From contig NC_017030.1 of NCBI RefSeq assembly GCF_000255295.1, positions 1,984,001 through 2,048,000 of the forward strand: 64,000 nucleotides of DNA. The letters are read 5' to 3'. The position numbers and the translations under genes are program-made. This stretch comes from Corallococcus coralloides DSM 2259. Its GTDB lineage: Bacteria; Myxococcota; Myxococcia; Myxococcales; Myxococcaceae. Of this stretch, positions 1 to 64,000 are shown in pieces. Position 1 is the first letter of the stretch. Every line of letters starts with the position of its first letter. The notes under the pieces were generated by a model, which was not told where the DNA came from, did not search any database, and saw only the letters and a program-made list of their open reading frames with translations.

Positions 1-61
1 CCAGGGCTTCATGCCAGCGCTCTTCGCGCGACCGGGCTTCCGGGTCAAGTCGCCGCCTTGA
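1..61 (+). CDS. 3' end of an unidentified protein
   Basis: A reading frame enters the window open and closes at a TGA at 59-61. It encodes about 19 residues ending GFRVKSPP. The fragment is too short to identify. Codon choice fits the G+C-rich neighbours and the next gene follows on the same strand 22 bp later, so it may be the last part of an upstream gene of the same operon. Confidence 0.35.
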   Translation, partial: QGFMPALFARPGFRVKSPP

Positions 62-83
62 CACCCCGGGACGTGCCTGCGAA

Positions 84-827
84 ATGCCGGACGACCGCCC
101 CCACCCCATGGAACGCAACGGACGACAGGCGTGGCCCCCGGAGCTCTCAGAGCCCCTGCGAGAGGTGGACCGCCTGCGCCGGGGAGGCCGCTACACGTCG
201 GCGCTCGCGCTGGCCCGCTCGCTGGCGGAGGCGCATCCCACGCAGGTGCGGGTGCTGGTGGAGGTGGGGCTGACGCTGGGCGTGTGGGGCGGCCAGCCGG
301 CGGAGGCGCTGCCCTGGTACGACCGAGTGCTGGAGCTGGCGCCCGGCCACGTGGCCACGCGCTACCACCGGGCCCTCACGCTCGCCCGGCTGGGCAGGCA
401 CGCGGAGGCGGTGGAGGAGTTCGCGCAGGTGGAGGCGGCGGGGTTCCGCAAGGCGCTGGTGCTGCACATGAAGCGCGCGGAGTCGCTCGAAGTGCTGGGG
501 CGGCTGGCGGAGGCGGAGGCGGACTGGACGGCGGCCCTGGCGGAGGACCGGGGCAACCCGTGGCTGCTCCAGCAGCGGGCCCGGTGCCGCGCCCGAGCGG
601 GGCGGCCGGATGCCGCGGAAGCGGACCTCACCGAAGCGCTCGCGTCCCAGCAGGGCGACGCGGTGGACCCCGAACTGCTTCACGAGCGGGGCGTACTCCG
701 GCTCCAGCGCGGTGACGTCGCGGGTGCGCGGGCGGACTTCGACGCGGGGCTCCAGGCCTTCCGCGTGGGCGACCCTCCGTCGCTGTTGGACGCGCTCCGG
801 CGCGGGCTCCAGGACGGATGCAGGTGA
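84..827 (+). CDS. TPR-repeat protein
   Basis: This 247-residue protein is alpha-helical, rich in Ala, Leu and Arg, and shows successive 34-residue TPR-like units from about residue 30 to 235. Typical helix patterns are ALPWYDRVLELAPGH, AVEEFAQVEAAG, AEADWTAALAEDRGNP and ARADFDAGLQAF. Such units usually build a protein-protein interaction scaffold. There is no signal peptide or membrane segment, so it is probably cytoplasmic. The ATG at 84 is preceded by no clear ribosome site; an in-frame ATG at 108 is an alternative. It converges with the MFS gene that ends at 853. The specific partner is unknown. Confidence 0.75.
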   Translation: MPDDRPHPMERNGRQAWPPELSEPLREVDRLRRGGRYTSALALARSLAEAHPTQVRVLVEVGLTLGVWGGQPAEALPWYDRVLELAPGHVATRYHRALTLARLGRHAEAVEEFAQVEAAGFRKALVLHMKRAESLEVLGRLAEAEADWTAALAEDRGNPWLLQQRARCRARAGRPDAAEADLTEALASQQGDAVDPELLHERGVLRLQRGDVAGARADFDAGLQAFRVGDPPSLLDALRRGLQDGCR

Positions 828-852
828 CCCCCGTTGAGCCGCTCTCGCGTGG

Positions 853-2037
853 CTACGCGGGCCCGGCTCGTGCCGGGGCGGGACTGGGAGCGCCACGGTT
901 CGCGATGGCGAAGAGGGCGGCTCCGACGAGCGTCATCGCCACGGCGGCCCAGGCCGGCGCGAGATAGCCCCATCCGGCCGCGATGACCAGGCCGCCCACC
1001 CAGGCTCCCGCGGCGTTGGCGATGTTCAGGGCGGAGTGCGACATCGACGCGGCCAGGGACGGCGCGCCGGGCGAGGCCTCCATCAGCCGCACCTGCACCG
1101 CGGGCGCGAGGAATTGCGCCGCGACGCCAATGAGGAACACCAGCGGCACCGCCGCCCAGGGCGATTGGGCCGTGAGCGCGAACAGGACCATCACGACCGT
1201 CGTCGCGGCAAACCCCACCCACATCGCGAGCGTCACCGAGTGGTCCGTGAGGCGGCCTCCCAGAAACGCCCCCACCGTCATGCCCACGCCGAAGAGCGCG
1301 AGCACCCACGGCAGCGCCGACTCGGTCATGCCCGACGCGAACGTCAGCGTCGGAGCGATGTAGCTGTACACCGCGAACAGCCCCCCGAAGCCCACCGCGC
1401 CCACCAGCGACGTCCACCACACCTGCGGCTGCTTCAGCGCGGACAGCTCCTGACGGATGCTGCTGCCGCCCAGTGACGCCACGTGCGGCACCCACAGCCA
1501 GAGGGCCAGGAGCGTCACCAGGCCGATGGCGCCCACCAGCAGGAACGTGCTCCGCCAGCCCAACTGCTGCCCGAGGAACGTCGCCGCCGGGACGCCGATG
1601 ATGTTGGCCACCGTCAGCCCGGCCATGATCAACGCCACCGCGCGTCCCTTGCGCCCGGCTCCCAACAGCTCGGCTCCCACGACGGAGGCCACTCCGAAGT
1701 AGGCCCCGTGCGGCAGGCCCGCCATGAACCGGGCCGCGATGAGTGTTTCAATCGTGGGCGCCAGCGCCGACGCCGTGTTGCCCAGGGTGAATGCCACCAT
1801 CAAGAGCAGCAGCAGCGCCCGTCGCGACATCCGCGCCGTGATGATGGCGACCAGCGGCGCTCCCACGACCACGCCCAGCGCATAGGCGGCGATGACATGT
1901 CCGCTCCGGGGAATCGTCGTCCCGAGCCCGCTCGCGATCTGCGGGAGGATGCCCATGGTGGCGAACTCGGTCGTCCCGATGCCAAAGCCACCCAGGGACA
2001 ACGCCAGGAGCGCCCTGCCTACGTCTTGTGTCTTCAC
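853..2037 (-). CDS. MFS transporter, DHA1 (AraJ/PbuE-like) family
   Basis: The 394-residue protein has about 12 hydrophobic segments and the usual MFS layout. It opens with LALSLGGFGIGTTEFATMG, a hallmark of the DHA1 sugar-efflux/purine-efflux subgroup (SotB, AraJ, PbuE-like). A cytoplasmic loop containing ARMSRRALL matches the A-motif region between TM2 and TM3. It is expected to export small molecules or drugs by proton antiport across the inner membrane; the substrate cannot be told. I start it at the GTG at 2037, just before KTQDVGRALLALS, because an upstream extension would run into the next gene. It lies 44 bp downstream of the carbonic-anhydrase-like gene, in the same direction. Confidence 0.85.
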   Translation of the reverse strand: MKTQDVGRALLALSLGGFGIGTTEFATMGILPQIASGLGTTIPRSGHVIAAYALGVVVGAPLVAIITARMSRRALLLLLMVAFTLGNTASALAPTIETLIAARFMAGLPHGAYFGVASVVGAELLGAGRKGRAVALIMAGLTVANIIGVPAATFLGQQLGWRSTFLLVGAIGLVTLLALWLWVPHVASLGGSSIRQELSALKQPQVWWTSLVGAVGFGGLFAVYSYIAPTLTFASGMTESALPWVLALFGVGMTVGAFLGGRLTDHSVTLAMWVGFAATTVVMVLFALTAQSPWAAVPLVFLIGVAAQFLAPAVQVRLMEASPGAPSLAASMSHSALNIANAAGAWVGGLVIAAGWGYLAPAWAAVAMTLVGAALFAIANRGAPSPAPARAGPA

Positions 2038-2081
2038 GAGCGCCCCCGTATCAGGTCGGCGGACGCCTGTCGCTTCGGGGC

Positions 2082-2543
2082 TCAGCCCTCGCGGAGGATG
2101 GGCTCGAACTCGATCGTCTTCCCGTGGGGGCGCACGTAATAGAGGTGGATGCGCAGGTGCGGGTACGCCGTCTGCAACTCCTTCGCGCCGAAGTGCAGGT
2201 CCTTCAGCTGCTGCTCCACGGCGATGTCCGGCCCCAGCGCGCTGTGCTTCGCGTGGTAGTAGCCGCACCCCGCGTGCGCCAGCAGCAGCACATCCTCGAT
2301 GTGATGGCTTTCGATGAGGAAGCGGGCGGCCTTCGTGAAGCCCTCGCTCTCCAGGTAGTCCGACGCCCAGCGGTTGAGGAGCGCGGGGCCGCCAGGAAGG
2401 GTGAGCGTGTCGATGCGGGGGTGGCCCAGGTGGCGGGCCAGGTCCTCCACGGCCTCGGTGAAGCGCCCGTCCGAGCAGTACACGGCCAGGGTCTTCGGGT
2501 GGACGGACTCGAAGGGGACGCGGGAGACGTAGGGTGCGCTCAT
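2082..2543 (-). CDS. small beta-carbonic anhydrase-like protein
   Basis: The protein has 153 residues when started at the ATG at 2543 (MSAPYVSRVPF). It keeps the zinc-site pattern of beta-carbonic anhydrases: Cys23-x-Asp25-x-Arg27 in YCSDGRF and His90-x2-Cys93 in HAGCGYY, with a glycine-rich LPGGPA loop between. It is shorter than typical enzymes (200 or more residues), so it belongs to the short carbonic-anhydrase-like group whose activity is not always proven. There is no signal peptide. It probably shares a transcript with the downstream MFS gene. Hydration of CO2 is a family-based inference. Confidence 0.75.
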   Translation of the reverse strand: MSAPYVSRVPFESVHPKTLAVYCSDGRFTEAVEDLARHLGHPRIDTLTLPGGPALLNRWASDYLESEGFTKAARFLIESHHIEDVLLLAHAGCGYYHAKHSALGPDIAVEQQLKDLHFGAKELQTAYPHLRIHLYYVRPHGKTIEFEPILREG

Positions 2544-2621
2544 GCGCCCCAGGTTAATGGCTCCCGGCTCCCGCGAAAGCACCTTCGAGCCGTCGCGTGA
2601 AACCCGGTGACGCGCCCGGTG

Positions 2622-2795
2622 TCAGTTGTGTTCCGGAAACGCCGCGGGCTGCCCCGTACCGCCGTTGCCCTCGGGCTTCGGGCCCGCGTGCCGGTCCGCC
2701 TCGGACTCGCGCCCACCGCCCTTGTGCCGCAGGTTCTCGTCCTCGCTCATGCCCTGGCGCTGGACCTGCTTCTCGTCTGGCTTCTTCGTCTCCAT
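2622..2795 (-). CDS. small hydrophilic protein of unknown function
   Basis: The 57-residue protein starts at METKKPDEKQ and is almost entirely charged or small residues (Lys, Glu, Gly, Arg). It has no hydrophobic core and is probably disordered. An AAGGGG ribosome site lies 6 nt before the ATG at 2795, which is why I prefer it over a GTG at 2867 that would add 24 residues. No family was recognised. A general stress-type disordered protein is only a guess. Confidence 0.5.
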   Translation of the reverse strand: METKKPDEKQVQRQGMSEDENLRHKGGGRESEADRHAGPKPEGNGGTGQPAAFPEHN

Positions 2796-2892
2796 CTCGG
2801 GCCCCTTGTCGTTGAAGGAAGTCCTTCCAAGTCCTTCAAAGATGGGGGTGCCCGCGAAAATTGCCACGTCCGGTGTCTGCCCGGCCGGCTGC

Positions 2893-3468
2893 TCAGCGTG
2901 AGGCGCTGAAGCACTCCTGGAGCGCGGCCAGCACGGCGGGCTCCTGGGGGTTGTTGAAGTGGCGCCCCCCGGGGATGAGGCGGACCTCGGCGCCCAGGCG
3001 CTCCTCGAAGAGGCGCGTGTTGCGGCGGAAGTCGGACGTGAAGGGGTCGGAGTCCGACAGCACCACCACGCAGCGGCGGAGCGCGGCGCGGATCCGCTCG
3101 AAGTCCATGGGCGTGTCCAGCCACGGCCGCAGCGTGTCCCAGGGTGTGTCGACCTCGAACCAGCCCGCGACGAACACGGCGCCTTCCACGGTGTGGCCCG
3201 GTGGCAGCGCGGACAGGTAGCGCATCACGGCCTGACAGCCGACGCTGTGGCCCAGGAGCACGGTGGAGGGCGCGGGCACCGGGCCCACTTCCGCGGCGAG
3301 CGTGGACACCCAGCCGTCGATGGTGGGCGCGCCCGGCGTGGGCATGGCCAGCGTGCGGACGTCGTCGAAGAGGGGCGGCGGCGTGCGCAGCTTCGCGGTG
3401 AGCCACGGATGGAAGTCCGTGTCGGGGCTTCCGGCCCAGCGGGGGACCATGACGAGCGAGCGGGTCAT
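2893..3468 (-). CDS. RBBP9/YdeN-type alpha/beta serine hydrolase
   Basis: The 191-residue protein has the complete catalytic triad of the small RBBP9/YdeN alpha/beta-hydrolases. The nucleophile is Ser75 in the elbow LLGHSVG, the acid is Asp141 in SDSDPF, and the base is His170 in GGRHFN. The early VPRWAGSPDTDFHPWL is typical of this family. It is cytoplasmic and its substrate is unknown. The gene lies 21 bp downstream of the aminotransferase gene on the same strand, so the two are likely cotranscribed. Confidence 0.88.
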   Translation of the reverse strand: MTRSLVMVPRWAGSPDTDFHPWLTAKLRTPPPLFDDVRTLAMPTPGAPTIDGWVSTLAAEVGPVPAPSTVLLGHSVGCQAVMRYLSALPPGHTVEGAVFVAGWFEVDTPWDTLRPWLDTPMDFERIRAALRRCVVVLSDSDPFTSDFRRNTRLFEERLGAEVRLIPGGRHFNNPQEPAVLAALQECFSASR

Positions 3469-3489
3469 GGCCGCGAGTGTGCCACGGGC

Positions 3490-4317
3490 TCAGCCCTCGC
3501 GAATGGCCCGGGCCTCCAGCGCGGCGCGGGCCCGCTCCGCGAGCCGCAGGCTGTCGGGGAGCTCCCGGCCCAGCAGCCTCGGGACGCCCACGGCCAGCGC
3601 CACCGCGTTGCTGTAGAAGCACGCCTGCGCCCGGGACAGGTCCGCGAGTGGCAACACGCGCTCCACCACCGGCAGGCCATCCACGGACGCCATGGCCAGC
3701 AGCACCGCGCGCGCGATGCCCGGCAGGCACGGCGCGGACAAGGGCGGCGTGACGAGCGCGCCGTCCAGCTGCACGAAGAGGTTGGCGGTGGGCAGCTCGC
3801 AGACCTCCTCCGCCTCGTTGGTGAGCACGGGCATCCACGGCAGCAGCGCGTGCTGGCGGAACCAGGCCAGGCCCTTGTGGTTCACCGTGCGCTCCGCGCG
3901 CCGGTAGGTCCCGGCCTCCACGCCTTCCAGTTCGCGGCCCTTCTGGTGCAGGGCTTCGAGCTCCGGGGGGAGGGGACGGAAGGTGCACAGCACGTGTCCG
4001 TCGCTGACCGCGAGCTTGCCCACGCCGGTGAAGCGGGGACCCATCGCCGCATCCGCGGTGAGACAGCGGCGCAGGGCTTCCCGCACGGCGTCCTCGCGAA
4101 GGAGGGAAGGAACCGGAGCGCGCACGGCGGTGGGGAACGCGTCCAGGCTCGAGCGCAGGCGGGACAGGTGCCGCGCGAGGAACCTCGGCTGCCCGGCGTC
4201 GATGCGGAAGGTGGTGAAGAAGCCCGCGCCGAAGAAGAAGCCCTGGGAGAAGTCGTGCAGGCGCAGGTCCTCCCAGCGCTGGACGACGCCATCGACGGAG
4301 ACGGTCTGCGGGTGCAT
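3490..4317 (-). CDS. class IV aminotransferase / aminodeoxychorismate lyase-like protein
   Basis: The 275-residue PLP-dependent fold-type IV protein resembles PabC and branched-chain aminotransferases. The PLP-binding lysine is Lys148 in RTVNHKGLAW. The conserved ELPTANLFV segment, which supplies the Glu facing the pyridine nitrogen, follows about 30 residues later. The N-terminal LRLHDFSQGFFFGAGFFTTFR is the usual second-shell motif. A PabC role would release 4-aminobenzoate for folate, but branched-chain or D-amino-acid aminotransferase activity cannot be excluded. The start ATG has a GAGG site two bases upstream. Confidence 0.8.
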   Translation of the reverse strand: MHPQTVSVDGVVQRWEDLRLHDFSQGFFFGAGFFTTFRIDAGQPRFLARHLSRLRSSLDAFPTAVRAPVPSLLREDAVREALRRCLTADAAMGPRFTGVGKLAVSDGHVLCTFRPLPPELEALHQKGRELEGVEAGTYRRAERTVNHKGLAWFRQHALLPWMPVLTNEAEEVCELPTANLFVQLDGALVTPPLSAPCLPGIARAVLLAMASVDGLPVVERVLPLADLSRAQACFYSNAVALAVGVPRLLGRELPDSLRLAERARAALEARAIREG

Positions 4318-4357
4318 GGCCTCATTCTAGACTCGCGCGAGCGCCCGGCGAGTGGCG

Positions 4358-6775
4358 TCACGGGCTGGCCGCGCCGCCGAGCGGGAGGCTCGCGGAGGCC
4401 GCCGGGACGCCGGGCAGCGTGAAGAAGAACGCGGCGCCGTGGCCTGGCTGGCTCTCCACCCAGACGCGGCCGCCGTGGGCCTCCACCAGCCCCTTGACGA
4501 TGGCGAGCCCCAGGCCGGCGCCCGCCTTGCGCGTGTGGATGGCCTGCCAGAAGCGGTCGAACACATGGGGCAGCGACTGCGCGTCGATGCCCGGCCCCGA
4601 GTCCGCCACGCGGAAGCACACCTGGTCCCCCCGGCGCTCGGCCTTCAGGAGGATGTGGCCCCCGGCCGGGGTGAAGCGGATGGCGTTGCCCACCAGGTTC
4701 TGGAAGACGCGCACCAGTCGCGCCCGGTCCGCGCGCACCGGGGGGAGGCCCGGCTCGGTCTCCACGTCCAGCCGCAGCGCCTTGTCCGCCGCCAGCAGCT
4801 CGTTCAGGGCCTGCACCTGGTGGAGCAGCCGGGGCACGTCCAGCGGCTCCACGTCCAGCATCGCGCGCCCCGACTCCACGCGCGCCACCTCCAGCAGGTC
4901 GTCGATGAGCCCCTCCATGTTGCCCACCACGAGGCGCACCTTGCGCAGGGCCTCCGCGGCATGGGCCTCCTCATGCGTCCGCAGCAGGCTGCGCTCCGCG
5001 GAGCGGGACAGGAGGGTGATGGTGTTCAGCGGCGCGCGCAGGTCATGGGACACGATGCCCAGCGTCTCGTCGCGCTCGGCGACGGCCTGCTTCGCGGTGC
5101 GGTACAGCCGCGCGTTCTCCAGCGCCAGCGCGGTCCGCCGCGCCAGCTCCTCCACCAGGGGGAGGCTCTCGTTGCCGTAGCGCAGGCCCGGGTGCGCGGA
5201 CACCAGCAGCAGCACCCCCAGGGAATGGTCCTGGAGGGTCAGCGGCACGGCCACCGCGGACTCCACACCGGGGCTGTTCGTGGAGGGCGCCGCCAGGAGC
5301 ACCCCCGCCTCCGTTCGCAGCGCCTGCGCCACGCTCCGCCCCAGCGCGGTCTGCGCGCCGGGGGCGCACGCCGCTCGCAGCGCGTCCGCCAGTTCGTGCG
5401 TCACGGCGGCGACCTCGATGGAGGCTCCCTCATCCAGGCAGCCGCCCTGCGTGGCGATGGCGCAGCCGTCCGCGAGCGTGGGCACCGCGAGCGTCGCCAC
5501 GGTGCGGACCACCTCCGCGCAGTCCAGGGAGCGCGTGCTGGCGGCGCCCATGTCGGAGAGGAAGCGGCCCCACAATTCGACGCGCCGCTTTTCGGTGATG
5601 TCGCGGAAGTAGACGGAGAGTCCCTCCGGAGACGGGTACGCCACGACGCGCAGCCAGCGGTTGTCCACGAGCGAGGGTTGCTCCTCCTCCACGGGGAGCT
5701 GCGCCCCCGTCGCCCGGCGCACCAGGGCCGCCATGGCCGAGCCGTGATTGCTGGAGAAGACCTCCTCCAGCCGCCGGCCCAGCAGCACCTCGCGCTTGAG
5801 GCCGAAGTGGGTTTCGGCGTGCCGGTTCACATAGGTGAAGCGTCTGTCCCGGTCGAACGCGGCGAAGCCGTCGGTGATGCGCTCCAGCACCGCGTTCATC
5901 CGCTCGCGCGCGGCCTCCGCCTCCTCACGGGCGGCCTCTTCCCGAATCAGCCGGATGTGCGCCTCGTCGGCTTCGTGGCGGGCAGTGATGTTCTCATGGG
6001 CCATCACCACGCGCAGCGGGCCCGACCCGATGAAGCGCGTGGCGCGCAGCAGGAACCAGCGTCGATTGCCTCCTCCGGGCTCATGGCACGGGTAGTCCAG
6101 GAGGAACGACTCGCTGCGGCCGGCGAGGATGTCGCGGATGCCTTGCGCCACGGCGGCGGCTTCCTCGGCGTTCTCGCCGTGCGCGGCTTCCGTCACCTCC
6201 AGGTAGTTCGCGCCCACGCCGCAGCGGTCGTCATCCTCCGCGCAGCCGTTGTCGTGCGCGAAGCGCTTCCAGGCGGCGTTGACGGCGAGGATGGTGCCCT
6301 GGCCATCCAGGATGGCGATGTGCGTGGACAGCGAGTCGAGCGTGGAGCGCAGGAACTTCTCCGACTCATTCAGTGCATGCTCCGCGCGCTTGCGGGGACT
6401 GACATCCCGGAAGCAGATGGTGAGGCCTTCCGAGGAGGGGTACGCCCGCACGTCCAGCCACGCATCGAGGGGCTTGTAATAGGACTCGAACGCGACATGG
6501 ACCTGGTCCCTGAGCGCCCGCTGGTACTCCTGCTCGAAGATGGAGCCGCACGCCTCGGGGAACTCGTCCCACACGATGCGCCCGAGGAGCTCCTCGCGCG
6601 GGCGTCGAAGCAGCCACTCGCTGCTCGAGTTGAGGTAGGTGAAGCGCCAGGAGCGGTCGAGTGCGAAGACCGCGTCCGAGATGCGCTCCAGGGCGTCGAG
6701 GGCCTGGATGGACGAGGGCGCCTCGGACGCGGGGCGCCCAGGCGAGGTCCGTTCCTGGCCCTGTCGCACGGCCAT
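4358..6775 (-). CDS. PAS-PAS-PAS-GAF sensor histidine kinase
   Basis: The protein has 805 residues when started at MAVRQGQERTS (ATG at 6775, preceded by GAGGGGAG). Reading N to C it shows three PAS domains: about 25-135, 140-290 with an inserted loop, and 300-420, each ending in a sequence like CFRDVSPRKRAE or YFRDITEKRRVE. A GAF-like region (about 430-565) follows, then a HisKA dimerisation helix with the phospho-acceptor His577 in IVSHDLRAPLN. Last is an HATPase_c domain with N-box FQNLVGNAIRF, DSGPGID and GAGLGLAIVKGLV. No transmembrane segment is seen, so it is a soluble sensor. No response regulator gene is adjacent, making it an orphan kinase. Confidence 0.92.
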   Translation of the reverse strand: MAVRQGQERTSPGRPASEAPSSIQALDALERISDAVFALDRSWRFTYLNSSSEWLLRRPREELLGRIVWDEFPEACGSIFEQEYQRALRDQVHVAFESYYKPLDAWLDVRAYPSSEGLTICFRDVSPRKRAEHALNESEKFLRSTLDSLSTHIAILDGQGTILAVNAAWKRFAHDNGCAEDDDRCGVGANYLEVTEAAHGENAEEAAAVAQGIRDILAGRSESFLLDYPCHEPGGGNRRWFLLRATRFIGSGPLRVVMAHENITARHEADEAHIRLIREEAAREEAEAARERMNAVLERITDGFAAFDRDRRFTYVNRHAETHFGLKREVLLGRRLEEVFSSNHGSAMAALVRRATGAQLPVEEEQPSLVDNRWLRVVAYPSPEGLSVYFRDITEKRRVELWGRFLSDMGAASTRSLDCAEVVRTVATLAVPTLADGCAIATQGGCLDEGASIEVAAVTHELADALRAACAPGAQTALGRSVAQALRTEAGVLLAAPSTNSPGVESAVAVPLTLQDHSLGVLLLVSAHPGLRYGNESLPLVEELARRTALALENARLYRTAKQAVAERDETLGIVSHDLRAPLNTITLLSRSAERSLLRTHEEAHAAEALRKVRLVVGNMEGLIDDLLEVARVESGRAMLDVEPLDVPRLLHQVQALNELLAADKALRLDVETEPGLPPVRADRARLVRVFQNLVGNAIRFTPAGGHILLKAERRGDQVCFRVADSGPGIDAQSLPHVFDRFWQAIHTRKAGAGLGLAIVKGLVEAHGGRVWVESQPGHGAAFFFTLPGVPAASASLPLGGAASP

Positions 6776-6921
6776 TCCTCCACTCCCCTCATGAGAGACA
6801 CCAGAAGGAAGTATGGGAGTGGCGGCCGCGCGAAGCCGCACGAGGACGGCTCCCCGCTCGTGGGCCAGTCCCGTCCACGGGAGGGGAGCGCCCCCCTGCT
6901 CGCGGGTGCTCCAGGCCAGGC

Positions 6922-9900
6922 TCACCCCGCGTGGCGGATGCCCTGCTCCCCGGAGCGGTGTGCCAGCTGGAGGATCTCTTCCTCCGATAGCTGCTCCGTC
7001 TTGATGATGTTCCGGTCCGCCTTGAGCTGTTCCACCTGGCCTTCACGCAGGACGTGGAACTGGCCTGTCTTCTGCGGTGGCAGCCGCACCGAAGGGTCCA
7101 CGCGGGCCTCCGAGAACATCGGCTTGAGCTTCTTGAGCGCCACCTCTTCCTTCACGCGGCCCGCGAACCAGGCGCGCACGTTGTCGCGGCACTTGTAGTC
7201 CAGGTCGCCCGGGCTCTGCGTCGCGAGCATCACGCCGACGCCGGCCGAACGCGCTCGCCGGAGCAGGTTCTCCATGGGCTGCTTCGTGGCAGGAGCGCTC
7301 TGGGCGGGCAGGTAGATGTCCGCCTCGTCGAAGAGAAGCACCGCCTGGAGCTTCGGAGACGGATGCAGGCTGGCCCAGCGGTTGGCCTCCACCAGGAGCT
7401 GCGATACCCAGAACAGAGAGCTTTGCAGTCCGCCCAGGAACTTGGTGCTGATGATGGTGAGCCGCGTCTTGCCCGGCACCTTCGCGGCGCCCAGTCCCAG
7501 CAACTCATTCATGTCGAGCTTCTCCCCCTGGGAGGAGATCAAGGACTTGGCGTTCATCCGGAGGGTGGCCAGGTCCTGGGACAGCTTGTTGAAGATCTTG
7601 TCATCCAGCCCGCGAGCCTCCTGGACGAGCGCGATGTCCTGACTCGCGACGAACCGCTGGATGAGATCCAGGGTGATGTCCTTCCCGGAGGGGCGCTGCA
7701 CCAGCAGCAGGAGTGCCTGGGCAAGCAACGCCTTCGCGGCCCTGTCTCGAGGACTGTTCTTGTAGTCCATCATGGTGGAGATGGCGTCCGCTGCCTGCTG
7801 GATGACCTGGTCGCGTTCCTCGGGCGACAACGTGTCCAGCCCTCCAGGCACCACCGGAAGCGCGAGGGTCCGCCCATCGGAGCGGCCCGGCGTGTAGAGG
7901 GCTACATCCACACGCGCACGCAGCAGCTTCCGGCGTTCCACCAGCAGCGGGTCATCCAGCTTCTCTTCCCACGCTTCGTCACGCGCGTAAGCGGCGAGGT
8001 CGCCCTTGCGGTCCACGAGGAGCGCGGGAATGCCCTGGAGCAGCAGCTGCTCCACCAGGTTCAGTGCCAGGGTCGTCTTGCCGCTACCGGGACCGCCGAG
8101 GAATGCGCTGTGCTTCGTCAGTTCATCCGGTTGCACGTAGACGGTGTTGGAGAACACGCCTTCGGAGACGCCCAGCCGCATCTGGCCCTTGGGCCCTTCG
8201 TCGTTCTTCAACTTGCCGACGGGGGCGGGGGACCTGTCCGGCTTGACCGGCAGAATCTGGCTGGCCGGCGTCACCTCCCACTCGGACTCGCCGTCGGACA
8301 CGACGGACTCCCTCACGGCGCCAGGCTTGACTGCCACGGGCGCGGGAGGCGCGACGGCGGCAGGAGCGTGCTTCTCCAGGGCCAGCAGGTCCGTGATGCC
8401 CTGGAGTCTGGTCACCGGACGGGCCACGCGGCTCCACCCGAGGAACGTGGACTCCACCTGCTGCTTGCGGAAGGCCTGCAACGCGAGCAGCTCCCGCAGG
8501 TCGCTGGGCCCCACCACCGCGCGCCGCCCGCCCTTGCGCTGGAGCACGGCGGTCTGCTCCGCCACCAGCGTGCCCAGGCTGCCGGGGAACTCCGTGGTGC
8601 GCACCAGCACCGGCAGACTCCTGGCCGCGGCCTTGATGGCCTGGGTCATCTGCTTGCCCAGCGAGCCTCCCTTGGGCGTGTTGTTGCAGAGTGCGACATG
8701 GAACTGCGCGTCACCGGGCTGGACCGTGACGTCGAGCGAATCCCCCTCATCGCGAGCCTTCACCTTGAAGCGGCTCGGGTCGCCCAGCTCCTCCGCGCTC
8801 GCCTTGATGCCCCAGGCGAGCAACGCGGTGATGTCCGCGTCCCCTTCCGGCACCCTGGGCTTGAAGTTGGCCTTGAAGTCCGTCCAGGCCTGATCCAGGT
8901 CCGGCGCCGGAGGCGGCTTGGGGGAGACGGTGACTCCCGTCGTGGGCGTCTGCTGCTTCTTCTCCGGCAGGGGGAACGCCGCTGGCAGCTTGCCGTCCTG
9001 GATGGCCTGTTCCCGGTAGCGGTGGCAGGCGTTCAGGATGTCGCGCGTCCGCTGTCCGCTCAGCTGCTCGAAGCCCTGGGCCGGGATGGGGTAGGTGGGC
9101 TGGGACGGGTTGAACGCGATGCCCTGCTGCTCGTACAGCGACTTCAACCGGCGAGCCGCGATGTCTCGCCCCGTCTGCGCGGTGACGTTGATCTCCAGGT
9201 CCACGGGCTCGGGGTTGCGCTCGATGCGGTCGAGCATCGCGCGGTTGAGGTGCGAGCGCGTCGCGACCCAGAAGTCGGAGAGGCAGCAGACCACCACGAT
9301 GGCCGTGGGTACCTGGGCCGCCAGCGCCACCAGCGTGCTCATCGCGCGGCGGAAGGAGGGCTCCATCTGGGGCCTCTGCTCGAAGTCGAGCATGTCCTCC
9401 ACCTGGTCGACGCAGAGGATCATCGCCTTGCCGAAGATGCCCATCAGCTGACCCAACTGGATGAGCATCCGGCTGGGGGACTCCTCGGTGTTGCGCGGCA
9501 CCAGGTTGCCGATGATGGCCCGGTCTTCCGGTGACATCTCCTCGCAGCGCAGCCACTGGACGATGCGGTGGTGGAAGCGGGCCTCGCGGCGCTGGAGGCA
9601 GAGCAGGGCGCGCAGCAGGTTGACGTCGATGTTCCGGAACGCACGGTCCGCGTGCAGGTCGTCCGCGACCGCGCGGATGTTGCCGTGCAGCTCCTCGTCG
9701 TCCAGCACGTCCTCGTCCGGGATGTGGGCCGCGAAGATGTTCGTGCAGCGCTTGAGCACGGCCTCGGACAGCAGCATCAGCCCCGTGTCCTCGACGTGGC
9801 CGTGGTCGTACGGCTTCTCCAGCGAGTCGATGACTTCCGACAGGATGTACCGGTCGTAGTGCGTCACATCGACGGTCATGGGCAGATAGCCGACGTAGCC

Positions 9901-10173
9901 CCTGCCGCTCTCGTGCACGCTGTTGCGGAAGGCACGCACCAGGTGCGTCTTGCCGCTACCGGAGTCCCCCTTCAAGAGGAGAATCCTCCCGTCCTCCGGC
10001 GGCGTCTGCGCGGTCGCACGCTTCACGAGCCGCTCGAACGCCACCCGCGCGGGGGCATTGATGGAGGGCACGTCGAACGGATCCCGCTTCCAGAGCGTCT
10101 GGCCCTGCTGGACGCTGTTGAAGATCTCGGGGCCATCGGACAGGAACGCTTGCAGACGGGCGTCTTTGGACAT
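6922..10173 (-). CDS. dual P-loop ATPase: AAA domain plus HerA/FtsK-like domain
   Basis: This 1083-residue cytoplasmic protein has two separate nucleotide-binding modules. The first has Walker A GDSGSGKTH (69-77) and a Walker B-like ILCVDQVEDML (around Asp256), as in AAA/STAND ATPases. The second has Walker A GGPGSGKTT (693-701), then LLVDRKGDL (around 721), a Walker B LLFDEADIYLP (Asp949-Glu950) and the sensor-like MLATQSPGDLDYK, the pattern of HerA/FtsK DNA-pumping motors. The central 430-600 region is unrecognised. It lies 25 bp downstream of the linker gene, and AGGAG is 8 nt before its ATG. With the DUF559 nuclease two genes upstream it suggests a DNA-processing or defence complex. That role is inference. 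Confidence 0.9.
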   Translation of the reverse strand: MSKDARLQAFLSDGPEIFNSVQQGQTLWKRDPFDVPSINAPARVAFERLVKRATAQTPPEDGRILLLKGDSGSGKTHLVRAFRNSVHESGRGYVGYLPMTVDVTHYDRYILSEVIDSLEKPYDHGHVEDTGLMLLSEAVLKRCTNIFAAHIPDEDVLDDEELHGNIRAVADDLHADRAFRNIDVNLLRALLCLQRREARFHHRIVQWLRCEEMSPEDRAIIGNLVPRNTEESPSRMLIQLGQLMGIFGKAMILCVDQVEDMLDFEQRPQMEPSFRRAMSTLVALAAQVPTAIVVVCCLSDFWVATRSHLNRAMLDRIERNPEPVDLEINVTAQTGRDIAARRLKSLYEQQGIAFNPSQPTYPIPAQGFEQLSGQRTRDILNACHRYREQAIQDGKLPAAFPLPEKKQQTPTTGVTVSPKPPPAPDLDQAWTDFKANFKPRVPEGDADITALLAWGIKASAEELGDPSRFKVKARDEGDSLDVTVQPGDAQFHVALCNNTPKGGSLGKQMTQAIKAAARSLPVLVRTTEFPGSLGTLVAEQTAVLQRKGGRRAVVGPSDLRELLALQAFRKQQVESTFLGWSRVARPVTRLQGITDLLALEKHAPAAVAPPAPVAVKPGAVRESVVSDGESEWEVTPASQILPVKPDRSPAPVGKLKNDEGPKGQMRLGVSEGVFSNTVYVQPDELTKHSAFLGGPGSGKTTLALNLVEQLLLQGIPALLVDRKGDLAAYARDEAWEEKLDDPLLVERRKLLRARVDVALYTPGRSDGRTLALPVVPGGLDTLSPEERDQVIQQAADAISTMMDYKNSPRDRAAKALLAQALLLLVQRPSGKDITLDLIQRFVASQDIALVQEARGLDDKIFNKLSQDLATLRMNAKSLISSQGEKLDMNELLGLGAAKVPGKTRLTIISTKFLGGLQSSLFWVSQLLVEANRWASLHPSPKLQAVLLFDEADIYLPAQSAPATKQPMENLLRRARSAGVGVMLATQSPGDLDYKCRDNVRAWFAGRVKEEVALKKLKPMFSEARVDPSVRLPPQKTGQFHVLREGQVEQLKADRNIIKTEQLSEEEILQLAHRSGEQGIRHAG

Positions 10174-10198
10174 GGGGAGGCTCCTGAGAGGGCTGGGG

Positions 10199-11179
10199 CT
10201 AGAGGACGACGAAGTGGAAGGTGGCGCTGACGGTGCGCACTTCGGACTCGGTGATGTCCCGGGGGTTCATGGCCGCCAGCAGGTCCGCGCGTCCCAGGGA
10301 CAGCTGCTGCGCGCGGTTGGCCGCGAGCAGCGCCTCGTTGAACGCAGGGCGGTCCGCCCACTCCGGCTGCAGCGCCTTCCACACGTGGGAGATGAAGACC
10401 TTGTTGTCCCCGAAGCGGCCCGAGGGGGGCACGGCCCCCGCCGCGTCCAGCACCCGCCTGGCGAAGGACGCGGTATCCGTTTGCAGTGGCTTCACGGAAA
10501 CCTTCTCCGGCTCCGCCAGCACCCACTCCCGCAGCGCCGCCATCCGCACCACCTCCGCGTCCACCCGCGCCGCCCCCACCGCGCGGGCGGCCAGCTGCTC
10601 CACGCCACGCTTCGGGTCGCGGACCTCCTGGTCCAGCAGCTGGCCCAGCAGGTGCGCCTGCACCGCGCGCAGCGAGAACGCCTCGTCCGTCTCCACGCCC
10701 AGCTGCCGCCACAGCAGCCGGTCTCGCACCTGCGCCAGCGTTGGCGTCTCCGGCCCCTCCAGCTTGTGCGCCCGCTTGAGCACCAGCGCGCGCACGCCGT
10801 CCGCGTCCGATAAGCGCCCCAGCGCGGGCTTGGAACCCGGCAGGCCCAGCCCCTTCGCCAGCAGGTGCTGCTGCTTCACGCGCTTCCACGTGAGCCCCTT
10901 GGGTGAATCCACCCGCAGGAACTTCAACGCCTGCTGACGGCCCGCCCCCGTCAGCACCAGCCCCGAGCGGCCCCGGGCCTCCACGAGCTTGTCCTCCAGC
11001 AGCTCCGTCAAGAGCACGTCGAACCGGCCGGTCCATTCGCCGCGGCTCCAGCGGTGCTCCACGAACGCGTGCAGCGTCTTCGCCAGCTCGTTGCGCGTGC
11101 CGGCCTTCTTCTCGGAGCGCGTCGCCAACCAGGCCAAAGCCAGGCCCTGAAGCCGGGTGTCAGGAGTGTCGGTGTCCAT
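10199..11179 (-). CDS. winged-helix-like linker protein of the ATPase/nuclease operon
   Basis: The 326-residue, Arg/Ala/Leu-rich soluble protein has no enzyme motif that I recognise. Residues about 20-90 (RNELAKTLHAF, then RFDVLLTELLEDKLVEAR, then GLVLTGAGRQQALKFL) read like a winged helix, and the remainder is mostly helical. I choose the ATG at 11179 (MDTDTPDTRL), which has GGGAG 7 nt upstream, rather than an in-frame TTG at 11221. Either start overlaps the 3' end of the nuclease gene, by 20 or 62 bp, so translation is probably coupled. Its position between the nuclease and the ATPase suggests an adaptor or DNA-recognition subunit; this is inferred from context only. Confidence 0.75.
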   Translation of the reverse strand: MDTDTPDTRLQGLALAWLATRSEKKAGTRNELAKTLHAFVEHRWSRGEWTGRFDVLLTELLEDKLVEARGRSGLVLTGAGRQQALKFLRVDSPKGLTWKRVKQQHLLAKGLGLPGSKPALGRLSDADGVRALVLKRAHKLEGPETPTLAQVRDRLLWRQLGVETDEAFSLRAVQAHLLGQLLDQEVRDPKRGVEQLAARAVGAARVDAEVVRMAALREWVLAEPEKVSVKPLQTDTASFARRVLDAAGAVPPSGRFGDNKVFISHVWKALQPEWADRPAFNEALLAANRAQQLSLGRADLLAAMNPRDITESEVRTVSATFHFVVL

Positions 11180-12377
11180 GTCGTGGCTCCCGCCCGCCAG
11201 GCTCGCGCCCGCGGGCTTCAATCAGCGTGTCGAGGGTGTGGAGGATGTGTTCCAGCTGGGACAGCACGTCCGTCGCGAGCAGCCGGTACACCCAGTAGCC
11301 CTCGCGCTGCAGGTCCAGGTCCTTGCGCCGGTCGCGGCGGAACCGCTCCGGATCCTGGAAGTGGTGGTAGCCGTCGATCTCCACCGCGATGCGCAGCGAC
11401 CGGCACAGCAGGTCCACCTCCCAGCTGCGCTTGTCCGCGGGGTGCAGCCGGGCGTTGAGCTCGAAGAGGCCCGCCGTGGCCGGATGCTCCTCCAGCCGGT
11501 CGCGCAGGTACGCCTCCGCCTTGCTCCTTGCCCGGTCCGCGCCTGCCTCGCCCGCGCCCGTCAGCACCGCCAGCGCCACCTCGGCGGCGCTCACCCGCTG
11601 CTGCTCGGGCGCTCCCGTGCGCTCCAGCTTCCGGAGCGTCGCCACCGCGCTCGCGGCCTCGGAGGGCTCCACGGGCACCTCCAGCACGCCCTCGCGCACC
11701 AGCGCCTTCAGCCGCGTCTCCCCGCCCGCCAGGAACGCTCCCAGTGCCTTGCTGGACACCACGCACGCCACCGCGAGCGCGGGCACCGCGTTGCTCAGCA
11801 CCCCCGCGACCTGGAGCCCCCGGTGCGATGGCGCCTCCCCCACCGCCATTCGCACCACCGGGGCCTTCCCGGGCGGCACCAGCGCGTGCAACGCGCGCAG
11901 CCCCGCGCCCAGGTTCTTCGCGAACGCCGTGCGCACGGCATCCGGGAGCGTTCCCGGCTCCACCGCCTCCCGTCCAATCACCAGTTCCCGGCACAGCGCC
12001 CACGTGGCATCCGCCAGCATCGCGGGCGGCGGCAGCGCATCCAGCAACACGCGCCGTTCATGCGCTGTCTTTCCCCGGAACACCGGCGTGTGTCTGGGAT
12101 TCGCCGCCGTCAGGCTGAACGCCGCCAGCGCCTCCGCGTCCGCCCCCAGGTCCCGGGTCGCCGCCAGCGCCCGGGCCCAGCCCAGCGCCGCCTCGTGCGG
12201 GTCCTCCCCGGACACCTCCACCACCGTCAGCCCGTGCCGCGCGGCCCACTGGCTCCAGAGGGTCCCTCCCAGGGCCTCCGGTCCCTCCAACACGCTCAGC
12301 GTCGCGATGCCTTCCGCCCTGCGCCGGGCCTGACGGTCCAGCGCATCCAGCAGCGCGACTTCACCCGCCAATGGCAA
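11160..12377 (-). CDS. DUF559/PD-(D/E)XK nuclease fused to a degenerate P-loop domain
   Basis: The 405-residue protein ends in a DUF559 (Vsr-like endonuclease fold) domain at about 284-390. SKAEAYLRDRL is followed by a strand with Asp322 (SWEVDLLCR), then AVEIDGYHHF supplying Glu333 and Asp335, then RDRRKDLDLQREGYWVYRL. The first 240 residues look like a P-loop ATPase domain that has lost catalysis: LSVLEGPEALGGTLWSQWA sits where GxxGxGK(S/T) would be, with no Lys. The start is a TTG at 12377 and is uncertain. It is the first gene of a three-gene operon with the linker and the dual ATPase, so it is the likely DNA-cutting effector. A role in defence is inferred, not shown. Confidence 0.85.
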   Translation of the reverse strand: MPLAGEVALLDALDRQARRRAEGIATLSVLEGPEALGGTLWSQWAARHGLTVVEVSGEDPHEAALGWARALAATRDLGADAEALAAFSLTAANPRHTPVFRGKTAHERRVLLDALPPPAMLADATWALCRELVIGREAVEPGTLPDAVRTAFAKNLGAGLRALHALVPPGKAPVVRMAVGEAPSHRGLQVAGVLSNAVPALAVACVVSSKALGAFLAGGETRLKALVREGVLEVPVEPSEAASAVATLRKLERTGAPEQQRVSAAEVALAVLTGAGEAGADRARSKAEAYLRDRLEEHPATAGLFELNARLHPADKRSWEVDLLCRSLRIAVEIDGYHHFQDPERFRRDRRKDLDLQREGYWVYRLLATDVLSQLEHILHTLDTLIEARGREPGGREPRHGHRHS

Positions 12378-12515
12378 GCACTACCCCCCGGGAGTGATGG
12401 CTTCACCGCCCCCTCGTGAGCAAAAGACTGCTCCCACGGGTCGGGTGAAGACAAGCCCCCCAAAGGAGGTATGGGGTTGCCGGGAAGGAAGGGACCCGGG
12501 TGGGTCTGAAAGGCT

Positions 12516-13745
12516 TTAGCGCCCTGCGTCGTCGCCGGTTTCCCGATGGAGAAGCAGTCCCAAGCCGGCCGCCGCGAGCGCGGAAACCATGCCCGTCAGG
12601 AAGGGGGCCTGGGTGCTCCATGACGCATACATCCAGCCGCTCGCCACCGGCCCCACCGTGCGGGCCAATCCACCGCACGACTGCGCCAGCCCCAGCACGG
12701 CGCCCTGCTGCGACGGCGGGGCGACCTGGGAGGCCTGGCTTGAAATCAATGGCTGCAGGAAGCCCGTCCCCACGCCCACCAGCACCACGGAGACCATCAT
12801 CGGAATCGCCTGCCACGACACCGCGAGCCCCGCCATGCCGCCCGCGAGCAGGAGCGCTCCGCAGATCATCAGCCGGAACTCACCCGCCGCGCGCGACAGC
12901 GGGCCAATCAGCCCGCCCTGGATGACCATGCCCAGGCCGCCCACCACCGCGAAGGTGTAGCCCACCTCCTTGGAGCCCCAGCCCAGCCGCGCCTGCACCA
13001 GCAGCGCGAACGCCACCTGGAGCGTGGTCATGGACAGGAACACCGCGAAGAACAACCCCAGCACCATCCCCAAGGCCTTGCGCCGCGGCGAGTCCTGCAA
13101 CGCGGACCAGCGCGTCTGGGATTTCGCCTCCACGCGCTTCTCCACCGGGTGCGTCTCCGGCATCGCGAAGAACGCGGCCACGAAGCCCACCAGCGCCAGG
13201 CCTCCGGCGAGCAGCGGCGGCACCCACGGACCCAGGCCGGAGAACAGGCCGCCCAGCGTGGGCCCCAGCACCATGCCCAGGCCGATGCCCGCGCCAATGC
13301 GCCCCATGGCCCGGGCGCGCGTCTCCTTCGTCGTCACGTCCGCGAGCGCCGCCTGACACGCGGCGATGTTGCCGGACGTCGCCCCCGCCAGGATGCGTGA
13401 CGCGAAGAGCAGCGGCAGCATCCGCTGGTGGCTGGCCAGCGCGAACAGCACCATGGCCACCGCGTTCGCCAGCAGGCTCAGGAGGATGACCGACCGCCGT
13501 CCGTGCCGGTCCGAGTAGCGCCCGAGCAGCGGCGTGGCGAGCAATTGCGTGAAGCTGAAACACCCCAGGAGGATGCCCACCGTGCGCGCCGAGCCGCCCA
13601 TGGACTGCACGTAGAAGGGCAGCATCGGGATGACGATGCCGAAGCCCACCAGGTCCAGGAACACGGTGAAGAACACCACCGCCTCCACCCGGCGCAGCAG
13701 GCCCGGCGTGGCCACGGGGGCCGCGCCCACGCTCTCAGCCACCAT
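12516..13745 (-). CDS. MFS drug-efflux transporter, TetA/Bcr-like
   Basis: The 409-residue inner-membrane protein has about 12 hydrophobic segments. The start VEAVVFFTVFLDLVGFGIV and the A-motif GRYSDRHGRRSVIL between TM2 and TM3 are diagnostic of the DHA1 TetA/Bcr group. The C-motif-like GAGIGLGMVLGPTLGG in TM5 marks a drug/proton antiporter. Its substrate is unknown. Its ATG lies inside the 3' end of the epimerase gene (11-bp overlap), so it is the third gene of an acyltransferase-epimerase-MFS operon. The 138 bp between it and the nuclease gene shows no clear signal. Confidence 0.9.
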   Translation of the reverse strand: MVAESVGAAPVATPGLLRRVEAVVFFTVFLDLVGFGIVIPMLPFYVQSMGGSARTVGILLGCFSFTQLLATPLLGRYSDRHGRRSVILLSLLANAVAMVLFALASHQRMLPLLFASRILAGATSGNIAACQAALADVTTKETRARAMGRIGAGIGLGMVLGPTLGGLFSGLGPWVPPLLAGGLALVGFVAAFFAMPETHPVEKRVEAKSQTRWSALQDSPRRKALGMVLGLFFAVFLSMTTLQVAFALLVQARLGWGSKEVGYTFAVVGGLGMVIQGGLIGPLSRAAGEFRLMICGALLLAGGMAGLAVSWQAIPMMVSVVLVGVGTGFLQPLISSQASQVAPPSQQGAVLGLAQSCGGLARTVGPVASGWMYASWSTQAPFLTGMVSALAAAGLGLLLHRETGDDAGR

Positions 13746-14676
13746 GGCCCGCCCGGTCCACCGGCAGCGCGTCCGCGTAGGCGCGCAGGATGCGGCCCTC
13801 GTCGTAGGCGGCCTGGAAGCCCGTGGCCTCCAGGAAGCGCTTGTTGTCCACCACGATGGGGTAGCGCAGGTGGTCCGTCGCGCCCACGGACAGCCTCGGG
13901 AAGCCCGCCCGGCCCAGCAGCAGCGACAGCACCGGCGACGGCAGCGGCACCGGCGTGCGGCCCGTGCCCTTGATGATGACCGACAGCGGGATGGGCGCGG
14001 GGCCCGCGACGTTGAAGATGCCGCGCACCTGCTTCTCCAGCGCCAGCTGCAGCGCCGTCACCACGTCCTCCTCCTGGAGCACGTGGAAGAGCGGGTCGTA
14101 GCCCAGCACCATGGGCACGCGCTTGCCGCGCAAGAGGTTCGCGAGCGTGCCCGTGCCCGGCGTGCCCAGCGTGTAGACAAGCCGCAGCACCGCGGTGGTG
14201 ACGTCCGGCAGGCGCCACAGCGCCGTCGCCGCGTACAGGTCCGCGGCCACCAGGTCCGCCAGCTCCGGGATGGCCTCCAGCGCGCGCGGGGGCTCGTCCT
14301 CGCTGTGGTACAGCGGCGAGTCCGGCGCCGCGCCGTAGAACGTGTGACGTCCCACGAAGAGCACCTGCTTCACGCCGTGCGCCGCGCAGTGGTCGAACAG
14401 CGCCTTGGTGCCGTCCAGGTTGATGCGGCCGCGCTCGTGGCCCTGCACGGTGAACGCCGTCACCGTGGCCATGTGGATCACCGCCTCCGGCTTCCAGCGG
14501 CGGAAGACGTCCTCGGCGGCGCGCTTGCGGATGTCCACCGGGTGGACCTCGATGCCCTTGGGCGCGTCCCGCCACGGGCGGACGTCCATGCCCGCGACCT
14601 CATGGCCGCTGTCGCGCAGCTTCAGCGCCAGCCTCCGCGCGATGCCGCCGGAGATGCCCGCGATCAACACCTTCAT
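13735..14676 (-). CDS. NAD(P)-dependent epimerase/reductase-like protein (atypical SDR)
   Basis: The 313-residue extended short-chain dehydrogenase fold begins with MKVLIAGISGGIARRLA, a variant of the Gly-rich dinucleotide loop, followed by the acidic turn GMDVRPW. The usual catalytic Tyr-x3-Lys is not evident: the corresponding stretch reads ADLYAATALW, where the Lys is missing. It may therefore bind a nucleotide cofactor without standard SDR catalysis. The ATGA overlap at 14673-14676 couples it to the acyltransferase gene upstream, which suggests a role in lipid or cell-envelope modification. Confidence 0.75.
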   Translation of the reverse strand: MKVLIAGISGGIARRLALKLRDSGHEVAGMDVRPWRDAPKGIEVHPVDIRKRAAEDVFRRWKPEAVIHMATVTAFTVQGHERGRINLDGTKALFDHCAAHGVKQVLFVGRHTFYGAAPDSPLYHSEDEPPRALEAIPELADLVAADLYAATALWRLPDVTTAVLRLVYTLGTPGTGTLANLLRGKRVPMVLGYDPLFHVLQEEDVVTALQLALEKQVRGIFNVAGPAPIPLSVIIKGTGRTPVPLPSPVLSLLLGRAGFPRLSVGATDHLRYPIVVDNKRFLEATGFQAAYDEGRILRAYADALPVDRAGHGG

Positions 14677-15500
14677 GGCAACAGCCTCCGGGCCCGGCGC
14701 AGGTTGCGCTCGGCGCGGTTGTCTTCGATGAGCCGCTGGATGCTCGCCTTCACCTGGTCCACGTAGCCCTGGATGACGTGGTCCTCCTCGTCACCCGTGC
14801 CCTCGAAGACGAGCGGCTCGCCGTAGTGGATTTCCAGGCCCACCGGCAGGGGCAGCGGCAGCAGGTACGGCGTCAGCGGCACGTACGGGACGCCCAGCAG
14901 CTTGCCCAGCGCGTACGCGTTGGTGACCGTGGGGATGGCCGCGCCGCCGCCCAAAAAGGCGAAGGGGATGATGGGCGAGCGCGTCTGGAGCGCCAGCCGG
15001 ATGAACCCCGTGCCGAAGTCCACCAGCGAGTAGCGGTCCGGGTAGAGCTTCGCGGTGCCGCGGGCGCCCTCCGGAAAAATCATGAGGAGCCGGTCGTCCT
15101 CCAGCAGGCGCACGGCGTGCTCGGGCAGGCCGGTGAACTGGCCGGTGCGGCTGGCCCACAGCGAGGCCACGGGGAACTTGTGGATGAAGCGCTCCACCAT
15201 GCCCTGCGCGAGCCGGGGCGGGTCCATCTCCAGCATCGTGGAGGTGAGCACCATCATCCCGTCCACCGCGACGCCGCCGGAGTGGTTGCCCACCAGCATG
15301 CCGCGGCCCTTCTTCGGGATGTGGTGCACGCCGGTGCAGCGCACCCGGAAGTAGTTCCGGTAGAGGAAGGCGAAGAACTCCAGCGCCAGCTTCAGGTGCT
15401 TCTTGGAGATGCCGTACGGGTCGACACCGTACTCGTTGAAGGGCAGCTCCAACCGCTCCACCCGCTCTGACAGGGACTCGCTCTGGGGCACGGGGCGCAC
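14673..15500 (-). CDS. PlsC-like 1-acyl-glycerol-phosphate acyltransferase
   Basis: The protein has about 275 residues. It contains the acyltransferase motif NHSGGVAVD (His-x4-Asp) at about 85-95, a FTGLPEH segment, and FPEGARG for glycerol-phosphate binding at about 160. Hydrophobic patches such as SPIIPFAFLGGGAAIP suggest peripheral or inner-membrane attachment. It would transfer an acyl chain to a lysophospholipid-type acceptor. The start is uncertain: GTG at 15500 (VRPVPQSES) or GTG at 15491, neither with a strong ribosome site. It is the first gene of the operon continuing to 12516 and faces a divergent gene at 15591. Confidence 0.85.
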   Translation of the reverse strand: MRPVPQSESLSERVERLELPFNEYGVDPYGISKKHLKLALEFFAFLYRNYFRVRCTGVHHIPKKGRGMLVGNHSGGVAVDGMMVLTSTMLEMDPPRLAQGMVERFIHKFPVASLWASRTGQFTGLPEHAVRLLEDDRLLMIFPEGARGTAKLYPDRYSLVDFGTGFIRLALQTRSPIIPFAFLGGGAAIPTVTNAYALGKLLGVPYVPLTPYLLPLPLPVGLEIHYGEPLVFEGTGDEEDHVIQGYVDQVKASIQRLIEDNRAERNLRRARRLLP

Positions 15501-15590
15501 CGTAGCACCGCGCGTGCGCTTTGCACGGGGGGCCCGCGTCCCCCATTGTGCACCCGACGGGAGCCCCGGCCGGGCCCCAGGGAGTGACGC

Positions 15591-16211
15591 GTGATGGCGG
15601 GGCAGCCGTGGACGGGAATGCTGGACGGGGTGCTCGCGTGGGCCAGGGCCTTGCCGGCGGGGCTGTCCAACCAGGTGGCGGTGGACGTGGCCGGCCGGCG
15701 GGTGCGCCTGTCGCACGCGCGGGTGGAGGCGCTGTCGAGCGGCGTGCTGGGCCGCGTGAAGGGGCTCACCCTGCGCTCCTGGGACAGCACCCCGGCCGTG
15801 TACGACCTGCGGCTGGACGTGCGCGGCTGGAAGCTGCGGGTGGAGACCACCCCCCAGCGCGTGGAGCTGGCCGGGGGGCGCTACACGCTGTGGCTGGCCA
15901 CGCCGGGCCGGGTGGAGCTGGAGGAGTCCCCCGGCGCGTCCTCGCTGCTGATGGGCGCGCTGCGCACGGGGGCCGGAAAGGCCGCGCTCCAGGCCCTGGC
16001 GCGCAAGCTGCTGCCGCCGGGACTGGCCTGGGACGGACAGCTGCTCCGGGTGGAGGGAGCGCTGCCGAAGGAGGGCGCGCTGGCGGCCCGCCTCTTCGAG
16101 TCCTCCTCCCTCCGGATGACCGCGGAGCACGCGCCGGAAGGGCTGTGGCTGTCCGCGGAGGAGTGGCCGGGGCTGTTGGACCTGCTCCAGGCCGCGCTGG
16201 GGCCGGGGTAG
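15591..16211 (+). CDS. conserved hypothetical protein
   Basis: The 206-residue protein is of unrecognised family. It is rich in alternating hydrophobic/charged strands such as VAVDVAGRRVRLSHARVEAL and LRLDVRGWKLRVETTPQRVEL, suggesting a beta-rich fold that could bind lipid or line a membrane surface. There is no signal peptide. The start is GTG at 15591 or ATG at 15594, with AGGGAG 6-9 nt upstream. It is divergent from the acyltransferase gene and converges with the VOC gene, whose stop is 10 bp away. Confidence 0.6.
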   Translation: MMAGQPWTGMLDGVLAWARALPAGLSNQVAVDVAGRRVRLSHARVEALSSGVLGRVKGLTLRSWDSTPAVYDLRLDVRGWKLRVETTPQRVELAGGRYTLWLATPGRVELEESPGASSLLMGALRTGAGKAALQALARKLLPPGLAWDGQLLRVEGALPKEGALAARLFESSSLRMTAEHAPEGLWLSAEEWPGLLDLLQAALGPG

Positions 16212-16221
16212 GGCGCGCTTC

Positions 16222-16611
16222 CTAGCGGCCCTCGCCGTCCCACACGTTGGCGCGGCCCTCCAGGGGACCGCGCTGCGGGCGGACGATGCAGAAGCGCTGT
16301 CCGGTCGGGGCCTCCATCACCCACCAGCGCTGCACGTAGGCGACGCGCTTCGCGCCCAGGGCCTCCAGCCGCTCCAGCTCCGCGTCCAGGTCATCCGACT
16401 CGATGTCCAGGTGGATGCGGCTCTCGTGCTCCACCTTCTGGAGGAGCAGCATGGGCTCGGTGTCCTTCGCCTCCAGCTCGCGGTAGTTGGGCGAGTCCGG
16501 ATCCACCGGCTTCACCGCCCGCCCCAGCGCCGCGCTCCAGAACCGGGTGGCGGCGTCGAAGTCCTCGACCTTGCAGTCGATGACGAACGTGCTGAGTCGG
16601 CTGTGATGCAT
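16222..16611 (-). CDS. VOC-family (glyoxalase/bleomycin-resistance fold) protein
   Basis: The 129-residue protein has one complete VOC module pair. STFVIDCKVEDFDAATRFWSAALG is the classic first beta-alpha unit, and RIHLDIESDDLDAELERLEALGA begins the second, which ends WWVMEAPTGQRFCIVRP. His and Glu residues in HLDIES and near the end could bind a metal. The reaction is unknown. The ATG at 16611 has AGGAG 7 nt upstream; a longer in-frame extension lacks coding character. Confidence 0.85.
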   Translation of the reverse strand: MHHSRLSTFVIDCKVEDFDAATRFWSAALGRAVKPVDPDSPNYRELEAKDTEPMLLLQKVEHESRIHLDIESDDLDAELERLEALGAKRVAYVQRWWVMEAPTGQRFCIVRPQRGPLEGRANVWDGEGR

Positions 16612-16807
16612 GGCTCGCTCCTGATGGGCCGGGCAGGGGGGAAGCCCGTTGAGGGGGGGAGCCAGGGATACACCGAAAAGCGGGTGGAAGGTACGACGGA
16701 GTGAAGGGTGGGTGGGATGTGTGGCGCGCACCACTTTGCGCCGCTGGAGCATCCAGCAGCGGACCTTCCGGAGGCGGAAATCCGCTGGGGCTCCTGGCGG
16801 ATGAAGG

Positions 16808-16852
16808 AAAGGCCCCTACCTCCATCCGCTCTGAGTCCAGGACGGGCCTTTT
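16808..16852. terminator. inverted repeat resembling a rho-independent terminator
   Basis: AAAGGCCC (16808-16815) pairs with GGGCCTTT (16844-16851), followed by one more T. The 28-nt loop is long for a terminator. It lies immediately before the ATG of the broken catalase-like gene, an odd place for a terminator. It could be a leader hairpin or the remnant of a lost upstream gene. Confidence 0.3.
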
Positions 16853-16855
16853 CGC

Positions 16856-17810
16856 ATGAGCGAGTCCGAGTCGCAGCAGGCGTCCCTCGCCTATGTCCGC
16901 TACAGCGACGACGTGGAGGTGGTGGAGCCTGGCGAGGACGCGCTCATCCAGAAGGTCATCGCCGCGGTGATGAAGGGCATGGCCCTGACGCGCCCGAAGC
17001 ACGGCCGCTCCGTCCGGCCCTCGCGGGATGGCCCTCAAGGTCCTGGGCGTGGACGGCCTGGGCCCCATGCTGCCCGGTCATGCCGGACAGACGACGCAGG
17101 ACTTCGTGCTGGACACCGGCAAGGTGTTCAACGCGTCGAACGTGAAGTCGTTCCTCGCGCAGATAACGCCCGTGGAGAACATCGCGCCCCGGACGCCGCA
17201 GGCCGTGAAGGGAATGGTGTCCGCGGTGTCGCTCGCCGCGAGCAAGGGGCTGCACGCGGTGGGGGCGGACAGCTCCGTCCTGGACTTCTTCGGCCATCCC
17301 CTCCTGCACCCGCTGGGCGAGTCGTACTACAGCCAGGTTCCCTTCCGGTACGGCGACTCCCTCGCGAATCTGAGCGTGACGCCGGACTCGCCGGCGCTCC
17401 GGGCGCTGAAGGACGCGAGGCTGGACGTGAAGGACTGCGACGGCCTGCGCAAGGAGGTGGTGGAGTTCTTCCGCTCCAACCCGGCGCGGTTCGTGGTGGG
17501 CATCCAGCTGTGCACGGACCTGGAGCGGATGCCCGTGGAGGACGCGAACGCGGAGTGGTCGGAAGAGGAGAGCCCCTACCAGCCCGTCGCGCGGCTCGTG
17601 TTTCCCGCACAGGACGCGTACGACCCGGCCATGCAGGACGCCGTGGACGAGGCGATGGTGTTCTGCCCCGCGCACAGCCTGGCCGCGCACCGGCCCCTGG
17701 GCGGCATCATGCGCGCGCACATGGCGGTGTATGCGGCGGTGGGACGCGCCCGGAGGGAGCAGAATGGCCAGCCCGTGAAGGAGCCGCGAAGCGCTGGCGA
17801 CCTTCCCTGA
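16856..17810 (+). pseudogene. catalase-family protein gene with internal deletion and frameshift
   Basis: The first frame (16856 to about 17020) encodes a normal N-terminus: MSESESQQASLAYVRYSDD up to KHGRSVR. The rest lies in another frame from 17028: PRGMALKVLGVDG, LPGHAGQTTQDFVLDTGKVFNAS, FRYGDSLANLSV. In catalase-related proteins of this type, a segment of roughly 60 residues with the HAKxHG heme-distal His normally separates these parts. Here it is missing and the frame is shifted at about 17017-17028, so the heme site is lost. The 3' part (260 codons from ATG 17028) could still be made as a fragment. No ribosome site precedes the ATG at 16856. A secreted-protein gene follows 21 bp downstream. 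Confidence 0.7.
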
Positions 17811-17831
17811 ACCCCAAGAAGGAGCCGACGC

Positions 17832-18248
17832 ATGCAGCCCTTTCGTTCCCTGTCCGTGGGCCGTTGGGCCCTGACGCTCGCCGCGGCGCTGATGCTGGCG
17901 CTGCCCGGACATGCAGGGCCTCCCGCCGCGCCCAAGCCCACGCAGGGCGATGGCACGGTGATGCTCACCATCTTCTTCCGGCATGACCAGACGAAGACGC
18001 TGGAGGAGATCAACGCGCAGTTGGATCGCACCGGCTTCCGGAAGAGCTTCCCGCCGGAGGGCGTGGAGGTGGTGTCCTGGTACGTGATGATGGGCGTGGG
18101 CCAGGTCGTCACGCTGCGCTTCCCGCCGGAGAAGCTGCGCACGGTGAACCTGGCCATCGAGAAGGGCGCGTGGGGCGCGTTCCGCACGGAGATGTACGCC
18201 ACCTACGACTACCGCCCCGTCTGGCAGGAGCTGCGCAACGCGAAGTGA
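17832..18248 (+). CDS. small secreted protein of unknown function
   Basis: The 138-residue protein has a clear signal peptide (RWALTLAAALMLALPGHAG, cleavage after about residue 28). The mature part has alternating strands and helices: VMLTIFFRHDQTKTLEEINAQL, then VEVVSWYVMMGVGQVVTLRFP. The strand-helix order looks like a small ferredoxin-like fold. AAGGAG lies before the ATG. It sits just after the broken catalase-like gene on the same strand and may have worked with it in the periplasm; the function is unknown. Confidence 0.7.
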   Translation: MQPFRSLSVGRWALTLAAALMLALPGHAGPPAAPKPTQGDGTVMLTIFFRHDQTKTLEEINAQLDRTGFRKSFPPEGVEVVSWYVMMGVGQVVTLRFPPEKLRTVNLAIEKGAWGAFRTEMYATYDYRPVWQELRNAK

Positions 18249-18294
18249 CGCGGCGGGGACGGGAGACGTGGCGCCTCCCGTCCTGGGCCCTGCC

Positions 18295-18783
18295 TCAATG
18301 GGGCAGCACGAGCAGCGTGTCCAGCGCCGCGTAGCTCTGGTTGATGCCCTGCTCCATGCCCGCCTGGATCATGCCCTTCAGGTCCTCCACCGTGTGGAAC
18401 AGGGAGACGCTGACGAGCTTCGTGCGGCCATCGCCCAGGTCCTCCAGCGTCGTCGTGTCCACCGAGACGTGGCCGGGCTCGCCGTCCCACTCGAAGGTCT
18501 GCTCGATGAGCTCCAGGGGCTTCACCTCGCGGTAGCGGCCTTCGAAGCCATACGTGCCGTCCTCCGCGTGCTCGACGAAGCGCCAGTGGCCGCCGCGCCG
18601 GACGTCCATGCGTTCGATGACGAGCTTGTTGCCCCGGCCCCACCATCGGGCGACGAGCGCAGGGTCGGTCAGGGCCTTCCACACCCGCTCGCGGGACGCG
18701 TTGAAGATGCGCTCGATGCGGATCTCCCGCTCGGCGGTCTGCGTGACGAGGGCCTTGGGTGAACTCGTGACTTGGGTGGTCAT
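18295..18783 (-). CDS. SRPBCC / AHSA1-domain protein
   Basis: The 162-residue protein has the START-like AHSA1 fold. REIRIERIFNASRERVWKALTDPALVARWWG is the family's opening signature, followed by GGHWRFVEHAEDGTYGFEGRYREV and LGDGRTKLVSVSLFHTVEDL. These proteins bind hydrophobic ligands in a helix-grip cavity, and many are encoded beside an ArsR repressor, which is absent here. The ATG at 18783 has AAGGA five nt upstream. Confidence 0.9.
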   Translation of the reverse strand: MTTQVTSSPKALVTQTAEREIRIERIFNASRERVWKALTDPALVARWWGRGNKLVIERMDVRRGGHWRFVEHAEDGTYGFEGRYREVKPLELIEQTFEWDGEPGHVSVDTTTLEDLGDGRTKLVSVSLFHTVEDLKGMIQAGMEQGINQSYAALDTLLVLPH

Positions 18784-18844
18784 GACGTTCCTTTCGTGCG
18801 CTGGAGGTGCGGTGGCGCACCCCTCCAAGATGCGCACCCAACGT

Positions 18845-18892
18845 CAGGGCCTGCGCCCCGCCCGACCGTGCGTCCGGTCGGTCGGGGCCCTG
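18845..18892 (-). terminator. nested GC-rich hairpin downstream of a lipoprotein gene
   Basis: CAGGGCC (18845-18851) pairs with GGCCCTG (18886-18892). Inside, CCGACCG (18862-18868) pairs with CGGTCGG (18875-18881) around a 6-nt loop. It lies just past the stop of the lipoprotein gene at 18901 and before the AHSA1 gene. There is no T-tract, so termination is only plausible. Confidence 0.35.
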
Positions 18893-18900
18893 GCTGTGGG

Positions 18901-19254
18901 CTAATTGAGCTCGCAGGTCTGACAGACCGGCCCGATGAGCTTCCAGACCGTACAGCTGCCGCCCGGGGGGCAGCAGCGCTTGTACTTGGTGCCGGGCAAC
19001 CCGTAGCCACTGTTGGTGGTGTTCGGCTCATCGTACCCGGCGGTGTTCGAGCAGGGCGTGCGGCACTGGGCCTGCCAGGTGATCATCGACTGCATCTGGG
19101 AGATGGGACAGTTGGGATCCGTGCCAATCTCCTGCTCCACCTGGGCCTCGCCGCCAGGCATCGCGGCTTCGTCAGCCCCCGTGGAGGGGCCACAGGCGGT
19201 GAGGACGCCCAGGGAGAGGCTCATCAGGAACCACGCTCGAATCATGCTTCGCAT
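18901..19254 (-). CDS. cysteine-rich lipoprotein
   Basis: The 117-residue protein starts at MRSMIRAWFLM. It has a lipoprotein signal (SLGVLTAC lipobox) and a mature region with eight further cysteines, including QCRTPC, KRCCPPGGSC and VCQTC. The cysteines could form disulphides outside the cytoplasm. It ends with LN shortly after the last Cys. No family was recognised, but a second small Cys-containing lipoprotein lies at 48680 in this window. Confidence 0.7.
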   Translation of the reverse strand: MRSMIRAWFLMSLSLGVLTACGPSTGADEAAMPGGEAQVEQEIGTDPNCPISQMQSMITWQAQCRTPCSNTAGYDEPNTTNSGYGLPGTKYKRCCPPGGSCTVWKLIGPVCQTCELN

Positions 19255-19377
19255 GTGCAACGCTCCGGTCGGTGCAGGGCGGCAATGCCTTGCACCGCGG
19301 ATTGCGGCATGGCTGCGTTCGCATGACAAGCGGGGTAGGCCGGATGACGTAGGGGAAACCTACGACACCGTGCCTGG

Positions 19378-20253
19378 CTACTTGCGCTTCTTCGACATCG
19401 AGCGGACGAAGACGGAGTCGATGCCGTGGATGCGCAGGGAGACGAAGTCTTCCGCGGTGGCGTTCTCGTAGCCCGCGTCGCGCATCTCCTTCACGAACGC
19501 GGGCGTGACCCCGTGGATGCGCATGGACACCAGGTCATCCGCGCTCAGGTCCTTGAAGCCCAGGCCGCGCATCTCGCGGATGAAGTCGGGCGTCACGCCG
19601 TGGATGCTCATGGCCAGGAGCGAGTCCAGGGGCAGGCCCTTGAAGCCGAGCGCCGCGAAGCCCTGGATGCGCTCCGGCGTGACGTTGTGGATGCGGGAGG
19701 CCACCAGCTGCTCGAGCGTCAGCTTCGGGTAGCCCTCCGCGGCCATGGCCCGGACGTACTCCGGGGTGACGTGGAAGATGCCCACCTGGACCAGCTCATC
19801 CACGGTGGTCACCTTCTGGCCCGTGGCCGCGAGCGCCTGGACGCGCTGGGGGCCGACGTTCACGCTGGCCAGGAGGAGTTGCTCGTCCGCGTCCGGCTTG
19901 GGAATGCCCAGCTCCGCCAGCTTCTTCGTGAAGCTGGCGTCCGGGCTGAAGCGCCAGGTGCCCACGCCCTGGCCGTCCTTGAAGCGGCCCTCGAAGTCGA
20001 ACGTGCCCGCCTCGCGCACCAGCTTGAAGGGGGCGCTGCTTCCTTCCGCCGTGGACAGCCCCTGGAAGTCGGTGAGCGGCGCGGAGAAGCCGTGGTGCGA
20101 ATCCGGCTTGTCCTTCGGATGCAACGACAGCTGCAACTGCTGCTCCTTCACGTACGCGCCCCACGTGCCGGTGCGCTGCGCATCGGCGGCGAGGACGGGC
20201 AGGGCGAGGAGCATCACGAACAGGGTGAGCCACGGAGACAGGCGCGACGTCAT
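19378..20253 (-). CDS. secreted protein with GVTP helical repeats
   Basis: The 291-residue protein has a signal peptide (LTLFVMLLALPVLAADA) and a beta-rich N-terminal domain (about 22-110: TGTWGAYVKEQQLQLSL, GTFDFEGRFKDGQGVGTWRF). About five or six helical repeats of some 32 residues follow, each carrying IHGVTPxFhxxM or a variant and then hxxhxxxGF. The same repeat type forms the C-terminus of the M56 protein encoded next door, 90 bp upstream on the same strand. Its partner or ligand may therefore be shared with that sensor. It is probably periplasmic and in the same regulon; the function is unknown. Confidence 0.75.
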   Translation of the reverse strand: MTSRLSPWLTLFVMLLALPVLAADAQRTGTWGAYVKEQQLQLSLHPKDKPDSHHGFSAPLTDFQGLSTAEGSSAPFKLVREAGTFDFEGRFKDGQGVGTWRFSPDASFTKKLAELGIPKPDADEQLLLASVNVGPQRVQALAATGQKVTTVDELVQVGIFHVTPEYVRAMAAEGYPKLTLEQLVASRIHNVTPERIQGFAALGFKGLPLDSLLAMSIHGVTPDFIREMRGLGFKDLSADDLVSMRIHGVTPAFVKEMRDAGYENATAEDFVSLRIHGIDSVFVRSMSKKRK

Positions 20254-20343
20254 GACGGCGACTCCTTTTCGGGCAAGGCGCGGCCTGCCCGCGCGCCCGG
20301 GATGGCGCGCGCGGTGGGACCGCATGGGAGAGGAAGGGAGGGG

Positions 20344-22503
20344 TTACTTCCGGGGCTTCTGCATGCGGCGGATGAAGTCCGCGTCCACGCCGCCGGCGCG
20401 CAGGCGCACCAGCTCATCCACGGTGGCGGGCTTCACGCCCGCGGCGTCCAGCTCGCGCAGGAAGCTGGCGTCGACGGACATCGCGCGCAGCTGCACGGCC
20501 TCATCCAGCGTCAGGTTCCCGAAGCCCGCGGCCTTCAGCTCGTTGAGCCACGCGGCGTTGATGTCCATGGCCTTCGCGGCCAGCAGGTCGTCGGAGTCCT
20601 CCTTGCCGAAGCCCAGGGCCGCCATCTGCCCCAGCCACTCCGGCGTGACGCCCAGGTGCTTCATGGCCACCAGCTGCTCGGCGGGGATGGAGCGGCCGAA
20701 GCGGTCCGTCATGGACTTCACGTAGTCCGGCGTGACGCCTGCGTGCTGGAAGCCCACCAGCGTGTTCACCGTGGGCTCGTAGCCCATGGCGGAGATGCGC
20801 TCGACGACCTCCGGGGTGACGCCCGCGATCTTCAGCGCGACGAGCTGGTCCACGCTCAGCGGATCCACGCCCACGCGGGTCTTCTCATCGGCGTCATCCG
20901 ACTCCTTCCTCGCGGCGCGCACCTTCTCCTTGGCGGAAGGCGCGGGGTTCGGAGCAGGCGCGACGACCGGGACGGGCGCCGGGGGCGGAGCAGGAGGCGC
21001 CGCGAGGACCGCGAGCGGCGCGGGCGGCGGGACAACCATCGCGCGCGGCGTCGCCACGGAGGCCGCAAGCGAAGTGGGCAAGAGGCCCGAAGCCGGTGCG
21101 GACGTCGAAGCGGTCACCGCGTGCGGCGTCGCCACGGAGGTCGCAAGCGAAGTGGGCGAGGGGCCCGAAGCCGGTGCGGACGTCGAAGCGGTCACCGCGC
21201 GCGGCGTCGCCACGGAGGTCGCAAGCGAGGTGGGCAAGGGGCCCGAAGCCGGTGCGGACGTCGAAGCGGTCACCGCGCTCAGCGTTGCCGCGGAGGCTGC
21301 AATCGACGTGGATGCGGGGGCGGCCGGCGCGGGCACCGCGGCAGCGTGCGACAGGCCCGTGGATGCGGCGTCATCGGAACGGGGCGTGGCGCTCACGGCC
21401 GGGGACGCCAGGGCCTTCGACTCCGGCGCCTTCGGGGGCTGCACGGCGAGCGCCGTCAGCGGCACCGCCAGCGCCAGGCTGCTGGCCAGCGTGACGATGG
21501 ACACCCCCGCCACCCAGCGCGACGAGCACCGCGACGCGGGCGCCACCACCAACCGCCGCACGCGGTCCTTCAGTGAACCCCCCAGCGCGGACATCGCGGG
21601 ACCGCGGGTGTCCATGCCCTGTAGTCGCAGCGCCTCCAGCGCGGTGAGCGCCCGGGCGTAGGGGAGGGCGCCGGGGCCCTGCCGCACCGCGAGGTCGTCA
21701 CAGCAGTTCTCGCGCTCCACGCGGATGACCTGGGACATCCACCACACGGCCGGGTGGTAGAAGAGCACCGTCTCCACCAGCGTCTGCACCATGTTCACCG
21801 CGAAGTCGTGACGGCGGATGTGGGCCAGCTCGTGGGCCAGCACCAGCTCCAGCTCCCGCACGGCCAGCCCGGTGAGCGTGGCGGTGGGGACCAGCACCAC
21901 CGGCTTCAGCCAGCCCAGCGTGGACGGCACGTCCAGCTTCGACGACACCAGCAGGCGCACCGGACGCGTGAGGTTCAGCCGCCGCGCCAGCACCTCCAGC
22001 CGCTGCTGCCATTCCCACGACGCATGCACCGCCTCGTCTACCTGCCGGCGCAGCCCCATCCAGCCCTTGAGCAGACGCAGCGACGACGCCGCCACGCCCA
22101 GGCCCCACGCCAGCACCAGCCAGGGCAGGTGCTCGCCCACCTGCTGGAGCACCCAGTCCAGCCGGGGCAGCGTCGCCGTCTCCTCCACCGCCAGGGGACG
22201 CGAGGCGGGCAGCTGCGTCAGCGCAACGGACGCCGGGGCCGGCATGGGCGCCACGGTCCGCGGGACGGCCGCCGTGCGCGTCACCGGACGGGACTCCGCC
22301 GCGCGCGAGGCATGCCGCCACGCGGTGGCCACTGGCAGCGCCAGCATGATGCCCAGCGCGCCGCACGCCAGCGCGTAGCGCAGGTTCGCCGACCGCCGCC
22401 CCACCCACCGGAGCGCCAGCGCCAGGGCCACCGCCACGAGCGCGCCCTGCCACACCAGGTGCACGAGCGCCCAACCCACCGCTTCCAGGATGAGACCGTT
22501 CAT
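20344..22503 (-). CDS. BlaR1/MecR1-type M56 metallopeptidase with GVTP repeat domain
   Basis: The 719-residue protein begins with membrane segments (WALVHLVWQGALVAVALALAL and more to about 150). A zinc-peptidase domain follows with HELAH (224-228) and FYHPAVWWMSQVIRVERENCCDD, as in the BlaR1 protease. After a further membrane segment at about 330-350 there is a long Ala/Ser/Thr/Pro linker with three copies of a 26-residue unit. It ends in six or so GVTP-type helical repeats (520-719) where BlaR1 has a penicillin-sensor domain. Its start overlaps the BlaI-type gene by ATGA. By analogy it would cleave or inactivate the repressor on sensing an external signal. Confidence 0.88.
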   Translation of the reverse strand: MNGLILEAVGWALVHLVWQGALVAVALALALRWVGRRSANLRYALACGALGIMLALPVATAWRHASRAAESRPVTRTAAVPRTVAPMPAPASVALTQLPASRPLAVEETATLPRLDWVLQQVGEHLPWLVLAWGLGVAASSLRLLKGWMGLRRQVDEAVHASWEWQQRLEVLARRLNLTRPVRLLVSSKLDVPSTLGWLKPVVLVPTATLTGLAVRELELVLAHELAHIRRHDFAVNMVQTLVETVLFYHPAVWWMSQVIRVERENCCDDLAVRQGPGALPYARALTALEALRLQGMDTRGPAMSALGGSLKDRVRRLVVAPASRCSSRWVAGVSIVTLASSLALAVPLTALAVQPPKAPESKALASPAVSATPRSDDAASTGLSHAAAVPAPAAPASTSIAASAATLSAVTASTSAPASGPLPTSLATSVATPRAVTASTSAPASGPSPTSLATSVATPHAVTASTSAPASGLLPTSLAASVATPRAMVVPPPAPLAVLAAPPAPPPAPVPVVAPAPNPAPSAKEKVRAARKESDDADEKTRVGVDPLSVDQLVALKIAGVTPEVVERISAMGYEPTVNTLVGFQHAGVTPDYVKSMTDRFGRSIPAEQLVAMKHLGVTPEWLGQMAALGFGKEDSDDLLAAKAMDINAAWLNELKAAGFGNLTLDEAVQLRAMSVDASFLRELDAAGVKPATVDELVRLRAGGVDADFIRRMQKPRK
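21043..21276 (-). repeat. three tandem 78-bp coding repeats (26 residues each)
   Basis: Three nearly identical 78-bp units encode AVTASTSAPASGP followed by PTSLATSVATP in the linker of the M56 protein. The landmark GACGTCGAAG recurs at 21101, 21179 and 21257. Third-codon-position identity is also high, so the expansion is recent. Confidence 0.9.
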
Positions 22504-22886
22504 GACTCCGACTCCTTCTCGAGCGAATCCAGCAGCTGGCGCAGCTCCGCCAGCTCCTCCGGGGATGTCTTCTTCGTGGACAGGGCCTGCAGGGCGAGCC
22601 GCGCCGGAGAGCCGCCGAACACGCGGTCCACCAGGTCGGTGACCAGCTGCTGCTGGGTGCTCTCCCGGGGGAGCCGGGCGCTGTAGACGTGCGCGCGCTG
22701 GGACTCGTCGCGCGTCACCAGCCCCTTCTCCGTCATGATCTGCATCGTCTTCAGGACGGTGGTGTACCCGCTCCCATCCTGGAGCGTCTCGTGGACCTCG
22801 CGCACCGTGCGCGCGCCCCCGTCCCACAGCACCCGCAGGATGGCCAGCTCGGCATCCGTGGGTCGCGGCAGCTTTCCTCGGCTCAT
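22500..22886 (-). CDS. BlaI/MecI/CopY-family repressor
   Basis: The 128-residue protein has an N-terminal winged helix (LPRPTDAELAILRVLWDGGARTVREVHETL, then GYTTVLKTMQIMTEKGLVTRDESQRAHVYSA) and a C-terminal dimer helix region typical of the BlaI family. AGAGGAAG precedes the ATG at 22886. Its stop overlaps the M56 start (22500-22503). It should bind as a dimer to inverted repeats in its own promoter and be removed by the M56 partner. The paired sites seen just upstream fit this. Confidence 0.92.
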   Translation of the reverse strand: MSRGKLPRPTDAELAILRVLWDGGARTVREVHETLQDGSGYTTVLKTMQIMTEKGLVTRDESQRAHVYSARLPRESTQQQLVTDLVDRVFGGSPARLALQALSTKKTSPEELAELRQLLDSLEKESES

Positions 22887-22919
22887 GGCTTCCTCTCTCC
22901 TCACCGCTTCCTACGCATA

Positions 22920-22947
22920 GTTATACGAACGATTTCGTAGGTGTCAA
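22920..22947 (-). promoter_or_regulatory. sigma-70-type promoter of the repressor/M56 operon
   Basis: On the minus strand TTGACA (22947-22942) is followed after 16 bp by TATAAC (22925-22920), close to the vegetative consensus. It lies 34 bp before the ATG of the BlaI-type gene. Both elements overlap inverted repeats, so repression by steric block is likely. Confidence 0.75.
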
Positions 22948-22960
22948 CGAAGCCTTTCGT
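22924..22960. promoter_or_regulatory. double operator for the BlaI-type repressor
   Basis: Two copies of ACGAA-N4-TTCGT occur at 22925-22938 and 22947-22960. The first is extended to TACGAA-N4-TTCGTA. Their centres are 22 bp apart, about two helix turns, placing two dimers on one face of the DNA. One lies between the -35 and -10 elements and the other overlaps the upstream edge of the -35. Confidence 0.7.
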
Positions 22961-23079
22961 ACTTTGTGGGCAGGATGCCCTGGAGGGAGGGAGGAGCAGG
23001 CGGCGCGGGGGAGCCCCCTGGGGGTGGTTGCCTTGAAAGGCCCCGGACGCTGCACACCCTGGAGGGGAGGGGGCACGCG

Positions 23080-23967
23080 ATGATTGAAGCGGTGAAGCTC
23101 TGGAACGAGCCGAACAACAAGTCCCACTGGGACCTGGAGCTCGACAAGGACTGGCTCATCTATTCGCGGATGGTGCGGCTGGCGGGGGCGGCGGTTCGTG
23201 CGGAGCACCCGACGCTGCCTCGGGTGCTGGGGGGCATGTCGCCCATCGACCCCGGCTTCCTGGAGCGCCTGGACCGGCAGGGGGCCCTGGACGAGGTGGA
23301 CGTGGTGGCGGTGCATGGTTTCCCCCTGGATTGGAACCACTGGCCCATCGACGAGTGGCCCCTGCGCATCGCGGAGGTGCGCGCGGTGTCCCGCCACCCG
23401 GTGTGGGTGACGGAGGTGGGGGTGTCCTCCTTCGGCGCGGAGGAGGTGCAGGAGTTCGGCCTCCGGCGCACCGCGGAGCTGCTGCTGGGCCGGGTGGAGC
23501 GGCTCCACTGGTACAGCCTCTATGACCTGCCCAGGGCGTGGCCCGCCACGACGCGCCACCGCGAGGCGGAAGGGTCTTCCTACTACCGGCACTTCCACAT
23601 GGGGCTGCTGCGCGAGGACGGAACGCCGAAGCGCGCGCTGCGCCACTTCGCGGACTACACGCCGCAGCTGGGCATCTGCCAGTGGTTCCACTTCCAGGAC
23701 CCGCGTCTGGACGAGGCGGTGGCGTGGCTGAAGAAGCTGGGCGTGCGCCACCTGCGCACGGGCTTGAGCTGGGCGGACAGCCTGAGGCCCGGAGCGGAAG
23801 AGTGGTTCGACCAGCAGATGCGCGCGCTGGAGGACTTCGACGTGACGCTCACCTACTGCTTCACGCCTGAGTCGTGCGGCATGACCGCGCACCACACCAG
23901 CCCTCCGAACCACGTGGAGGAGTACGCGGACTTCTGCGCGCGGATGACGCGGCGCTACGCCAGCTAG
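23080..23967 (+). CDS. glycoside hydrolase clan A-like protein with permuted halves
   Basis: The 295-residue protein starts at MIEAVKLWNEPNNKSHWD (ATG 23080, after a G-rich ribosome site). Residues 1-185 look like the second half of a beta-xylosidase-like TIM barrel: the acid/base Glu in LWNEPNN, then GGMSPIDPGFL, VAVHGFP and the nucleophile Glu in VWVTEVG. Residues about 195-295 look like the first half of the same barrel: LGICQWFHF, GVRHLRTGLSWAD, FDVTLTYCFTPES, YADFCARMTRRYA. The order is therefore swapped compared with the usual enzyme. There is no signal peptide. Related genes often sit in CgeB-type glycan clusters such as the one 7 kb downstream (from memory). It could be a true circular permutation or two joined fragments. 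Confidence 0.65.
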   Translation: MIEAVKLWNEPNNKSHWDLELDKDWLIYSRMVRLAGAAVRAEHPTLPRVLGGMSPIDPGFLERLDRQGALDEVDVVAVHGFPLDWNHWPIDEWPLRIAEVRAVSRHPVWVTEVGVSSFGAEEVQEFGLRRTAELLLGRVERLHWYSLYDLPRAWPATTRHREAEGSSYYRHFHMGLLREDGTPKRALRHFADYTPQLGICQWFHFQDPRLDEAVAWLKKLGVRHLRTGLSWADSLRPGAEEWFDQQMRALEDFDVTLTYCFTPESCGMTAHHTSPPNHVEEYADFCARMTRRYAS

Positions 23968-23989
23968 GCCGCCAGGAGGCTGTCTCCGA

Positions 23990-25183
23990 TTACGAAGCAG
24001 GTGGTCCTGCGGCCTGGGCAATGGAGCGCCAGAGGCGTGAGGCCCACCGGCCCAGGAGAGCCCGGGTACGCTGAAGGAGGCTGCCCTCTGAAGGCTTCAC
24101 CCCGTGGGAGGGTTCGTGAAGGCTGGTGCGAGGAGGCTCGGGCTGGATGCACCTCCCTGGGGAGGAGGCGTTCCACCCTGTTCGACCGTCGGACAGGTTG
24201 CCCAAGGCCGATCCCATCGCGTCCTTCCCAGCGCACTCCGCGCCGTGCCCACCGGACGCGAGTCCTGGAGGAGAGACTGGCGCGAGGTGACGGAGGCCAT
24301 CTGCCTCCACCCCGGGGCATGCCTCCAGCGCCTCGTCTTTCACGGTGGCTGCCAAGGGAACTCCGAGGTCACGCGCCTCATGCGCTTCGTCTTGCGCGTT
24401 GGCTGATGCCGGGGCCACAAGCGGCCCCTGCTTCTCCTGGGCGAGATCTTCTTCGGGCGAGCAATGCGCCTGGGGTGCAGGAGCGAAGGCATTCAGCACG
24501 AGCTCATCGCAAGCCTTCAGTAGTGCCGGCAGTTCCTGCTGAAGCGCCTGCACGTTGCGCTCCGACAGGGCCCCCATTGTGCAGGTGGCCCACTCGCGCA
24601 GCGCCTCACCACCCATGTGTGGTACCAGTTGGGCTGCACCTCCCAGGAACGCCCTCTGCAGGGACTGAACGAGGAGCACGTGCCCGGGACGGTCAGCCAC
24701 CCGCGCCGCCTGCCGCAGCAACTCGAACTCGAGCTGCGCGCAGGTTGCACCCGGCTCCCAGCGCGCCGCATTCCAAAGCGCGAAGCACGTACTCCCCAGC
24801 CGGTCCAGATCGAGGTCCGAGGCCCTCGCGCAGCAGTCGACCAGCAGCTCCACCAGCACCTGCCGCCTGAGGCTGAAGTAGCCCTCCAGAAGCCACCGGG
24901 CCTCCGGGGAGCGCTCGTCATGCAGCGCCAGGCCCAGGTTCTCCAGCGTCAGCGACTCATCCAGCGCCACCGCGCGCGTCTTGCGTCCGGGGCGCTGCAC
25001 CACCAGGCCCCGCGCCGCCAGCCGTCGCAGCGCCTCACGGATGGTGCCCCGGCATACCTCATAGCGACGCGCCAGCTTCGCTTCGGAGCCGAATTGCCCG
25101 CTCGGGTGCAGCCGCCCCAGCGCGATGTCGCGCTCGATTTGCGCCTCCACATAGGCCACGAGTCCTCCCCGTCCCATCCCCAT
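23990..25183 (-). CDS. GntR-family transcriptional regulator with long C-terminal tail
   Basis: The 397-residue protein has an N-terminal winged helix (IERDIALGRLHPSGQFGSEAKLARRYEV, then TIREALRRLAARGLVVQRPGRKTRAV) and a helical FadR/FCD-like effector domain to about residue 240. The last 150 residues are low-complexity and contain NLSDGRTGW, which is an in-frame copy of the dispersed palindrome at 24177-24197. The ATG at 25183 follows AGGAGG. Its upstream region is the tandem palindrome array, so autoregulation through those sites is conceivable but unproven. Confidence 0.8.
   Translation of the reverse strand: MGMGRGGLVAYVEAQIERDIALGRLHPSGQFGSEAKLARRYEVCRGTIREALRRLAARGLVVQRPGRKTRAVALDESLTLENLGLALHDERSPEARWLLEGYFSLRRQVLVELLVDCCARASDLDLDRLGSTCFALWNAARWEPGATCAQLEFELLRQAARVADRPGHVLLVQSLQRAFLGGAAQLVPHMGGEALREWATCTMGALSERNVQALQQELPALLKACDELVLNAFAPAPQAHCSPEEDLAQEKQGPLVAPASANAQDEAHEARDLGVPLAATVKDEALEACPGVEADGLRHLAPVSPPGLASGGHGAECAGKDAMGSALGNLSDGRTGWNASSPGRCIQPEPPRTSLHEPSHGVKPSEGSLLQRTRALLGRWASRLWRSIAQAAGPPAS
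24177..24197. repeat. degenerate copy of the dispersed 21-bp palindrome inside a gene
   Basis: CCTGTTCGAC-C-GTCGGACAGG differs from the perfect palindrome by one base in the left arm. It lies in the coding sequence for the C-terminal tail of the GntR regulator and is read in frame as part of NLSDGRTGW. Confidence 0.7.
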
Positions 25184-25304
25184 TCCCCCCTCCTCGTCCC
25201 AGTATCGCCATCCAACCACAGGGGTCTGACATGGACGTTCGGGGCCCACCCTCCTCCGCGTCGCTTGCCGGGCCAGTGCACCCCCGGGCCGCATGGGGCG
25301 AAAA

Positions 25305-25782
25305 CCTGTCCGACTGTCGGACAAGTTCGCGGACTCCATGGGGCGAAAACCTGTCCGACTGTCGGACAGGTTTTGAGGCAACCGGTCCCGGGCGGGTGCC
25401 TCTGTTCGTGCCCCACCTTCGCGTCCGCGCAGGCATGACGTCGCGTCCCCGCGAAGCATCGCGACCTGGGGCCTCATGCGGCGAAGCTTGTCTGACAGTC
25501 GGACAGGTTTTGAGGGCACCGGCCCCGGGCGGGCGCCTCTGGCTGTGCCCCATCTTCGCGTCCGCGCACGTATGACGTTGTGCCCCGCTCGGGCTGGCGC
25601 GGCCTCGGGCCCCATGTGGCGAAGCTTGTCCGACTGTCGGACAGGTTTTGAGTCAATCGGGCCCGGGCGGGTGCCTCCACCCGGGGCACTCCCTTGGCGT
25701 CAACGCACGCTCGACGTCGCGGTCCATCGCCGTGCTCGGCGATGCGTGTCCTCGTCTTCAACCTGTCCGACAGTCGGACAGG
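25305..25782. repeat. tandem array of about 137-bp units centred on a 21-bp palindrome
   Basis: The 732-bp gene-free stretch 25184-25915 holds five palindromes with arms CCTGTCCGAC / GTCGGACAGG (or one-base variants) at 25305, 25350, 25487, 25625 and 25762. The first spacing is 45 bp and the next three are 137, 138 and 137 bp. Between palindromes the units share a CCCGGGCGGG(T/C)GCCTC block and, in two of them, TTCGCGTCCGCGCA, so whole units were duplicated. Most copies are followed by TTT or TTTT. It lies upstream of the GntR gene and downstream of the 610-codon gene ending at 25916. No gene was recognised in the rest of the interval. Confidence 0.85.
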
Positions 25783-25915
25783 TTTGGGAAAGGGGCGCGC
25801 GGCGGGCGCCTCCATTCATGAACCTGACCTGGCGCTTGCGTGCACCACGCCATGGCCTACCGCCGCGCTTCGCCACGCAAAGGTCCTCGCGGAGCGCTTC
25901 GGGGCCCAGGATGGG

Positions 25916-27748
25916 TCAACGAGCTGCCGGCGAGCTGCTCAGGTGCTCTCGCAGACGTGAGGCGTAGCGGGCCGCGGCGGATCTCAGACGGGCGGCTTCG
26001 TCGGGATTCGTCCTCTCCAATGTGGTCCCGGCCAGGGTGTGGTGGCCGCATTGGAAGGCGAGGTAGCAGGGCCGGTAGAAGCGCAGCAGCCAGGGGGAGA
26101 CGCGGTGGCCGCTGGCGTGCTCGACGTGCGTGGCGAGCGCGGGTTCGCTCAGGTCCAGTTCCACGGCGGCGCCCACGATGTCCCAGGCCACATCCTGACA
26201 GCCCACCAGATCGAGCCCGGCGTGGTGGTCCACTGCGTCCGTCTTGAGCAACCGGCCTCCGGGGAGGACAAGCCATTCCCATGCGTGAAGCTTGTGGTCT
26301 GTTTCCACGGGCCGCGTGGTTTGTGCGAGCGCGTCCAGGTGGGGCATCCATCCGTCGAGGACCCGCGCGAGTCCTTCGTCCAGGACCCGGGCGGTGTTGT
26401 ACCGGGCCATCTCCAGCAACTGGTGCAGGGAGGCGCCGCGTCCGGGCTCCGGCGCGGGGAAGGCCCGTGCGCGGAAGCCGAGGTAGCGGCCCACGTGCTC
26501 CAGGAGCATGGCGCGGTCCAGCGCGCGTGCGAGCGGCAGGGGGCATGCTCGCGGTGCGGCGGGGTCCAGGTCGTCCGCGTGCGAGCGCGCGAGCCAGGGT
26601 TGGACGAGGAAGCCGTGCCGCAGTCCCGTGACCGGAGGGGTGAAGCCGGCGCTCGCGAGTTGGCGTGCTCGGTGGACCCGATGGTTCGCTGGGACTCCGA
26701 GGCCCGCGAAGCGAAGCAGGAAGGTTCCGCGCTCCGTGGTCAGCAGGTACTTGCGGCGCTCCTGCTGGACGTGGACCGCGGGCCAGTCTCGCGGATCCGG
26801 AAAGAGGTGCTGGCGCCAGGCGCCCGCGCTGATGTCCTCCAGCGGAGCGATGGCGGGTCCGGTGAGGTCTTCCACCCAGGCCATGAGTCGCGTGGCGCAG
26901 GTGTCGAAATCCGGGGGGTGACGGTGGGCGTGTGCCCAGCGTGCACGGTGATGCTCGCTGGCCATGGGGCCCGGAGCGCCCGCGTGGCTGGGGAAGAAGT
27001 GGAGCCGCTCGCGGCGCATGCCCCGGGCCTCCAGGAAGTCCGCCACCGCGCCGAAGGTGCTGCCCGACAGCCCAGGACCTTCATCCACGATGGACACCGC
27101 GTCCGAGTGGGCCGCGGTGTCCAACTCGCGTGTGAGCTGGAGGCCGGGACGCAACTGGCGTTCGAAAGGAGGACCCACGGGGCGGACCGTGACGGGCGGC
27201 GAGGATGCGCCGAGGCCCGCGGCGACGACGCACGCGAGCCCGGTACCGATGCTGCGCACGCCCACCACCCGCGTCGAACCCGCGAGCCGCGAGGCCCGCG
27301 CGGCCTCCAGATACAGCTCCGGGTACAGCGCGAAGTGCGCGTAGCCCTCGGGCTCCTTCAGGGTCACCCGCGCGGGCAGGGCGCTTCGCTCCAGTGACTG
27401 GAGTCTTGCTGACAGAGTGCTCCACCCCGACGATTCACGCAGCGCGTGGCGCGAGGCCGTGCCCGGTGCGGTGACGCCATCCCACGATTCACGCAGGCGC
27501 TTCGCGAGCGCCAGGGGCAAGGCGAGCCTGACCTCACGCTGGGGGCCTGCTCCGTCCTCGCCCGTGGCCTCCATGTCCGCGTCGAGCAGGCCCTGGGCGA
27601 GCACGCTGGCTTCGATGAACAGCGTTACCAGCTCCGCGTGCCGCTCCAGTCCTGGAGGGAGCGTGTCCAGTCTTCGCAGCCGGGACTTCAGCGGGCCGAG
27701 GACCTCCCTGGGGTCGAGCACTCGCGGATGGTCCCCATGAACGAGCAT
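25916..27748 (-). CDS. phosphoribosyltransferase-like / kinase-like fusion protein
   Basis: The 610-residue cytoplasmic protein is of no family I can name. Residues about 125-260 resemble a type I phosphoribosyltransferase: VVGVRSIGTGLACVVAAGL, then VSIVDEGPGLSGSTFGAVADFL (218-238), where a PRPP loop normally reads like VVDDGxxTG. From about 330 to 560 the sequence recalls an aminoglycoside-phosphotransferase-like kinase (RKYLLTTERGTFLLRFAG, ETDHKLHAWEWLV, LLKTDAVDHH, CQDVAWDIVGAAVEL) with altered catalytic residues. Its ATG is only 6 bp after the phosphatase gene, so the pair forms an operon. Both activities are inferred from motif shape. Confidence 0.6.
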   Translation of the reverse strand: MLVHGDHPRVLDPREVLGPLKSRLRRLDTLPPGLERHAELVTLFIEASVLAQGLLDADMEATGEDGAGPQREVRLALPLALAKRLRESWDGVTAPGTASRHALRESSGWSTLSARLQSLERSALPARVTLKEPEGYAHFALYPELYLEAARASRLAGSTRVVGVRSIGTGLACVVAAGLGASSPPVTVRPVGPPFERQLRPGLQLTRELDTAAHSDAVSIVDEGPGLSGSTFGAVADFLEARGMRRERLHFFPSHAGAPGPMASEHHRARWAHAHRHPPDFDTCATRLMAWVEDLTGPAIAPLEDISAGAWRQHLFPDPRDWPAVHVQQERRKYLLTTERGTFLLRFAGLGVPANHRVHRARQLASAGFTPPVTGLRHGFLVQPWLARSHADDLDPAAPRACPLPLARALDRAMLLEHVGRYLGFRARAFPAPEPGRGASLHQLLEMARYNTARVLDEGLARVLDGWMPHLDALAQTTRPVETDHKLHAWEWLVLPGGRLLKTDAVDHHAGLDLVGCQDVAWDIVGAAVELDLSEPALATHVEHASGHRVSPWLLRFYRPCYLAFQCGHHTLAGTTLERTNPDEAARLRSAAARYASRLREHLSSSPAAR

Positions 27749-27754
27749 GCCCTC

Positions 27755-28312
27755 TCAGCTTCCGCCCGTCGTTTCCATGCAAGCACGCAGATGCCGGTAC
27801 GCGATGGTGCCCAGGGCTTCGAGCGTGGGCTCCGTCCACATGACGGACCGCTCCGCGCGCACGTCCCGCGTGTACGCGATGAAGGCCTTCAGCTGCTCCG
27901 GACTGGGAGAGACGCAGGGGCGCCGCGTCTTCGCCAGCTCCAGCGCTTCGAGCGGCGCCAGTCCCTGATCCACCAGCACGCACAACGCCAGCAGCGCGCT
28001 CCGCCCGATGCCGTGCTCACAGTGGATGAGGACCTTCTGCTCCTTCGTCAGCCGTTCGCGCACCCACGCGACGCCGTCGTGGATCATCCGCAAATGAATG
28101 GCGCGCATGTCCACCGTGGGCAGGTGCAGGAAGGTGATGCCGTGCTCCCGGAGCACGTGCTCGTCGTCCTGGCACTCCACCCGGACATCCACCACATGAC
28201 GCACGCCCAGCTTCTGGGCCAGATGCGCGGCGGCATCCATGGGATAGCTTCCGCCCACCGCCAACAGCGGCGTCACCCAATCGAGATTGAGCTCCCGCTC
28301 CTTCACGCGCAT
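27755..28312 (-). CDS. dual-specificity/tyrosine protein phosphatase
   Basis: The 185-residue protein has the phosphatase signature HCEHGIGRSA with nucleophile Cys98 and the P-loop Arg. It is preceded by a candidate general-acid loop (LHLPTVDM) and VKERELNLDWVTPLLAVGGSYP at the N-terminus, as in DSP-type enzymes. The C-terminus continues LVDQGLAPLEALELAKTRRP. GGGAG lies five nt before the ATG at 28312. It is the first gene of the pair with the 610-residue protein and is divergent from the GH5 lipoprotein gene. Its substrate is unknown. Confidence 0.88.
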   Translation of the reverse strand: MRVKERELNLDWVTPLLAVGGSYPMDAAAHLAQKLGVRHVVDVRVECQDDEHVLREHGITFLHLPTVDMRAIHLRMIHDGVAWVRERLTKEQKVLIHCEHGIGRSALLALCVLVDQGLAPLEALELAKTRRPCVSPSPEQLKAFIAYTRDVRAERSVMWTEPTLEALGTIAYRHLRACMETTGGS

Positions 28313-28442
28313 GCGTGCTCCCTTCCGCTCCAGCACCCTGGGGCAATGGAGGGAAGATGGGGCCCGCGGTGATGGACGGCCGGGCGGCCTCGAAGAGCTC
28401 CGGGCGCTCGGCCCGCTGAGTGGCGGTGGTGGGGGAAGGGAC

Positions 28443-30125
28443 ATGACGCCTTTCACGAAGGGCTGGCCGGTAGCGCTGTGGGTCGTGCTGCTCGTGGGCT
28501 GCGCGGCCCACCGTCCACCGCCCGCCGCCCCGGCTCCGCTCCAGGAGGTGGAGCGCTTCGCCCGGTTCGAGGTCGGCTTCACCGTCCCCGGCATCACGAG
28601 CGCCCCGGACGATGTCCCCGTGCACGCGCGCTTCGTGGCGCCCTCTGGCCGGGAGATGGACGTGGGCGGATTCCCCGTGGCGGGCGGCGGCTTCCGCGTG
28701 CGCTTCACGCCCCAGGAGGTGGGCGAATACCACTACCGCGTCCAGGCGGGAGCGAAGGAGGTCGCTTCGGGCCGGTTCCTGTCCCGGCCGTCGTCACGCC
28801 GGGGCTTCGTGCGCCGCAGCACGGTCTCCGCGCACCACCTGGCGTGGGACGACGGCACGCCCTTCCTTCCGCTGGGGGAGAACCGCTTCAACGTCTACGA
28901 CCCCACCTGGAATCAGGGCCAGCAGTCCGCCACGGAGTACATCGCGGGCATGGCGGCGCGCGGGATGAACACGCTGCGCGTCTTCATCTTCACCGACTGC
29001 GAGCGGGAGGAGCCGGAGCCCGGCCCCCAGCCCGGCTGCCTGGAGCCGCGCCCCGGCGTCTTCGACCCGGAGGTCGCCGCGCACTACGACGCCATCCTCG
29101 ACACCGCCGAGCGGCACGGCCTGCAGGTCATCCTCACCCTCTTCGCGGTGGGCTTCACGCCGGGCGAGACGTGGAAGAGTTGGGAGGACAACCCCTACAG
29201 CACCGCGCGCGGAGGCCCCGCCGCCATGCCCGATGACTTCTTCGACCGGCCACAGCTGGCCGAGCGGCGGCTGCGCTACGTGCTCGCGCGCTTCGGCGCG
29301 TCCCCCGCCCTGCTGGCCGTGGACCTGCTCAACGAGCCGGAGTGGGACGGCAACGTCGGCGAGGCGACGTGGATGCCCTGGGCGGTGAAGCTCGCGCAGA
29401 CGTGGCATGCGGAGGACCCGTACGGGCACCTGGTCACGGTGGGCTCGGTGGGGCTGCACTGGAATGTCGATGGCGATGAGCGCCCCTGGTACGCGAGCCG
29501 GCAGGACGACCTCCTGCAATGGCACCTGTACGGGAAGGAGTTCTACGAGGTGCATGCGCTCGCGGCGGAGCTGACGCGCAAGGTGGCGGAGACGTGGGGC
29601 TACGACAAGCCCATCCTCCTGGGCGAGTTCGGCTACGGCGGCGACGACCGCCGGACGTATGACCACACGCACGTGGGCATCTGGGTCACCACCTTCTGTG
29701 GTGCCGGAGTGCTCGCGCACAGCGCCCCGCCGTTCACCGAGGACTCCGACGTGCCGATGACGCCGGAGCGCGGCCGTCACTTCCGTGTGCTGGCGGACTA
29801 CCTCGCCCGCCTGCCTCCGGGGACGCCGCTGCTGCCACAAGAGGCGCCTCCGGCGTCACCCGCCGGCACGCGGGCCTGGTCCATGGGCCGCCCGGGCCTC
29901 CATGCGCTGTGGGTGATGGGCGCGAAGCAGGGCTATGGCGAGCCCGTGTCCGACGCCCGGGTGCGCGTGCGGCTTGCTCCCGGGGAGTACCGCATCACCT
30001 GGTGGAACGACGTGACGGGCGAGGTGCTGAGCCGCGAGCAGCGGCTCGTGTCGGACCCGGAAGTGTCGCTCACCGTGCCCCCGTTCGTGCGGCACGCGGC
30101 TGGCGTGGTGGAGGTCGTCCGCTGA
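28443..30125 (+). CDS. GH5-like glycosidase lipoprotein with DUF5060-type N-terminal domain
   Basis: The 560-residue lipoprotein (lipobox VLLVGC) has a beta-sandwich domain at about 40-130 (VHARFVAPSGREMDVGGFPV, GEYHYRVQAGAKEV) that resembles DUF5060. A TIM barrel follows: FLPLGENRFNVYDPTW, MNTLRVFIF, the acid/base Glu298 in LLNEPEWDG and the nucleophile Glu395 in ILLGEFGYGG. A C-terminal beta domain closes the protein. It probably cleaves beta-linked polysaccharide at the cell surface. GGGGAAGGGAC precedes the ATG at 28443. The final 16 codons form the first unit of an 82-bp tandem repeat extending past the stop. Confidence 0.88.
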   Translation: MTPFTKGWPVALWVVLLVGCAAHRPPPAAPAPLQEVERFARFEVGFTVPGITSAPDDVPVHARFVAPSGREMDVGGFPVAGGGFRVRFTPQEVGEYHYRVQAGAKEVASGRFLSRPSSRRGFVRRSTVSAHHLAWDDGTPFLPLGENRFNVYDPTWNQGQQSATEYIAGMAARGMNTLRVFIFTDCEREEPEPGPQPGCLEPRPGVFDPEVAAHYDAILDTAERHGLQVILTLFAVGFTPGETWKSWEDNPYSTARGGPAAMPDDFFDRPQLAERRLRYVLARFGASPALLAVDLLNEPEWDGNVGEATWMPWAVKLAQTWHAEDPYGHLVTVGSVGLHWNVDGDERPWYASRQDDLLQWHLYGKEFYEVHALAAELTRKVAETWGYDKPILLGEFGYGGDDRRTYDHTHVGIWVTTFCGAGVLAHSAPPFTEDSDVPMTPERGRHFRVLADYLARLPPGTPLLPQEAPPASPAGTRAWSMGRPGLHALWVMGAKQGYGEPVSDARVRVRLAPGEYRITWWNDVTGEVLSREQRLVSDPEVSLTVPPFVRHAAGVVEVVR

Positions 30126-30485
30126 GCCCGTGCGTGGCGACGCGGCCATGGCATTGCTGCCTCCGTTCGTAGGGCACACGGCCAGGGTGATGGAGGCAGT
30201 GCTCTGAGCCTGCGCGTTGCGACGTGACCTTGGCATCACTGCCTCCGTTCGCACGGCGAACAGCCAGGGTGATGGATGCAGTGCTCCGCGCCCGAGCATG
30301 GCGATGCGGCCATGGCATCACTGCCTCCGTTCGTACGTCACGGCCAGGGTGATGGCGGCAGTGCTCTGAGCATGCGCATGGCGATGTGGCCTTGGCATCG
30401 CTGCCTCCGTTCGTACGGCACACAGCCAGGATGATGGAATTGGTGCTCTGCGCCCGCGCGTGGCGACGAGTCCACAGCAGGGCAG
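30078..30485 (+). repeat. five tandem copies of an about 82-bp unit derived from the 3' end of the GH5 gene
   Basis: CC(T/C)CCGTTCG recurs at 30078, 30160, 30242, 30324 and 30404, giving periods of 82, 82, 82 and 80 bp. The first copy is the last 16 codons plus stop of the GH5 gene. Later copies still read PPFV-H-A-VME in the same sense but are not translated as part of it. This fills nearly all of the 431-bp gap 30126-30556; only the last 70 bp lead into the next gene. Confidence 0.85.
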
Positions 30486-30556
30486 CCCCATCGCGCCGGG
30501 TCCCACCCGCGCAGGGCGGTCCTAGCTTGAGGCGATTCACCGGGGGAGGGCGGCAC

Positions 30557-31534
30557 ATGGATGGCGCGGCGGTGGCGGGCTCGATGCGAGCGGCGGTCGT
30601 GGGTGGGCCTCGGGGCATCCGCGTGGAGCGCGTGGCCCGGCCTGAACCGGGCCCCGGCCAGGTGCGGGTGCGGCTGGAGGGCTGCGGCGTCTGCGGCTCC
30701 AACCTCCCCGTGTGGGAAGGGCGCGACTGGTTCCGCTACCCCCTGCCGCCCGGCGCTCCGGGCCACGAGGGCTGGGGCGTGGTGGACGCCCTGGGCCCGG
30801 ACGTCTCCGGCCTGAAACCCGGTGACCGCGTGGCCATGCTCTCGTCGGCCGCCTTCGCGGAGTACGACGTGGCGGACACGGCCTCCACGGTGGTGCTGCC
30901 GCCGTCGCTCGCGGGCAAGCCCTTTCCCGGCGAACCCCTGGGCTGCGCGATGAACATCTTCCGGCGCGCGGACATCCAGCCGGGCCAGACGGTCGCCATC
31001 ATCGGCATCGGCTTCCTGGGCGCGGTGGTGACGCGGCTCGCGGCCCACGCGGGCGCGCGCGTGCTGGCCATCGCCCGCAGGCCCTGGGCGCTGGAGCTGG
31101 CGCGCGGCCAGGGCGCCGCCGAGTGCATCCCCATGGATGACCACCACCGCATCATCGAGCGCGTGAAGTCCCTGACCGGGAACACCTTCTGCGACCGCGT
31201 CATCGAAGTCGTCGGCGAGCAGTGGCCGTTGGATCTCGCCTCGGAGCTCACGCGCGTGCGCGGCAGGCTGGTCATCGCGGGCTACCACCAGGACGGGCCA
31301 CGGCAGGTGAACCTGCAGCTGTGGAACTGGCGCGGGCTGGACGTCGTCAACGCCCACGAGCGCGACCCCCAGGTCTACGTCGAGGGCATGCGCATGGCCG
31401 TGGACGCCGTCGCCTCCGGCCGGTTGGATCCATTCCCCCTCTTCACCTCCTTCCCCATGGGGGAGCTGGACCGCGCCTTCGAGGCCATGCGCGCGCGCCC
31501 GGACGGCTTCCTCAAGGGGATCGTCACCCCATGA
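30557..31534 (+). CDS. zinc-type medium-chain dehydrogenase/reductase
   Basis: The 325-residue MDR protein starts at MDGAAVAGSMRAAV (ATG 30557, GGGGGAGGG upstream). The catalytic-zinc region GCGVCGSNLPVWEG and PGHEGWG, and the Rossmann loop VAIIGIGFLGAVV, are present. The four-Cys structural zinc loop of classical alcohol dehydrogenases is absent. It likely oxidises or reduces a sugar or polyol. It overlaps the next gene (ATGA) and starts the glycan cluster that runs to 42476. Confidence 0.87.
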   Translation: MDGAAVAGSMRAAVVGGPRGIRVERVARPEPGPGQVRVRLEGCGVCGSNLPVWEGRDWFRYPLPPGAPGHEGWGVVDALGPDVSGLKPGDRVAMLSSAAFAEYDVADTASTVVLPPSLAGKPFPGEPLGCAMNIFRRADIQPGQTVAIIGIGFLGAVVTRLAAHAGARVLAIARRPWALELARGQGAAECIPMDDHHRIIERVKSLTGNTFCDRVIEVVGEQWPLDLASELTRVRGRLVIAGYHQDGPRQVNLQLWNWRGLDVVNAHERDPQVYVEGMRMAVDAVASGRLDPFPLFTSFPMGELDRAFEAMRARPDGFLKGIVTP

Positions 31535-32529
31535 GTGCCACCCCGGCAGCGAAACCCCGCGTCGGCTTCCTGGGCGTGGGCTGGATTGGACGCAACCGCA
31601 TGGAGGCCGTCGTGCGCTCGGAGCAGGTCCAGGTGGTGGGCCTCTGCGACCCCTCCGCCGACGCGGCCCGGGAAGCCCAGGCGCTCGCCCCTGGCGCGAG
31701 GTGCGTCGGGTCGCTGGACGCGCTGCTCGACCTGGAGCTTGACGGGCTGGTCATCGCCACGCCCAGCGCGGTGCACGCGGAGCAGTCCCTGCGCGCGCTG
31801 GAGCGGGGCGTGTCCGTGTTCTGCCAGAAGCCCCTGGGCCGCACGGCCGCGGAGGTGCGCCGCGTGGTGGAGGCGGCCCGCGCGAAGGACCGGCTCCTGG
31901 GCGTGGACCTGAGCTACCGCTTCACCACCGGCATGCGGCAACTGCGCGAGCGCATCCAAGAGGGCTCGCTGGGCCACGTCTACGCGGTGAACCTCGTGTT
32001 CCACAACGCGTACGGCCCGGACAAGCCGTGGTTCTACGACCCGAAGCAGGCGGGCGGCGGCTGCGTGATGGACCTGGGCATCCACCTGGTGGACCTGGCG
32101 CTGTGGACGCTCGGCTTTCCGGCGGTGGAGGCGGTGTCCACCCGGCGCTTCGCTCAAGGCCGGCCGCTGGCCTCGCGCGAGGAGGGCGTGGAGGACTTCG
32201 CCGCCGCGCAGCTCCTCCTGGGCACGGGCACGGCCGTGCAGCTCGCCTGCTCCTGGAAGCTGCCCGCCGGGTGCGACGCGGTCATCGAGGCGGCCTTCTA
32301 CGGCACGAAGGGCGGCGCCGCGTTCCGCAACGTGGACGGCTCCTTCTACGACTTCACCGCGGACGTGTTCCAGGGCACGAAGCGTGAGCGGCTGAGCGCG
32401 CCGCCCGACGCCTGGGGCGGACGGGCCGCCGTGGCGTGGGCCACCCGGCTGGCGCAGGGTGAGCGCTTCGACGCGGAGGCGGAGCGGCTCGTGGACGTGG
32501 CCACCACGTTGGACCGGCTCTACGCCTGA
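31531..32529 (+). CDS. Gfo/Idh/MocA-family sugar oxidoreductase
   Basis: The 332-residue protein has an N-terminal Rossmann domain (VGFLGVGWIGRNRMEAV), the EKP-type motif as VFCQKPLGR (Gln replaces Glu), and the C-terminal catalytic GGGCVMDLGIHLVDLALWTLG. Such enzymes oxidise or reduce nucleotide sugars or free sugars with NAD(P). It is coupled to the MDR gene by a 4-bp overlap, suggesting two consecutive redox steps on one sugar. Confidence 0.9.
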   Translation: MSATPAAKPRVGFLGVGWIGRNRMEAVVRSEQVQVVGLCDPSADAAREAQALAPGARCVGSLDALLDLELDGLVIATPSAVHAEQSLRALERGVSVFCQKPLGRTAAEVRRVVEAARAKDRLLGVDLSYRFTTGMRQLRERIQEGSLGHVYAVNLVFHNAYGPDKPWFYDPKQAGGGCVMDLGIHLVDLALWTLGFPAVEAVSTRRFAQGRPLASREEGVEDFAAAQLLLGTGTAVQLACSWKLPAGCDAVIEAAFYGTKGGAAFRNVDGSFYDFTADVFQGTKRERLSAPPDAWGGRAAVAWATRLAQGERFDAEAERLVDVATTLDRLYA

Positions 32530-32574
32530 GCCGCACAGGGAAGGGGTGGGGCCAGCGGTGCGTTTCCCACGCTC

Positions 32575-34374
<1,800 letters not shown>

Positions 34375-34494
34375 GCGGGCGCGCATCCAGGCAAGCCATC
34401 AGGGAGGGGTGACCCGGACGGTGTGGTGTTTACCGTTCTCTCGGACAGGCCAGTGGCCGCGCGCGTGGACGCGGCCCTGGGGGCGGGAGGGCAC

Positions 34495-35616
34495 ATGGGC
34501 CGCAAACACATCCTCATCACCGGGGGAGCGGGCTTCATCGGCTCGCACCTGGCGGACGAGCTGCTTGCGCACGGTCACCGGGTGCGGGCGCTGGACGCCC
34601 TGGTGCCCCAGGTGCACGGCCCCGGATATGAGCGCCCGGACTACCTGTCGCCGGAGGTGGAGCTCCACGTGGGGGACGTGCGCGACGCGCAGGCGGTGCG
34701 CCGGGCGCTGGAGGGCGTGGACTGCGTCGTGCACCTGGCCTCCGCGGTGGGCGTGGGCCAGAGCATGTACGAGGTCGCCCACTACACGTCGGTGAACAAC
34801 CAGGGCACCGCCGTGCTGCTCCAGGCCCTCATTGAACGCCCGGTGGAGCGGCTGGTGGTGGCCTCCAGCATGAGCGTCTACGGCGAGGGGCTGTACCTCA
34901 CGCCGGACGGGCGCACGGCGCCGGGGCCGGAGCGGTCGCTGTCCCAATTGCAGGCGGGGGACTGGGAGCCGCGCGACGCGAACGGTGCGCGGCTGACGCC
35001 CGTGCCCACGCCCGAGGACAAGACGCCCACGCTGTCGTCCGTCTACGCGCTGTCGAAGTTCGACCAGGAGCGGCTGTGCCTGCTGGTGGGCCGCGCGTAC
35101 CGCATCCCCACCGTGGCCTTGCGCTTCTTCAACGTCTATGGCCCGCGCCAGGCGCTCTCCAACCCGTACACCGGCGTGCTGGCCATCTTCGCGTCGCGGC
35201 TGCTCAACGGGAACGCGCCGCTGCTCTTCGAGGACGGCCTGCAGCAGCGCGACTTCGTGAACGTGCACGACGTGGCGCAGGCCTGCCGGCTGGCGCTCCA
35301 GGTGGAGGGCGCCGCCGGGCAGGTGCTCAACGTGGGCAGCGGCCGCGCCGTCACCGTGCGCGAGGTGGCGCGCGCGGTCGGAGAGGTGATGGGCCTGTCC
35401 CGGATGCGGCCGGCGGTGACGGGGAAGTACCGCATGGGCGACATCCGCCACTGCTTCGCGGACATCACCCGCGCGCGCGAGGTGCTGGGGTACGCGCCCC
35501 GCGTCGGCTTCCAGGAGGGGCTCCTGGAGCTGTCGCGGTGGCTGGTGGGCCAGGCGGCCCAGGACCGGGCCGCGCAGGCTCGAGCGGAGCTGGACGCGAG
35601 GGGGCTCACCGTATGA
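34495..35616 (+). CDS. nucleotide-sugar epimerase/dehydratase (extended SDR)
   Basis: The 373-residue protein begins MGRKHILITGGAGFIGSHLADELL, with the NAD loop GGAGFIG. It carries the catalytic Tyr-x3-Lys in VYALSKFDQERL and FFNVYGPRQALSNPYTGV. It resembles UDP-glucose/UDP-glucuronate epimerases. An inserted segment around 145-175 (PERSLSQLQAGDWEPRD) is unusual for the shortest members. Its stop overlaps the start of the next epimerase gene. The UDP-glucuronate needed by such an enzyme could come from the UDP-glucose dehydrogenase at 41178. Confidence 0.9.
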   Translation: MGRKHILITGGAGFIGSHLADELLAHGHRVRALDALVPQVHGPGYERPDYLSPEVELHVGDVRDAQAVRRALEGVDCVVHLASAVGVGQSMYEVAHYTSVNNQGTAVLLQALIERPVERLVVASSMSVYGEGLYLTPDGRTAPGPERSLSQLQAGDWEPRDANGARLTPVPTPEDKTPTLSSVYALSKFDQERLCLLVGRAYRIPTVALRFFNVYGPRQALSNPYTGVLAIFASRLLNGNAPLLFEDGLQQRDFVNVHDVAQACRLALQVEGAAGQVLNVGSGRAVTVREVARAVGEVMGLSRMRPAVTGKYRMGDIRHCFADITRAREVLGYAPRVGFQEGLLELSRWLVGQAAQDRAAQARAELDARGLTV

Positions 35617-36710
35617 GGCCCGGACGGGGGGAAGGGACGGTCGTCATCTTCGGGGGCGCGGGCTTCATCGGCTCCAACGTGGCGGACCATTACCTCCAGG
35701 ACGGGCGGACGGTGCGCGTGTTCGACAACGTGTCGCGCCCCGGCGTGGAGAAGAACCTGCGCTGGCTGCGCGAGCGCCACGGCGAGCATCTGCGCATCGA
35801 CGTGGCGGACACGCGCGACCTGAGCGCGGTACGGCGGGCGCTGCACGGCGCGAGCGAGGTGTTCCACTTCGCCGCGCAGGTGGCGGTGACGCACAGCCTC
35901 CAGTCCCCGCTCCACGACTTCGACGTCAACGCGCGTGGCACGCTCCACATCCTGGAGGCGCTGCGGGAGATGGAGACTCCAGCGTCGCTGGTGTTCACCT
36001 CCACCAACAAGGTCTACGGAGGGTTGCCGGGGCTGGAGCTCGCGGTCTGTGGGCAGCGCTACGCGCCCACGGATCCGCGCACGCTGGCGCACGGCATCAG
36101 CGAGCAGTGCCCGCTCGACTTCGAGAGCCCCTACGGGTGCTCCAAGGGGGCGGCGGACCAGTACGTACTGGACTTCGCGCGCACCTTCGGCCTGCCGACG
36201 GTGGTGTTCCGGATGAGCTGTATCTACGGGCCCCGGCAGTTCGGCACGGAGGACCAGGGCTGGGTGGCGCACTTCCTCCTGCGGGCGCTGGAAGGCGAGC
36301 CGCTCACGCTCTACGGCGACGGCATGCAGGTGCGCGACATCCTCTTCGTGGAGGACCTGGTGCGCGCCTTCTGGCTGGCCCAGCAGGCCATGCCGCGCAT
36401 CCGGGGCCGGGCCTTCAATATCGGCGGGGGGCCGGGGCAGACGGTGAGCCTGCTGGAGCTGCTGGCGCTCATCCAGCGCCGCACGGGCCGGATGCCGCGC
36501 GTCGGCTTCGAGGACTGGCGCACGGGCGACCAGCGCTACTACGTCTCCGACACGCGCGCCTTCACGCGGGCCACCGGATGGGTGCCCCGGGTGGGCGTGG
36601 AGGAGGGGGTGGCGCGGCTGGGGGACTGGCTGGAGGAGCTGCGGGGCGGCCGGGTGCGGCAGGCGATGGGGCGGGGGGAGACGCTTGAAGCCGTCGACGT
36701 CCAGCCCTGA
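35613..36710 (+). CDS. nucleotide-sugar epimerase, CDP-paratose 2-epimerase-like
   Basis: The 365-residue extended SDR has the NAD loop VVIFGGAGFIGSNVADHYL and VFTSTNKVYGGLPGLE, where TNKVYG is typical of CDP-paratose/CDP-tyvelose epimerase relatives. The catalytic PYGCSKGAADQYV supplies Tyr and Lys, and RMSCIYGPRQFGTEDQGWVAHF follows. The product sugar cannot be fixed from sequence. ATGA overlap at 35613 couples it to the previous epimerase. Confidence 0.9.
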   Translation: MRPGRGEGTVVIFGGAGFIGSNVADHYLQDGRTVRVFDNVSRPGVEKNLRWLRERHGEHLRIDVADTRDLSAVRRALHGASEVFHFAAQVAVTHSLQSPLHDFDVNARGTLHILEALREMETPASLVFTSTNKVYGGLPGLELAVCGQRYAPTDPRTLAHGISEQCPLDFESPYGCSKGAADQYVLDFARTFGLPTVVFRMSCIYGPRQFGTEDQGWVAHFLLRALEGEPLTLYGDGMQVRDILFVEDLVRAFWLAQQAMPRIRGRAFNIGGGPGQTVSLLELLALIQRRTGRMPRVGFEDWRTGDQRYYVSDTRAFTRATGWVPRVGVEEGVARLGDWLEELRGGRVRQAMGRGETLEAVDVQP

Positions 36711-37818
36711 GCCCGCGCGGCCACCGCCCGTGCGCCGGGTGTTGATGACCGCCGACACGGTGGGCGGCGTCTGGTCCTACGCGCTGGAGCTGTGCCGCCA
36801 GCTCTGCTCCCGCGGCGTGCGCGTGGAGCTGGCCACGATGGGAGCGCCCCTGTCCCCGGCCCAGTGGCGGGAGGCCCGAGCGCTGCCCGGGCTCACGGTG
36901 CACAAGAGCACCTGGCGGCTGGAGTGGATGGACGCGCCCTGGGACGACGTGCGCGCCGCCGGCGAGTGGCTGCTGGAGCTGGAGGCCCGGCTGTCACCGG
37001 ACGTGGTTCACCTCAACGGCTACTGCCATGGCGCGTGGCCCTTCCGCGCGCCGGTCCTGGTGGTGGCGCACTCGTGCGTCCTCTCCTGGTGGGAGGCGGT
37101 GAAGCACGAGCCCGCGCCGGCCCGCTACGCGCGCTACCGCGACGAGGTGGCGAAGGGACTCCACGCGGCCTCCGTCGTGGTGGCGCCCACGCGGGCCATG
37201 CTCGATGCCGTCACGCGGCACTACGGCGCGCTTCCTTCCGCGCGGGTCATCCCCAACGCGCGGGACGCACAGGCCTTCGCGCCCGCCGTGAAGGAGCGCT
37301 TCGTGCTCGCGGCGGGACGGCTGTGGGACGAGGCAAAGAACCTGGCCGCGCTGGAGGCCGCCGCGCCACAGCTGCCTTTTCCCGTCTACGTCGCCGGAGA
37401 CGCCACGTCCCCCGGAGGCAGCGAGCGCGCCACGACGCGGAGCACCCGGCCCCTGGGACACCTTCCGCCTCCCGTGCTCGCGGACTGGATGGCGCGCGCG
37501 TCCGTGTACGCGCTGCCCGCGCGCTATGAGCCCTTCGGCCTGTCCGCGCTGGAGGCCGCGCTCGCCGGATGCGCGCTGGTGCTGGGGGACATCCCCAGCC
37601 TGCGCGAAGTGTGGGGAGACGCCGCGCGCTTCGTGCCGCCGGACGACCCCCGGGCCCTGGCGCGGACCCTGCGCCTGCTCATGAACCCTTCCAGCGAGCG
37701 CGAGGCCCTGGCCGCGCGGGGCCGTCAGCGCGCGCTCACCTTCACGCCCGGCCGGATGGCGGAGGCGTACCTGGAGCTCTACGCGGGCCTCGTCCGGCCC
37801 GAGCGCCGTGTGTCCTGA
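36685..37818 (+). CDS. GT4-type glycosyltransferase
   Basis: The 377-residue GT-B protein opens with VLMTADTVGGVWSYALELC, a glycogen-synthase-like N-terminal motif. The C-terminal donor-site motif is RYEPFGLSALEAALAGCALVLGDIPSLREVWG (the Glu-x7-Glu type). The most upstream start is a TTG at 36685, with GGGGAG nearby and a 26-bp overlap with the epimerase gene. GTG 36730 and ATG 36745 are alternatives. It would add a hexose or related sugar during glycan assembly. Confidence 0.88.
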   Translation: MKPSTSSPEPARPPPVRRVLMTADTVGGVWSYALELCRQLCSRGVRVELATMGAPLSPAQWREARALPGLTVHKSTWRLEWMDAPWDDVRAAGEWLLELEARLSPDVVHLNGYCHGAWPFRAPVLVVAHSCVLSWWEAVKHEPAPARYARYRDEVAKGLHAASVVVAPTRAMLDAVTRHYGALPSARVIPNARDAQAFAPAVKERFVLAAGRLWDEAKNLAALEAAAPQLPFPVYVAGDATSPGGSERATTRSTRPLGHLPPPVLADWMARASVYALPARYEPFGLSALEAALAGCALVLGDIPSLREVWGDAARFVPPDDPRALARTLRLLMNPSSEREALAARGRQRALTFTPGRMAEAYLELYAGLVRPERRVS

Positions 37819-37841
37819 CGAACCGAGGAGCCTGCCCACCC

Positions 37842-38981
37842 ATGCGTGTCATCCTCTTCTGCCACTCCCTGCTGTCGGACTGGAACCACGGCAACGCCCA
37901 CTTCCTGCGCGGCGTGGTGACGGAGCTGTCCGCGCGCGGCCACTCCGTGCGCGTGCTGGAGCCCGCGGACGCGTGGAGCTTCCAGAACCTCCTGGAGGAG
38001 CCCCACGGCACGGCCGTGCTCAATGAAGTCCGCACCCTCTATCCGCGCGTGCGCCCGGAGCGCTACCGGCCTGACGCGCTGGACCTGGAGGCCGTGCTCG
38101 ACGGCGCGGACCTGGTGCTGGTGCACGAGTGGACCCCGCCGGACCTGGTGCGCCGCATCGGGGAGCACCGCCGCGATGGTGGCCGCTTCCGCCTCCTCTT
38201 CCACGACACCCACCACCGGGGCGTGAGCGCGCCCGACGTGGTGGCCCGCCAGGACCTGTCCCAGTACGACGGCGTGCTCGCCTTTGGAGACGTGCTCCGG
38301 GACCTCTACCTGGAGCGGGGCTGGGCGAAGCGCGCATGGACCTGGCACGAGGCCGCCGACGTGCGCGTGTTCCACCCGCACCCGCGCAACCGCGAGGTGC
38401 GCGACCTGGTCTGGATTGGCAACTGGGGTGACGACGAGCGCACGAAGGAGCTGGAGGCGTTCCTCCTGGAGCCGGTGCGCACCCTGGGCCTGACGGCGCG
38501 GGTGCACGGCGTGCGCTACCCGGCCCCCGCCCTGCGGGCCCTCTTCGACGCCGGCATCGAGTACGCCGGCTGGCTGCCCAACCACCGCGTGCCGCTGGCC
38601 TTCTCCCAGGCCCGCGTCACCGTGCACATCCCCCGGCGGCCCTACGCCACCCAGCTGCCCGGCATCCCCACCATCCGCCCCTTCGAGGCGCTGGCGTGCG
38701 GCATTCCGCTGGTGTCCGCCCCCTGGGAGGACACGGAGGGGCTCTTCACCGCGGGGAAGGACTACCTCGTCGCCCGCGACGGCGCCCAGATGCGGCGCCA
38801 CCTGTCCGCGCTCGTCGCGGACCGGGAGATGCGGCACGCCTTCGCGGAGGCCGGCCTGCGCACGGTACTGTCGCGGCACACCTGCGCGCACCGCGTGGAG
38901 GAGCTCCTGGACATCTGCCAGGCGCTGGGGATGTCCCGCGACATGCTCCACCCGCTGTCCTCCGAAAGGGTCCTCGCATGA
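37842..38981 (+). CDS. CgeB-like glycosyltransferase, copy 1
   Basis: The 379-residue protein opens MRVILFCHSLLSDWNHGNAHF and ends with the family's C-terminal glycosyl-1 domain: FSQARVTVHIPRRPY, IRPFEALACGIPLVSAPWEDTEGLF, and then AHRVEELL. CgeB-like proteins are GT-B enzymes first named from Bacillus spore maturation. The N-terminal motif shows an Asp-Trp-Asn-His variant. It is followed directly, with start/stop overlap, by a second paralogue. Confidence 0.88.
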   Translation: MRVILFCHSLLSDWNHGNAHFLRGVVTELSARGHSVRVLEPADAWSFQNLLEEPHGTAVLNEVRTLYPRVRPERYRPDALDLEAVLDGADLVLVHEWTPPDLVRRIGEHRRDGGRFRLLFHDTHHRGVSAPDVVARQDLSQYDGVLAFGDVLRDLYLERGWAKRAWTWHEAADVRVFHPHPRNREVRDLVWIGNWGDDERTKELEAFLLEPVRTLGLTARVHGVRYPAPALRALFDAGIEYAGWLPNHRVPLAFSQARVTVHIPRRPYATQLPGIPTIRPFEALACGIPLVSAPWEDTEGLFTAGKDYLVARDGAQMRRHLSALVADREMRHAFAEAGLRTVLSRHTCAHRVEELLDICQALGMSRDMLHPLSSERVLA

Positions 38982-40069
38982 GCCACGGCCTGCGCATCGC
39001 CTTCTTTGGTTCGAGCCTGGTGTCCGCCTACTGGAACGGCGCGGCCACCTACTACCGGGGCCTCATCCGCGCCCTGCACGCGCGCGGTCACCGGGTCACC
39101 TTCTACGAACCGGACGCCTACGGCCGGCAGGAGCACCGCGACCTCCAGGACCCGGACTGGGCCCGCGTCGTCGTCTACTCCAACGACCGCGGCTCGCTGG
39201 ATGAATGCCTGGATGACGCCTTCGGCGCGGACGTGGTGGTGAAGGCCAGCGGCGTGGGCACCTTCGACGCGTACCTGGAGGCGCGGGTGCTGGAGCTGCG
39301 CCGCTCCGGCACGCAGGTGGTGTTCTGGGACGTGGACGCGCCCGCCACGCTGGAGCGCGTGGCGAAGGACGCCCATGACCTCTTCCGCCCGCTCATCCCG
39401 CGCTACGACGGCATCCTCACGTACGGGGGCGGCGCTCCGGTGGTGAACGCGTACCGCGAGCTGGGCGCGAAGCAGTGCGTGCCCATCTACAACGCGTTGG
39501 ACCCGGACACGCACCACCCCGTGGCGCCCGAGCAGCGCTTCGCCGGGGACCTGGCCTTCCTGGGCAACCGGTTGCCGGACCGCGAGGCGCGCGTGGAGGC
39601 CTTCTTCCTCAAGGCGGCGGAGGCGCTGCCCCGCTCGCGCATGCTCCTGGGGGGCAGCGGCTGGGAGGACCGCGTCGTGCCCGCCAACGTCGTGCGCCTG
39701 GGCCACGTCTACACGCAGGACCACAACGCGTTGAACTGCTCGGCGCGCGCGGTGCTCAACATCCACCGCGACAGCATGGCGCGCTTCGGCTTCTCACCGG
39801 CCACGCGCGTGTTCGAGGCCGCGGGCGCGGGCGCCTGCCTCATCACCGACGCCTTCGAGGGCGTGGAGCAGTTCCTGGAGCCCGGCCGCGAGGTGCTGGT
39901 GGCCCGCTCCGGAGAAGAGGTCGCCGAGCACGTGGCCCGCCTCACCCCGGAGGATGCACGCCGCCTGGGACAGGCCGCGCTCCGGCGCGTGCTGGCCAAG
40001 CACACGTACGCGCACCGCGCGGTGGAGGTGGAGGCGGCGCTGGGCTACCGCGCGGGAGGTCGGGCGTGA
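38978..40069 (+). CDS. CgeB-like glycosyltransferase, copy 2
   Basis: The 363-residue paralogue of the preceding gene starts IAFFGSSLVSAYWNGAATYYRGL. It continues with VVFWDVDAPATLERV and ILTYGGGAPVV and ends with LNIHRDSMARFGFSPATRVFEAAGAGACLITDAFEGVEQFL. The variant core sequences differ enough from copies 1 and 3 to suggest a different acceptor for each enzyme. Its start overlaps the stop of copy 1 by four bases. Confidence 0.9.
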   Translation: MSHGLRIAFFGSSLVSAYWNGAATYYRGLIRALHARGHRVTFYEPDAYGRQEHRDLQDPDWARVVVYSNDRGSLDECLDDAFGADVVVKASGVGTFDAYLEARVLELRRSGTQVVFWDVDAPATLERVAKDAHDLFRPLIPRYDGILTYGGGAPVVNAYRELGAKQCVPIYNALDPDTHHPVAPEQRFAGDLAFLGNRLPDREARVEAFFLKAAEALPRSRMLLGGSGWEDRVVPANVVRLGHVYTQDHNALNCSARAVLNIHRDSMARFGFSPATRVFEAAGAGACLITDAFEGVEQFLEPGREVLVARSGEEVAEHVARLTPEDARRLGQAALRRVLAKHTYAHRAVEVEAALGYRAGGRA

Positions 40070-41147
40070 TGGAGCCCCAGCGCATGCGCATCGTCATCCT
40101 GGGGCTGTCCATCACCTCCAGCTGGGGCAACGGCCACGCGACCACCTACCGGGCGCTGGTGCGGGAGCTGGTCCGGCGCGGGCACGACATGCTCTTCCTG
40201 GAGCGGGATGTCCCCTGGTACGCCGCGCACCGCGACCCGGGCGGCACCTGGGCCGGACGCACGGAGCTGTACACGGGCCTGGAGGACCTGCGTCAGCGCT
40301 TCACCTCCGAGGTCCGCGGGGCCGACCTCGTGGTGGTGGGCTCCTACGTCCCGCAGGGCGTGGACGTGGGCGCGTGGGTGCAGGGCACCGCGAAGGGCGT
40401 CACGGCGTTCTATGACCTCGACACGCCGGTGACGCTGGCGAAGCTGGAGCGCGGGGACTTCGAGTACCTCGCGCCCCACCTGGTGCCCGGCTACCAGCTC
40501 TATCTGTCCTTCACCGGCGGCCCCACGCTCCAGCGCATTGAACGGGAGCTGGGCTCGCCCGCGGCCCGGCCGCTGTACTGCAGCTGCGACCCGGAGCTGT
40601 ATGGCCCGGGCGCGGGGCGGCCTCGCTGGGACCTGGGCTACCTGGGCACGTACAGCGACGACCGGCAGCCGGTGCTGGAGCGGCTGATGCTGGACGCCGC
40701 GCGAGGCTGGCCCGAGGGCCGCTTCGTCGTGGCCGGCCCGAGCTACCCGAAGGCGTGGTGTGGCCGCCCAACGTGGAGCGCGTGCAGCACCTGGCACCGC
40801 CGGAGCACGCGGCCTTCTACACCGCCCAGCGCTTCACGCTGAACGTCACCCGCGCGGACATGGTGCGCGCCGGGCACTCGCCGAGCGTGCGCCTGTTCGA
40901 GGCGGCCGCATGCGGCGTGCCCATCATCAGCGACGCGTGGGAGGGGCTGGACACCTTCTTCACGCCGGGCGTCGAAATCCTGGTGTCACACGACGCCCGG
41001 GAGACGCTGCGCTACCTGCGCGAGCTGCCGGAGGCGGAGCGTCAGGCGGTGGGGCAGCGGGCCCGGGCGCGGGTCCTCGCCGAGCACACGGCGGCGCACC
41101 GCGCGCGGACGCTGGAGCAATACGCGCGCGAGGCCGCGTCCGGCTGA
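40069..41147 (+). pseudogene. CgeB-like glycosyltransferase, copy 3, frameshifted
   Basis: The gene starts normally at ATG 40069 (overlapping the previous stop by one base) and encodes IVILGLSITSSWGNGHATTYR and on to FVVAGPSYP. Near 40749-40755 the frame changes: the first frame runs into unrelated KAWCGRPTWS, while the next frame reads EGVVWPPNVERVQHL, then RFTLNVTRADMVRAGHSPSVRLFEAAACGVPIISDAWEGLDTFF. Adding one G after CCG at 40749 would restore a single reading frame of about 360 codons. It is either a real disabling indel or a sequencing error in a G-rich stretch. No slippery heptamer supports programmed frameshifting. Confidence 0.8.
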
Positions 41148-41177
41148 GCGGGGCGAGGAAGCAGGGGGAGGGGAGCC

Positions 41178-42476
41178 ATGAACATCGCCGTCATCGGGAC
41201 GGGCTACGTGGGGCTGGTCGCGGGCACGTGCTTCTCTGAGTCCGGACACGACGTCACGTGCGTGGACGTGGAGGAGGCGAAGGTGGCCGCGCTCAACCGC
41301 GGCGTGCTGCCCCTCTACGAGCCGGGCCTGGAGGAGCTGGTGCGCCGCAACCGCGACGCCGGGCGGCTTCACTTCACCACCGACCTGCCCCTGGCGGTGG
41401 GGCGCGCGGCGGTGGTGTTCATCGCGGTGGGGACGCCCATGGCGGAGTCCGGGAGCGCCGACCTCCAGTACGTGCTCGCCGCGGCGGAACAGGTGGGCCG
41501 GGCGCTCCGGCACTACACGGTGGTGGTGGACAAGAGCACCGTGCCGGTGGGCACGGCGGACCGCGTCCGCGAGGTCATCGCGCGCAACACCGTCCACGAC
41601 TTCGACGTCGTCTCCAACCCGGAGTTCCTCAAGGAGGGCGCCGCGCTGGAGGACTTCCTCAAGCCGGACCGGGTCGTCATTGGCACGGGCTCCGAGCGCG
41701 CCCGCCGCATCATGGGCGAGCTCTACGCGCCGTTCGTGCGCACGGAGAACCCCATCCTGTTCATGGACACGCGCTCCGCGGAGCTGACGAAGTACGCGGC
41801 CAACGCGATGCTCGCCACGCGCATCTCCTTCATGAACGACATGGCCGCGCTCTGCGAGCGGGTGGGCGCGGACGCGGACCAGGTGCGCAAGGGCGTGGGC
41901 GCGGACAAGCGCATCGGCTACGCGTTCCTGCACCCGGGCATTGGCTACGGCGGCTCCTGCTTCCCCAAGGACGTGCGTGCGCTGATGTCCACCGCGCGGG
42001 ACGTGGGGCTGAAGCTGGACCTGCTGCGCGCGGTGGAGGCCACCAACGCCCGGCAGAAGAAGAGCCTGCTCACCAAGGCGCTGCGCCACTACGGCGACCT
42101 GTCCCGGCACACCTTCGCCGTGTGGGGCCTGGCCTTCAAGCCCAGGACGGACGACATGCGCGAGGCCCCGAGCGTGGACCTCATCGAGGGGCTGCTGGAC
42201 GCGGGGGCGCGCGTGCAGTGCCATGATCCGGTGGCGGGCGAGGCCGCGCGGCGCTGCTTCGCGGACCGCGTGTCGTATGCCTCCACCTGCTACGACGCGG
42301 CGGAGGGCGCCGACGGCCTCTTCCTCGTCACGGAGTGGAGCGAGTTCCGCCATCCGGACCTGTGCCGCCTGAAGTCGCTGATGCGCCGCCCGGTCATCTT
42401 CGATGGCCGCAATGTCTTCGACCCGGAGCAGGCCCGCGGCGAGGGCTTCACCTACTTCGGCGTCGGCCGGGGTTGA
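41178..42476 (+). CDS. ugd: UDP-glucose 6-dehydrogenase
   Basis: The 432-residue enzyme oxidises UDP-glucose to UDP-glucuronate. The NAD loop is IAVIGTGYVGLVAGTCFSE. The thioester Cys261 lies in GIGYGGSCFPKD. KSTVPVGTADRV, NPEFLKEGAA and LAFKPRTDDMREAPS are further family hallmarks. GGGGGAGGGGAG precedes the ATG. It supplies the acidic precursor for the epimerases encoded upstream and closes the glycan cluster. Confidence 0.96.
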   Translation: MNIAVIGTGYVGLVAGTCFSESGHDVTCVDVEEAKVAALNRGVLPLYEPGLEELVRRNRDAGRLHFTTDLPLAVGRAAVVFIAVGTPMAESGSADLQYVLAAAEQVGRALRHYTVVVDKSTVPVGTADRVREVIARNTVHDFDVVSNPEFLKEGAALEDFLKPDRVVIGTGSERARRIMGELYAPFVRTENPILFMDTRSAELTKYAANAMLATRISFMNDMAALCERVGADADQVRKGVGADKRIGYAFLHPGIGYGGSCFPKDVRALMSTARDVGLKLDLLRAVEATNARQKKSLLTKALRHYGDLSRHTFAVWGLAFKPRTDDMREAPSVDLIEGLLDAGARVQCHDPVAGEAARRCFADRVSYASTCYDAAEGADGLFLVTEWSEFRHPDLCRLKSLMRRPVIFDGRNVFDPEQARGEGFTYFGVGRG

Positions 42477-42510
42477 AACCCGGGGCGGCAGGACGCATCG
42501 ATGGGAGTGC

Positions 42511-42885
42511 ATGGCCTCCCTTCCGCCTCCCAAGCCCTGCGCCGTCTGCGGCCGCGCCATCACCTGGCGCCGCAAGTGGGCGCGCGACTGGGAACAGGTG
42601 CGGTACTGCTCGGACGCGTGCCGGGGGAAGCGTGCCGGGGCGCGGGATTCCCCGTGGGAGGCGCACATCCTGGAGCTGCTCTCCCAGCGGGCAGGCGGCG
42701 CCACCGTGTGCCCCTCCGAAGTCGCCCGTGCGTCCGGCGACGAGGACTGGCGCGCCTTCATGGAACCCGTGCGCGAGGCGGCGCGCAGGCTCGTCGCTCG
42801 CGGCGTGCTGGACATCGTCCAGGGGGGAAGGGTGGTGGACCCGTCCACCGCTCGCGGACCCATCCGGCTGCGCCTGCGAGCCTGA
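42511..42885 (+). CDS. DUF2256-DUF3253 two-domain protein
   Basis: The 124-residue protein starts with a small zinc-ribbon-like DUF2256 module (PKPCAVCGRAITWRRKWARDW and then YCSDACRGKR, four Cys). A DUF3253 winged-helix-like region follows (SPWEAHILELLSQR, VCPSEVARA, WRAFMEPVREAARRLVARGVLDIVQGG). It could bind nucleic acid, but neither family has an assigned role. The two-domain arrangement is familiar, not new. GGGAG lies three nt before the ATG at 42511. Confidence 0.85.
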   Translation: MASLPPPKPCAVCGRAITWRRKWARDWEQVRYCSDACRGKRAGARDSPWEAHILELLSQRAGGATVCPSEVARASGDEDWRAFMEPVREAARRLVARGVLDIVQGGRVVDPSTARGPIRLRLRA

Positions 42886-42975
42886 CGTCCCGGGATGTGG
42901 CGCCCTGCACAGGGCGTTCACGGGCGGTGGAATCGCGCTTGCGCTCACATGGAGGGTCCGGCTACGCGCCGCCCC

Positions 42976-44238
42976 ATGGCCCACGACAAGAAGCCCGCGT
43001 TCGACATCATCCTGTGGGGCGCCACGGGATTCACCGGCCGCCTGGTGGCGGAGTACCTGGCTCGCAACCAGGATGCGCACCGCGCGAAGTGGGCCATCGC
43101 CGGGCGCGATGAAGGCAAGCTGGACCAGGTCCGCTCGGAGCTGGTGAAGGTGCGGCCGGAGTTCGCGGACCTGCCGGTGGTGCTCGCGGACGCGAAGGAC
43201 GCGGCCTCGCTGGACGCGATGGTGGCGCGCACGCGCGTCATCATCTCCACCGTGGGCCCCTACGCCCGCTACGGCAACGAGCTGGTCGCCGCCTGCGTCC
43301 GCGCCGGCACGGACTACTGCGACCTGACGGGCGAGGTGCAGTGGATGCGCAAGACCATCGACGCCCACGACGCGCGGGCGCGCGAGACGGGCGCCCGCAT
43401 CGTGCACACCTGCGGCTTCGACTCCATCCCCTCCGACCTGGGCACGCTGATGGTCCAGGACTACATGCGGGAGAAGCACGGCGGCCACTGCGACCAGGTG
43501 CGCTTCCACCTGACGCGCATGCGCGGCGGCTTCAGCGGCGGCACCATCGCCAGCATGATGGACACCCTGGCGGCGGTGAAGGCGGAGCCGGCCCTCAAGA
43601 AGGTGCTGACCAGCGCCCACGCGTTGGACCCGGAGCCCTCCCGGGGGACGAAGGAGGAGCGCGACCTGGCCACGGTGAAGAAGAGCCCGGACACGGGCAC
43701 ATGGACCGCGCCCTTCGTGATGGCCTCCGTCAACACGCGCGTCGTGAGGCGCTCCAACGCGCTCTTGGGCTACCCGTGGGGCCGCGACTTCTTCTACTCG
43801 GAGGTCTCCGACTTCGGCCCTGGGCCCAAGGGCCTGGCGCTCGCCACGGCGACCACCGCGGGGCTGGGCGGCTTCATGGTCCTGTCCAACGTGGACCCCG
43901 TGCGGGAGCTCCTGGAGAAGCACGTGCTGCCCGCGCCGGGCGAGGGCCCGTCCGCCACCGTGCGCGAGCGCGGCCTCTTCGAGGTGCGGCTCTACGGCGA
44001 GGGGCACTCGCCCAAGAGCGGTCAGCGCGTGAAGGTGGAGGGCAAGGTCGCGTCGAAGGGCGACCCGGGCTACGCGGCCACGGCGCGCATGCTGGCCGAG
44101 TCCGCGCTGTGCCTCGCCTTCGACACCCTCCCCAAGCGGGGTGGCGTGCTCACCCCCGCGTCCGCCATGGGCATGGTGCTGGTGGAGCGCCTGCGCAAGG
44201 CGGGCATGACGTTCGAGGTGCACGACCGCGCCGCGTGA
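42976..44238 (+). CDS. saccharopine dehydrogenase-like oxidoreductase (trans-acting enoyl reductase-type)
   Basis: The 420-residue protein has an N-terminal NAD(P)-binding motif FDIILWGATGFTGRLVAEYLA, then ISTVGPYARYGNELVAACVRAGTDYCDLTGE and HTCGFDSIPSDLG. These are hallmarks of the saccharopine-dehydrogenase-like group that includes mycobacterial trans-acting enoyl reductase. It may reduce a lipid intermediate. A hydrophobic patch near 290-310 could allow membrane contact. It converges with the Msr gene. Confidence 0.85.
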   Translation: MAHDKKPAFDIILWGATGFTGRLVAEYLARNQDAHRAKWAIAGRDEGKLDQVRSELVKVRPEFADLPVVLADAKDAASLDAMVARTRVIISTVGPYARYGNELVAACVRAGTDYCDLTGEVQWMRKTIDAHDARARETGARIVHTCGFDSIPSDLGTLMVQDYMREKHGGHCDQVRFHLTRMRGGFSGGTIASMMDTLAAVKAEPALKKVLTSAHALDPEPSRGTKEERDLATVKKSPDTGTWTAPFVMASVNTRVVRRSNALLGYPWGRDFFYSEVSDFGPGPKGLALATATTAGLGGFMVLSNVDPVRELLEKHVLPAPGEGPSATVRERGLFEVRLYGEGHSPKSGQRVKVEGKVASKGDPGYAATARMLAESALCLAFDTLPKRGGVLTPASAMGMVLVERLRKAGMTFEVHDRAA

Positions 44239-44254
44239 GGGCGCGGCGGGCCCT

Positions 44255-45436
44255 TCAGTCGCGCAGGTAGTGGCAGGTGTAGCCGCCGGGGTTCTTCACC
44301 AGGTAGTCCTGGTGGTAGCCCTCGGCGGGCACCCACTCGCCGGCGGCGGTGATTTGCGTGACGACGGGCCGGGACCACTTGCCGGCCTTGTCCACGCGGG
44401 CCTTCACCGCCTCCGCCGTCCGGCGCTGTTCGTCCGACAGGTAGAAGATGGCGGAGCGGTACTGCGAGCCCACGTCATTGCCCTGGCGGTTGAGCGTCGT
44501 CGGGTCGTGCATGCGGAAGAACCACTGCTCCAGCAGCGCCTCGTACGTCAGCAGCTTCGGGTTGAAGACGATGCGCACGGCCTCCGCGTGCCCCGTCTCC
44601 CCGGTGTGCACGTCCTCGTAGGTGGCGTCCTTCTTCGAGCCGCCCGTGTAGCCGACCTCCGTGTCGATGACGCCCGGGATCTTCCGGAGGATGTCCTCCA
44701 TGCCCCAGAAGCACCCGCCCGCCAGATACGCCGTCTCTCGCGTGGCCTCCGAGGGGGCCGCCGCCTTCGCCAGCACCCCGGCGCCCGCGGCGGGGGCGAG
44801 CGCGCCCTGGGGCTCGGCAGGCGCCGCGCGGCCGAAGGCGGGCAGCCACGCGCCATAGCCCTTCGCGGCCAGCTCGTTCACGGGGACGAAGCGCAGCGAC
44901 GCGGAGTTGATGCAGTAGCGCAGGCCCGTGGGCTCGGGCCCGTCCTCGAAGACGTGGCCCAGGTGCGAGTCGCCGTCCTTCGAGCGCACCTCCACGCGCT
45001 CCATGCCCAGGGTGCTGTCGCGCTTCTCCACCACGTGGGCCTTGTCCAGGGGGCGGGTGAAGCTGGGCCAGCCGGTGCCGGACTCGAACTTGTCGCGCGA
45101 GGAGAACAGCGGCTCGCCGCTGACCACGTCGACGTAGAGCCCTTCGTCGTGGTGGTTCCAGTACGCGTTGCGGAAGGGCGGCTCGGTGGCCTCGTGCTGG
45201 GTCACCTGGTAGGCCAGGGGGGACAGGGTCCGCTTCAGCTCCGCGTCGGACGGCTTCGTGTACTTGCGGCCGTCCTGCACGGGCGCGGACGCGGTGGCCG
45301 CGGGCTTCGCGCCGGGCGGAGCGCCACGCGCCTCGGTGCAGGCGCTCAGCGCGGTGGCCAGCACCAGCAAGGCGGGCCACAGCCGGCGTGCTACCGGCCG
45401 CGGGGTGGGAGACGGCACTGCACGGGCGGACGACAT
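44255..45436 (-). CDS. msrAB: fused MsrB-MsrA methionine sulfoxide reductase lipoprotein
   Basis: The 393-residue lipoprotein (start MSSARAVPS, lipobox ALSAC at Cys33) has MsrB at about 60-190 with catalytic Cys175 in [11 protein letters not shown] and TGWPSF. An Ala/Pro linker follows, then MsrA at about 235-390 with Cys242 in GGCFWG and [19 protein letters not shown]. MsrB lacks the two CxxC zinc pairs. The domain order is reversed relative to many MsrA-MsrB fusions. It would repair oxidised methionine (S and R forms) outside the cytoplasm. Confidence 0.93.
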
Positions 45437-45630
45437 GGGTCGCGAAGCCTCCGGCGCCGCCGGAAGAAAGGGCGCCACCTCCACTTACGCGCGACACCGG
45501 GGGACGGTTACAGCGGGGCCACGATGACCTGCCGGCCGGGCGGGCCTCCCCGTGGCGCTCCGGGGGGCGGGCAGTGGCCGGCGGGGGGCCGGAGGCGCTA
45601 CGGTGCTTCGCGAGGACCGGGAGGGAGCCG

Positions 45631-45966
45631 ATGAGCCGGGCACGCGGACCGCGAGGTCCAATCGGGCGGGTGACGGGCATCTCGCGCGCGGAAGGCGCCA
45701 GCGTCATCCTTCGCATCCGGGCCCTCCAGAGCGTGGAGGGCGCCGCGCCGGTGGCGGAGCGCAACGCGCCCCGGCGCTCCTTCGCGGAGGTGATGGAGCG
45801 CCACGCGCAGGGCCTGAACACCGCGGAGCCCCTGCCGTTCCCCGTGGCCCCCAAGCCCCTGCCGCCGCCCGTGCGCGGTCACGAGGACGAAGAACTGATG
45901 ACCGCGGAGCCCGCCCCCGACACCTTCGTCGGGCTCATGTGGTCCAAGCTGAAGCGCTCCCGCTGA
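45631..45966 (+). CDS. hypothetical protein
   Basis: The 111-residue basic, Pro/Ala-rich protein shows RRSFAEVMERHAQGLNTAEPLPF and a C-terminal DTFVGLMWSKLKRSR. There is no signal peptide or recognised domain. GGGAGGGAG precedes the ATG at 45631. Its terminal codons are part of a small duplication that recurs at 46043. It is divergent from the Msr gene. Confidence 0.6.
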   Translation: MSRARGPRGPIGRVTGISRAEGASVILRIRALQSVEGAAPVAERNAPRRSFAEVMERHAQGLNTAEPLPFPVAPKPLPPPVRGHEDEELMTAEPAPDTFVGLMWSKLKRSR

Positions 45967-46102
45967 AGCGCTCCAGGGACGCCGCTACCACCACGTCGCG
46001 GCGAGTCGCCCGGGACGCAGTCCGCGCTCGCCACGTCGTGGGCTGAAGCGCTCCAGAGAGCGCGCTCCAACTGGACCGCTACCACCACGTCGCGGCGAGT
46101 CC
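45963..46102. repeat. two overlapping tail duplications between convergent genes
   Basis: CTGAAGCGCTCCAG recurs at 45963 and 46043 (80 bp apart), the first copy being the stop region of the upstream gene. CTACCACCACGTCGCGGCG recurs at 45985 and 46079 (94 bp apart), the second copy being the end of the FG-GAP gene on the minus strand. Both gene ends have therefore been copied into the gap. Confidence 0.75.
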
Positions 46103-47584
46103 GCCCAGGGACACGTAGTCCTGGCTGGCGGCGTCGTTGGCGGAGTGGGGATCCGCGGGGACGCTGAACGTCCGGGTCGCGGTGATGCGGTAGGACAGGC
46201 CCACGCTGGAGCGCGGCAGCGGCGCGCTGAAGCGCAGCAGGGCGGTGTCTCCCACGGCCATCGGCCCCACCTCGCACTGGAGCGTGCCGGCGGACATGAG
46301 GCAGTCCGGGGTGCTGGCCTGGAGGCCCGGAGGCAGGGCCACGGTGATGACGGCCCGCTTCAGCGGATCCGGCCCGTGCTGCGTGACGGTGAGCGTGTAG
46401 TCGATGCGCGGCACGGACACCCCCGGCCTGGGGACGGCGGTGAGCGTCACCTCCACGTCCGCGGAGGCCGCGGCCCGCAGCACGGACACGTCATGGCTCC
46501 GGGTGTTGGCGGTGACGACGTCCGGCTTCAGGTCCCCGTCGAGCAGGCCCACCGCGAGCGCCGCGGGACCTTCGCCGGTGGACAGGCGCGTGGGCGCGCC
46601 GAAGGAGCCGTGGCCCTGGCCGGGCAGGAGGGACACGGTGTCCTCGTTGAAGTTCGCGGTGATGAGGTCCAGCATCCCGTCGCCGTTGAAGTCGCCGGCC
46701 GCGACGAAGTACGGGCCTCCCTTCACGGGGAAGTCCACGCGCGCGGGGAACGTCCCGGCGCCGGTGCCGCGCAGCACGGACACGCTCTGGCCCCGGAAGT
46801 TCGCGGTGACCACGTCCAGCTTCCCGTCGTCATCCACATCCACCACCGCGACGGAGTAGGGCGCGTTGCCCGTGGGGAAGTCCATGCGCGGCCGGAACGT
46901 CCCGTCCCCGTTGCCGAGCATCACCGACACCGTGTCCACGAAGTTCGCGGTGACCAGGTCCGCCATCCCGTCGTGGTTGATGTCCGCCACCTTCACCGCG
47001 AACGGGTTGGTGCCGGTGGTCACGTCCTTCTGGTGCACGAACCGTCCGGAGCCCCGGTTCAGCAGCACCGACACGGAGTCATCGAGCGCGTTGGCCGTCA
47101 CCACGTCCAGGCGGCCGTCGCCGTCCAAATCGCCCACGTCCACGGCCGAGGGCTCCGCGCCCACGGAGTGGTCGGTCCGCGCGCCGAACGTCCCATCCCC
47201 GCGCCCCAGGAGCACGGACACCGTGCCTCCGAAGTGGCTGGTGACCGCGTCCAGGTGGCCATCCACGTCGAAGTCTCCCACCGCGACCGCGCCGGGCAAC
47301 GCGCCCGTGGGCCGCTCCAGGCCGGGCGCGAACGTCCCGTCCCCCAGGCTCCGCAACACGGACACGGTGCCCGCGGTGTGGTTGGCGGTGATGACGTCCA
47401 GGCGCCCGTCCTCGTTGAAGTCACCCAGCGCCACCGCGCGGGGGCCCATCCCCGTGGGAGACGCGCGAGGCGTGTCCAGCAGCGGCCGGGCCGGGCTGTC
47501 CGCCATCCGAGGCAGCGCCATGGCGAGCAGCACCGCGACGCTGAACAGCATCAAGCCCGCATGGGCCATTCGTGGGTGTCTCAT
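46079..47584 (-). CDS. secreted FG-GAP/VCBS repeat protein
   Basis: The protein has about 501 residues and a signal segment (GLMLFSVAVLLAMALPRMADS). Seven repeats follow with the pattern GDFNxDGxLDVxTANxxxxTVSVLxGxGDGTF, each with an Asp-rich calcium-binding loop (DFNEDGRLD, DLDGDGRLD, DINHDGMAD, DVDDDGKLD). They should close a beta-propeller. A C-terminal DUF11-like beta domain with two Cys (TPDCLMSAGTLQCEV) ends the protein. It is likely extracellular. The start is uncertain among ATGs at 47602, 47590 and 47584; the last has GAGGGGG upstream. Confidence 0.85.
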   Translation of the reverse strand: MRHPRMAHAGLMLFSVAVLLAMALPRMADSPARPLLDTPRASPTGMGPRAVALGDFNEDGRLDVITANHTAGTVSVLRSLGDGTFAPGLERPTGALPGAVAVGDFDVDGHLDAVTSHFGGTVSVLLGRGDGTFGARTDHSVGAEPSAVDVGDLDGDGRLDVVTANALDDSVSVLLNRGSGRFVHQKDVTTGTNPFAVKVADINHDGMADLVTANFVDTVSVMLGNGDGTFRPRMDFPTGNAPYSVAVVDVDDDGKLDVVTANFRGQSVSVLRGTGAGTFPARVDFPVKGGPYFVAAGDFNGDGMLDLITANFNEDTVSLLPGQGHGSFGAPTRLSTGEGPAALAVGLLDGDLKPDVVTANTRSHDVSVLRAAASADVEVTLTAVPRPGVSVPRIDYTLTVTQHGPDPLKRAVITVALPPGLQASTPDCLMSAGTLQCEVGPMAVGDTALLRFSAPLPRSSVGLSYRITATRTFSVPADPHSANDAASQDYVSLGGLAATWW

Positions 47585-47792
47585 GTCCATCCCCCTCTTC
47601 ATTCACGATTCACGGCCCTGAACCGGCAAGGCCGTATGAACGCGGTTTCCGGGACATCCCCGCGTGATGTTGAAGAAGTAAGAAGGGGCGCCGGGCGGGG
47701 CCATGCGTCGAGGGGGAAGGTGGAGTGACGGGCGGTGGACAGGCGCATGTCCCGGAGGGACGGCTTGCGCGCGCGGTAGGCTGCGCCGGTCC

Positions 47793-48635
47793 ATGTCCCT
47801 TCCGTCAGAAACCCTGCCTTCCTCCCGCCAGCCGTTGTTGGTCACCACGTCGGACCGGGTGGACGCACCGCTCGCACAGCGTGCGCGGAGTGCGGCGGAG
47901 GCGGTGGGCGTGCCGTATGTGGAGCGCCACCACAAGCTGCCCCTGAAGAAGCTGCTCACCGACATGGCGGACGCGCTCATCGTCTTCGAGTCCACGGCGG
48001 TGTCGCTGGTGGACGCGGAAGGCACGCTGCGCTTCTCACCGGGGCTCGCGCACCTGCGGGTGAAGCAGCTGGACGCGGGCGTGATGGAGGACCAGCTCGT
48101 GCGAGTCGCGGGCCTGCGCGAAGGGGAGCGCGTGTTGGACTGCACGCTGGGCCTGGGCGCGGATGCGCAGGTGGCGGCGCGGCTGGTGGGGCCGGGCGGA
48201 AGCGTCATCGGGCTGGAGAAGAGTCCGGCGCTGTATCTGCTGGTGCGGCACGGGCTCCAGGGGCTCGAGCGCCACCCGGCCGCCTGCCCCGTGAGCGCGG
48301 TGTACGCGGACGCGGCGGAGTTCCTGCGCACGCTGCCGGACGGCGCGTTCGACGTGGTGCTCTTCGATCCAATGTTCGAGCGCGAGCGAAAGTCCTCCGC
48401 CGCGTTCGAAGCGCTGCGCCGCCACGCGGACTACTCGCCGCTGACGCGCGAGACGGTGGACGAGGCCCGGCGCGTGGCACGCCGGGTGGTGGTGCTGAAG
48501 GGCTCGCGCTACTCGAAGGACTTCAAGAAGCTGGGCATCACCCCGGAGCCCGCCCGGCCCAACGCCACGGTGTTGTGGGCCCGACTGCCGGGTTCAGGCA
48601 ATCCTGTCCATCCTGGTGAAGACGGAACTCCCTGA
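47793..48635 (+). CDS. RsmJ-like class I SAM-dependent methyltransferase
   Basis: The 280-residue protein has the methyltransferase core: motif I VLDCTLGLGADAQVAARL, then VIGLEKSPALYLLVRHG, and the catalytic DPMFERERKSSAAFEALRRHADY. DPMFxxRxKS closely recalls RsmJ, which methylates G1516 of 16S rRNA. An N-terminal extension (LLVTTSDRVDAPLAQRARSAAEAVGVPYVERH) resembles a small substrate-binding region. The rRNA target is inferred. Confidence 0.82.
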   Translation: MSLPSETLPSSRQPLLVTTSDRVDAPLAQRARSAAEAVGVPYVERHHKLPLKKLLTDMADALIVFESTAVSLVDAEGTLRFSPGLAHLRVKQLDAGVMEDQLVRVAGLREGERVLDCTLGLGADAQVAARLVGPGGSVIGLEKSPALYLLVRHGLQGLERHPAACPVSAVYADAAEFLRTLPDGAFDVVLFDPMFERERKSSAAFEALRRHADYSPLTRETVDEARRVARRVVVLKGSRYSKDFKKLGITPEPARPNATVLWARLPGSGNPVHPGEDGTP

Positions 48636-48679
48636 TAGCGTCCCGGGTCGCTGTGAATCACGACAACCGGGAGCGACAC

Positions 48680-48970
48680 ATGAAGACGCTGAAGCGGGGA
48701 CTGTTGCTGATGGGCTGCCTGCTGGGGACCGTGGGCTGTGGCGTGGAGGCGCCGGAGGAGGGCGCTCTGGTGGTGGAGGAGGAGGACACGCAGGAGGTGT
48801 CCGCGCAGGCCGGCTGCATCCCTGGCCAGACGCGCACCATCAAGGTGGGCTGCTGCACGCCCACGCTGGAGCGCCGGCAGAACCAGATCTGCACCAACTC
48901 GGCGGGCTCCTGGAGCAACTCCGGCTCCAGCTACTGTGGCGGCTCGACCCTGAACTGCTACGGCGGCTGA
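48680..48970 (+). CDS. small cysteine-containing lipoprotein
   Basis: The 96-residue lipoprotein starts at MKTLKRGLLLMG with lipobox GTVGC. An acidic stretch (VVEEEDTQEV) follows, then a mature part with six Cys (AGCIPGQTRT, VGCCTPTLE, NQICTNS, SSYCGG, LNCYGG). It reads as a small disulphide-bonded surface protein of unknown role. Its stop lies immediately before the left 41-bp repeat. Confidence 0.7.
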   Translation: MKTLKRGLLLMGCLLGTVGCGVEAPEEGALVVEEEDTQEVSAQAGCIPGQTRTIKVGCCTPTLERRQNQICTNSAGSWSNSGSSYCGGSTLNCYGG

Positions 48971-49011
48971 GCGGACGAAGCGCTGGAACCTGTCCGACAG
49001 TCGGACAGGTT
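48971..49011 (+). repeat. left 41-bp direct repeat bounding the 3.5-kb segment
   Basis: GCGGACGAAG is followed by a short variable part and the perfect 21-bp palindrome (arms CCTGTCCGAC and GTCGGACAGG around A, 48989-49009), then TT. It matches 52502-52542 with only two differences, in the same orientation. It begins at the first base after a TGA stop codon. Confidence 0.85.
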
Positions 49012-49051
49012 TCCCAAGGGGCCGCCCGGCTCAAACCGCGCATGGCACGAG

Positions 49052-49585
49052 TCAACTGACGGCTCGTACTCTGGACAGTAACTCCTCGCGGAGGTCCGCA
49101 ACCCCCCTGAGAGGACACGTCACGAACCCGAGGCTGGCCCGAATCTTGTGCTTGCTGAGGTCCGCGCGGAAGTGCTTCTGGAGAACTTGCTGGTCGGGAG
49201 GCGACTCGATACCTGACACGACCACTGCATGGATTCGAGCAGGGACGCACCGAGAATGGAGGTTCTTGGCGGTCAGAAGAATCCCTGAGGTGAGCTGCGC
49301 AACGGCTTTGTTGAAATCGCTGCCGCGCTTGAGTTCGAAGAACAGGAGCCAAGGCTGGGCTCGCAGCTTACGCCGGTAGAAGAACATCCCGTCACAGATT
49401 GACGTCCCATCCGGCTCTTGGTGGCGGAGTTCGTCGTGCGGATCGTCCAACTGGAACAGGAGCACCGCTTCTTGCCCCTCGGGAGAGAGCTTCGCGCCCA
49501 CATCGCTTTCCGAGAGCGAGTAGTCACCGGGCTGCAGTCCGTTCCAGAGGAGTCGATCAAAGGCGCCCCCTACCGTCGTACTCAT
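49052..49585 (-). CDS. small PD-(D/E)XK-like protein paired with an ATPase
   Basis: The 177-residue soluble protein has a restriction-nuclease-like core: Asp65 in ICDGMFFYRR, then the strand WLLFFELKRG with Glu84-x-Lys86, and a following helix DFNKAVAQLTSGILL. This is the D-x(n)-E-x-K pattern. Its start overlaps the ATPase stop by ATGA (49582-49585), so the two are translationally coupled. A nuclease effector controlled by the ATPase is a reasonable reading, but the family was not identified. Confidence 0.65.
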   Translation of the reverse strand: MSTTVGGAFDRLLWNGLQPGDYSLSESDVGAKLSPEGQEAVLLFQLDDPHDELRHQEPDGTSICDGMFFYRRKLRAQPWLLFFELKRGSDFNKAVAQLTSGILLTAKNLHSRCVPARIHAVVVSGIESPPDQQVLQKHFRADLSKHKIRASLGFVTCPLRGVADLREELLSRVRAVS

Positions 49586-50922
49586 TCGCCCCCCTCTGTT
49601 GCGTCGAGCGCGGCATTGAAGATCTGGCTGAGCCGCTGTGTCACGGGCGCGAAGGTGCTCTTCGTGATGAGACCGGTCTCGGGAGCAATTGCGTTCGTGA
49701 CCTTCACCTCGGAGCCATCAGGTGTTGCCTCGAAGGCGTAGACTGCGACCTTGTCCGCAGGCAGGAACGCCTCGCGTGTCTTGAGCCGGAACTCATCCGC
49801 GAGCTTCGCTTGATGTGCCTCGGGAGCGCGCCCCGCCTCAAGCAGGTTGTTGAGGTGGTCGATGACGTAGGGGCTGTGGGTCGTGAAGATGATGCGGATC
49901 CCGTGGTTGACCATGACCGCCATCAACTCGACGAGCGCGAGCTGTGCAACGGGATGGGCATTCATCTCCAACTCGTCGATGAGGAGGACGTCTCCTGGCG
50001 ATGCGAGGGACCGGATGTAGTGCGAAAGCCCAGCCAGGGACCGCGAGAGGGAGGATGCCACGGAGATGGGAAGCTCCTGGCTGGCGCCGACTTCCAACAC
50101 AAGGCGCTCCTCGCCTCTATCTCCCGTGAAATGGATGTTGCCTCCGGTAATGGGGGCGAGGAACGGCAATAGGACTTCCTTGAGGACCGATTCCCTCCGC
50201 GAAGCTCCGCGCATTCGCCGCATAACGCCCAGGAAGTCCGTCATGGGATGCGGGAGTTCCAGATCGTCATCCCCCCCTTCGGCAGCCAGTAAGAGCCCGG
50301 CCCGCTCCGCAGGAAAACAGAGCACGTTAAACAAGAGCTGCCGGAGTGGCCATGCACAGGCGCTTGTGAGCGTGTCCTCGTCCCAGTGCGTATTGGTTTG
50401 GGTACGCTTGATTGCCTTCTTGAGATTGTCGGTGAAGGTCCAGAATGACGTGATGCTGAGCAGGCCCGACTCGGGTTCGAGTTCAGCCACCACGGCGTCG
50501 TGCCGCGCTTGCAGTTCCTGGATGCCAAGCGAAAGCTCGACTCGGGCATCCGGAGCAATGCCCGCACTCTCGCCAAGAAGCGATGCAAGCAGATCCTGGT
50601 CCATCAAGGGCTCGAATGTCCCTTCTGGCCAGACGCCCAGTTCGTCGACACCCAGCGTCACAGCCGCCTTGGATGTTCCCTGGCTTGAGGCCTCGAAGAG
50701 CGGTTGAAGGCGTTCACGAACTCTGGAGTAGAGCGGATCGGTCGTGCTGGCAGCCTGGATGCCCATGGTGTTCAAGCCAGTGGACACAGGCCACAGCAGT
50801 TCGAACAGTGCCCATGTCAACCAGGTCTTGTTCGTTCCGTTGTGTCCGCTGAAAACCGTCAGCGGCCGGATGTCGAGTTCGGCGTCCGTGATCCGACCGA
50901 GCTTGTGAACGGTGAGCTTCAT
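49582..50922 (-). CDS. ABC/OLD-type AAA ATPase (AAA_15-like)
   Basis: The 446-residue protein has an SMC/ABC-like N-terminus (KLTVHKLGRITDAELDIRPLTV) and Walker A GHNGTNKTW (26-34), with Asn31 in place of the usual Gly just before Lys32. The C-terminal part has a signature-like SLSRSLAGLSHY, Walker B DVLLIDELEMNAHP (Asp317-Glu318) and the switch His349 in TTHSPYVIDHL. Between them is a helical insert without a coiled-coil long enough for SMC function. Such ATPases partner small nucleases in defence systems such as PARIS or Septu. The DNA is less G+C-rich than the flanks, suggesting acquisition. Confidence 0.85.
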   Translation of the reverse strand: MKLTVHKLGRITDAELDIRPLTVFSGHNGTNKTWLTWALFELLWPVSTGLNTMGIQAASTTDPLYSRVRERLQPLFEASSQGTSKAAVTLGVDELGVWPEGTFEPLMDQDLLASLLGESAGIAPDARVELSLGIQELQARHDAVVAELEPESGLLSITSFWTFTDNLKKAIKRTQTNTHWDEDTLTSACAWPLRQLLFNVLCFPAERAGLLLAAEGGDDDLELPHPMTDFLGVMRRMRGASRRESVLKEVLLPFLAPITGGNIHFTGDRGEERLVLEVGASQELPISVASSLSRSLAGLSHYIRSLASPGDVLLIDELEMNAHPVAQLALVELMAVMVNHGIRIIFTTHSPYVIDHLNNLLEAGRAPEAHQAKLADEFRLKTREAFLPADKVAVYAFEATPDGSEVKVTNAIAPETGLITKSTFAPVTQRLSQIFNAALDATEGGE

Positions 50923-50990
50923 GTGCTCGTCCTATCCCACGAGGAACGGTCCCTCGAGGCTGAATGCGTCCTGGTATCGACTGGAGGGTC

Positions 50991-51491
50991 CTATCGGAAT
51001 TCGTTCACGATGTAGACGCCTGCTCTGGGGGAACCGAGCACGGCTGTTCCGGGCTTGGACTCCGGCAGCTTCCGAAGTTGTCCGAGCCCGAGCCTTGCGA
51101 CCGCACAGATGGGGACCTGCTCTCCTCCATCCAGGGGTTGGGCGGCGTAGTACCGGATCACGGCCTGCGGCCCGTCCGCCCAGACGCGGCCATAGAGCCG
51201 GGCCGGTGCGTCAATTGGACCCAGGTTGTCTTCGAGGACGCTCTCGATGGAGCCGGCATACAGGGTGATGGGATAGGCACGCGACTGGTTCGCGTCGAGC
51301 TGAACCCAGGCTGAATCCCCCACGAACAGCCGCAGGTACTTCATCGCCTTGCGCGCTTCTTCGGGACATTCCTCGGGTCCCGGCGTGCCATCGGAACGCA
51401 GGGCCACCTTGCCCGTCGCGGTGCCCGGGCAGCCAGGTGCCGTCATGAGCAGGACCGCGCAGCCCAGAAGTGTGAACGTGCGGGATACCAT
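50991..51491 (-). CDS. lipoprotein encoded with a DUF2381 gene
   Basis: The 166-residue lipoprotein (lipobox TAPGC, near residue 21) has a mature beta-rich region (GDSAWVQLDANQSRAYPITLYAGSIES, PARLYGRVWADG) and ends AVLGSPRAGVYIVNEF. It starts 11 bp after the DUF2381 stop. In myxobacteria such pairs often accompany a Ser/Thr kinase gene (from memory). No kinase is present here. Confidence 0.7.
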   Translation of the reverse strand: MVSRTFTLLGCAVLLMTAPGCPGTATGKVALRSDGTPGPEECPEEARKAMKYLRLFVGDSAWVQLDANQSRAYPITLYAGSIESVLEDNLGPIDAPARLYGRVWADGPQAVIRYYAAQPLDGGEQVPICAVARLGLGQLRKLPESKPGTAVLGSPRAGVYIVNEFR

Positions 51492-51502
51492 GCCTCGCGC
51501 TC

Positions 51503-52423
51503 TTATCGCGCCAGGAGCGCTGGATCTAGCTGGACGAACGCCTGCCTCAAGCCGTCCTGGCGGTAGATCTCAAGGAAGAGGCTCGTCAACACGCCTTCTT
51601 CCATGAAGGCACTGCTGTCCACGACAGCAGCTACCACGCCGGAGCTTCCGAGCGTGATTTCGCGCGTCGTGACGCGAATCGCGACCGCTCGAGCATGACC
51701 GCCGTCCTTGGTCACCAGACGTGCCGATTTCAGACTCCAGGGCTCTTGAGAATGGGTGTTCTTGACCTTGAAGACGACCGCGACCTTTCCCTTGCCCTGG
51801 AACACCTGGGCATCCACCTCGCTCTCATCATCCTTGCCGGAAAAGCGGTCCGCGAGCTTGAACGGGGTCTGCGCGATGGCCTCTGAAGCCAGCAGCGCCG
51901 CGAGCGCATGGTCCTCCGAGACCTCTTCCTTACGGTAGCGTTCATTCTCCTCGGTCAGTGTGGAGTTCTCCTTGAGCGCCCGGAGCAGCGCCGCGTGCAT
52001 GCTCGCGTAGCTCTCTGGATCCTTGAACACATCGACCTGCTGATCCGCGCCGTTCGAATGCCTCCAGCCCGGGTGACGCAGGAGGAATGCCGCTTCTGTC
52101 CCATCCACCAGCGTCACAATCAGGGGAATGCCTTCGTCGTCGGCGAGGTCATGCATGGGCTCCAGGACGACCTTGTTGCGGACCACCACCAAGGGTTCGA
52201 GGCGCCCCTCCCATCCGAGCAACTTCGTCCTGGTGGTATCCACGGCCTTCTCGAAGCGCAGCGTCGTGACCACCTGCCCCCGCACATAGACCCGGTGGGT
52301 GGCGTCGCTCGGGTGCTCTGAGAGCATCAGAGGCCGGATGGCCGGTTCTCGGTCGCGGGCTACGGCAGCAGAGGCCACAAAAAAGCTGAGCAGGCTGGTC
52401 CGGAGGGACGGTGGGATTCGCAT
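51503..52423 (-). CDS. DUF2381 (TIGR02268-like) myxobacterial family protein
   Basis: The 306-residue protein has a weak signal peptide (TSLLSFFVASAAVARDREPA). HRVYVRGQVVTTLRFEKAVD and VVRNKVVLEPMHDLADDEGIPLIVTLVDGTEAAF are the typical opening of the TIGR02268 paralogous family of Myxococcus. A helical middle (LLRALKENSTLTEENERYRKEE) and a beta-rich C-terminal half (VAVVFKVKNTHSQEPWSLKSARLV) follow. It is probably periplasmic; its function is not established. It forms a pair with the downstream lipoprotein gene. Confidence 0.85.
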   Translation of the reverse strand: MRIPPSLRTSLLSFFVASAAVARDREPAIRPLMLSEHPSDATHRVYVRGQVVTTLRFEKAVDTTRTKLLGWEGRLEPLVVVRNKVVLEPMHDLADDEGIPLIVTLVDGTEAAFLLRHPGWRHSNGADQQVDVFKDPESYASMHAALLRALKENSTLTEENERYRKEEVSEDHALAALLASEAIAQTPFKLADRFSGKDDESEVDAQVFQGKGKVAVVFKVKNTHSQEPWSLKSARLVTKDGGHARAVAIRVTTREITLGSSGVVAAVVDSSAFMEEGVLTSLFLEIYRQDGLRQAFVQLDPALLAR

Positions 52424-52501
52424 CGCGCGGGCAACCTATCAAGGTAGGTTCTCCATGGACAACCGCTTGGGGCGGCTGAACGAGCTGGAGGCCGCCCTTC
52501 C

Positions 52502-52542
52502 GCGGACGAAGTGCCGGAACCTGTCCGACAGTCGGACAGGTT
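52502..52542 (+). repeat. right 41-bp direct repeat bounding the 3.5-kb segment
   Basis: This is the same 41-bp sequence as 48971-49011 apart from two single-base differences before the palindrome (perfect palindrome at 52520-52540). It lies between the start of the DUF2381 gene and the end of the DUF1501 gene, both on the minus strand. Confidence 0.85.
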
Positions 52543-52569
52543 CTGGAGCAAGGCGCGACCGGCGAGTCT

Positions 52570-54108
52570 TCAAGTTCGCTTGAAGGCGCTCGCGTCCGGT
52601 AGGCCGCTGCCGCTCAGGTCCGCGCCCATGGCGGTGAGGACTCCGGAGAAGATGTCCGGCTCGTTGGACGTCACCTTGCCCGGCTGGCGCTCGCCGGTGC
52701 GCGCGTCGAAGCCGTAGGTGAGGGTGGTGTTCGGATCCACGCCTCCCAGCACGGTGTTTCCCTTCACCATGGGCGACAGCAGCAGGAAGCCGTTGTTGAG
52801 GTCGTGGCCCGAACCGAACTCCGTGGCGCCCGAGGGACGAGGACGCGTGCGTCCGAACTCCGTGGCCACGTAGATGAGCGTGCGGTCCCACATGGATTCA
52901 CCCGAGTCCGCGTCGAACGGCTCCGCCTTCAGCAGCGTGATCAGCGAGTCCACCGTGGACAGGATGCGCGCCCACATGAAGGCCTGTCCGCCCCGGTGGT
53001 CGTTGTGGCTGATGTCGAACGCGAGCGGCGGATTGGCGATGCCGTTGGGCCCGCCCACCGCGACGTTGAAGTCCGGCCCCAGCGTCACCGACACGGACAC
53101 CCGGTACTTGAGCAGCAGGAACGCGAGCGCAGCCTGGCCCTGCACCGGGTCCGTGAAGAAGCCGGGGAACACCTCGCGCAGCCGCGCCCCGTCCGCTGAG
53201 CTCTCCAGTCCGTACTTCGACAGGGGAATGGACGGCAGGTCCGGCAGCACGTTGAGCTTCGTGATGAGGTCCAGGGCCTCCAGCTTCGGTTGCTGGACGC
53301 CGCGCTGTTCGTTCCAGCGCTTCAGCGCGCTGCTGTCCTGGAAGGTGCGGCCGAAGATGGACTTCTGGTCCAGGGCGTCCCGCGTGCTGCGCGCCAGCGC
53401 GATGACGTCCTTCGGCGGCGCTCCGGCGATGCCTCGCGAGCCATCCAGGCCCAGGGGCCACAGGGACGGGTTGACCACGGGCTCCCCGAAGCAGGACAGG
53501 GGCAGGCTGTCGTCGGTGCCGCGCTCTGCGTAGCCGCCCGTGCCCATGTTGACGTTGGGCAGGGGCATGCCGCTTCCCCACTGGAGCGCGACGGCCTCCT
53601 GGAGCGTGCGGCCCCGCCAGGCGCCGTTGCCGGTCAGCGAGCGCTTCTGCGCGATGCCGTGGTTCACGGACGTGCCCACGGAGGTGGCCACGAGCATCTC
53701 GCTCGCGTGCTTCTTCACGAACGCCAACTGGTCGGTGTTGACCGGGATGTTGATGCTGCCCAGGCGCGTGTTGCTGTACTTCACCGCGCGGAAGGGACTG
53801 TCCGCCACGCCCTGCACCTGCGCGTCCGGGAAGGTGTTGAGTGCGGCGGCGTTGGCGGACTCGGACTGACGGACCGCGAGGAAGCTGTCCACGATGGACG
53901 CGCCTCCCGCCGCCCCGATGACGATGAGGAACTTCGGCTTGCCGTCGAGCGCGTCGCGCTTCCGGCCCAGCTTCTCCAGGGACTCGGGCGTCTGGCGCGA
54001 GTCCCGGCAGCCGGAGAGGAAGGGCGCGAGCGAGGTTCCCGCCGCGCAGAGTGACAGTGCCCGCAGCAGTTCCCGGCGCGAAAGCCGGCCCGTGGTCTTG
54101 AGGGTCAT
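52570..54108 (-). CDS. DUF1501 (sulfatase-like) Tat-exported protein
   Basis: The 512-residue protein has a Tat-type signal (LSRRELLRALSLCAAGTSLAPFL) and the DUF1501 features KFLIVIGAAGGASIVDSFLA, NHGIAQKRSLTG, VATEFGRTRPRPSG and GHDLNNGFLLLSPMVKG. DUF1501 proteins share the alkaline-phosphatase/sulfatase superfamily fold. They are usually encoded next to cytochrome-containing partners, as here. It is exported folded to the periplasm; the substrate is unknown. It is the last gene of the operon beginning at 56197. Confidence 0.88.
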   Translation of the reverse strand: MTLKTTGRLSRRELLRALSLCAAGTSLAPFLSGCRDSRQTPESLEKLGRKRDALDGKPKFLIVIGAAGGASIVDSFLAVRQSESANAAALNTFPDAQVQGVADSPFRAVKYSNTRLGSINIPVNTDQLAFVKKHASEMLVATSVGTSVNHGIAQKRSLTGNGAWRGRTLQEAVALQWGSGMPLPNVNMGTGGYAERGTDDSLPLSCFGEPVVNPSLWPLGLDGSRGIAGAPPKDVIALARSTRDALDQKSIFGRTFQDSSALKRWNEQRGVQQPKLEALDLITKLNVLPDLPSIPLSKYGLESSADGARLREVFPGFFTDPVQGQAALAFLLLKYRVSVSVTLGPDFNVAVGGPNGIANPPLAFDISHNDHRGGQAFMWARILSTVDSLITLLKAEPFDADSGESMWDRTLIYVATEFGRTRPRPSGATEFGSGHDLNNGFLLLSPMVKGNTVLGGVDPNTTLTYGFDARTGERQPGKVTSNEPDIFSGVLTAMGADLSGSGLPDASAFKRT

Positions 54109-54120
54109 GGGAGGGGTTCC

Positions 54121-54780
54121 TCAGTAGAAGACGGCTTCGGCGGAAGAGAAGACGGCGAGACACGCGGCCTGCATCCAAGCGACCCCTGGCGAGCCCACGC
54201 CGGTGGCCTGCACGTCGGCGGACAGCCGCACCAGCGTGTCCCGCTCATCCTGGGTCGGGTCGCGCAGCCACGCGCGGCGCACCAGGGAGGTCACGGCCGT
54301 GGCGACCGCGGGGCTCGCGGCGTCCGCCAGCTTGCCATCCGGGGTGAGGACCACGTCCTTGAACACCACTGCGGCGGCGGGTGTATTCACGTCCAGCGCG
54401 ATGCGCGCGTTGCAGGCGGAGAGCACGGTGCGCTCCACGGCGATGGGCGTGGTGGCGCCCGTGACGGGGGCGGTCTCGTAGACGCTGTGCTGGTAGGGGT
54501 CCACGCCGCCCAGCGCCACGCCGTGCACGTTCTGGCAGGGGTACTGGCCCAGCTCGTTGCACACGGAGGCCGCGGGCAGCTCCAGCGCCTGGGCCAGGTC
54601 GAGCGACAGGCGCTCGGGGCCCTTGAAGCGCAGGTTTCCCTTCTGGGACTTCGCGACGCCGCCGTCCCATCCGGGCGTCACGCCGGGGTTCGCGTCCGGT
54701 CCCAGGTCGACGGCGGTGGGGAGCTTGTCGGAGCAACCGGTGAGCAGCAGACAGGTCAACAGCAGGCGTTCAGGGCGCAC
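54121..54780 (-). CDS. lipoprotein of the DUF1501/cytochrome operon
   Basis: The 219-residue lipoprotein starts at GTG 54780 (MRPERLLLTCLLLTGC). The mature part has Cys pairs (VCNELGQYPCQN, LSACNARIAL) and a C-terminal helical segment RRAWLRDPTQDERDTLVRLSADV, as in proteins paired with DUF1501. Its start lies inside the 3' end of the cytochrome gene (11-bp overlap), and its stop is 12 bp before DUF1501. Confidence 0.75.
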   Translation of the reverse strand: MRPERLLLTCLLLTGCSDKLPTAVDLGPDANPGVTPGWDGGVAKSQKGNLRFKGPERLSLDLAQALELPAASVCNELGQYPCQNVHGVALGGVDPYQHSVYETAPVTGATTPIAVERTVLSACNARIALDVNTPAAAVVFKDVVLTPDGKLADAASPAVATAVTSLVRRAWLRDPTQDERDTLVRLSADVQATGVGSPGVAWMQAACLAVFSSAEAVFY

Positions 54781-56197
54781 CGTAGGCCTCCGTGCGGATG
54801 AGGTCGTGAAGCATCTTCTGCACGCGGTACGCGTGCGTCGTGCGGAAGGCCTGCCAGGTGCGGACGAACTCCTCGTTCTCCTCCGGCAGGGGCGCGTGGC
54901 CGACGAGCAGCTTCCAGTAGTCCGTGACGGTGGAGATGGCGAAGGCGTCGCTGCTGGCTGCGACGCGGGCCCACTCCATGAGGTTGTTCACGGGCTGGCC
55001 CAGGATGACGCCCTGCTCTGGCGTGTTCTTCAGCGTGGCCGCTTCGTTGGGGAAGAGCAGCTCCAGCCGGTTGGGGATGTACCGGTTGGGCAGCCCGCCC
55101 AGGCCGTTGTAATTGCGGTACGGGTACGACAGCGGATCCAACGTCGCGTGGCACGCGGCGCACTGGGGCGCCTGGACGCCCTTCGCGTCGTAGTCGCGCG
55201 GCTCGTTGGGGACGCTGTGCAGGCCCTCCTGCTTCGCGATGTCCAGGCCCAGGTACGCCCGGTACATCTGCGACGCTGCGTTGCGCGGCAGCGCGGTGAA
55301 CATGACGAACGAGGTCAGCGTCCACGCGCTCGTCATGTTGCCGGCGCGGCGCGAGGCCTCCACGAACTGGGAGGAGAGGTTGTTGGTGGCGGTGTACGTG
55401 GTGGGGCTCGCGCCCGAGCGCTTCACGTAGAAGCTGGCGGTGAGGACGTCGCGCGCGTCGTGGTCGTCCGTCTGGGACCAGGTGAAGAGGGCGTAGTCGT
55501 CGTAGTAGTCCGCCAGGGGAATGATGCCCGCGTCCTCGCCGGACTTGATGGAGCCGACGGGGCGGATTTTGGGGTGGGCCACCTTCCAGAGCTGCCCGTG
55601 CTTGCCGCGCCAGAAGTCGGACTGGAGACAGCGGTCCAGCTCCTGGTCGAGGAAGGCGCGCTGCTTCTCCTCGCTGCCCAGCTCCAGGAAGGTGACCACC
55701 TGGGCATAGGTGGGGGACGTGCCGCAGAAGTCGCTGAGCATGCGACGGTACGCGAAGCGCGGGTCGTACTGGCAGACCTTGAACTGGGGGTTCTCTCCGC
55801 CGCCGCAGATGCCGCTGGGCGGGACGCTGTTGGCGTCGCCGGGCAGCGAGCCCTGTTCGACCTCGAACTGGTTGGGGGCGCCGTCGCCGTCCGTGTCCTC
55901 GGTGGCGATGGCGCGCAGCGCGGCGGGGAGGGCGGCGGCGAAGTCCGCGTCGGAGAGGGGGCGCGGCTTGCCGGGGGCGAGGTGCGGCTCCAGCGCGGCG
56001 CCGTAGCCGTTCCGCTGGGGCGGGGCCACGTGGCAGTACGTGCAGGCGGGCTGGGTGCCCTGGCAGGCGGGCGCGGTGGGGTACTCGGCGCAGAAGGAGC
56101 CGGGGCCGGTGGGCATGGCCGCGGCCGGGGGCGCGAACCCGAGCAGCAGGAGCGCGGGCAGCAGCCATCGGCGCGGGGTGGGGGAGGGGAGGGGCAC
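54770..56197 (-). CDS. periplasmic diheme c-type cytochrome-like protein
   Basis: The 475-residue protein starts at GTG 56197, with a signal peptide (RRWLLPALLLLGFAPPAAAM). It has two c-type heme motifs, CTYCH near the N-terminus and CAACH at about residue 345. A calcium-binding-like EDTDGDGAPNQFEVEQG lies at about 100. The C-terminal YRNYNGLGGLPNRYIPN and DYWKLLVGHAPLPEEN are typical of the cytochrome partners of DUF1501 proteins. It is probably an electron carrier or redox enzyme of the periplasm and heads the three-gene operon. Confidence 0.82.
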   Translation of the reverse strand: MPLPSPTPRRWLLPALLLLGFAPPAAAMPTGPGSFCAEYPTAPACQGTQPACTYCHVAPPQRNGYGAALEPHLAPGKPRPLSDADFAAALPAALRAIATEDTDGDGAPNQFEVEQGSLPGDANSVPPSGICGGGENPQFKVCQYDPRFAYRRMLSDFCGTSPTYAQVVTFLELGSEEKQRAFLDQELDRCLQSDFWRGKHGQLWKVAHPKIRPVGSIKSGEDAGIIPLADYYDDYALFTWSQTDDHDARDVLTASFYVKRSGASPTTYTATNNLSSQFVEASRRAGNMTSAWTLTSFVMFTALPRNAASQMYRAYLGLDIAKQEGLHSVPNEPRDYDAKGVQAPQCAACHATLDPLSYPYRNYNGLGGLPNRYIPNRLELLFPNEAATLKNTPEQGVILGQPVNNLMEWARVAASSDAFAISTVTDYWKLLVGHAPLPEENEEFVRTWQAFRTTHAYRVQKMLHDLIRTEAYGAP

Positions 56198-56278
56198 GCG
56201 GTCTCCGGGAACGGTTGCTGTACGGACACCTCAACCCGGAAAATCAGAAAAGGTTTCGGAAATTCGCGAGCGCCCGGC

Positions 56279-57493
56279 TCACCACGGTCGCCGCTCGATG
56301 AGATGGCGCGCCTCTGGGAAGGGGGCGAGGAAGGACACGGGCGCACCCGCGACGCGCTCGAGTTCTTCCAGGTGATGACGGGCCGCATCGGTGAGCTGGT
56401 CGAAGCGACGTGCGGCCCAGTTGGTCGCGGCCAGCTCCCCCGCGAGCGTGAGCGCCAGGTCCGTGGGGGCATTGAGGGAGGCGGCCTCGCGCAGTCCCAC
56501 CCAGTCGAACGCGCGGCCTTCCGAGCGGCATGCCAGGACCACCCGCCGCACCCGACCCGGTGCGATGCCCGCAGCCTGGATACAGGCGCAGGCGGAGGGC
56601 TCGGCGCTTTCAACGAGCACGTGGTGGCCCCTGGCGAAGGCGTCCTCCATTTCCTCGCGGGAGGGGCCTGGCCCGCCTCGCCGAAACAGCACGGCGTAGT
56701 GACGCGCCAGCTGCGACGTGAGGGGACGCGTGTCCACGCCGTCATGCGATCCCGGGACGATGAGGTCCACCAGCCGTTCACCAGGCCGTCCATAAAGTCC
56801 AAGCCGGCTGGCCACCCGCACGAGCACCGCGTCGGGCGGCGTCCTCGCCGTGTCGACCACGAGCTCCGCCAGCAAGGCCAGCGCGTGCACCGCACGCTCG
56901 GCGGGATGCGCCCAGGCCGCCTCGAAGCGGTGCGGCTCGGAATCCTGGTCCACCGCGCACGGGCGCTCCTCGGGTCGCCTGGCCACTTCGACGGTGGCTG
57001 GCCCTGCGCCCTCGTGCGGTGTGCGTGGATGCTGCTCGGCGGGATGCGCCCAGGCCGCCTCGAAGCCGTGCGGCTCCGCGTCCTCTTGCGTGTCTCGCGA
57101 ACGCCGCTCCGCATCGCGTAAGGCCTGCTCCGGTTCCGGCGCCTCCAGGTGGACGTGCACGACGCGGAGCCCGGGGCTTCCGCGCAGGCCGTCCAATTGC
57201 GCCTCGCTGCTCGCGGCATCCACGGTGATCAGCCGTTGAGTTCGGCCAGACGCGTCCAGTCCGTGCACCCGCAGGGCCGCGAGCACTCCATCCGCCAGCC
57301 AGCGCCCACCCGTCTCGTGGTCCAGCGTGAGGCTCCGGTCCTGACGCGAGCGCCGCGAGCCTTCACCGCCATGCTCCCGCAGCAGGTCCCGCGAGCGGAG
57401 ATGCAGCGCGCCGAACCGCCGCGCGAGCCCCTGCGCGAGGGTCGTCTTCCCCGCGCCAATGGGCCCCGACACCACCACCACCGTGACCGCCAT
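56279..57493 (-). CDS. P-loop ATPase fused to an adenylosuccinate-synthetase-like C-terminus
   Basis: The 404-residue protein opens with MAVTVVVVSGPIGAGKTTLAQGL, a Walker A at 9-17, and a kinase-like N-terminal domain. A linker contains two copies of a 46-residue unit (EPHGFEAAWAHPAEQ and EPHRFEAAWAHPAER). The C-terminal half (SLNAPTDLALTLAGELAATNWAARRFDQLTDAAR, ELERVAGAPVSFLAPFPEARHLIERRPW) resembles the end of short adenylosuccinate-synthetase-like proteins, but the usual GSEGKG loop is absent. Its function is unknown. Confidence 0.65.
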   Translation of the reverse strand: MAVTVVVVSGPIGAGKTTLAQGLARRFGALHLRSRDLLREHGGEGSRRSRQDRSLTLDHETGGRWLADGVLAALRVHGLDASGRTQRLITVDAASSEAQLDGLRGSPGLRVVHVHLEAPEPEQALRDAERRSRDTQEDAEPHGFEAAWAHPAEQHPRTPHEGAGPATVEVARRPEERPCAVDQDSEPHRFEAAWAHPAERAVHALALLAELVVDTARTPPDAVLVRVASRLGLYGRPGERLVDLIVPGSHDGVDTRPLTSQLARHYAVLFRRGGPGPSREEMEDAFARGHHVLVESAEPSACACIQAAGIAPGRVRRVVLACRSEGRAFDWVGLREAASLNAPTDLALTLAGELAATNWAARRFDQLTDAARHHLEELERVAGAPVSFLAPFPEARHLIERRPW

Positions 57494-57567
57494 GGCTTGT
57501 TCCTCCCGAGGAGGAACACCCTAGGAACCCGGTCGCGGTGCGAACCATCCCCCGTTGGAGGGAGGCC

Positions 57568-58422
57568 TCAGCGCTTTTCGGAGACGCGCACCCAGTCCAC
57601 TTCCATCGTCCGCGGCCCCTGGCGCAGCAGGTCCGCGGTGGCCTGCGGAACGCCGAAGTACGGCTCCTTCGCCTTGTTGACGCCCTCCGGGTAGCCGCCA
57701 CCCACCGCGAAGTTGAAGATGATGAAGAGCGGCTTGTCGTAGGCCCACGCGCCGTGGCGCTCCACCTCCTCGCGGGTGGAGGTCTTCACGCGCTCCCCGT
57801 CGATGTACCAGTGGATGGCCTCCGGCGACGTCTCCACGCCGTACTCGTGCCAGTCACTCACCGGCGTGCGCGGAAAGAAGCGGCCGTTGATGGGCGTGTT
57901 GCCGCTGTAGCCCGGCCCATGCAACGCGACGGACACCCAGTCGCCGTAGCCAACGTTCTCCATGATGTCGAGCTCGCCGCACGCGGGCCAGCCCACGGAG
58001 TGGATGTCATTGCCCAGCATCCAGAACGCCGGCCAGAGCCCCACGCCCACCGGCAGCTTGATGCGCGCCTCGACGCGGCCGTGCTTGAACTCCCGCTTGC
58101 CCGCGCTCTCCACCCGGCCCGACGTGAACGGATACCCGTTCGCCGTCTGCATCCGCGCCGTGAGCTTCAACGTGCCGCCGCTCACCGACACGTTGTCCGG
58201 CGACGTCGTGTACTGCTGCTGCTCGTTGTTCACGTGCACGTCGGTCTGGATGCGCCAGTTGCTCGCGTCCACCGCCGTGCCGTCGAACTCGTCGCTCCAC
58301 ACCTGGACCCAGCCGCCCTCCGTGGGCGCCACCGCCTCCGCGCGCTTCGGTGCCCCCGCGCACGCCGTCAGCCCCGCCACCAGCGCCCACGCCGTCGCAG
58401 CCCTGCCCGTGCTCGTCGCCAT
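57568..58422 (-). CDS. GH16 beta-glucanase lipoprotein (catalytic domain only)
   Basis: The 284-residue lipoprotein (MATSTGRAATAW, lipobox LTAC at Cys21) has a GH16 jelly-roll with catalytic Glu150 and Glu155 in ACGELDIMENVG and a family-typical WPAFWMLGNDI. It should hydrolyse beta-1,3- or mixed-linked glucans at the cell surface. It is 24 bp downstream of the S51-peptidase gene and is a close paralogue of the longer GH16 gene at 59204, so it is the third gene of that operon. Confidence 0.93.
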   Translation of the reverse strand: MATSTGRAATAWALVAGLTACAGAPKRAEAVAPTEGGWVQVWSDEFDGTAVDASNWRIQTDVHVNNEQQQYTTSPDNVSVSGGTLKLTARMQTANGYPFTSGRVESAGKREFKHGRVEARIKLPVGVGLWPAFWMLGNDIHSVGWPACGELDIMENVGYGDWVSVALHGPGYSGNTPINGRFFPRTPVSDWHEYGVETSPEAIHWYIDGERVKTSTREEVERHGAWAYDKPLFIIFNFAVGGGYPEGVNKAKEPYFGVPQATADLLRQGPRTMEVDWVRVSEKR

Positions 58423-58446
58423 CGTCGTTCCTCGAAAGGGAGCCAT

Positions 58447-59193
58447 CTACTGGAGCGTCCGCCGGTTCACCGGCGCTTCGGGGGACTCGCCCCGGTACGG
58501 CGTGGCCGGGGGCAAGAGCAGCGATTCGTGCAGCCGCCCCTCCACGTCCACCGTCACGTCCACCACGGTCTGCCGCACGGGCTCCACGCTGCCGTCCGCG
58601 TGCAGGAGCACGCCGCCCCCCTGCGGAATGCCCAGTCCCCGCGTGGGCAGGCCCAGGCGATGGAGGGCGAGCTTGAGGCCGGGCCACTCGGGCGGCTCGT
58701 GCACGCCGATGAGGTAGGGCGCGAGGCCCAGCACCGGGAAGGGCTCTCCCTCGCCGGGCAGGTCTTCGCACCACGCGCCCAGGCCCAGGTGCATGGCTCC
58801 CGCGGAGACGCCCATCAGCACGGCGCCGGCCTGATGCCGCTCACGCAGGATCCCATCCACTCCGTGGGCCTGGAATGCGTTCCAGCCCACGCGTGGGTCG
58901 CCGCCCGCCAGGAGGATGACGTCGGCGTCCTTCAGCCAGGCCAGGTCCTCACCGGACGGCCTGGCAGGGATGCTCCGGCAGCGCTGGATCCCGATGCCTT
59001 CCATGGCCGCGACGAAGATGTCGTAGAACTCCGGCACGTCGCCGTTGGACGCGCCCAGGTACGCGGCCTTCACCGGCGGCACGCGCAGCTCCGCGCCGGT
59101 GAGCACGCGCACGTAGTCCAGGAAGGGGCGCCCCTCCACGCGCCAGAACAGCGGAGCGCTGTCAGCCAGCAGGAGGAGGGGCGGGAGCGTCAT
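58447..59193 (-). CDS. S51 peptidase (peptidase E / cyanophycinase-like)
   Basis: The 248-residue protein has the S51 nucleophile elbow LMGVSAGAMHLG (Ser130), preceded by DVILLAGGDPRVGWNAF. Peptidase E cleaves Asp-X dipeptides, and cyanophycinases degrade cyanophycin. No signal peptide is seen, so it is cytoplasmic. It lies between two GH16 genes with gaps of 10 and 24 bp, an unusual pairing with secreted glucanases. The ATG at 59193 gives the usual family length. Confidence 0.88.
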   Translation of the reverse strand: MTLPPLLLLADSAPLFWRVEGRPFLDYVRVLTGAELRVPPVKAAYLGASNGDVPEFYDIFVAAMEGIGIQRCRSIPARPSGEDLAWLKDADVILLAGGDPRVGWNAFQAHGVDGILRERHQAGAVLMGVSAGAMHLGLGAWCEDLPGEGEPFPVLGLAPYLIGVHEPPEWPGLKLALHRLGLPTRGLGIPQGGGVLLHADGSVEPVRQTVVDVTVDVEGRLHESLLLPPATPYRGESPEAPVNRRTLQ

Positions 59194-59203
59194 TCCCTGG
59201 AGC

Positions 59204-60520
59204 CTAGCGCCACTGGTAGGCGCGCACCCAGTCCACTTCCATGGTCTGCGGCGCGTTGCGCACCAGGTCCACCGTGGACTGCGGCACGCCGTAGTACGGC
59301 GTCGAGGCGCCATTCACGCCGAAGGGATAGCCACCCCCCACCGCGAGGTTGAGGATGATGAACAGCGGCTTGTCGTAGGCCCACGCGCCGTAGCGCAGCA
59401 CCTCCGCGCGCGTCGTGGTCTTCACCAGCGCCCCGTCGATGTACCACTTGATGTCCGAGGACGAGTACTCCGTGCGGTACACGTGCCAGTCGCTCACGCT
59501 GGACGACGGGTAGAAGCGGCCGTTGATGGGCGTGTTGCCGGAGTAGCCCGGGCCGTGCAGCGCCCCGGACACCCAGTCGCCGTAGCCGACGTTCTCCATG
59601 ATGTCGAGCTCACCGCACGCGGGCCAGCCCACGGTGTTGATGTCATTGCCCAGCATCCAGAACGCCGGCCACAGGCCCGCGCCCACCGGCATCTTGATGC
59701 GCGCCTCGACGCGGCCGTGGCTGAACTCGCGCTTGCCCGCGCTCTCCAGCCGGCCGGAGGTGAACGGGTAGCCGTTGTTCCACTGCAGGCGCGCGGTGAG
59801 CTTCAGCGTGCCGTTGCTCACGGAGATGTTGTCGCCGGAGTTCGTGTATTGCTGCTGCTCGCTGTTCACGTGCACCGTCGTGTTGGGCGTCCAGTTGGCC
59901 GTGTTGACGCTGTTGCCGTCGAACTCGTCGCTCCAGATCTGCACCCAGCGGTCCTCGCCGCCGCCCACGATGCCAAAGGAGAACGCCTCCCAGCAGCCGG
60001 CCGCGGCGCGGTTGGCGTACAGCGGCGCGCTGGCGCCCTGGTTCGCGTCCGCGGACACGTACTGGCCCGTGCTCTTGGCGCGCAGGCCCACGGAGCCGTC
60101 CGCGAAGGGCACCCAGGTGAAGCGCTCCCAGTCACCCACCGCCGTGCGGAAGCCCGTCACCTGACCGCCCGCGTTCGGATCCGCGGACACGTACAGGCCC
60201 GTCTCCACCACGCGCAGCGAGATGGAGTCATTGCCCGCGTCCGCCACCTGGAACTGCTCCCATCCCTGCGCGCTGTCGCGGTTGGCGACGAGCGGCGCGG
60301 TGGCCCCCAGGTTCCGGTCCGCGGACACGAACTTCTGCGTCGCGCACGCCTTCAGCCACACCGTCCGCCCCAGCGGCGCCGCCGTGGCGGACTGCTCCCG
60401 CTCCGCCACCACCGGCGTCGTCAGCAGCGCATCCTGCGAGGGAGCGGAACCCCCACCACAGGCCGTCAGCCCCAGCACCGCCGCCAGCGCCCACAGCGTC
60501 TTCCCGGCTCTCGTCGCCAT
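59204..60520 (-). CDS. GH16 beta-glucanase lipoprotein with fascin-like N-terminal domain
   Basis: The 438-residue lipoprotein (lipobox LTAC at Cys21, ATG 60520 after GAGGAAG) has three fascin/beta-trefoil-like units at about 50-185. Each carries a KFVSAD, LYVSAD or QYVSAD motif and a WExF ending, likely a carbohydrate-binding module. The GH16 domain follows with catalytic Glu304 and Glu309 in ACGELDIMENVG. It heads the GH16-peptidase-GH16 operon and faces a divergent LamG-type gene. Confidence 0.93.
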   Translation of the reverse strand: MATRAGKTLWALAAVLGLTACGGGSAPSQDALLTTPVVAEREQSATAAPLGRTVWLKACATQKFVSADRNLGATAPLVANRDSAQGWEQFQVADAGNDSISLRVVETGLYVSADPNAGGQVTGFRTAVGDWERFTWVPFADGSVGLRAKSTGQYVSADANQGASAPLYANRAAAGCWEAFSFGIVGGGEDRWVQIWSDEFDGNSVNTANWTPNTTVHVNSEQQQYTNSGDNISVSNGTLKLTARLQWNNGYPFTSGRLESAGKREFSHGRVEARIKMPVGAGLWPAFWMLGNDINTVGWPACGELDIMENVGYGDWVSGALHGPGYSGNTPINGRFYPSSSVSDWHVYRTEYSSSDIKWYIDGALVKTTTRAEVLRYGAWAYDKPLFIILNLAVGGGYPFGVNGASTPYYGVPQSTVDLVRNAPQTMEVDWVRAYQWR

Positions 60521-60612
60521 CGTCTTCCTCGAAGGTGCGTCCAGCTCCGACAGGGAGCGGGGACCTGGCCCCACTTAGATCAGGGCAGGTAAAATGGCTT
60601 AACCTTATTTCC

Positions 60613-63198
60613 ATGAAAAAGTTACTTAGTGGGACTCTCGGTGTGGTGCTCGGGACGGCGCTCGCGGGCCTGCCCGGGACGGTGTTCGCGGAAGGCCGGC
60701 CGTCGCTGGTGAACACGCGCATCGGGACGCCCTTCGGGGCGAACGGGCACTCGTCCACGGTGGACGGCCGCATCTTCGTGGGCAACATCCGCGAGGACCA
60801 GGCGACCACGACGACGACGTGGATCGCCCGGGTGTTCCGTCCGGAGGCGGTGACGTACGACGCGGCCGGCAAGCCGTCGTTCGCGCAAGCCTTCTCCGCT
60901 GGCAAGACGGTGGCCGTGCGCAACGGAGAGAACGCGCTGGCGTTCTGCTTCACCCACCCCGCCCAGCCCTACGCGCTGTCGAGCGGCGTCGCGGTGTACC
61001 AGCCGTTCATCTTCGACTCGATGATGTTCAACGGGGACAACGTCTTCCGGCGGCGCACCACGGACATCCGCGTGTCCCAGCCCTTCACCACGTCAGCGGA
61101 GATTGCGTCGTTCACCACCGGCCCGCTGGAGACGCTGCGCACCGTCACCGGCGCCACGATTCGCGGCATCGAGCCCACGATGACGTCCGACGGCCGGCTG
61201 CTCATCTGGCAGGGCGCGCCCGCGAACACCGGCGGCATCGACCACATGATGTACGCGTACAACCCCACGCCGTGCGCGGCCACGGGCTGGAGCACCCCGC
61301 GTCCGCTGTCCATGATGTTCAACGACCCGAACGCGGGCGTGAAGCGCTACCCGCTGGCGTGGAAGCGGCTGAAGGCGGCGACGGGCGAGGACTTCGGCGA
61401 CACGACGTCCGGTGCGCTCGTGCGCGGCGCCTACGCGTGGGTGGACCACGAGGGCCGCAACCTCCTCTACATCGCCGTCACGTACACGGACGGCGCGCGG
61501 CGCGAGGCGGTGAGCCTGGTGGGCGCGGACACGAACTGGACCGCGTACCACATCGACGGGGCCATCAACACGGACCGCATGGACATCGCGCACCTCTTCT
61601 ATTCAGGGCCCATGTGGAACTTCGAGCAGGAGCGCCTGCCGTCGCAGAGCTTCCCGCCCGGGCAGAGCAACGCCGCGCACTACCTGCCCGTGACCAAGAC
61701 GCACGACGTGCTGGCCCTCTTCGGCAGCAACACCGCCGACTACAACGAGGTGGACCTGGGCGAATTGATGGACCCCTTCCACCTGCTCTTCCTGCCCATG
61801 AACGAGCTCGTCACGCGCGCGGGCGCGTATGACCTGACGCGCACGCCGGACCTGTCCGGCCGCTTCTTCACGGGCACGCTGGTGGGAGGCGCCTCCATCT
61901 CTCCGGGCAATGCGCTGACGCGCTCGTCGCCGGACTCGCTCTGGCAGCCGCATGGCAAGGGCAAGGCGTTGGTGGTTCCCGGAGGGAGCGCGCTCACGGT
62001 GAACCTGGCGGACCCGTCCGGCACGGTGCCCGGGGTGGGCGCGCTCGTGCGCGGCCTGTCGGTGGAGTTCGCGGTGCGGCCGGACGCGGACATCCAGCAG
62101 GGATGCACGACCGGCAATCCCTACCGCTACCTGATGCACAAGGCGGGCGGGCTGGACATCATCTACGAGGCCAGCAACCAGGTGCAGTTCTCCCTGGTCG
62201 TCAACGGCCAGCGCGTGCGGCTGGGCGGCGGCCCGGTGCTGCCGGTGGGGCAGTGGAGCCACCTGGCCTATACGTGGGACGGCACCACAGGCGTCTTCCA
62301 CGAATACCTCAACGGCGTGCCCACGAACCGCACGCTGCCCGTCGCGCCGGGGACGGCCCGGCTGGGCACGGGGACGCTCTCCATCGGCGCGGGCGCGAAC
62401 CTGGACACGCAGCGCTGCCCGGTGAACGGCGAGGGCTCGTTCCGGGGCGCCATCGACGAGGTGCGCATCTTCACGCACGCGCGCTCCAACCGGAGCATCT
62501 GCATGACCGCGCACGGCGCCAACTGCCGCGAGGAGGCCATCCAACACACGCCCTCCGCGGGCCAGTTCGTGATGAGCGCCCAGGCGCCCGCGTGCAACGG
62601 CACCAGCGCCCTGAATTCGGCGGCGTGCCTGTCCGCGATGCACCGGGCCTGCGCACAGCGGGGCGCGAGCGACGCGCTGGCGAACAGCACCAACACCTGG
62701 AACACGATTCTCCAACTCGTCAGCAACCGTCCGCCCATCTCGCTGGCGGGCGTGCCGGTGACGTCCACGGCCACGGACCTGACGGTGGCGTGCGCGCCCA
62801 TCCAGCATGAGAGCGTGGCCGTGACGTTCGAGGAGCTGGCGCGCATCCACGCCGGCTGCACCGACGAGCGCGGCGTGACGAGCACCCACTGCACCGCCGC
62901 CGCGCACCGCTTCTGCAACAGCCAGGGCTGGACGACGGGGCAGGTGTTCGAGGTGACGTCCCGGCCGTGGGTGGGCTGCTTCAACTCCGGGCTCCGGACG
63001 GACGTGGAGAAGTCCGTGCTGGGGCCGGTGTCCAACCTGGGCGACTACACCGCCCCGGGTTCGCGCCTGGAGGTGAGCCAGTGGTGCCGCACGCAGGGCT
63101 ACGGGGCTGGCGTCGTCCAGGAGCTTCCCAGCGCCACCAAGGCCCACGTGCACTGCTTCCAGCCGGCCGTGACGGCGCCGTGGCGGTACCTGCCGTAA
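60613..63198 (+). CDS. large secreted LamG-domain protein
   Basis: The 861-residue protein begins MKKLLSGTLGVVLGTALAG with a signal peptide ending near VFAEG. The first 400 residues are a beta-rich, propeller-like domain (GRLLIWQGAPAN, AYAWVDHEGRNLLYIAV). A LamG/concanavalin-like module follows at about 460-640 (VEFAVRPDADI, GQWSHLAYTWDGTTGVFHEYLNGV, GAIDEVRIFTHAR). The C-terminus is Cys-rich with two similar segments (CLSAMHRACAQRG, HCTAAAHRFCNSQG). The 92-bp leader shows a TAAAAT box at 60590-60595, but no ribosome site precedes the ATG. The function is unknown; it is probably extracellular. Confidence 0.82.
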   Translation: MKKLLSGTLGVVLGTALAGLPGTVFAEGRPSLVNTRIGTPFGANGHSSTVDGRIFVGNIREDQATTTTTWIARVFRPEAVTYDAAGKPSFAQAFSAGKTVAVRNGENALAFCFTHPAQPYALSSGVAVYQPFIFDSMMFNGDNVFRRRTTDIRVSQPFTTSAEIASFTTGPLETLRTVTGATIRGIEPTMTSDGRLLIWQGAPANTGGIDHMMYAYNPTPCAATGWSTPRPLSMMFNDPNAGVKRYPLAWKRLKAATGEDFGDTTSGALVRGAYAWVDHEGRNLLYIAVTYTDGARREAVSLVGADTNWTAYHIDGAINTDRMDIAHLFYSGPMWNFEQERLPSQSFPPGQSNAAHYLPVTKTHDVLALFGSNTADYNEVDLGELMDPFHLLFLPMNELVTRAGAYDLTRTPDLSGRFFTGTLVGGASISPGNALTRSSPDSLWQPHGKGKALVVPGGSALTVNLADPSGTVPGVGALVRGLSVEFAVRPDADIQQGCTTGNPYRYLMHKAGGLDIIYEASNQVQFSLVVNGQRVRLGGGPVLPVGQWSHLAYTWDGTTGVFHEYLNGVPTNRTLPVAPGTARLGTGTLSIGAGANLDTQRCPVNGEGSFRGAIDEVRIFTHARSNRSICMTAHGANCREEAIQHTPSAGQFVMSAQAPACNGTSALNSAACLSAMHRACAQRGASDALANSTNTWNTILQLVSNRPPISLAGVPVTSTATDLTVACAPIQHESVAVTFEELARIHAGCTDERGVTSTHCTAAAHRFCNSQGWTTGQVFEVTSRPWVGCFNSGLRTDVEKSVLGPVSNLGDYTAPGSRLEVSQWCRTQGYGAGVVQELPSATKAHVHCFQPAVTAPWRYLP

Positions 63199-63228
63199 GG
63201 CCTTGCGGGGTCTGACGGCCCCCGGCGT

Positions 63229-63276
63229 TTGGAATCAGACAGGCTTTGCTGCCAGGGCGCGCCTGTCTGATTCCAA
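63229..63276. terminator. perfect 16-bp inverted repeat between convergent genes
   Basis: TTGGAATCAGACAGGC (63229-63244) is exactly complementary to GCCTGTCTGATTCCAA (63261-63276), with a 16-nt loop. It lies between the stops of two converging genes, the usual place for a bidirectional terminator, but no T-tract follows. The arm core CTGTCTGA resembles one arm of the dispersed palindrome. Confidence 0.5.
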
Positions 63277-63288
63277 TGAGACCCGGCA

Positions 63289-64000
63289 TCAGGCGCGGTG
63301 GAGGAGGGCTTCGAAGACCATCAGGTTGAGCCCCACGCCCACCAGCCCCACCACCGCCACGGACAGCAGCGCGGCGGACACGCGGCGCCGGAAGGACGCT
63401 TCCTTCGCCATGCTCCGGATGAGCGGGATGTTCACCACGATGCTGGTGAGGCTGGAGAGGATGACGCCGTTGACGCCCGTGACCGCGGAGATCTCGTGGT
63501 GGCTGATGAGCGTGGCGGCGGAGGCGATGGAGGAGGCGCTCGACAGGAGGCCCCCCAGGATGCTGACGAAGTAGAAGCTCCCGGACCCGAAGTTGCGCTG
63601 CGCCAGCGCGCCCGCGACGTTGAGCGCCAGGAACACTCCGCCGAACTTGAGGGCCGCCATCAGACGGAAGGGCGACTCCAACGCCAGGCGGGGCGCGCCC
63701 TCCGTGGGCGCCTGCTCGGGCGAACGGCGCCACAGCACCGCGCTCACCAGCAGCATGAACGTGAACGGGATGGCGCAGTGCACGGCGGCCTGCGAGGCGA
63801 AGATGATGACGATGAGGCCGTTGCGCAGCAGCATCGCGACAGTGGCCAGGAGGATGCCCCGGTAGGCGGAAGGAAGCAGCGGCGCGCCCACCTCCTTCAG
63901 GCGCGTGGCCAGCTCCACGATGACCTTGCGGCTGTTCACCAGCCCGCCGAAGAACGCGGTGACCTCCATGCCCCTGGGCCCCAGCGTCTTCAGGAGCATG
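63289..64000 (-). CDS. DUF4010 (MgtC-type) membrane protein, 5' end outside the window
   Basis: About 236 residues of a multi-span membrane protein are visible; the N-terminal part lies beyond the window. ATRLKEVGAPLLPSAYRGILLATVAMLLRN, LKFGGVFLALNVAGAL, FYFVSILGGLLSSASSIASAATL and VNGVILSSLTSIVVNIPLIRSM are typical of the DUF4010 half of MgtC-like proteins. Its function is uncertain, possibly ion or metabolite transport. Confidence 0.8.
   Translation of the reverse strand, partial: MLLKTLGPRGMEVTAFFGGLVNSRKVIVELATRLKEVGAPLLPSAYRGILLATVAMLLRNGLIVIIFASQAAVHCAIPFTFMLLVSAVLWRRSPEQAPTEGAPRLALESPFRLMAALKFGGVFLALNVAGALAQRNFGSGSFYFVSILGGLLSSASSIASAATLISHHEISAVTGVNGVILSSLTSIVVNIPLIRSMAKEASFRRRVSAALLSVAVVGLVGVGLNLMVFEALLHRA

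Follow-up and report, generated by a model that had tools for sequence, protein, structure and literature searches.

REP/BIME elements are short palindromes that occur in hundreds of copies, often clustered and with a preference for gene 3' ends, and the RAYT gene is flanked by its own repeats; REP-type repeats are usually tied to transposases. Mobile insertion cassettes consist of the inverted repeats of an insertion sequence (IS) carrying a passenger gene. A third point of comparison is the operator of the GntR-family regulator FadR at fadL in E. coli, for which a primer given in PMC4259882 holds CTGGTCCGACC.

The locus described here, an array of palindromes upstream of a gntR gene in Corallococcus coralloides DSM 2259, resembles each of these in part. 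It shares with REP/BIME elements the hundreds of short palindromes, the clusters, the 3'-end preference and a gene flanked by its own repeats; it differs in that the linked protein is a GntR regulator, and in that the hairpin is not strictly conserved even though most sites fold. The likeness to the FadR system lies in a FadR fold over a 240-aa model, in a GTCCGAC core like that of the fadL primer and in three common residues (R45, T47 and R49), whereas the operator is of another kind, with two cores 8 bp apart, tandem arrays, hundreds of sites and 12 copies of the gene. A related GntR gene in another genome (G037) lies between IS-type inverted repeats shared with an IS630-type relic, as in a mobile insertion cassette, but no such repeats were seen around the Corallococcus copies. 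Our preferred reading, to which we give a probability of roughly two in three, is that of a putative autoregulatory multi-operator array belonging to a multicopy regulator gene with a mobile past. Gene and sites form a lineage-limited system, and the array is part of something larger than itself.

The window analyzed is a stretch of 64,000 nucleotides from the C. coralloides genome (G000, a single contig of 10,080,619 bases); other genomes and loci are given by working numbers (G and L). The array lies in a tandem gap (25184-25915) between gntR and a 610-aa gene on the same strand, with the following features in and around it.

23990-25183, minus strand: gntR, encoding a GntR-family protein with a FadR fold (by Pfam and by AlphaFold2 with fold search); start codon at 25183
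24178-24196, minus strand: worn site in the C-terminal coding region of gntR, a match to the palindrome
25224-25230, minus strand: lone GTCAGAC core, ~47 bp upstream of the gntR start codon within the conserved leader
25306-25350, minus strand: short 45-bp unit; its site (25306-25324) is the closest of the five to the gntR start codon
25351-25487, minus strand: 137-bp unit with an exact site (25351-25369)
25488-25625, minus strand: 138-bp unit; site 25488-25506, 2 mismatches
25626-25762, minus strand: worn 137-bp unit; site 25626-25644, 1 mismatch
25763-25812, minus strand: outermost site (25763-25781, exact) and the remnant of a further unit, with a block at 25794-25812
25916-27748, minus strand: 610-aa gene upstream of the array, of no recognized family

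The palindrome is 19 bp long with the consensus CTGTCCGACWGTCGGACAG, and its five copies at 25306, 25351, 25488, 25626 and 25763 carry 1, 0, 2, 1 and 0 mismatches, respectively. Eight matches at up to 3 mismatches were found in the whole window, against 0.05 expected from shuffles. The spacings of 45, 137, 138 and 137 bp reported upstream of a GntR gene in the initial annotation are thus confirmed, giving three units of 137 or 138 bp, the outermost of them worn, and one short unit of 45 bp. TRF recovers a period of 137 bp over 25336-25677 (2.5 copies, 81% matches), and a CCCGGGCGGG-GCCTC block occurs four times in the array at spacings of 137, 138 and 135. That annotation had also proposed that whole units were duplicated, and had named likeness limited to the palindrome as the result that would speak against this. 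Once the units are aligned, with the palindrome excluded, the likeness reaches into the spacers: that of unit 25488-25625 is 0.78 identical to that of unit 25351-25487, and that of the outermost unit (25626-25762) 0.67, against a shuffled-spacer mean of 0.515 and maximum of 0.576. Since the spacers are alike outside the palindrome, similarity extends beyond it, and the units were duplicated whole. A CRISPR array was considered and rejected, as the 137-bp spacers are homologous to one another (mean identity 0.63-0.65 versus 0.515 when shuffled). Three other tandem repeats occur in the window: an array of about 82-bp period and with blocks CTGCCTCC/GGAGGCAG at 30076-30468, where a glycoside hydrolase-like gene ends; a 78-bp repeat at 21040-21311 inside an M56 peptidase-like gene; and a 147-bp repeat at 46649-46991 inside a called gene.

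The GntR winged helix of the encoded protein is recognized by Pfam (PF00392, E 1.5e-12, 47.4 bits against a cut-off of 27). An AlphaFold2 model of the protein (240 aa, pLDDT 85.6) has 1hw1 as its top Foldseek match (E 4.7e-7), and VIA aligns it with FadR chains at Z 18.7-19.0 and an rmsd of 3.6-4.1 A over 215-222 residues; as modeled, the protein has the FadR fold, C-terminal domain included. It is not a FadR orthologue, scoring 21 and 20.1 bits against the NCBIfam equivalog cut-offs of 249.2 and 189, and it lacks R35, T44, T46 and H65. R45, T47 and R49 are invariant across 63 gntR copies and, in the residue register inferred from the structural alignment, correspond to positions that a passage of PMC4259882 places among the DNA contacts of FadR.

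The C. coralloides genome holds 12 dispersed gntR copies that are 70-100% identical over 245 aa; the first ~230 residues of the protein are well conserved and the remainder is variable. Fifteen of the 16 genomes of the genus carry 1-15 copies each, and at least one copy is present in 28 of 92 genomes of the family. Searching 84,980 species genomes with three peptide patterns returned 66 loci in Corallococcus, Hyalangium, Archangium and other Myxococcaceae, the sole exception outside the family being a weak Mycobacterium match (E 2e-5). A conserved partner gene was sought and rejected, the nearest neighbors of the 12 own copies having no common family, and the downstream neighbor is convergent at 10 of these 12. 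For the 610-aa gene, no Pfam or NCBIfam family was found at the thresholds used; by DNA search it occurs in 5 of the 16 genus genomes, always beside a GntR gene. At another locus (L025:10374-12878), a gntR array copy has an OLD/AriA-like AAA-TOPRIM gene immediately upstream (E 1.7e-79 to PADLOC Old).

Gene and palindrome keep close company. With up to 4 mismatches allowed, a site precedes every one of the 12 own gntR copies (L023 needs all 4), and the nearest lies 106-141 bp before the start codon. Of 43 copies examined from Corallococcus and G079, 42 have an upstream site within 3 kb (L155 is without one), and a further site at up to 4 mismatches follows 0.92-1.29 kb after the gene start in 10 of the 12 own copies and in 21 of the 43 overall. 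Of 63 gntR copies examined, 45 carry a GTCNGAC core no more than 75 bp from the start; none of the 10 in G037 does. No sigma-70-like promoter was found in the scanned stretch around the array. When 92 genomes were searched with the site pattern GTCNGACWGTCNGAC, 23 had both gene and sites, 4 sites only (G024, G004, G006 and G067), 5 the gene without a site of this form (G080, G051, G046, G039 and G040) and 60 neither. Outside the genus the counts are 8, 3, 5 and 60 (Fisher p 9e-6), or 6, 1, 7 and 62 when at least 4 sites are required (p 5e-5), figures that are inflated by shared ancestry; of the 11 genomes outside the genus that carry sites, 4 carry just one, and the reversed control gives a single match in 11 of 92 genomes. 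Within the genus, copy numbers of gene and site are correlated (Spearman 0.85 over 16 genomes). G024 has kept 10 sites with gntR absent. G042, which has three gntR copies, carries a changed palindrome, CTGTCTGGTTGTCAGACAG, at 17 places among the matches listed, in arrays with periods near 60 and 80 bp, and all three of its gntR copies have this palindrome about 1 kb after the gene start.

The multi-site operator that the initial annotation had offered as one possibility is therefore retained as a putative one, by inference from the GTCNGAC cores, the FadR fold, the co-occurrence of gene and sites and a proximal site 106-141 bp upstream. A GntR dimer, or two neighboring dimers (one per core), would bind each site, and the proximal site together with the single core near -47 would allow gntR to control its own expression. 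Extra units would arise by tandem duplication and raise the number of bound dimers. Gene and array may have entered 3'-end gaps long ago as a mobile unit and been homogenized between loci since, with stray arrays staying or spreading at gene ends. Simple autoregulation does not explain the sites as a whole, because they outnumber gntR copies more than twentyfold and, in the fetched stretches, favor gene 3' ends.

The C. coralloides genome contains 286 sites at up to 2 mismatches, against none in the reversed control. At up to 1 mismatch, each of the 16 genus genomes, C. coralloides included, has between 6 and 221, and 22 of 96 family genomes have any. Many sites lie in local arrays with periods often near 70 bp and otherwise near 40, 60, 80 or 140. 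In the fetched C. coralloides stretches, which were picked around exact sites and so permit comparison of gap types only within them, gaps of 80-1500 bp contain sites not belonging to a GntR gene in 11 of 26 convergent, 26 of 212 tandem and 2 of 134 divergent cases; of the 26 tandem cases, 23 are closer to the 3' end, at median distances of 48.5 and 174.5 bp. These counts leave out gaps below 80 or above 1500 bp, the gaps next to gntR and any site that falls within a called gene (one in L035 at 7999 and a pair in L046), and they use gene calls from a simple codon-usage finder that missed gntR, which was added from tblastn. Sites without a GntR gene thus favor gene 3' ends.

This placement invites another view, in which each palindrome would be a REP/BIME-like or terminator hairpin that acts at gene ends in the form of RNA or single-stranded DNA, with GntR genes as chance or merely flanked neighbors. 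The preference for convergent gaps and for the 3' ends of tandem gaps would suit such hairpins, as would the resemblance of clusters with a period of about 70 bp to BIMEs and the folding of all five stretches tested as RNA (z -2.6 to -5.6). In G007, moreover, the N positions of the two cores carry T and A as a complementary pair at many sites among the matches listed, so that dyad symmetry may matter there. The pattern of broken pairs points elsewhere. In the tenth of the C. coralloides genome that was fetched, 212 sites match CTGTCCGACNGTCGGACAG with 3 mismatches or fewer. Their stem is broken exactly at the N of GTCNGAC in 57, while the six other core pairs are broken in 1, 4, 6, 11, 15 and 3; beyond the cores, the outer two pairs are broken in 59 and 37. 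When either C or G is accepted at each N position, 217 sites match, and their combinations are CG 155, GG 34, CC 20, TG 6 and CA 2, and the compensating double swap G..C occurs in none of the 217. Core bases are 94-100% conserved over these sites and the two central N positions 81 and 89%, a pattern that, judged from sequence, fits two protein-binding GTCNGAC cores 8 bp apart better than it fits a stem. The stem is followed by about three T on average, a scan of 24900-26000 for a stem-loop with a T-rich tail found no terminator-like site, and no Rfam family reached the gathering score in the window. A RAYT-type Y1 transposase (PF01797) was rejected as the mover, being present in 0 of 16 genus genomes while the control was positive in 5 of 14, and the sites co-occur with gntR outside the genus as well. 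We consider the hairpin explanation quite unlikely.

The putative operator array sits in an accessory part of the genome. The segment 22991-37823 (~14.8 kb), which holds gntR and its array, is absent from G027 and G029 at the syntenic position, and G016, G017 and G020 lack at least 11 kb of it. At the narrower place 23976/27783, the window has gntR, the array and the 610-aa gene; in G024, where the search for gntR found no copy, two convergent genes are separated there by 73 bp. A second variable place, the convergent gap 48972/52577, is marked in the window by two sites.

48990-49008, no strand assigned: single exact site, left border of a variable insert
52521-52539, no strand assigned: single exact site, right border of the variable insert; G027 has a GntR unit here

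In the window these bracket a 3.6-kb gene block (48973-52556) with an ATPase gene close to PADLOC PD-T4-4_A (AriA-like; E 4e-38), its 177-aa partner, a DUF2381 gene and its neighbor; the contents of the block differ between species. G020 has 33 bp between the aligned ends, with the preceding small gene also missing; G021 and G028 have sites only (two, and six at 49-52-bp spacing); G027 has a GntR unit; and G024 has other content without sites. Most of the window block with the right-hand site only is found in G016, and part of the block with no site in G017.

Such places raise the question of whether the sites are themselves recombination or insertion borders of a mobile cassette system, with arrays as the scars of repeated insertion and loss. 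One place that is variously near-empty, occupied by sites only, filled by a GntR unit or filled by a bracketed block, and another reduced to 73 bp in G024, are what such borders would produce. Their support comes from these two places compared; G016 and G017 lack one or both of the expected border sites, and neither a recombinase nor a target duplication was found in Corallococcus. Nor were terminal inverted repeats or active movement seen around the Corallococcus copies, one border having been examined for repeats and duplication. We regard sites as borders as unlikely, and return to the operator reading, in which mobility belongs to the past of the gene.

Comparison of positions between species indicates how gene copies and arrays have changed together. 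The comparison covers eleven places, each represented in two to five of seven species and by fetched copies only; flanking sequence is ~82-96% identical, and synteny holds on both sides for 39 of 40 pairs. In 38 of these 40 pairs of positional orthologues, one copy or both have a closer paralogue within the same genome, and in 31 both do; leaving out the pair without a syntenic upstream flank (L025/L128) gives 37 and 30 of 39. The nearest relative of 34 of 39 copies lies in the same genome. In a gntR tree of 43 rows, which includes one copy each from G016, G018, G019 and G079, the nine G028 copies and the five G021 copies form single clades (99/92 and 100/99), while those of G000, G027 and G029 are clustered without forming single clades (6, 4 and 2 changes versus shuffled means of 10.7, 7.5 and 4.8). 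L130 of G027 was rejected as a counterpart of the window copy, its position being the 48972/52577 place.

The arrays behave similarly. Spacings of 128-150 bp occur at 9 of the 12 own loci and of 45 bp at 4; a spacing of 45-46 bp recurs at L047, L142 and L144, at L125 and L129 in G027 and at L150 in G029, and in G028 spacings of 48-54 bp lie next to the gene at 6 of 9 loci. A unit type is thus common to distant loci of one genome. The spacer of the unit at 25351-25487 has its best match at another locus of its own genome (0.82, L142), and for 33 of 42 spacers of the 137-bp type the closest is in the same genome. Mean spacer identity is 0.654 within a locus, 0.635 within a genome and 0.633 and 0.630 between genomes; L130, left out of the window group in the tree and pair comparisons, is kept in it here, which touches the orthologue classes and not the same-genome count. 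Overall, gntR copies and their arrays tend to resemble those of the same genome more than their positional counterparts elsewhere. Gene conversion would produce this concerted pattern, and so would repeated insertion into the same places.

One place compared in five species has 1, 2, 5, 5 and 9 upstream sites with differing unit lengths, which bears out, between species and with one genome compared per species, the earlier suggestion of an expandable repeat. Variation of copy number and unit length at a single place is also what a plain VNTR would give, that is, neutral duplication by replication slippage without function. Three observations make this very improbable: conservation of the core bases reaches 94-100% across the 217 sites, the proximal site holds its distance from the start codon, and distant loci of one genome share a unit type.

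A sister case for the mobile past is provided by G037, whose genus is probably Hyalangium. It has 31 gntR copies, of which ten were fetched. Three of these (L103, L107 and L109) are 92% alike with sharp ends at about -87 and +1267 to +1270, defining 1.35-kb elements; the borders of L104, L105 and L110 differ from them. The element ends are inverted repeats, CTAAGC...GCTTAG, clear among the ten at L103 and L107 (19 and 31 bp); such ends occur at further G037 copies too, and two shorter derivatives (L171 and L177/L178) keep both. The elements (e.g., L103, L106 and L183) lie in CTAG/TAA contexts, inserted at stop codons, and at five of six left flanks the element end gives an in-frame TAA to a frame open across all 200 codons inspected. 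At the place of L106, the counterpart sequence is CTAG in two genomes (G038 and G040) and TTAG in two more (G035 and G036), consistent with a doubling of TA; the other 11 of 15 counterparts, at three places, are less clear and read TTAG (1), GTAG (3) or TGA (4), have an element-like end (1) or are unaligned to the junction (2). L317 in G037 is a broken IS630-type (DDE_3) relic with both element ends at 1 mismatch, the only one of seven DDE_3 matches in that genome with such ends. A title in the reference list of PMC2170065 refers to a preference of IS630 for CTAG. In the genus of G037, gntR very probably traveled within IS630-type ends.

A broader reading, which we hold tentatively as possible but short of probable, joins two steps into a single self-spreading repeat system of regulator and operator. 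GntR units arriving at gene ends would bring arrays that outlive the gene and seed hundreds of 3'-end sites; gene conversion or re-insertion would keep the copies alike, so that the 3'-end binding network evolves concertedly and in a species-specific manner. Gene and sites do look like one spreading, co-evolving repeat system. The open-licence literature holds, among the matches listed, nothing that we recognized as describing this family of sites or of gntR genes.

The operator is the reading best supported by sequence and structural model, and the gene-end network and the concerted change are the surprising parts. Here the protein linked to a dispersed repeat is a transcription regulator, and the repeat its probable operator. 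If this is true, the family would offer a natural experiment in the spread of a binding-site network over a genome and in the concerted evolution of dispersed bacterial genes.
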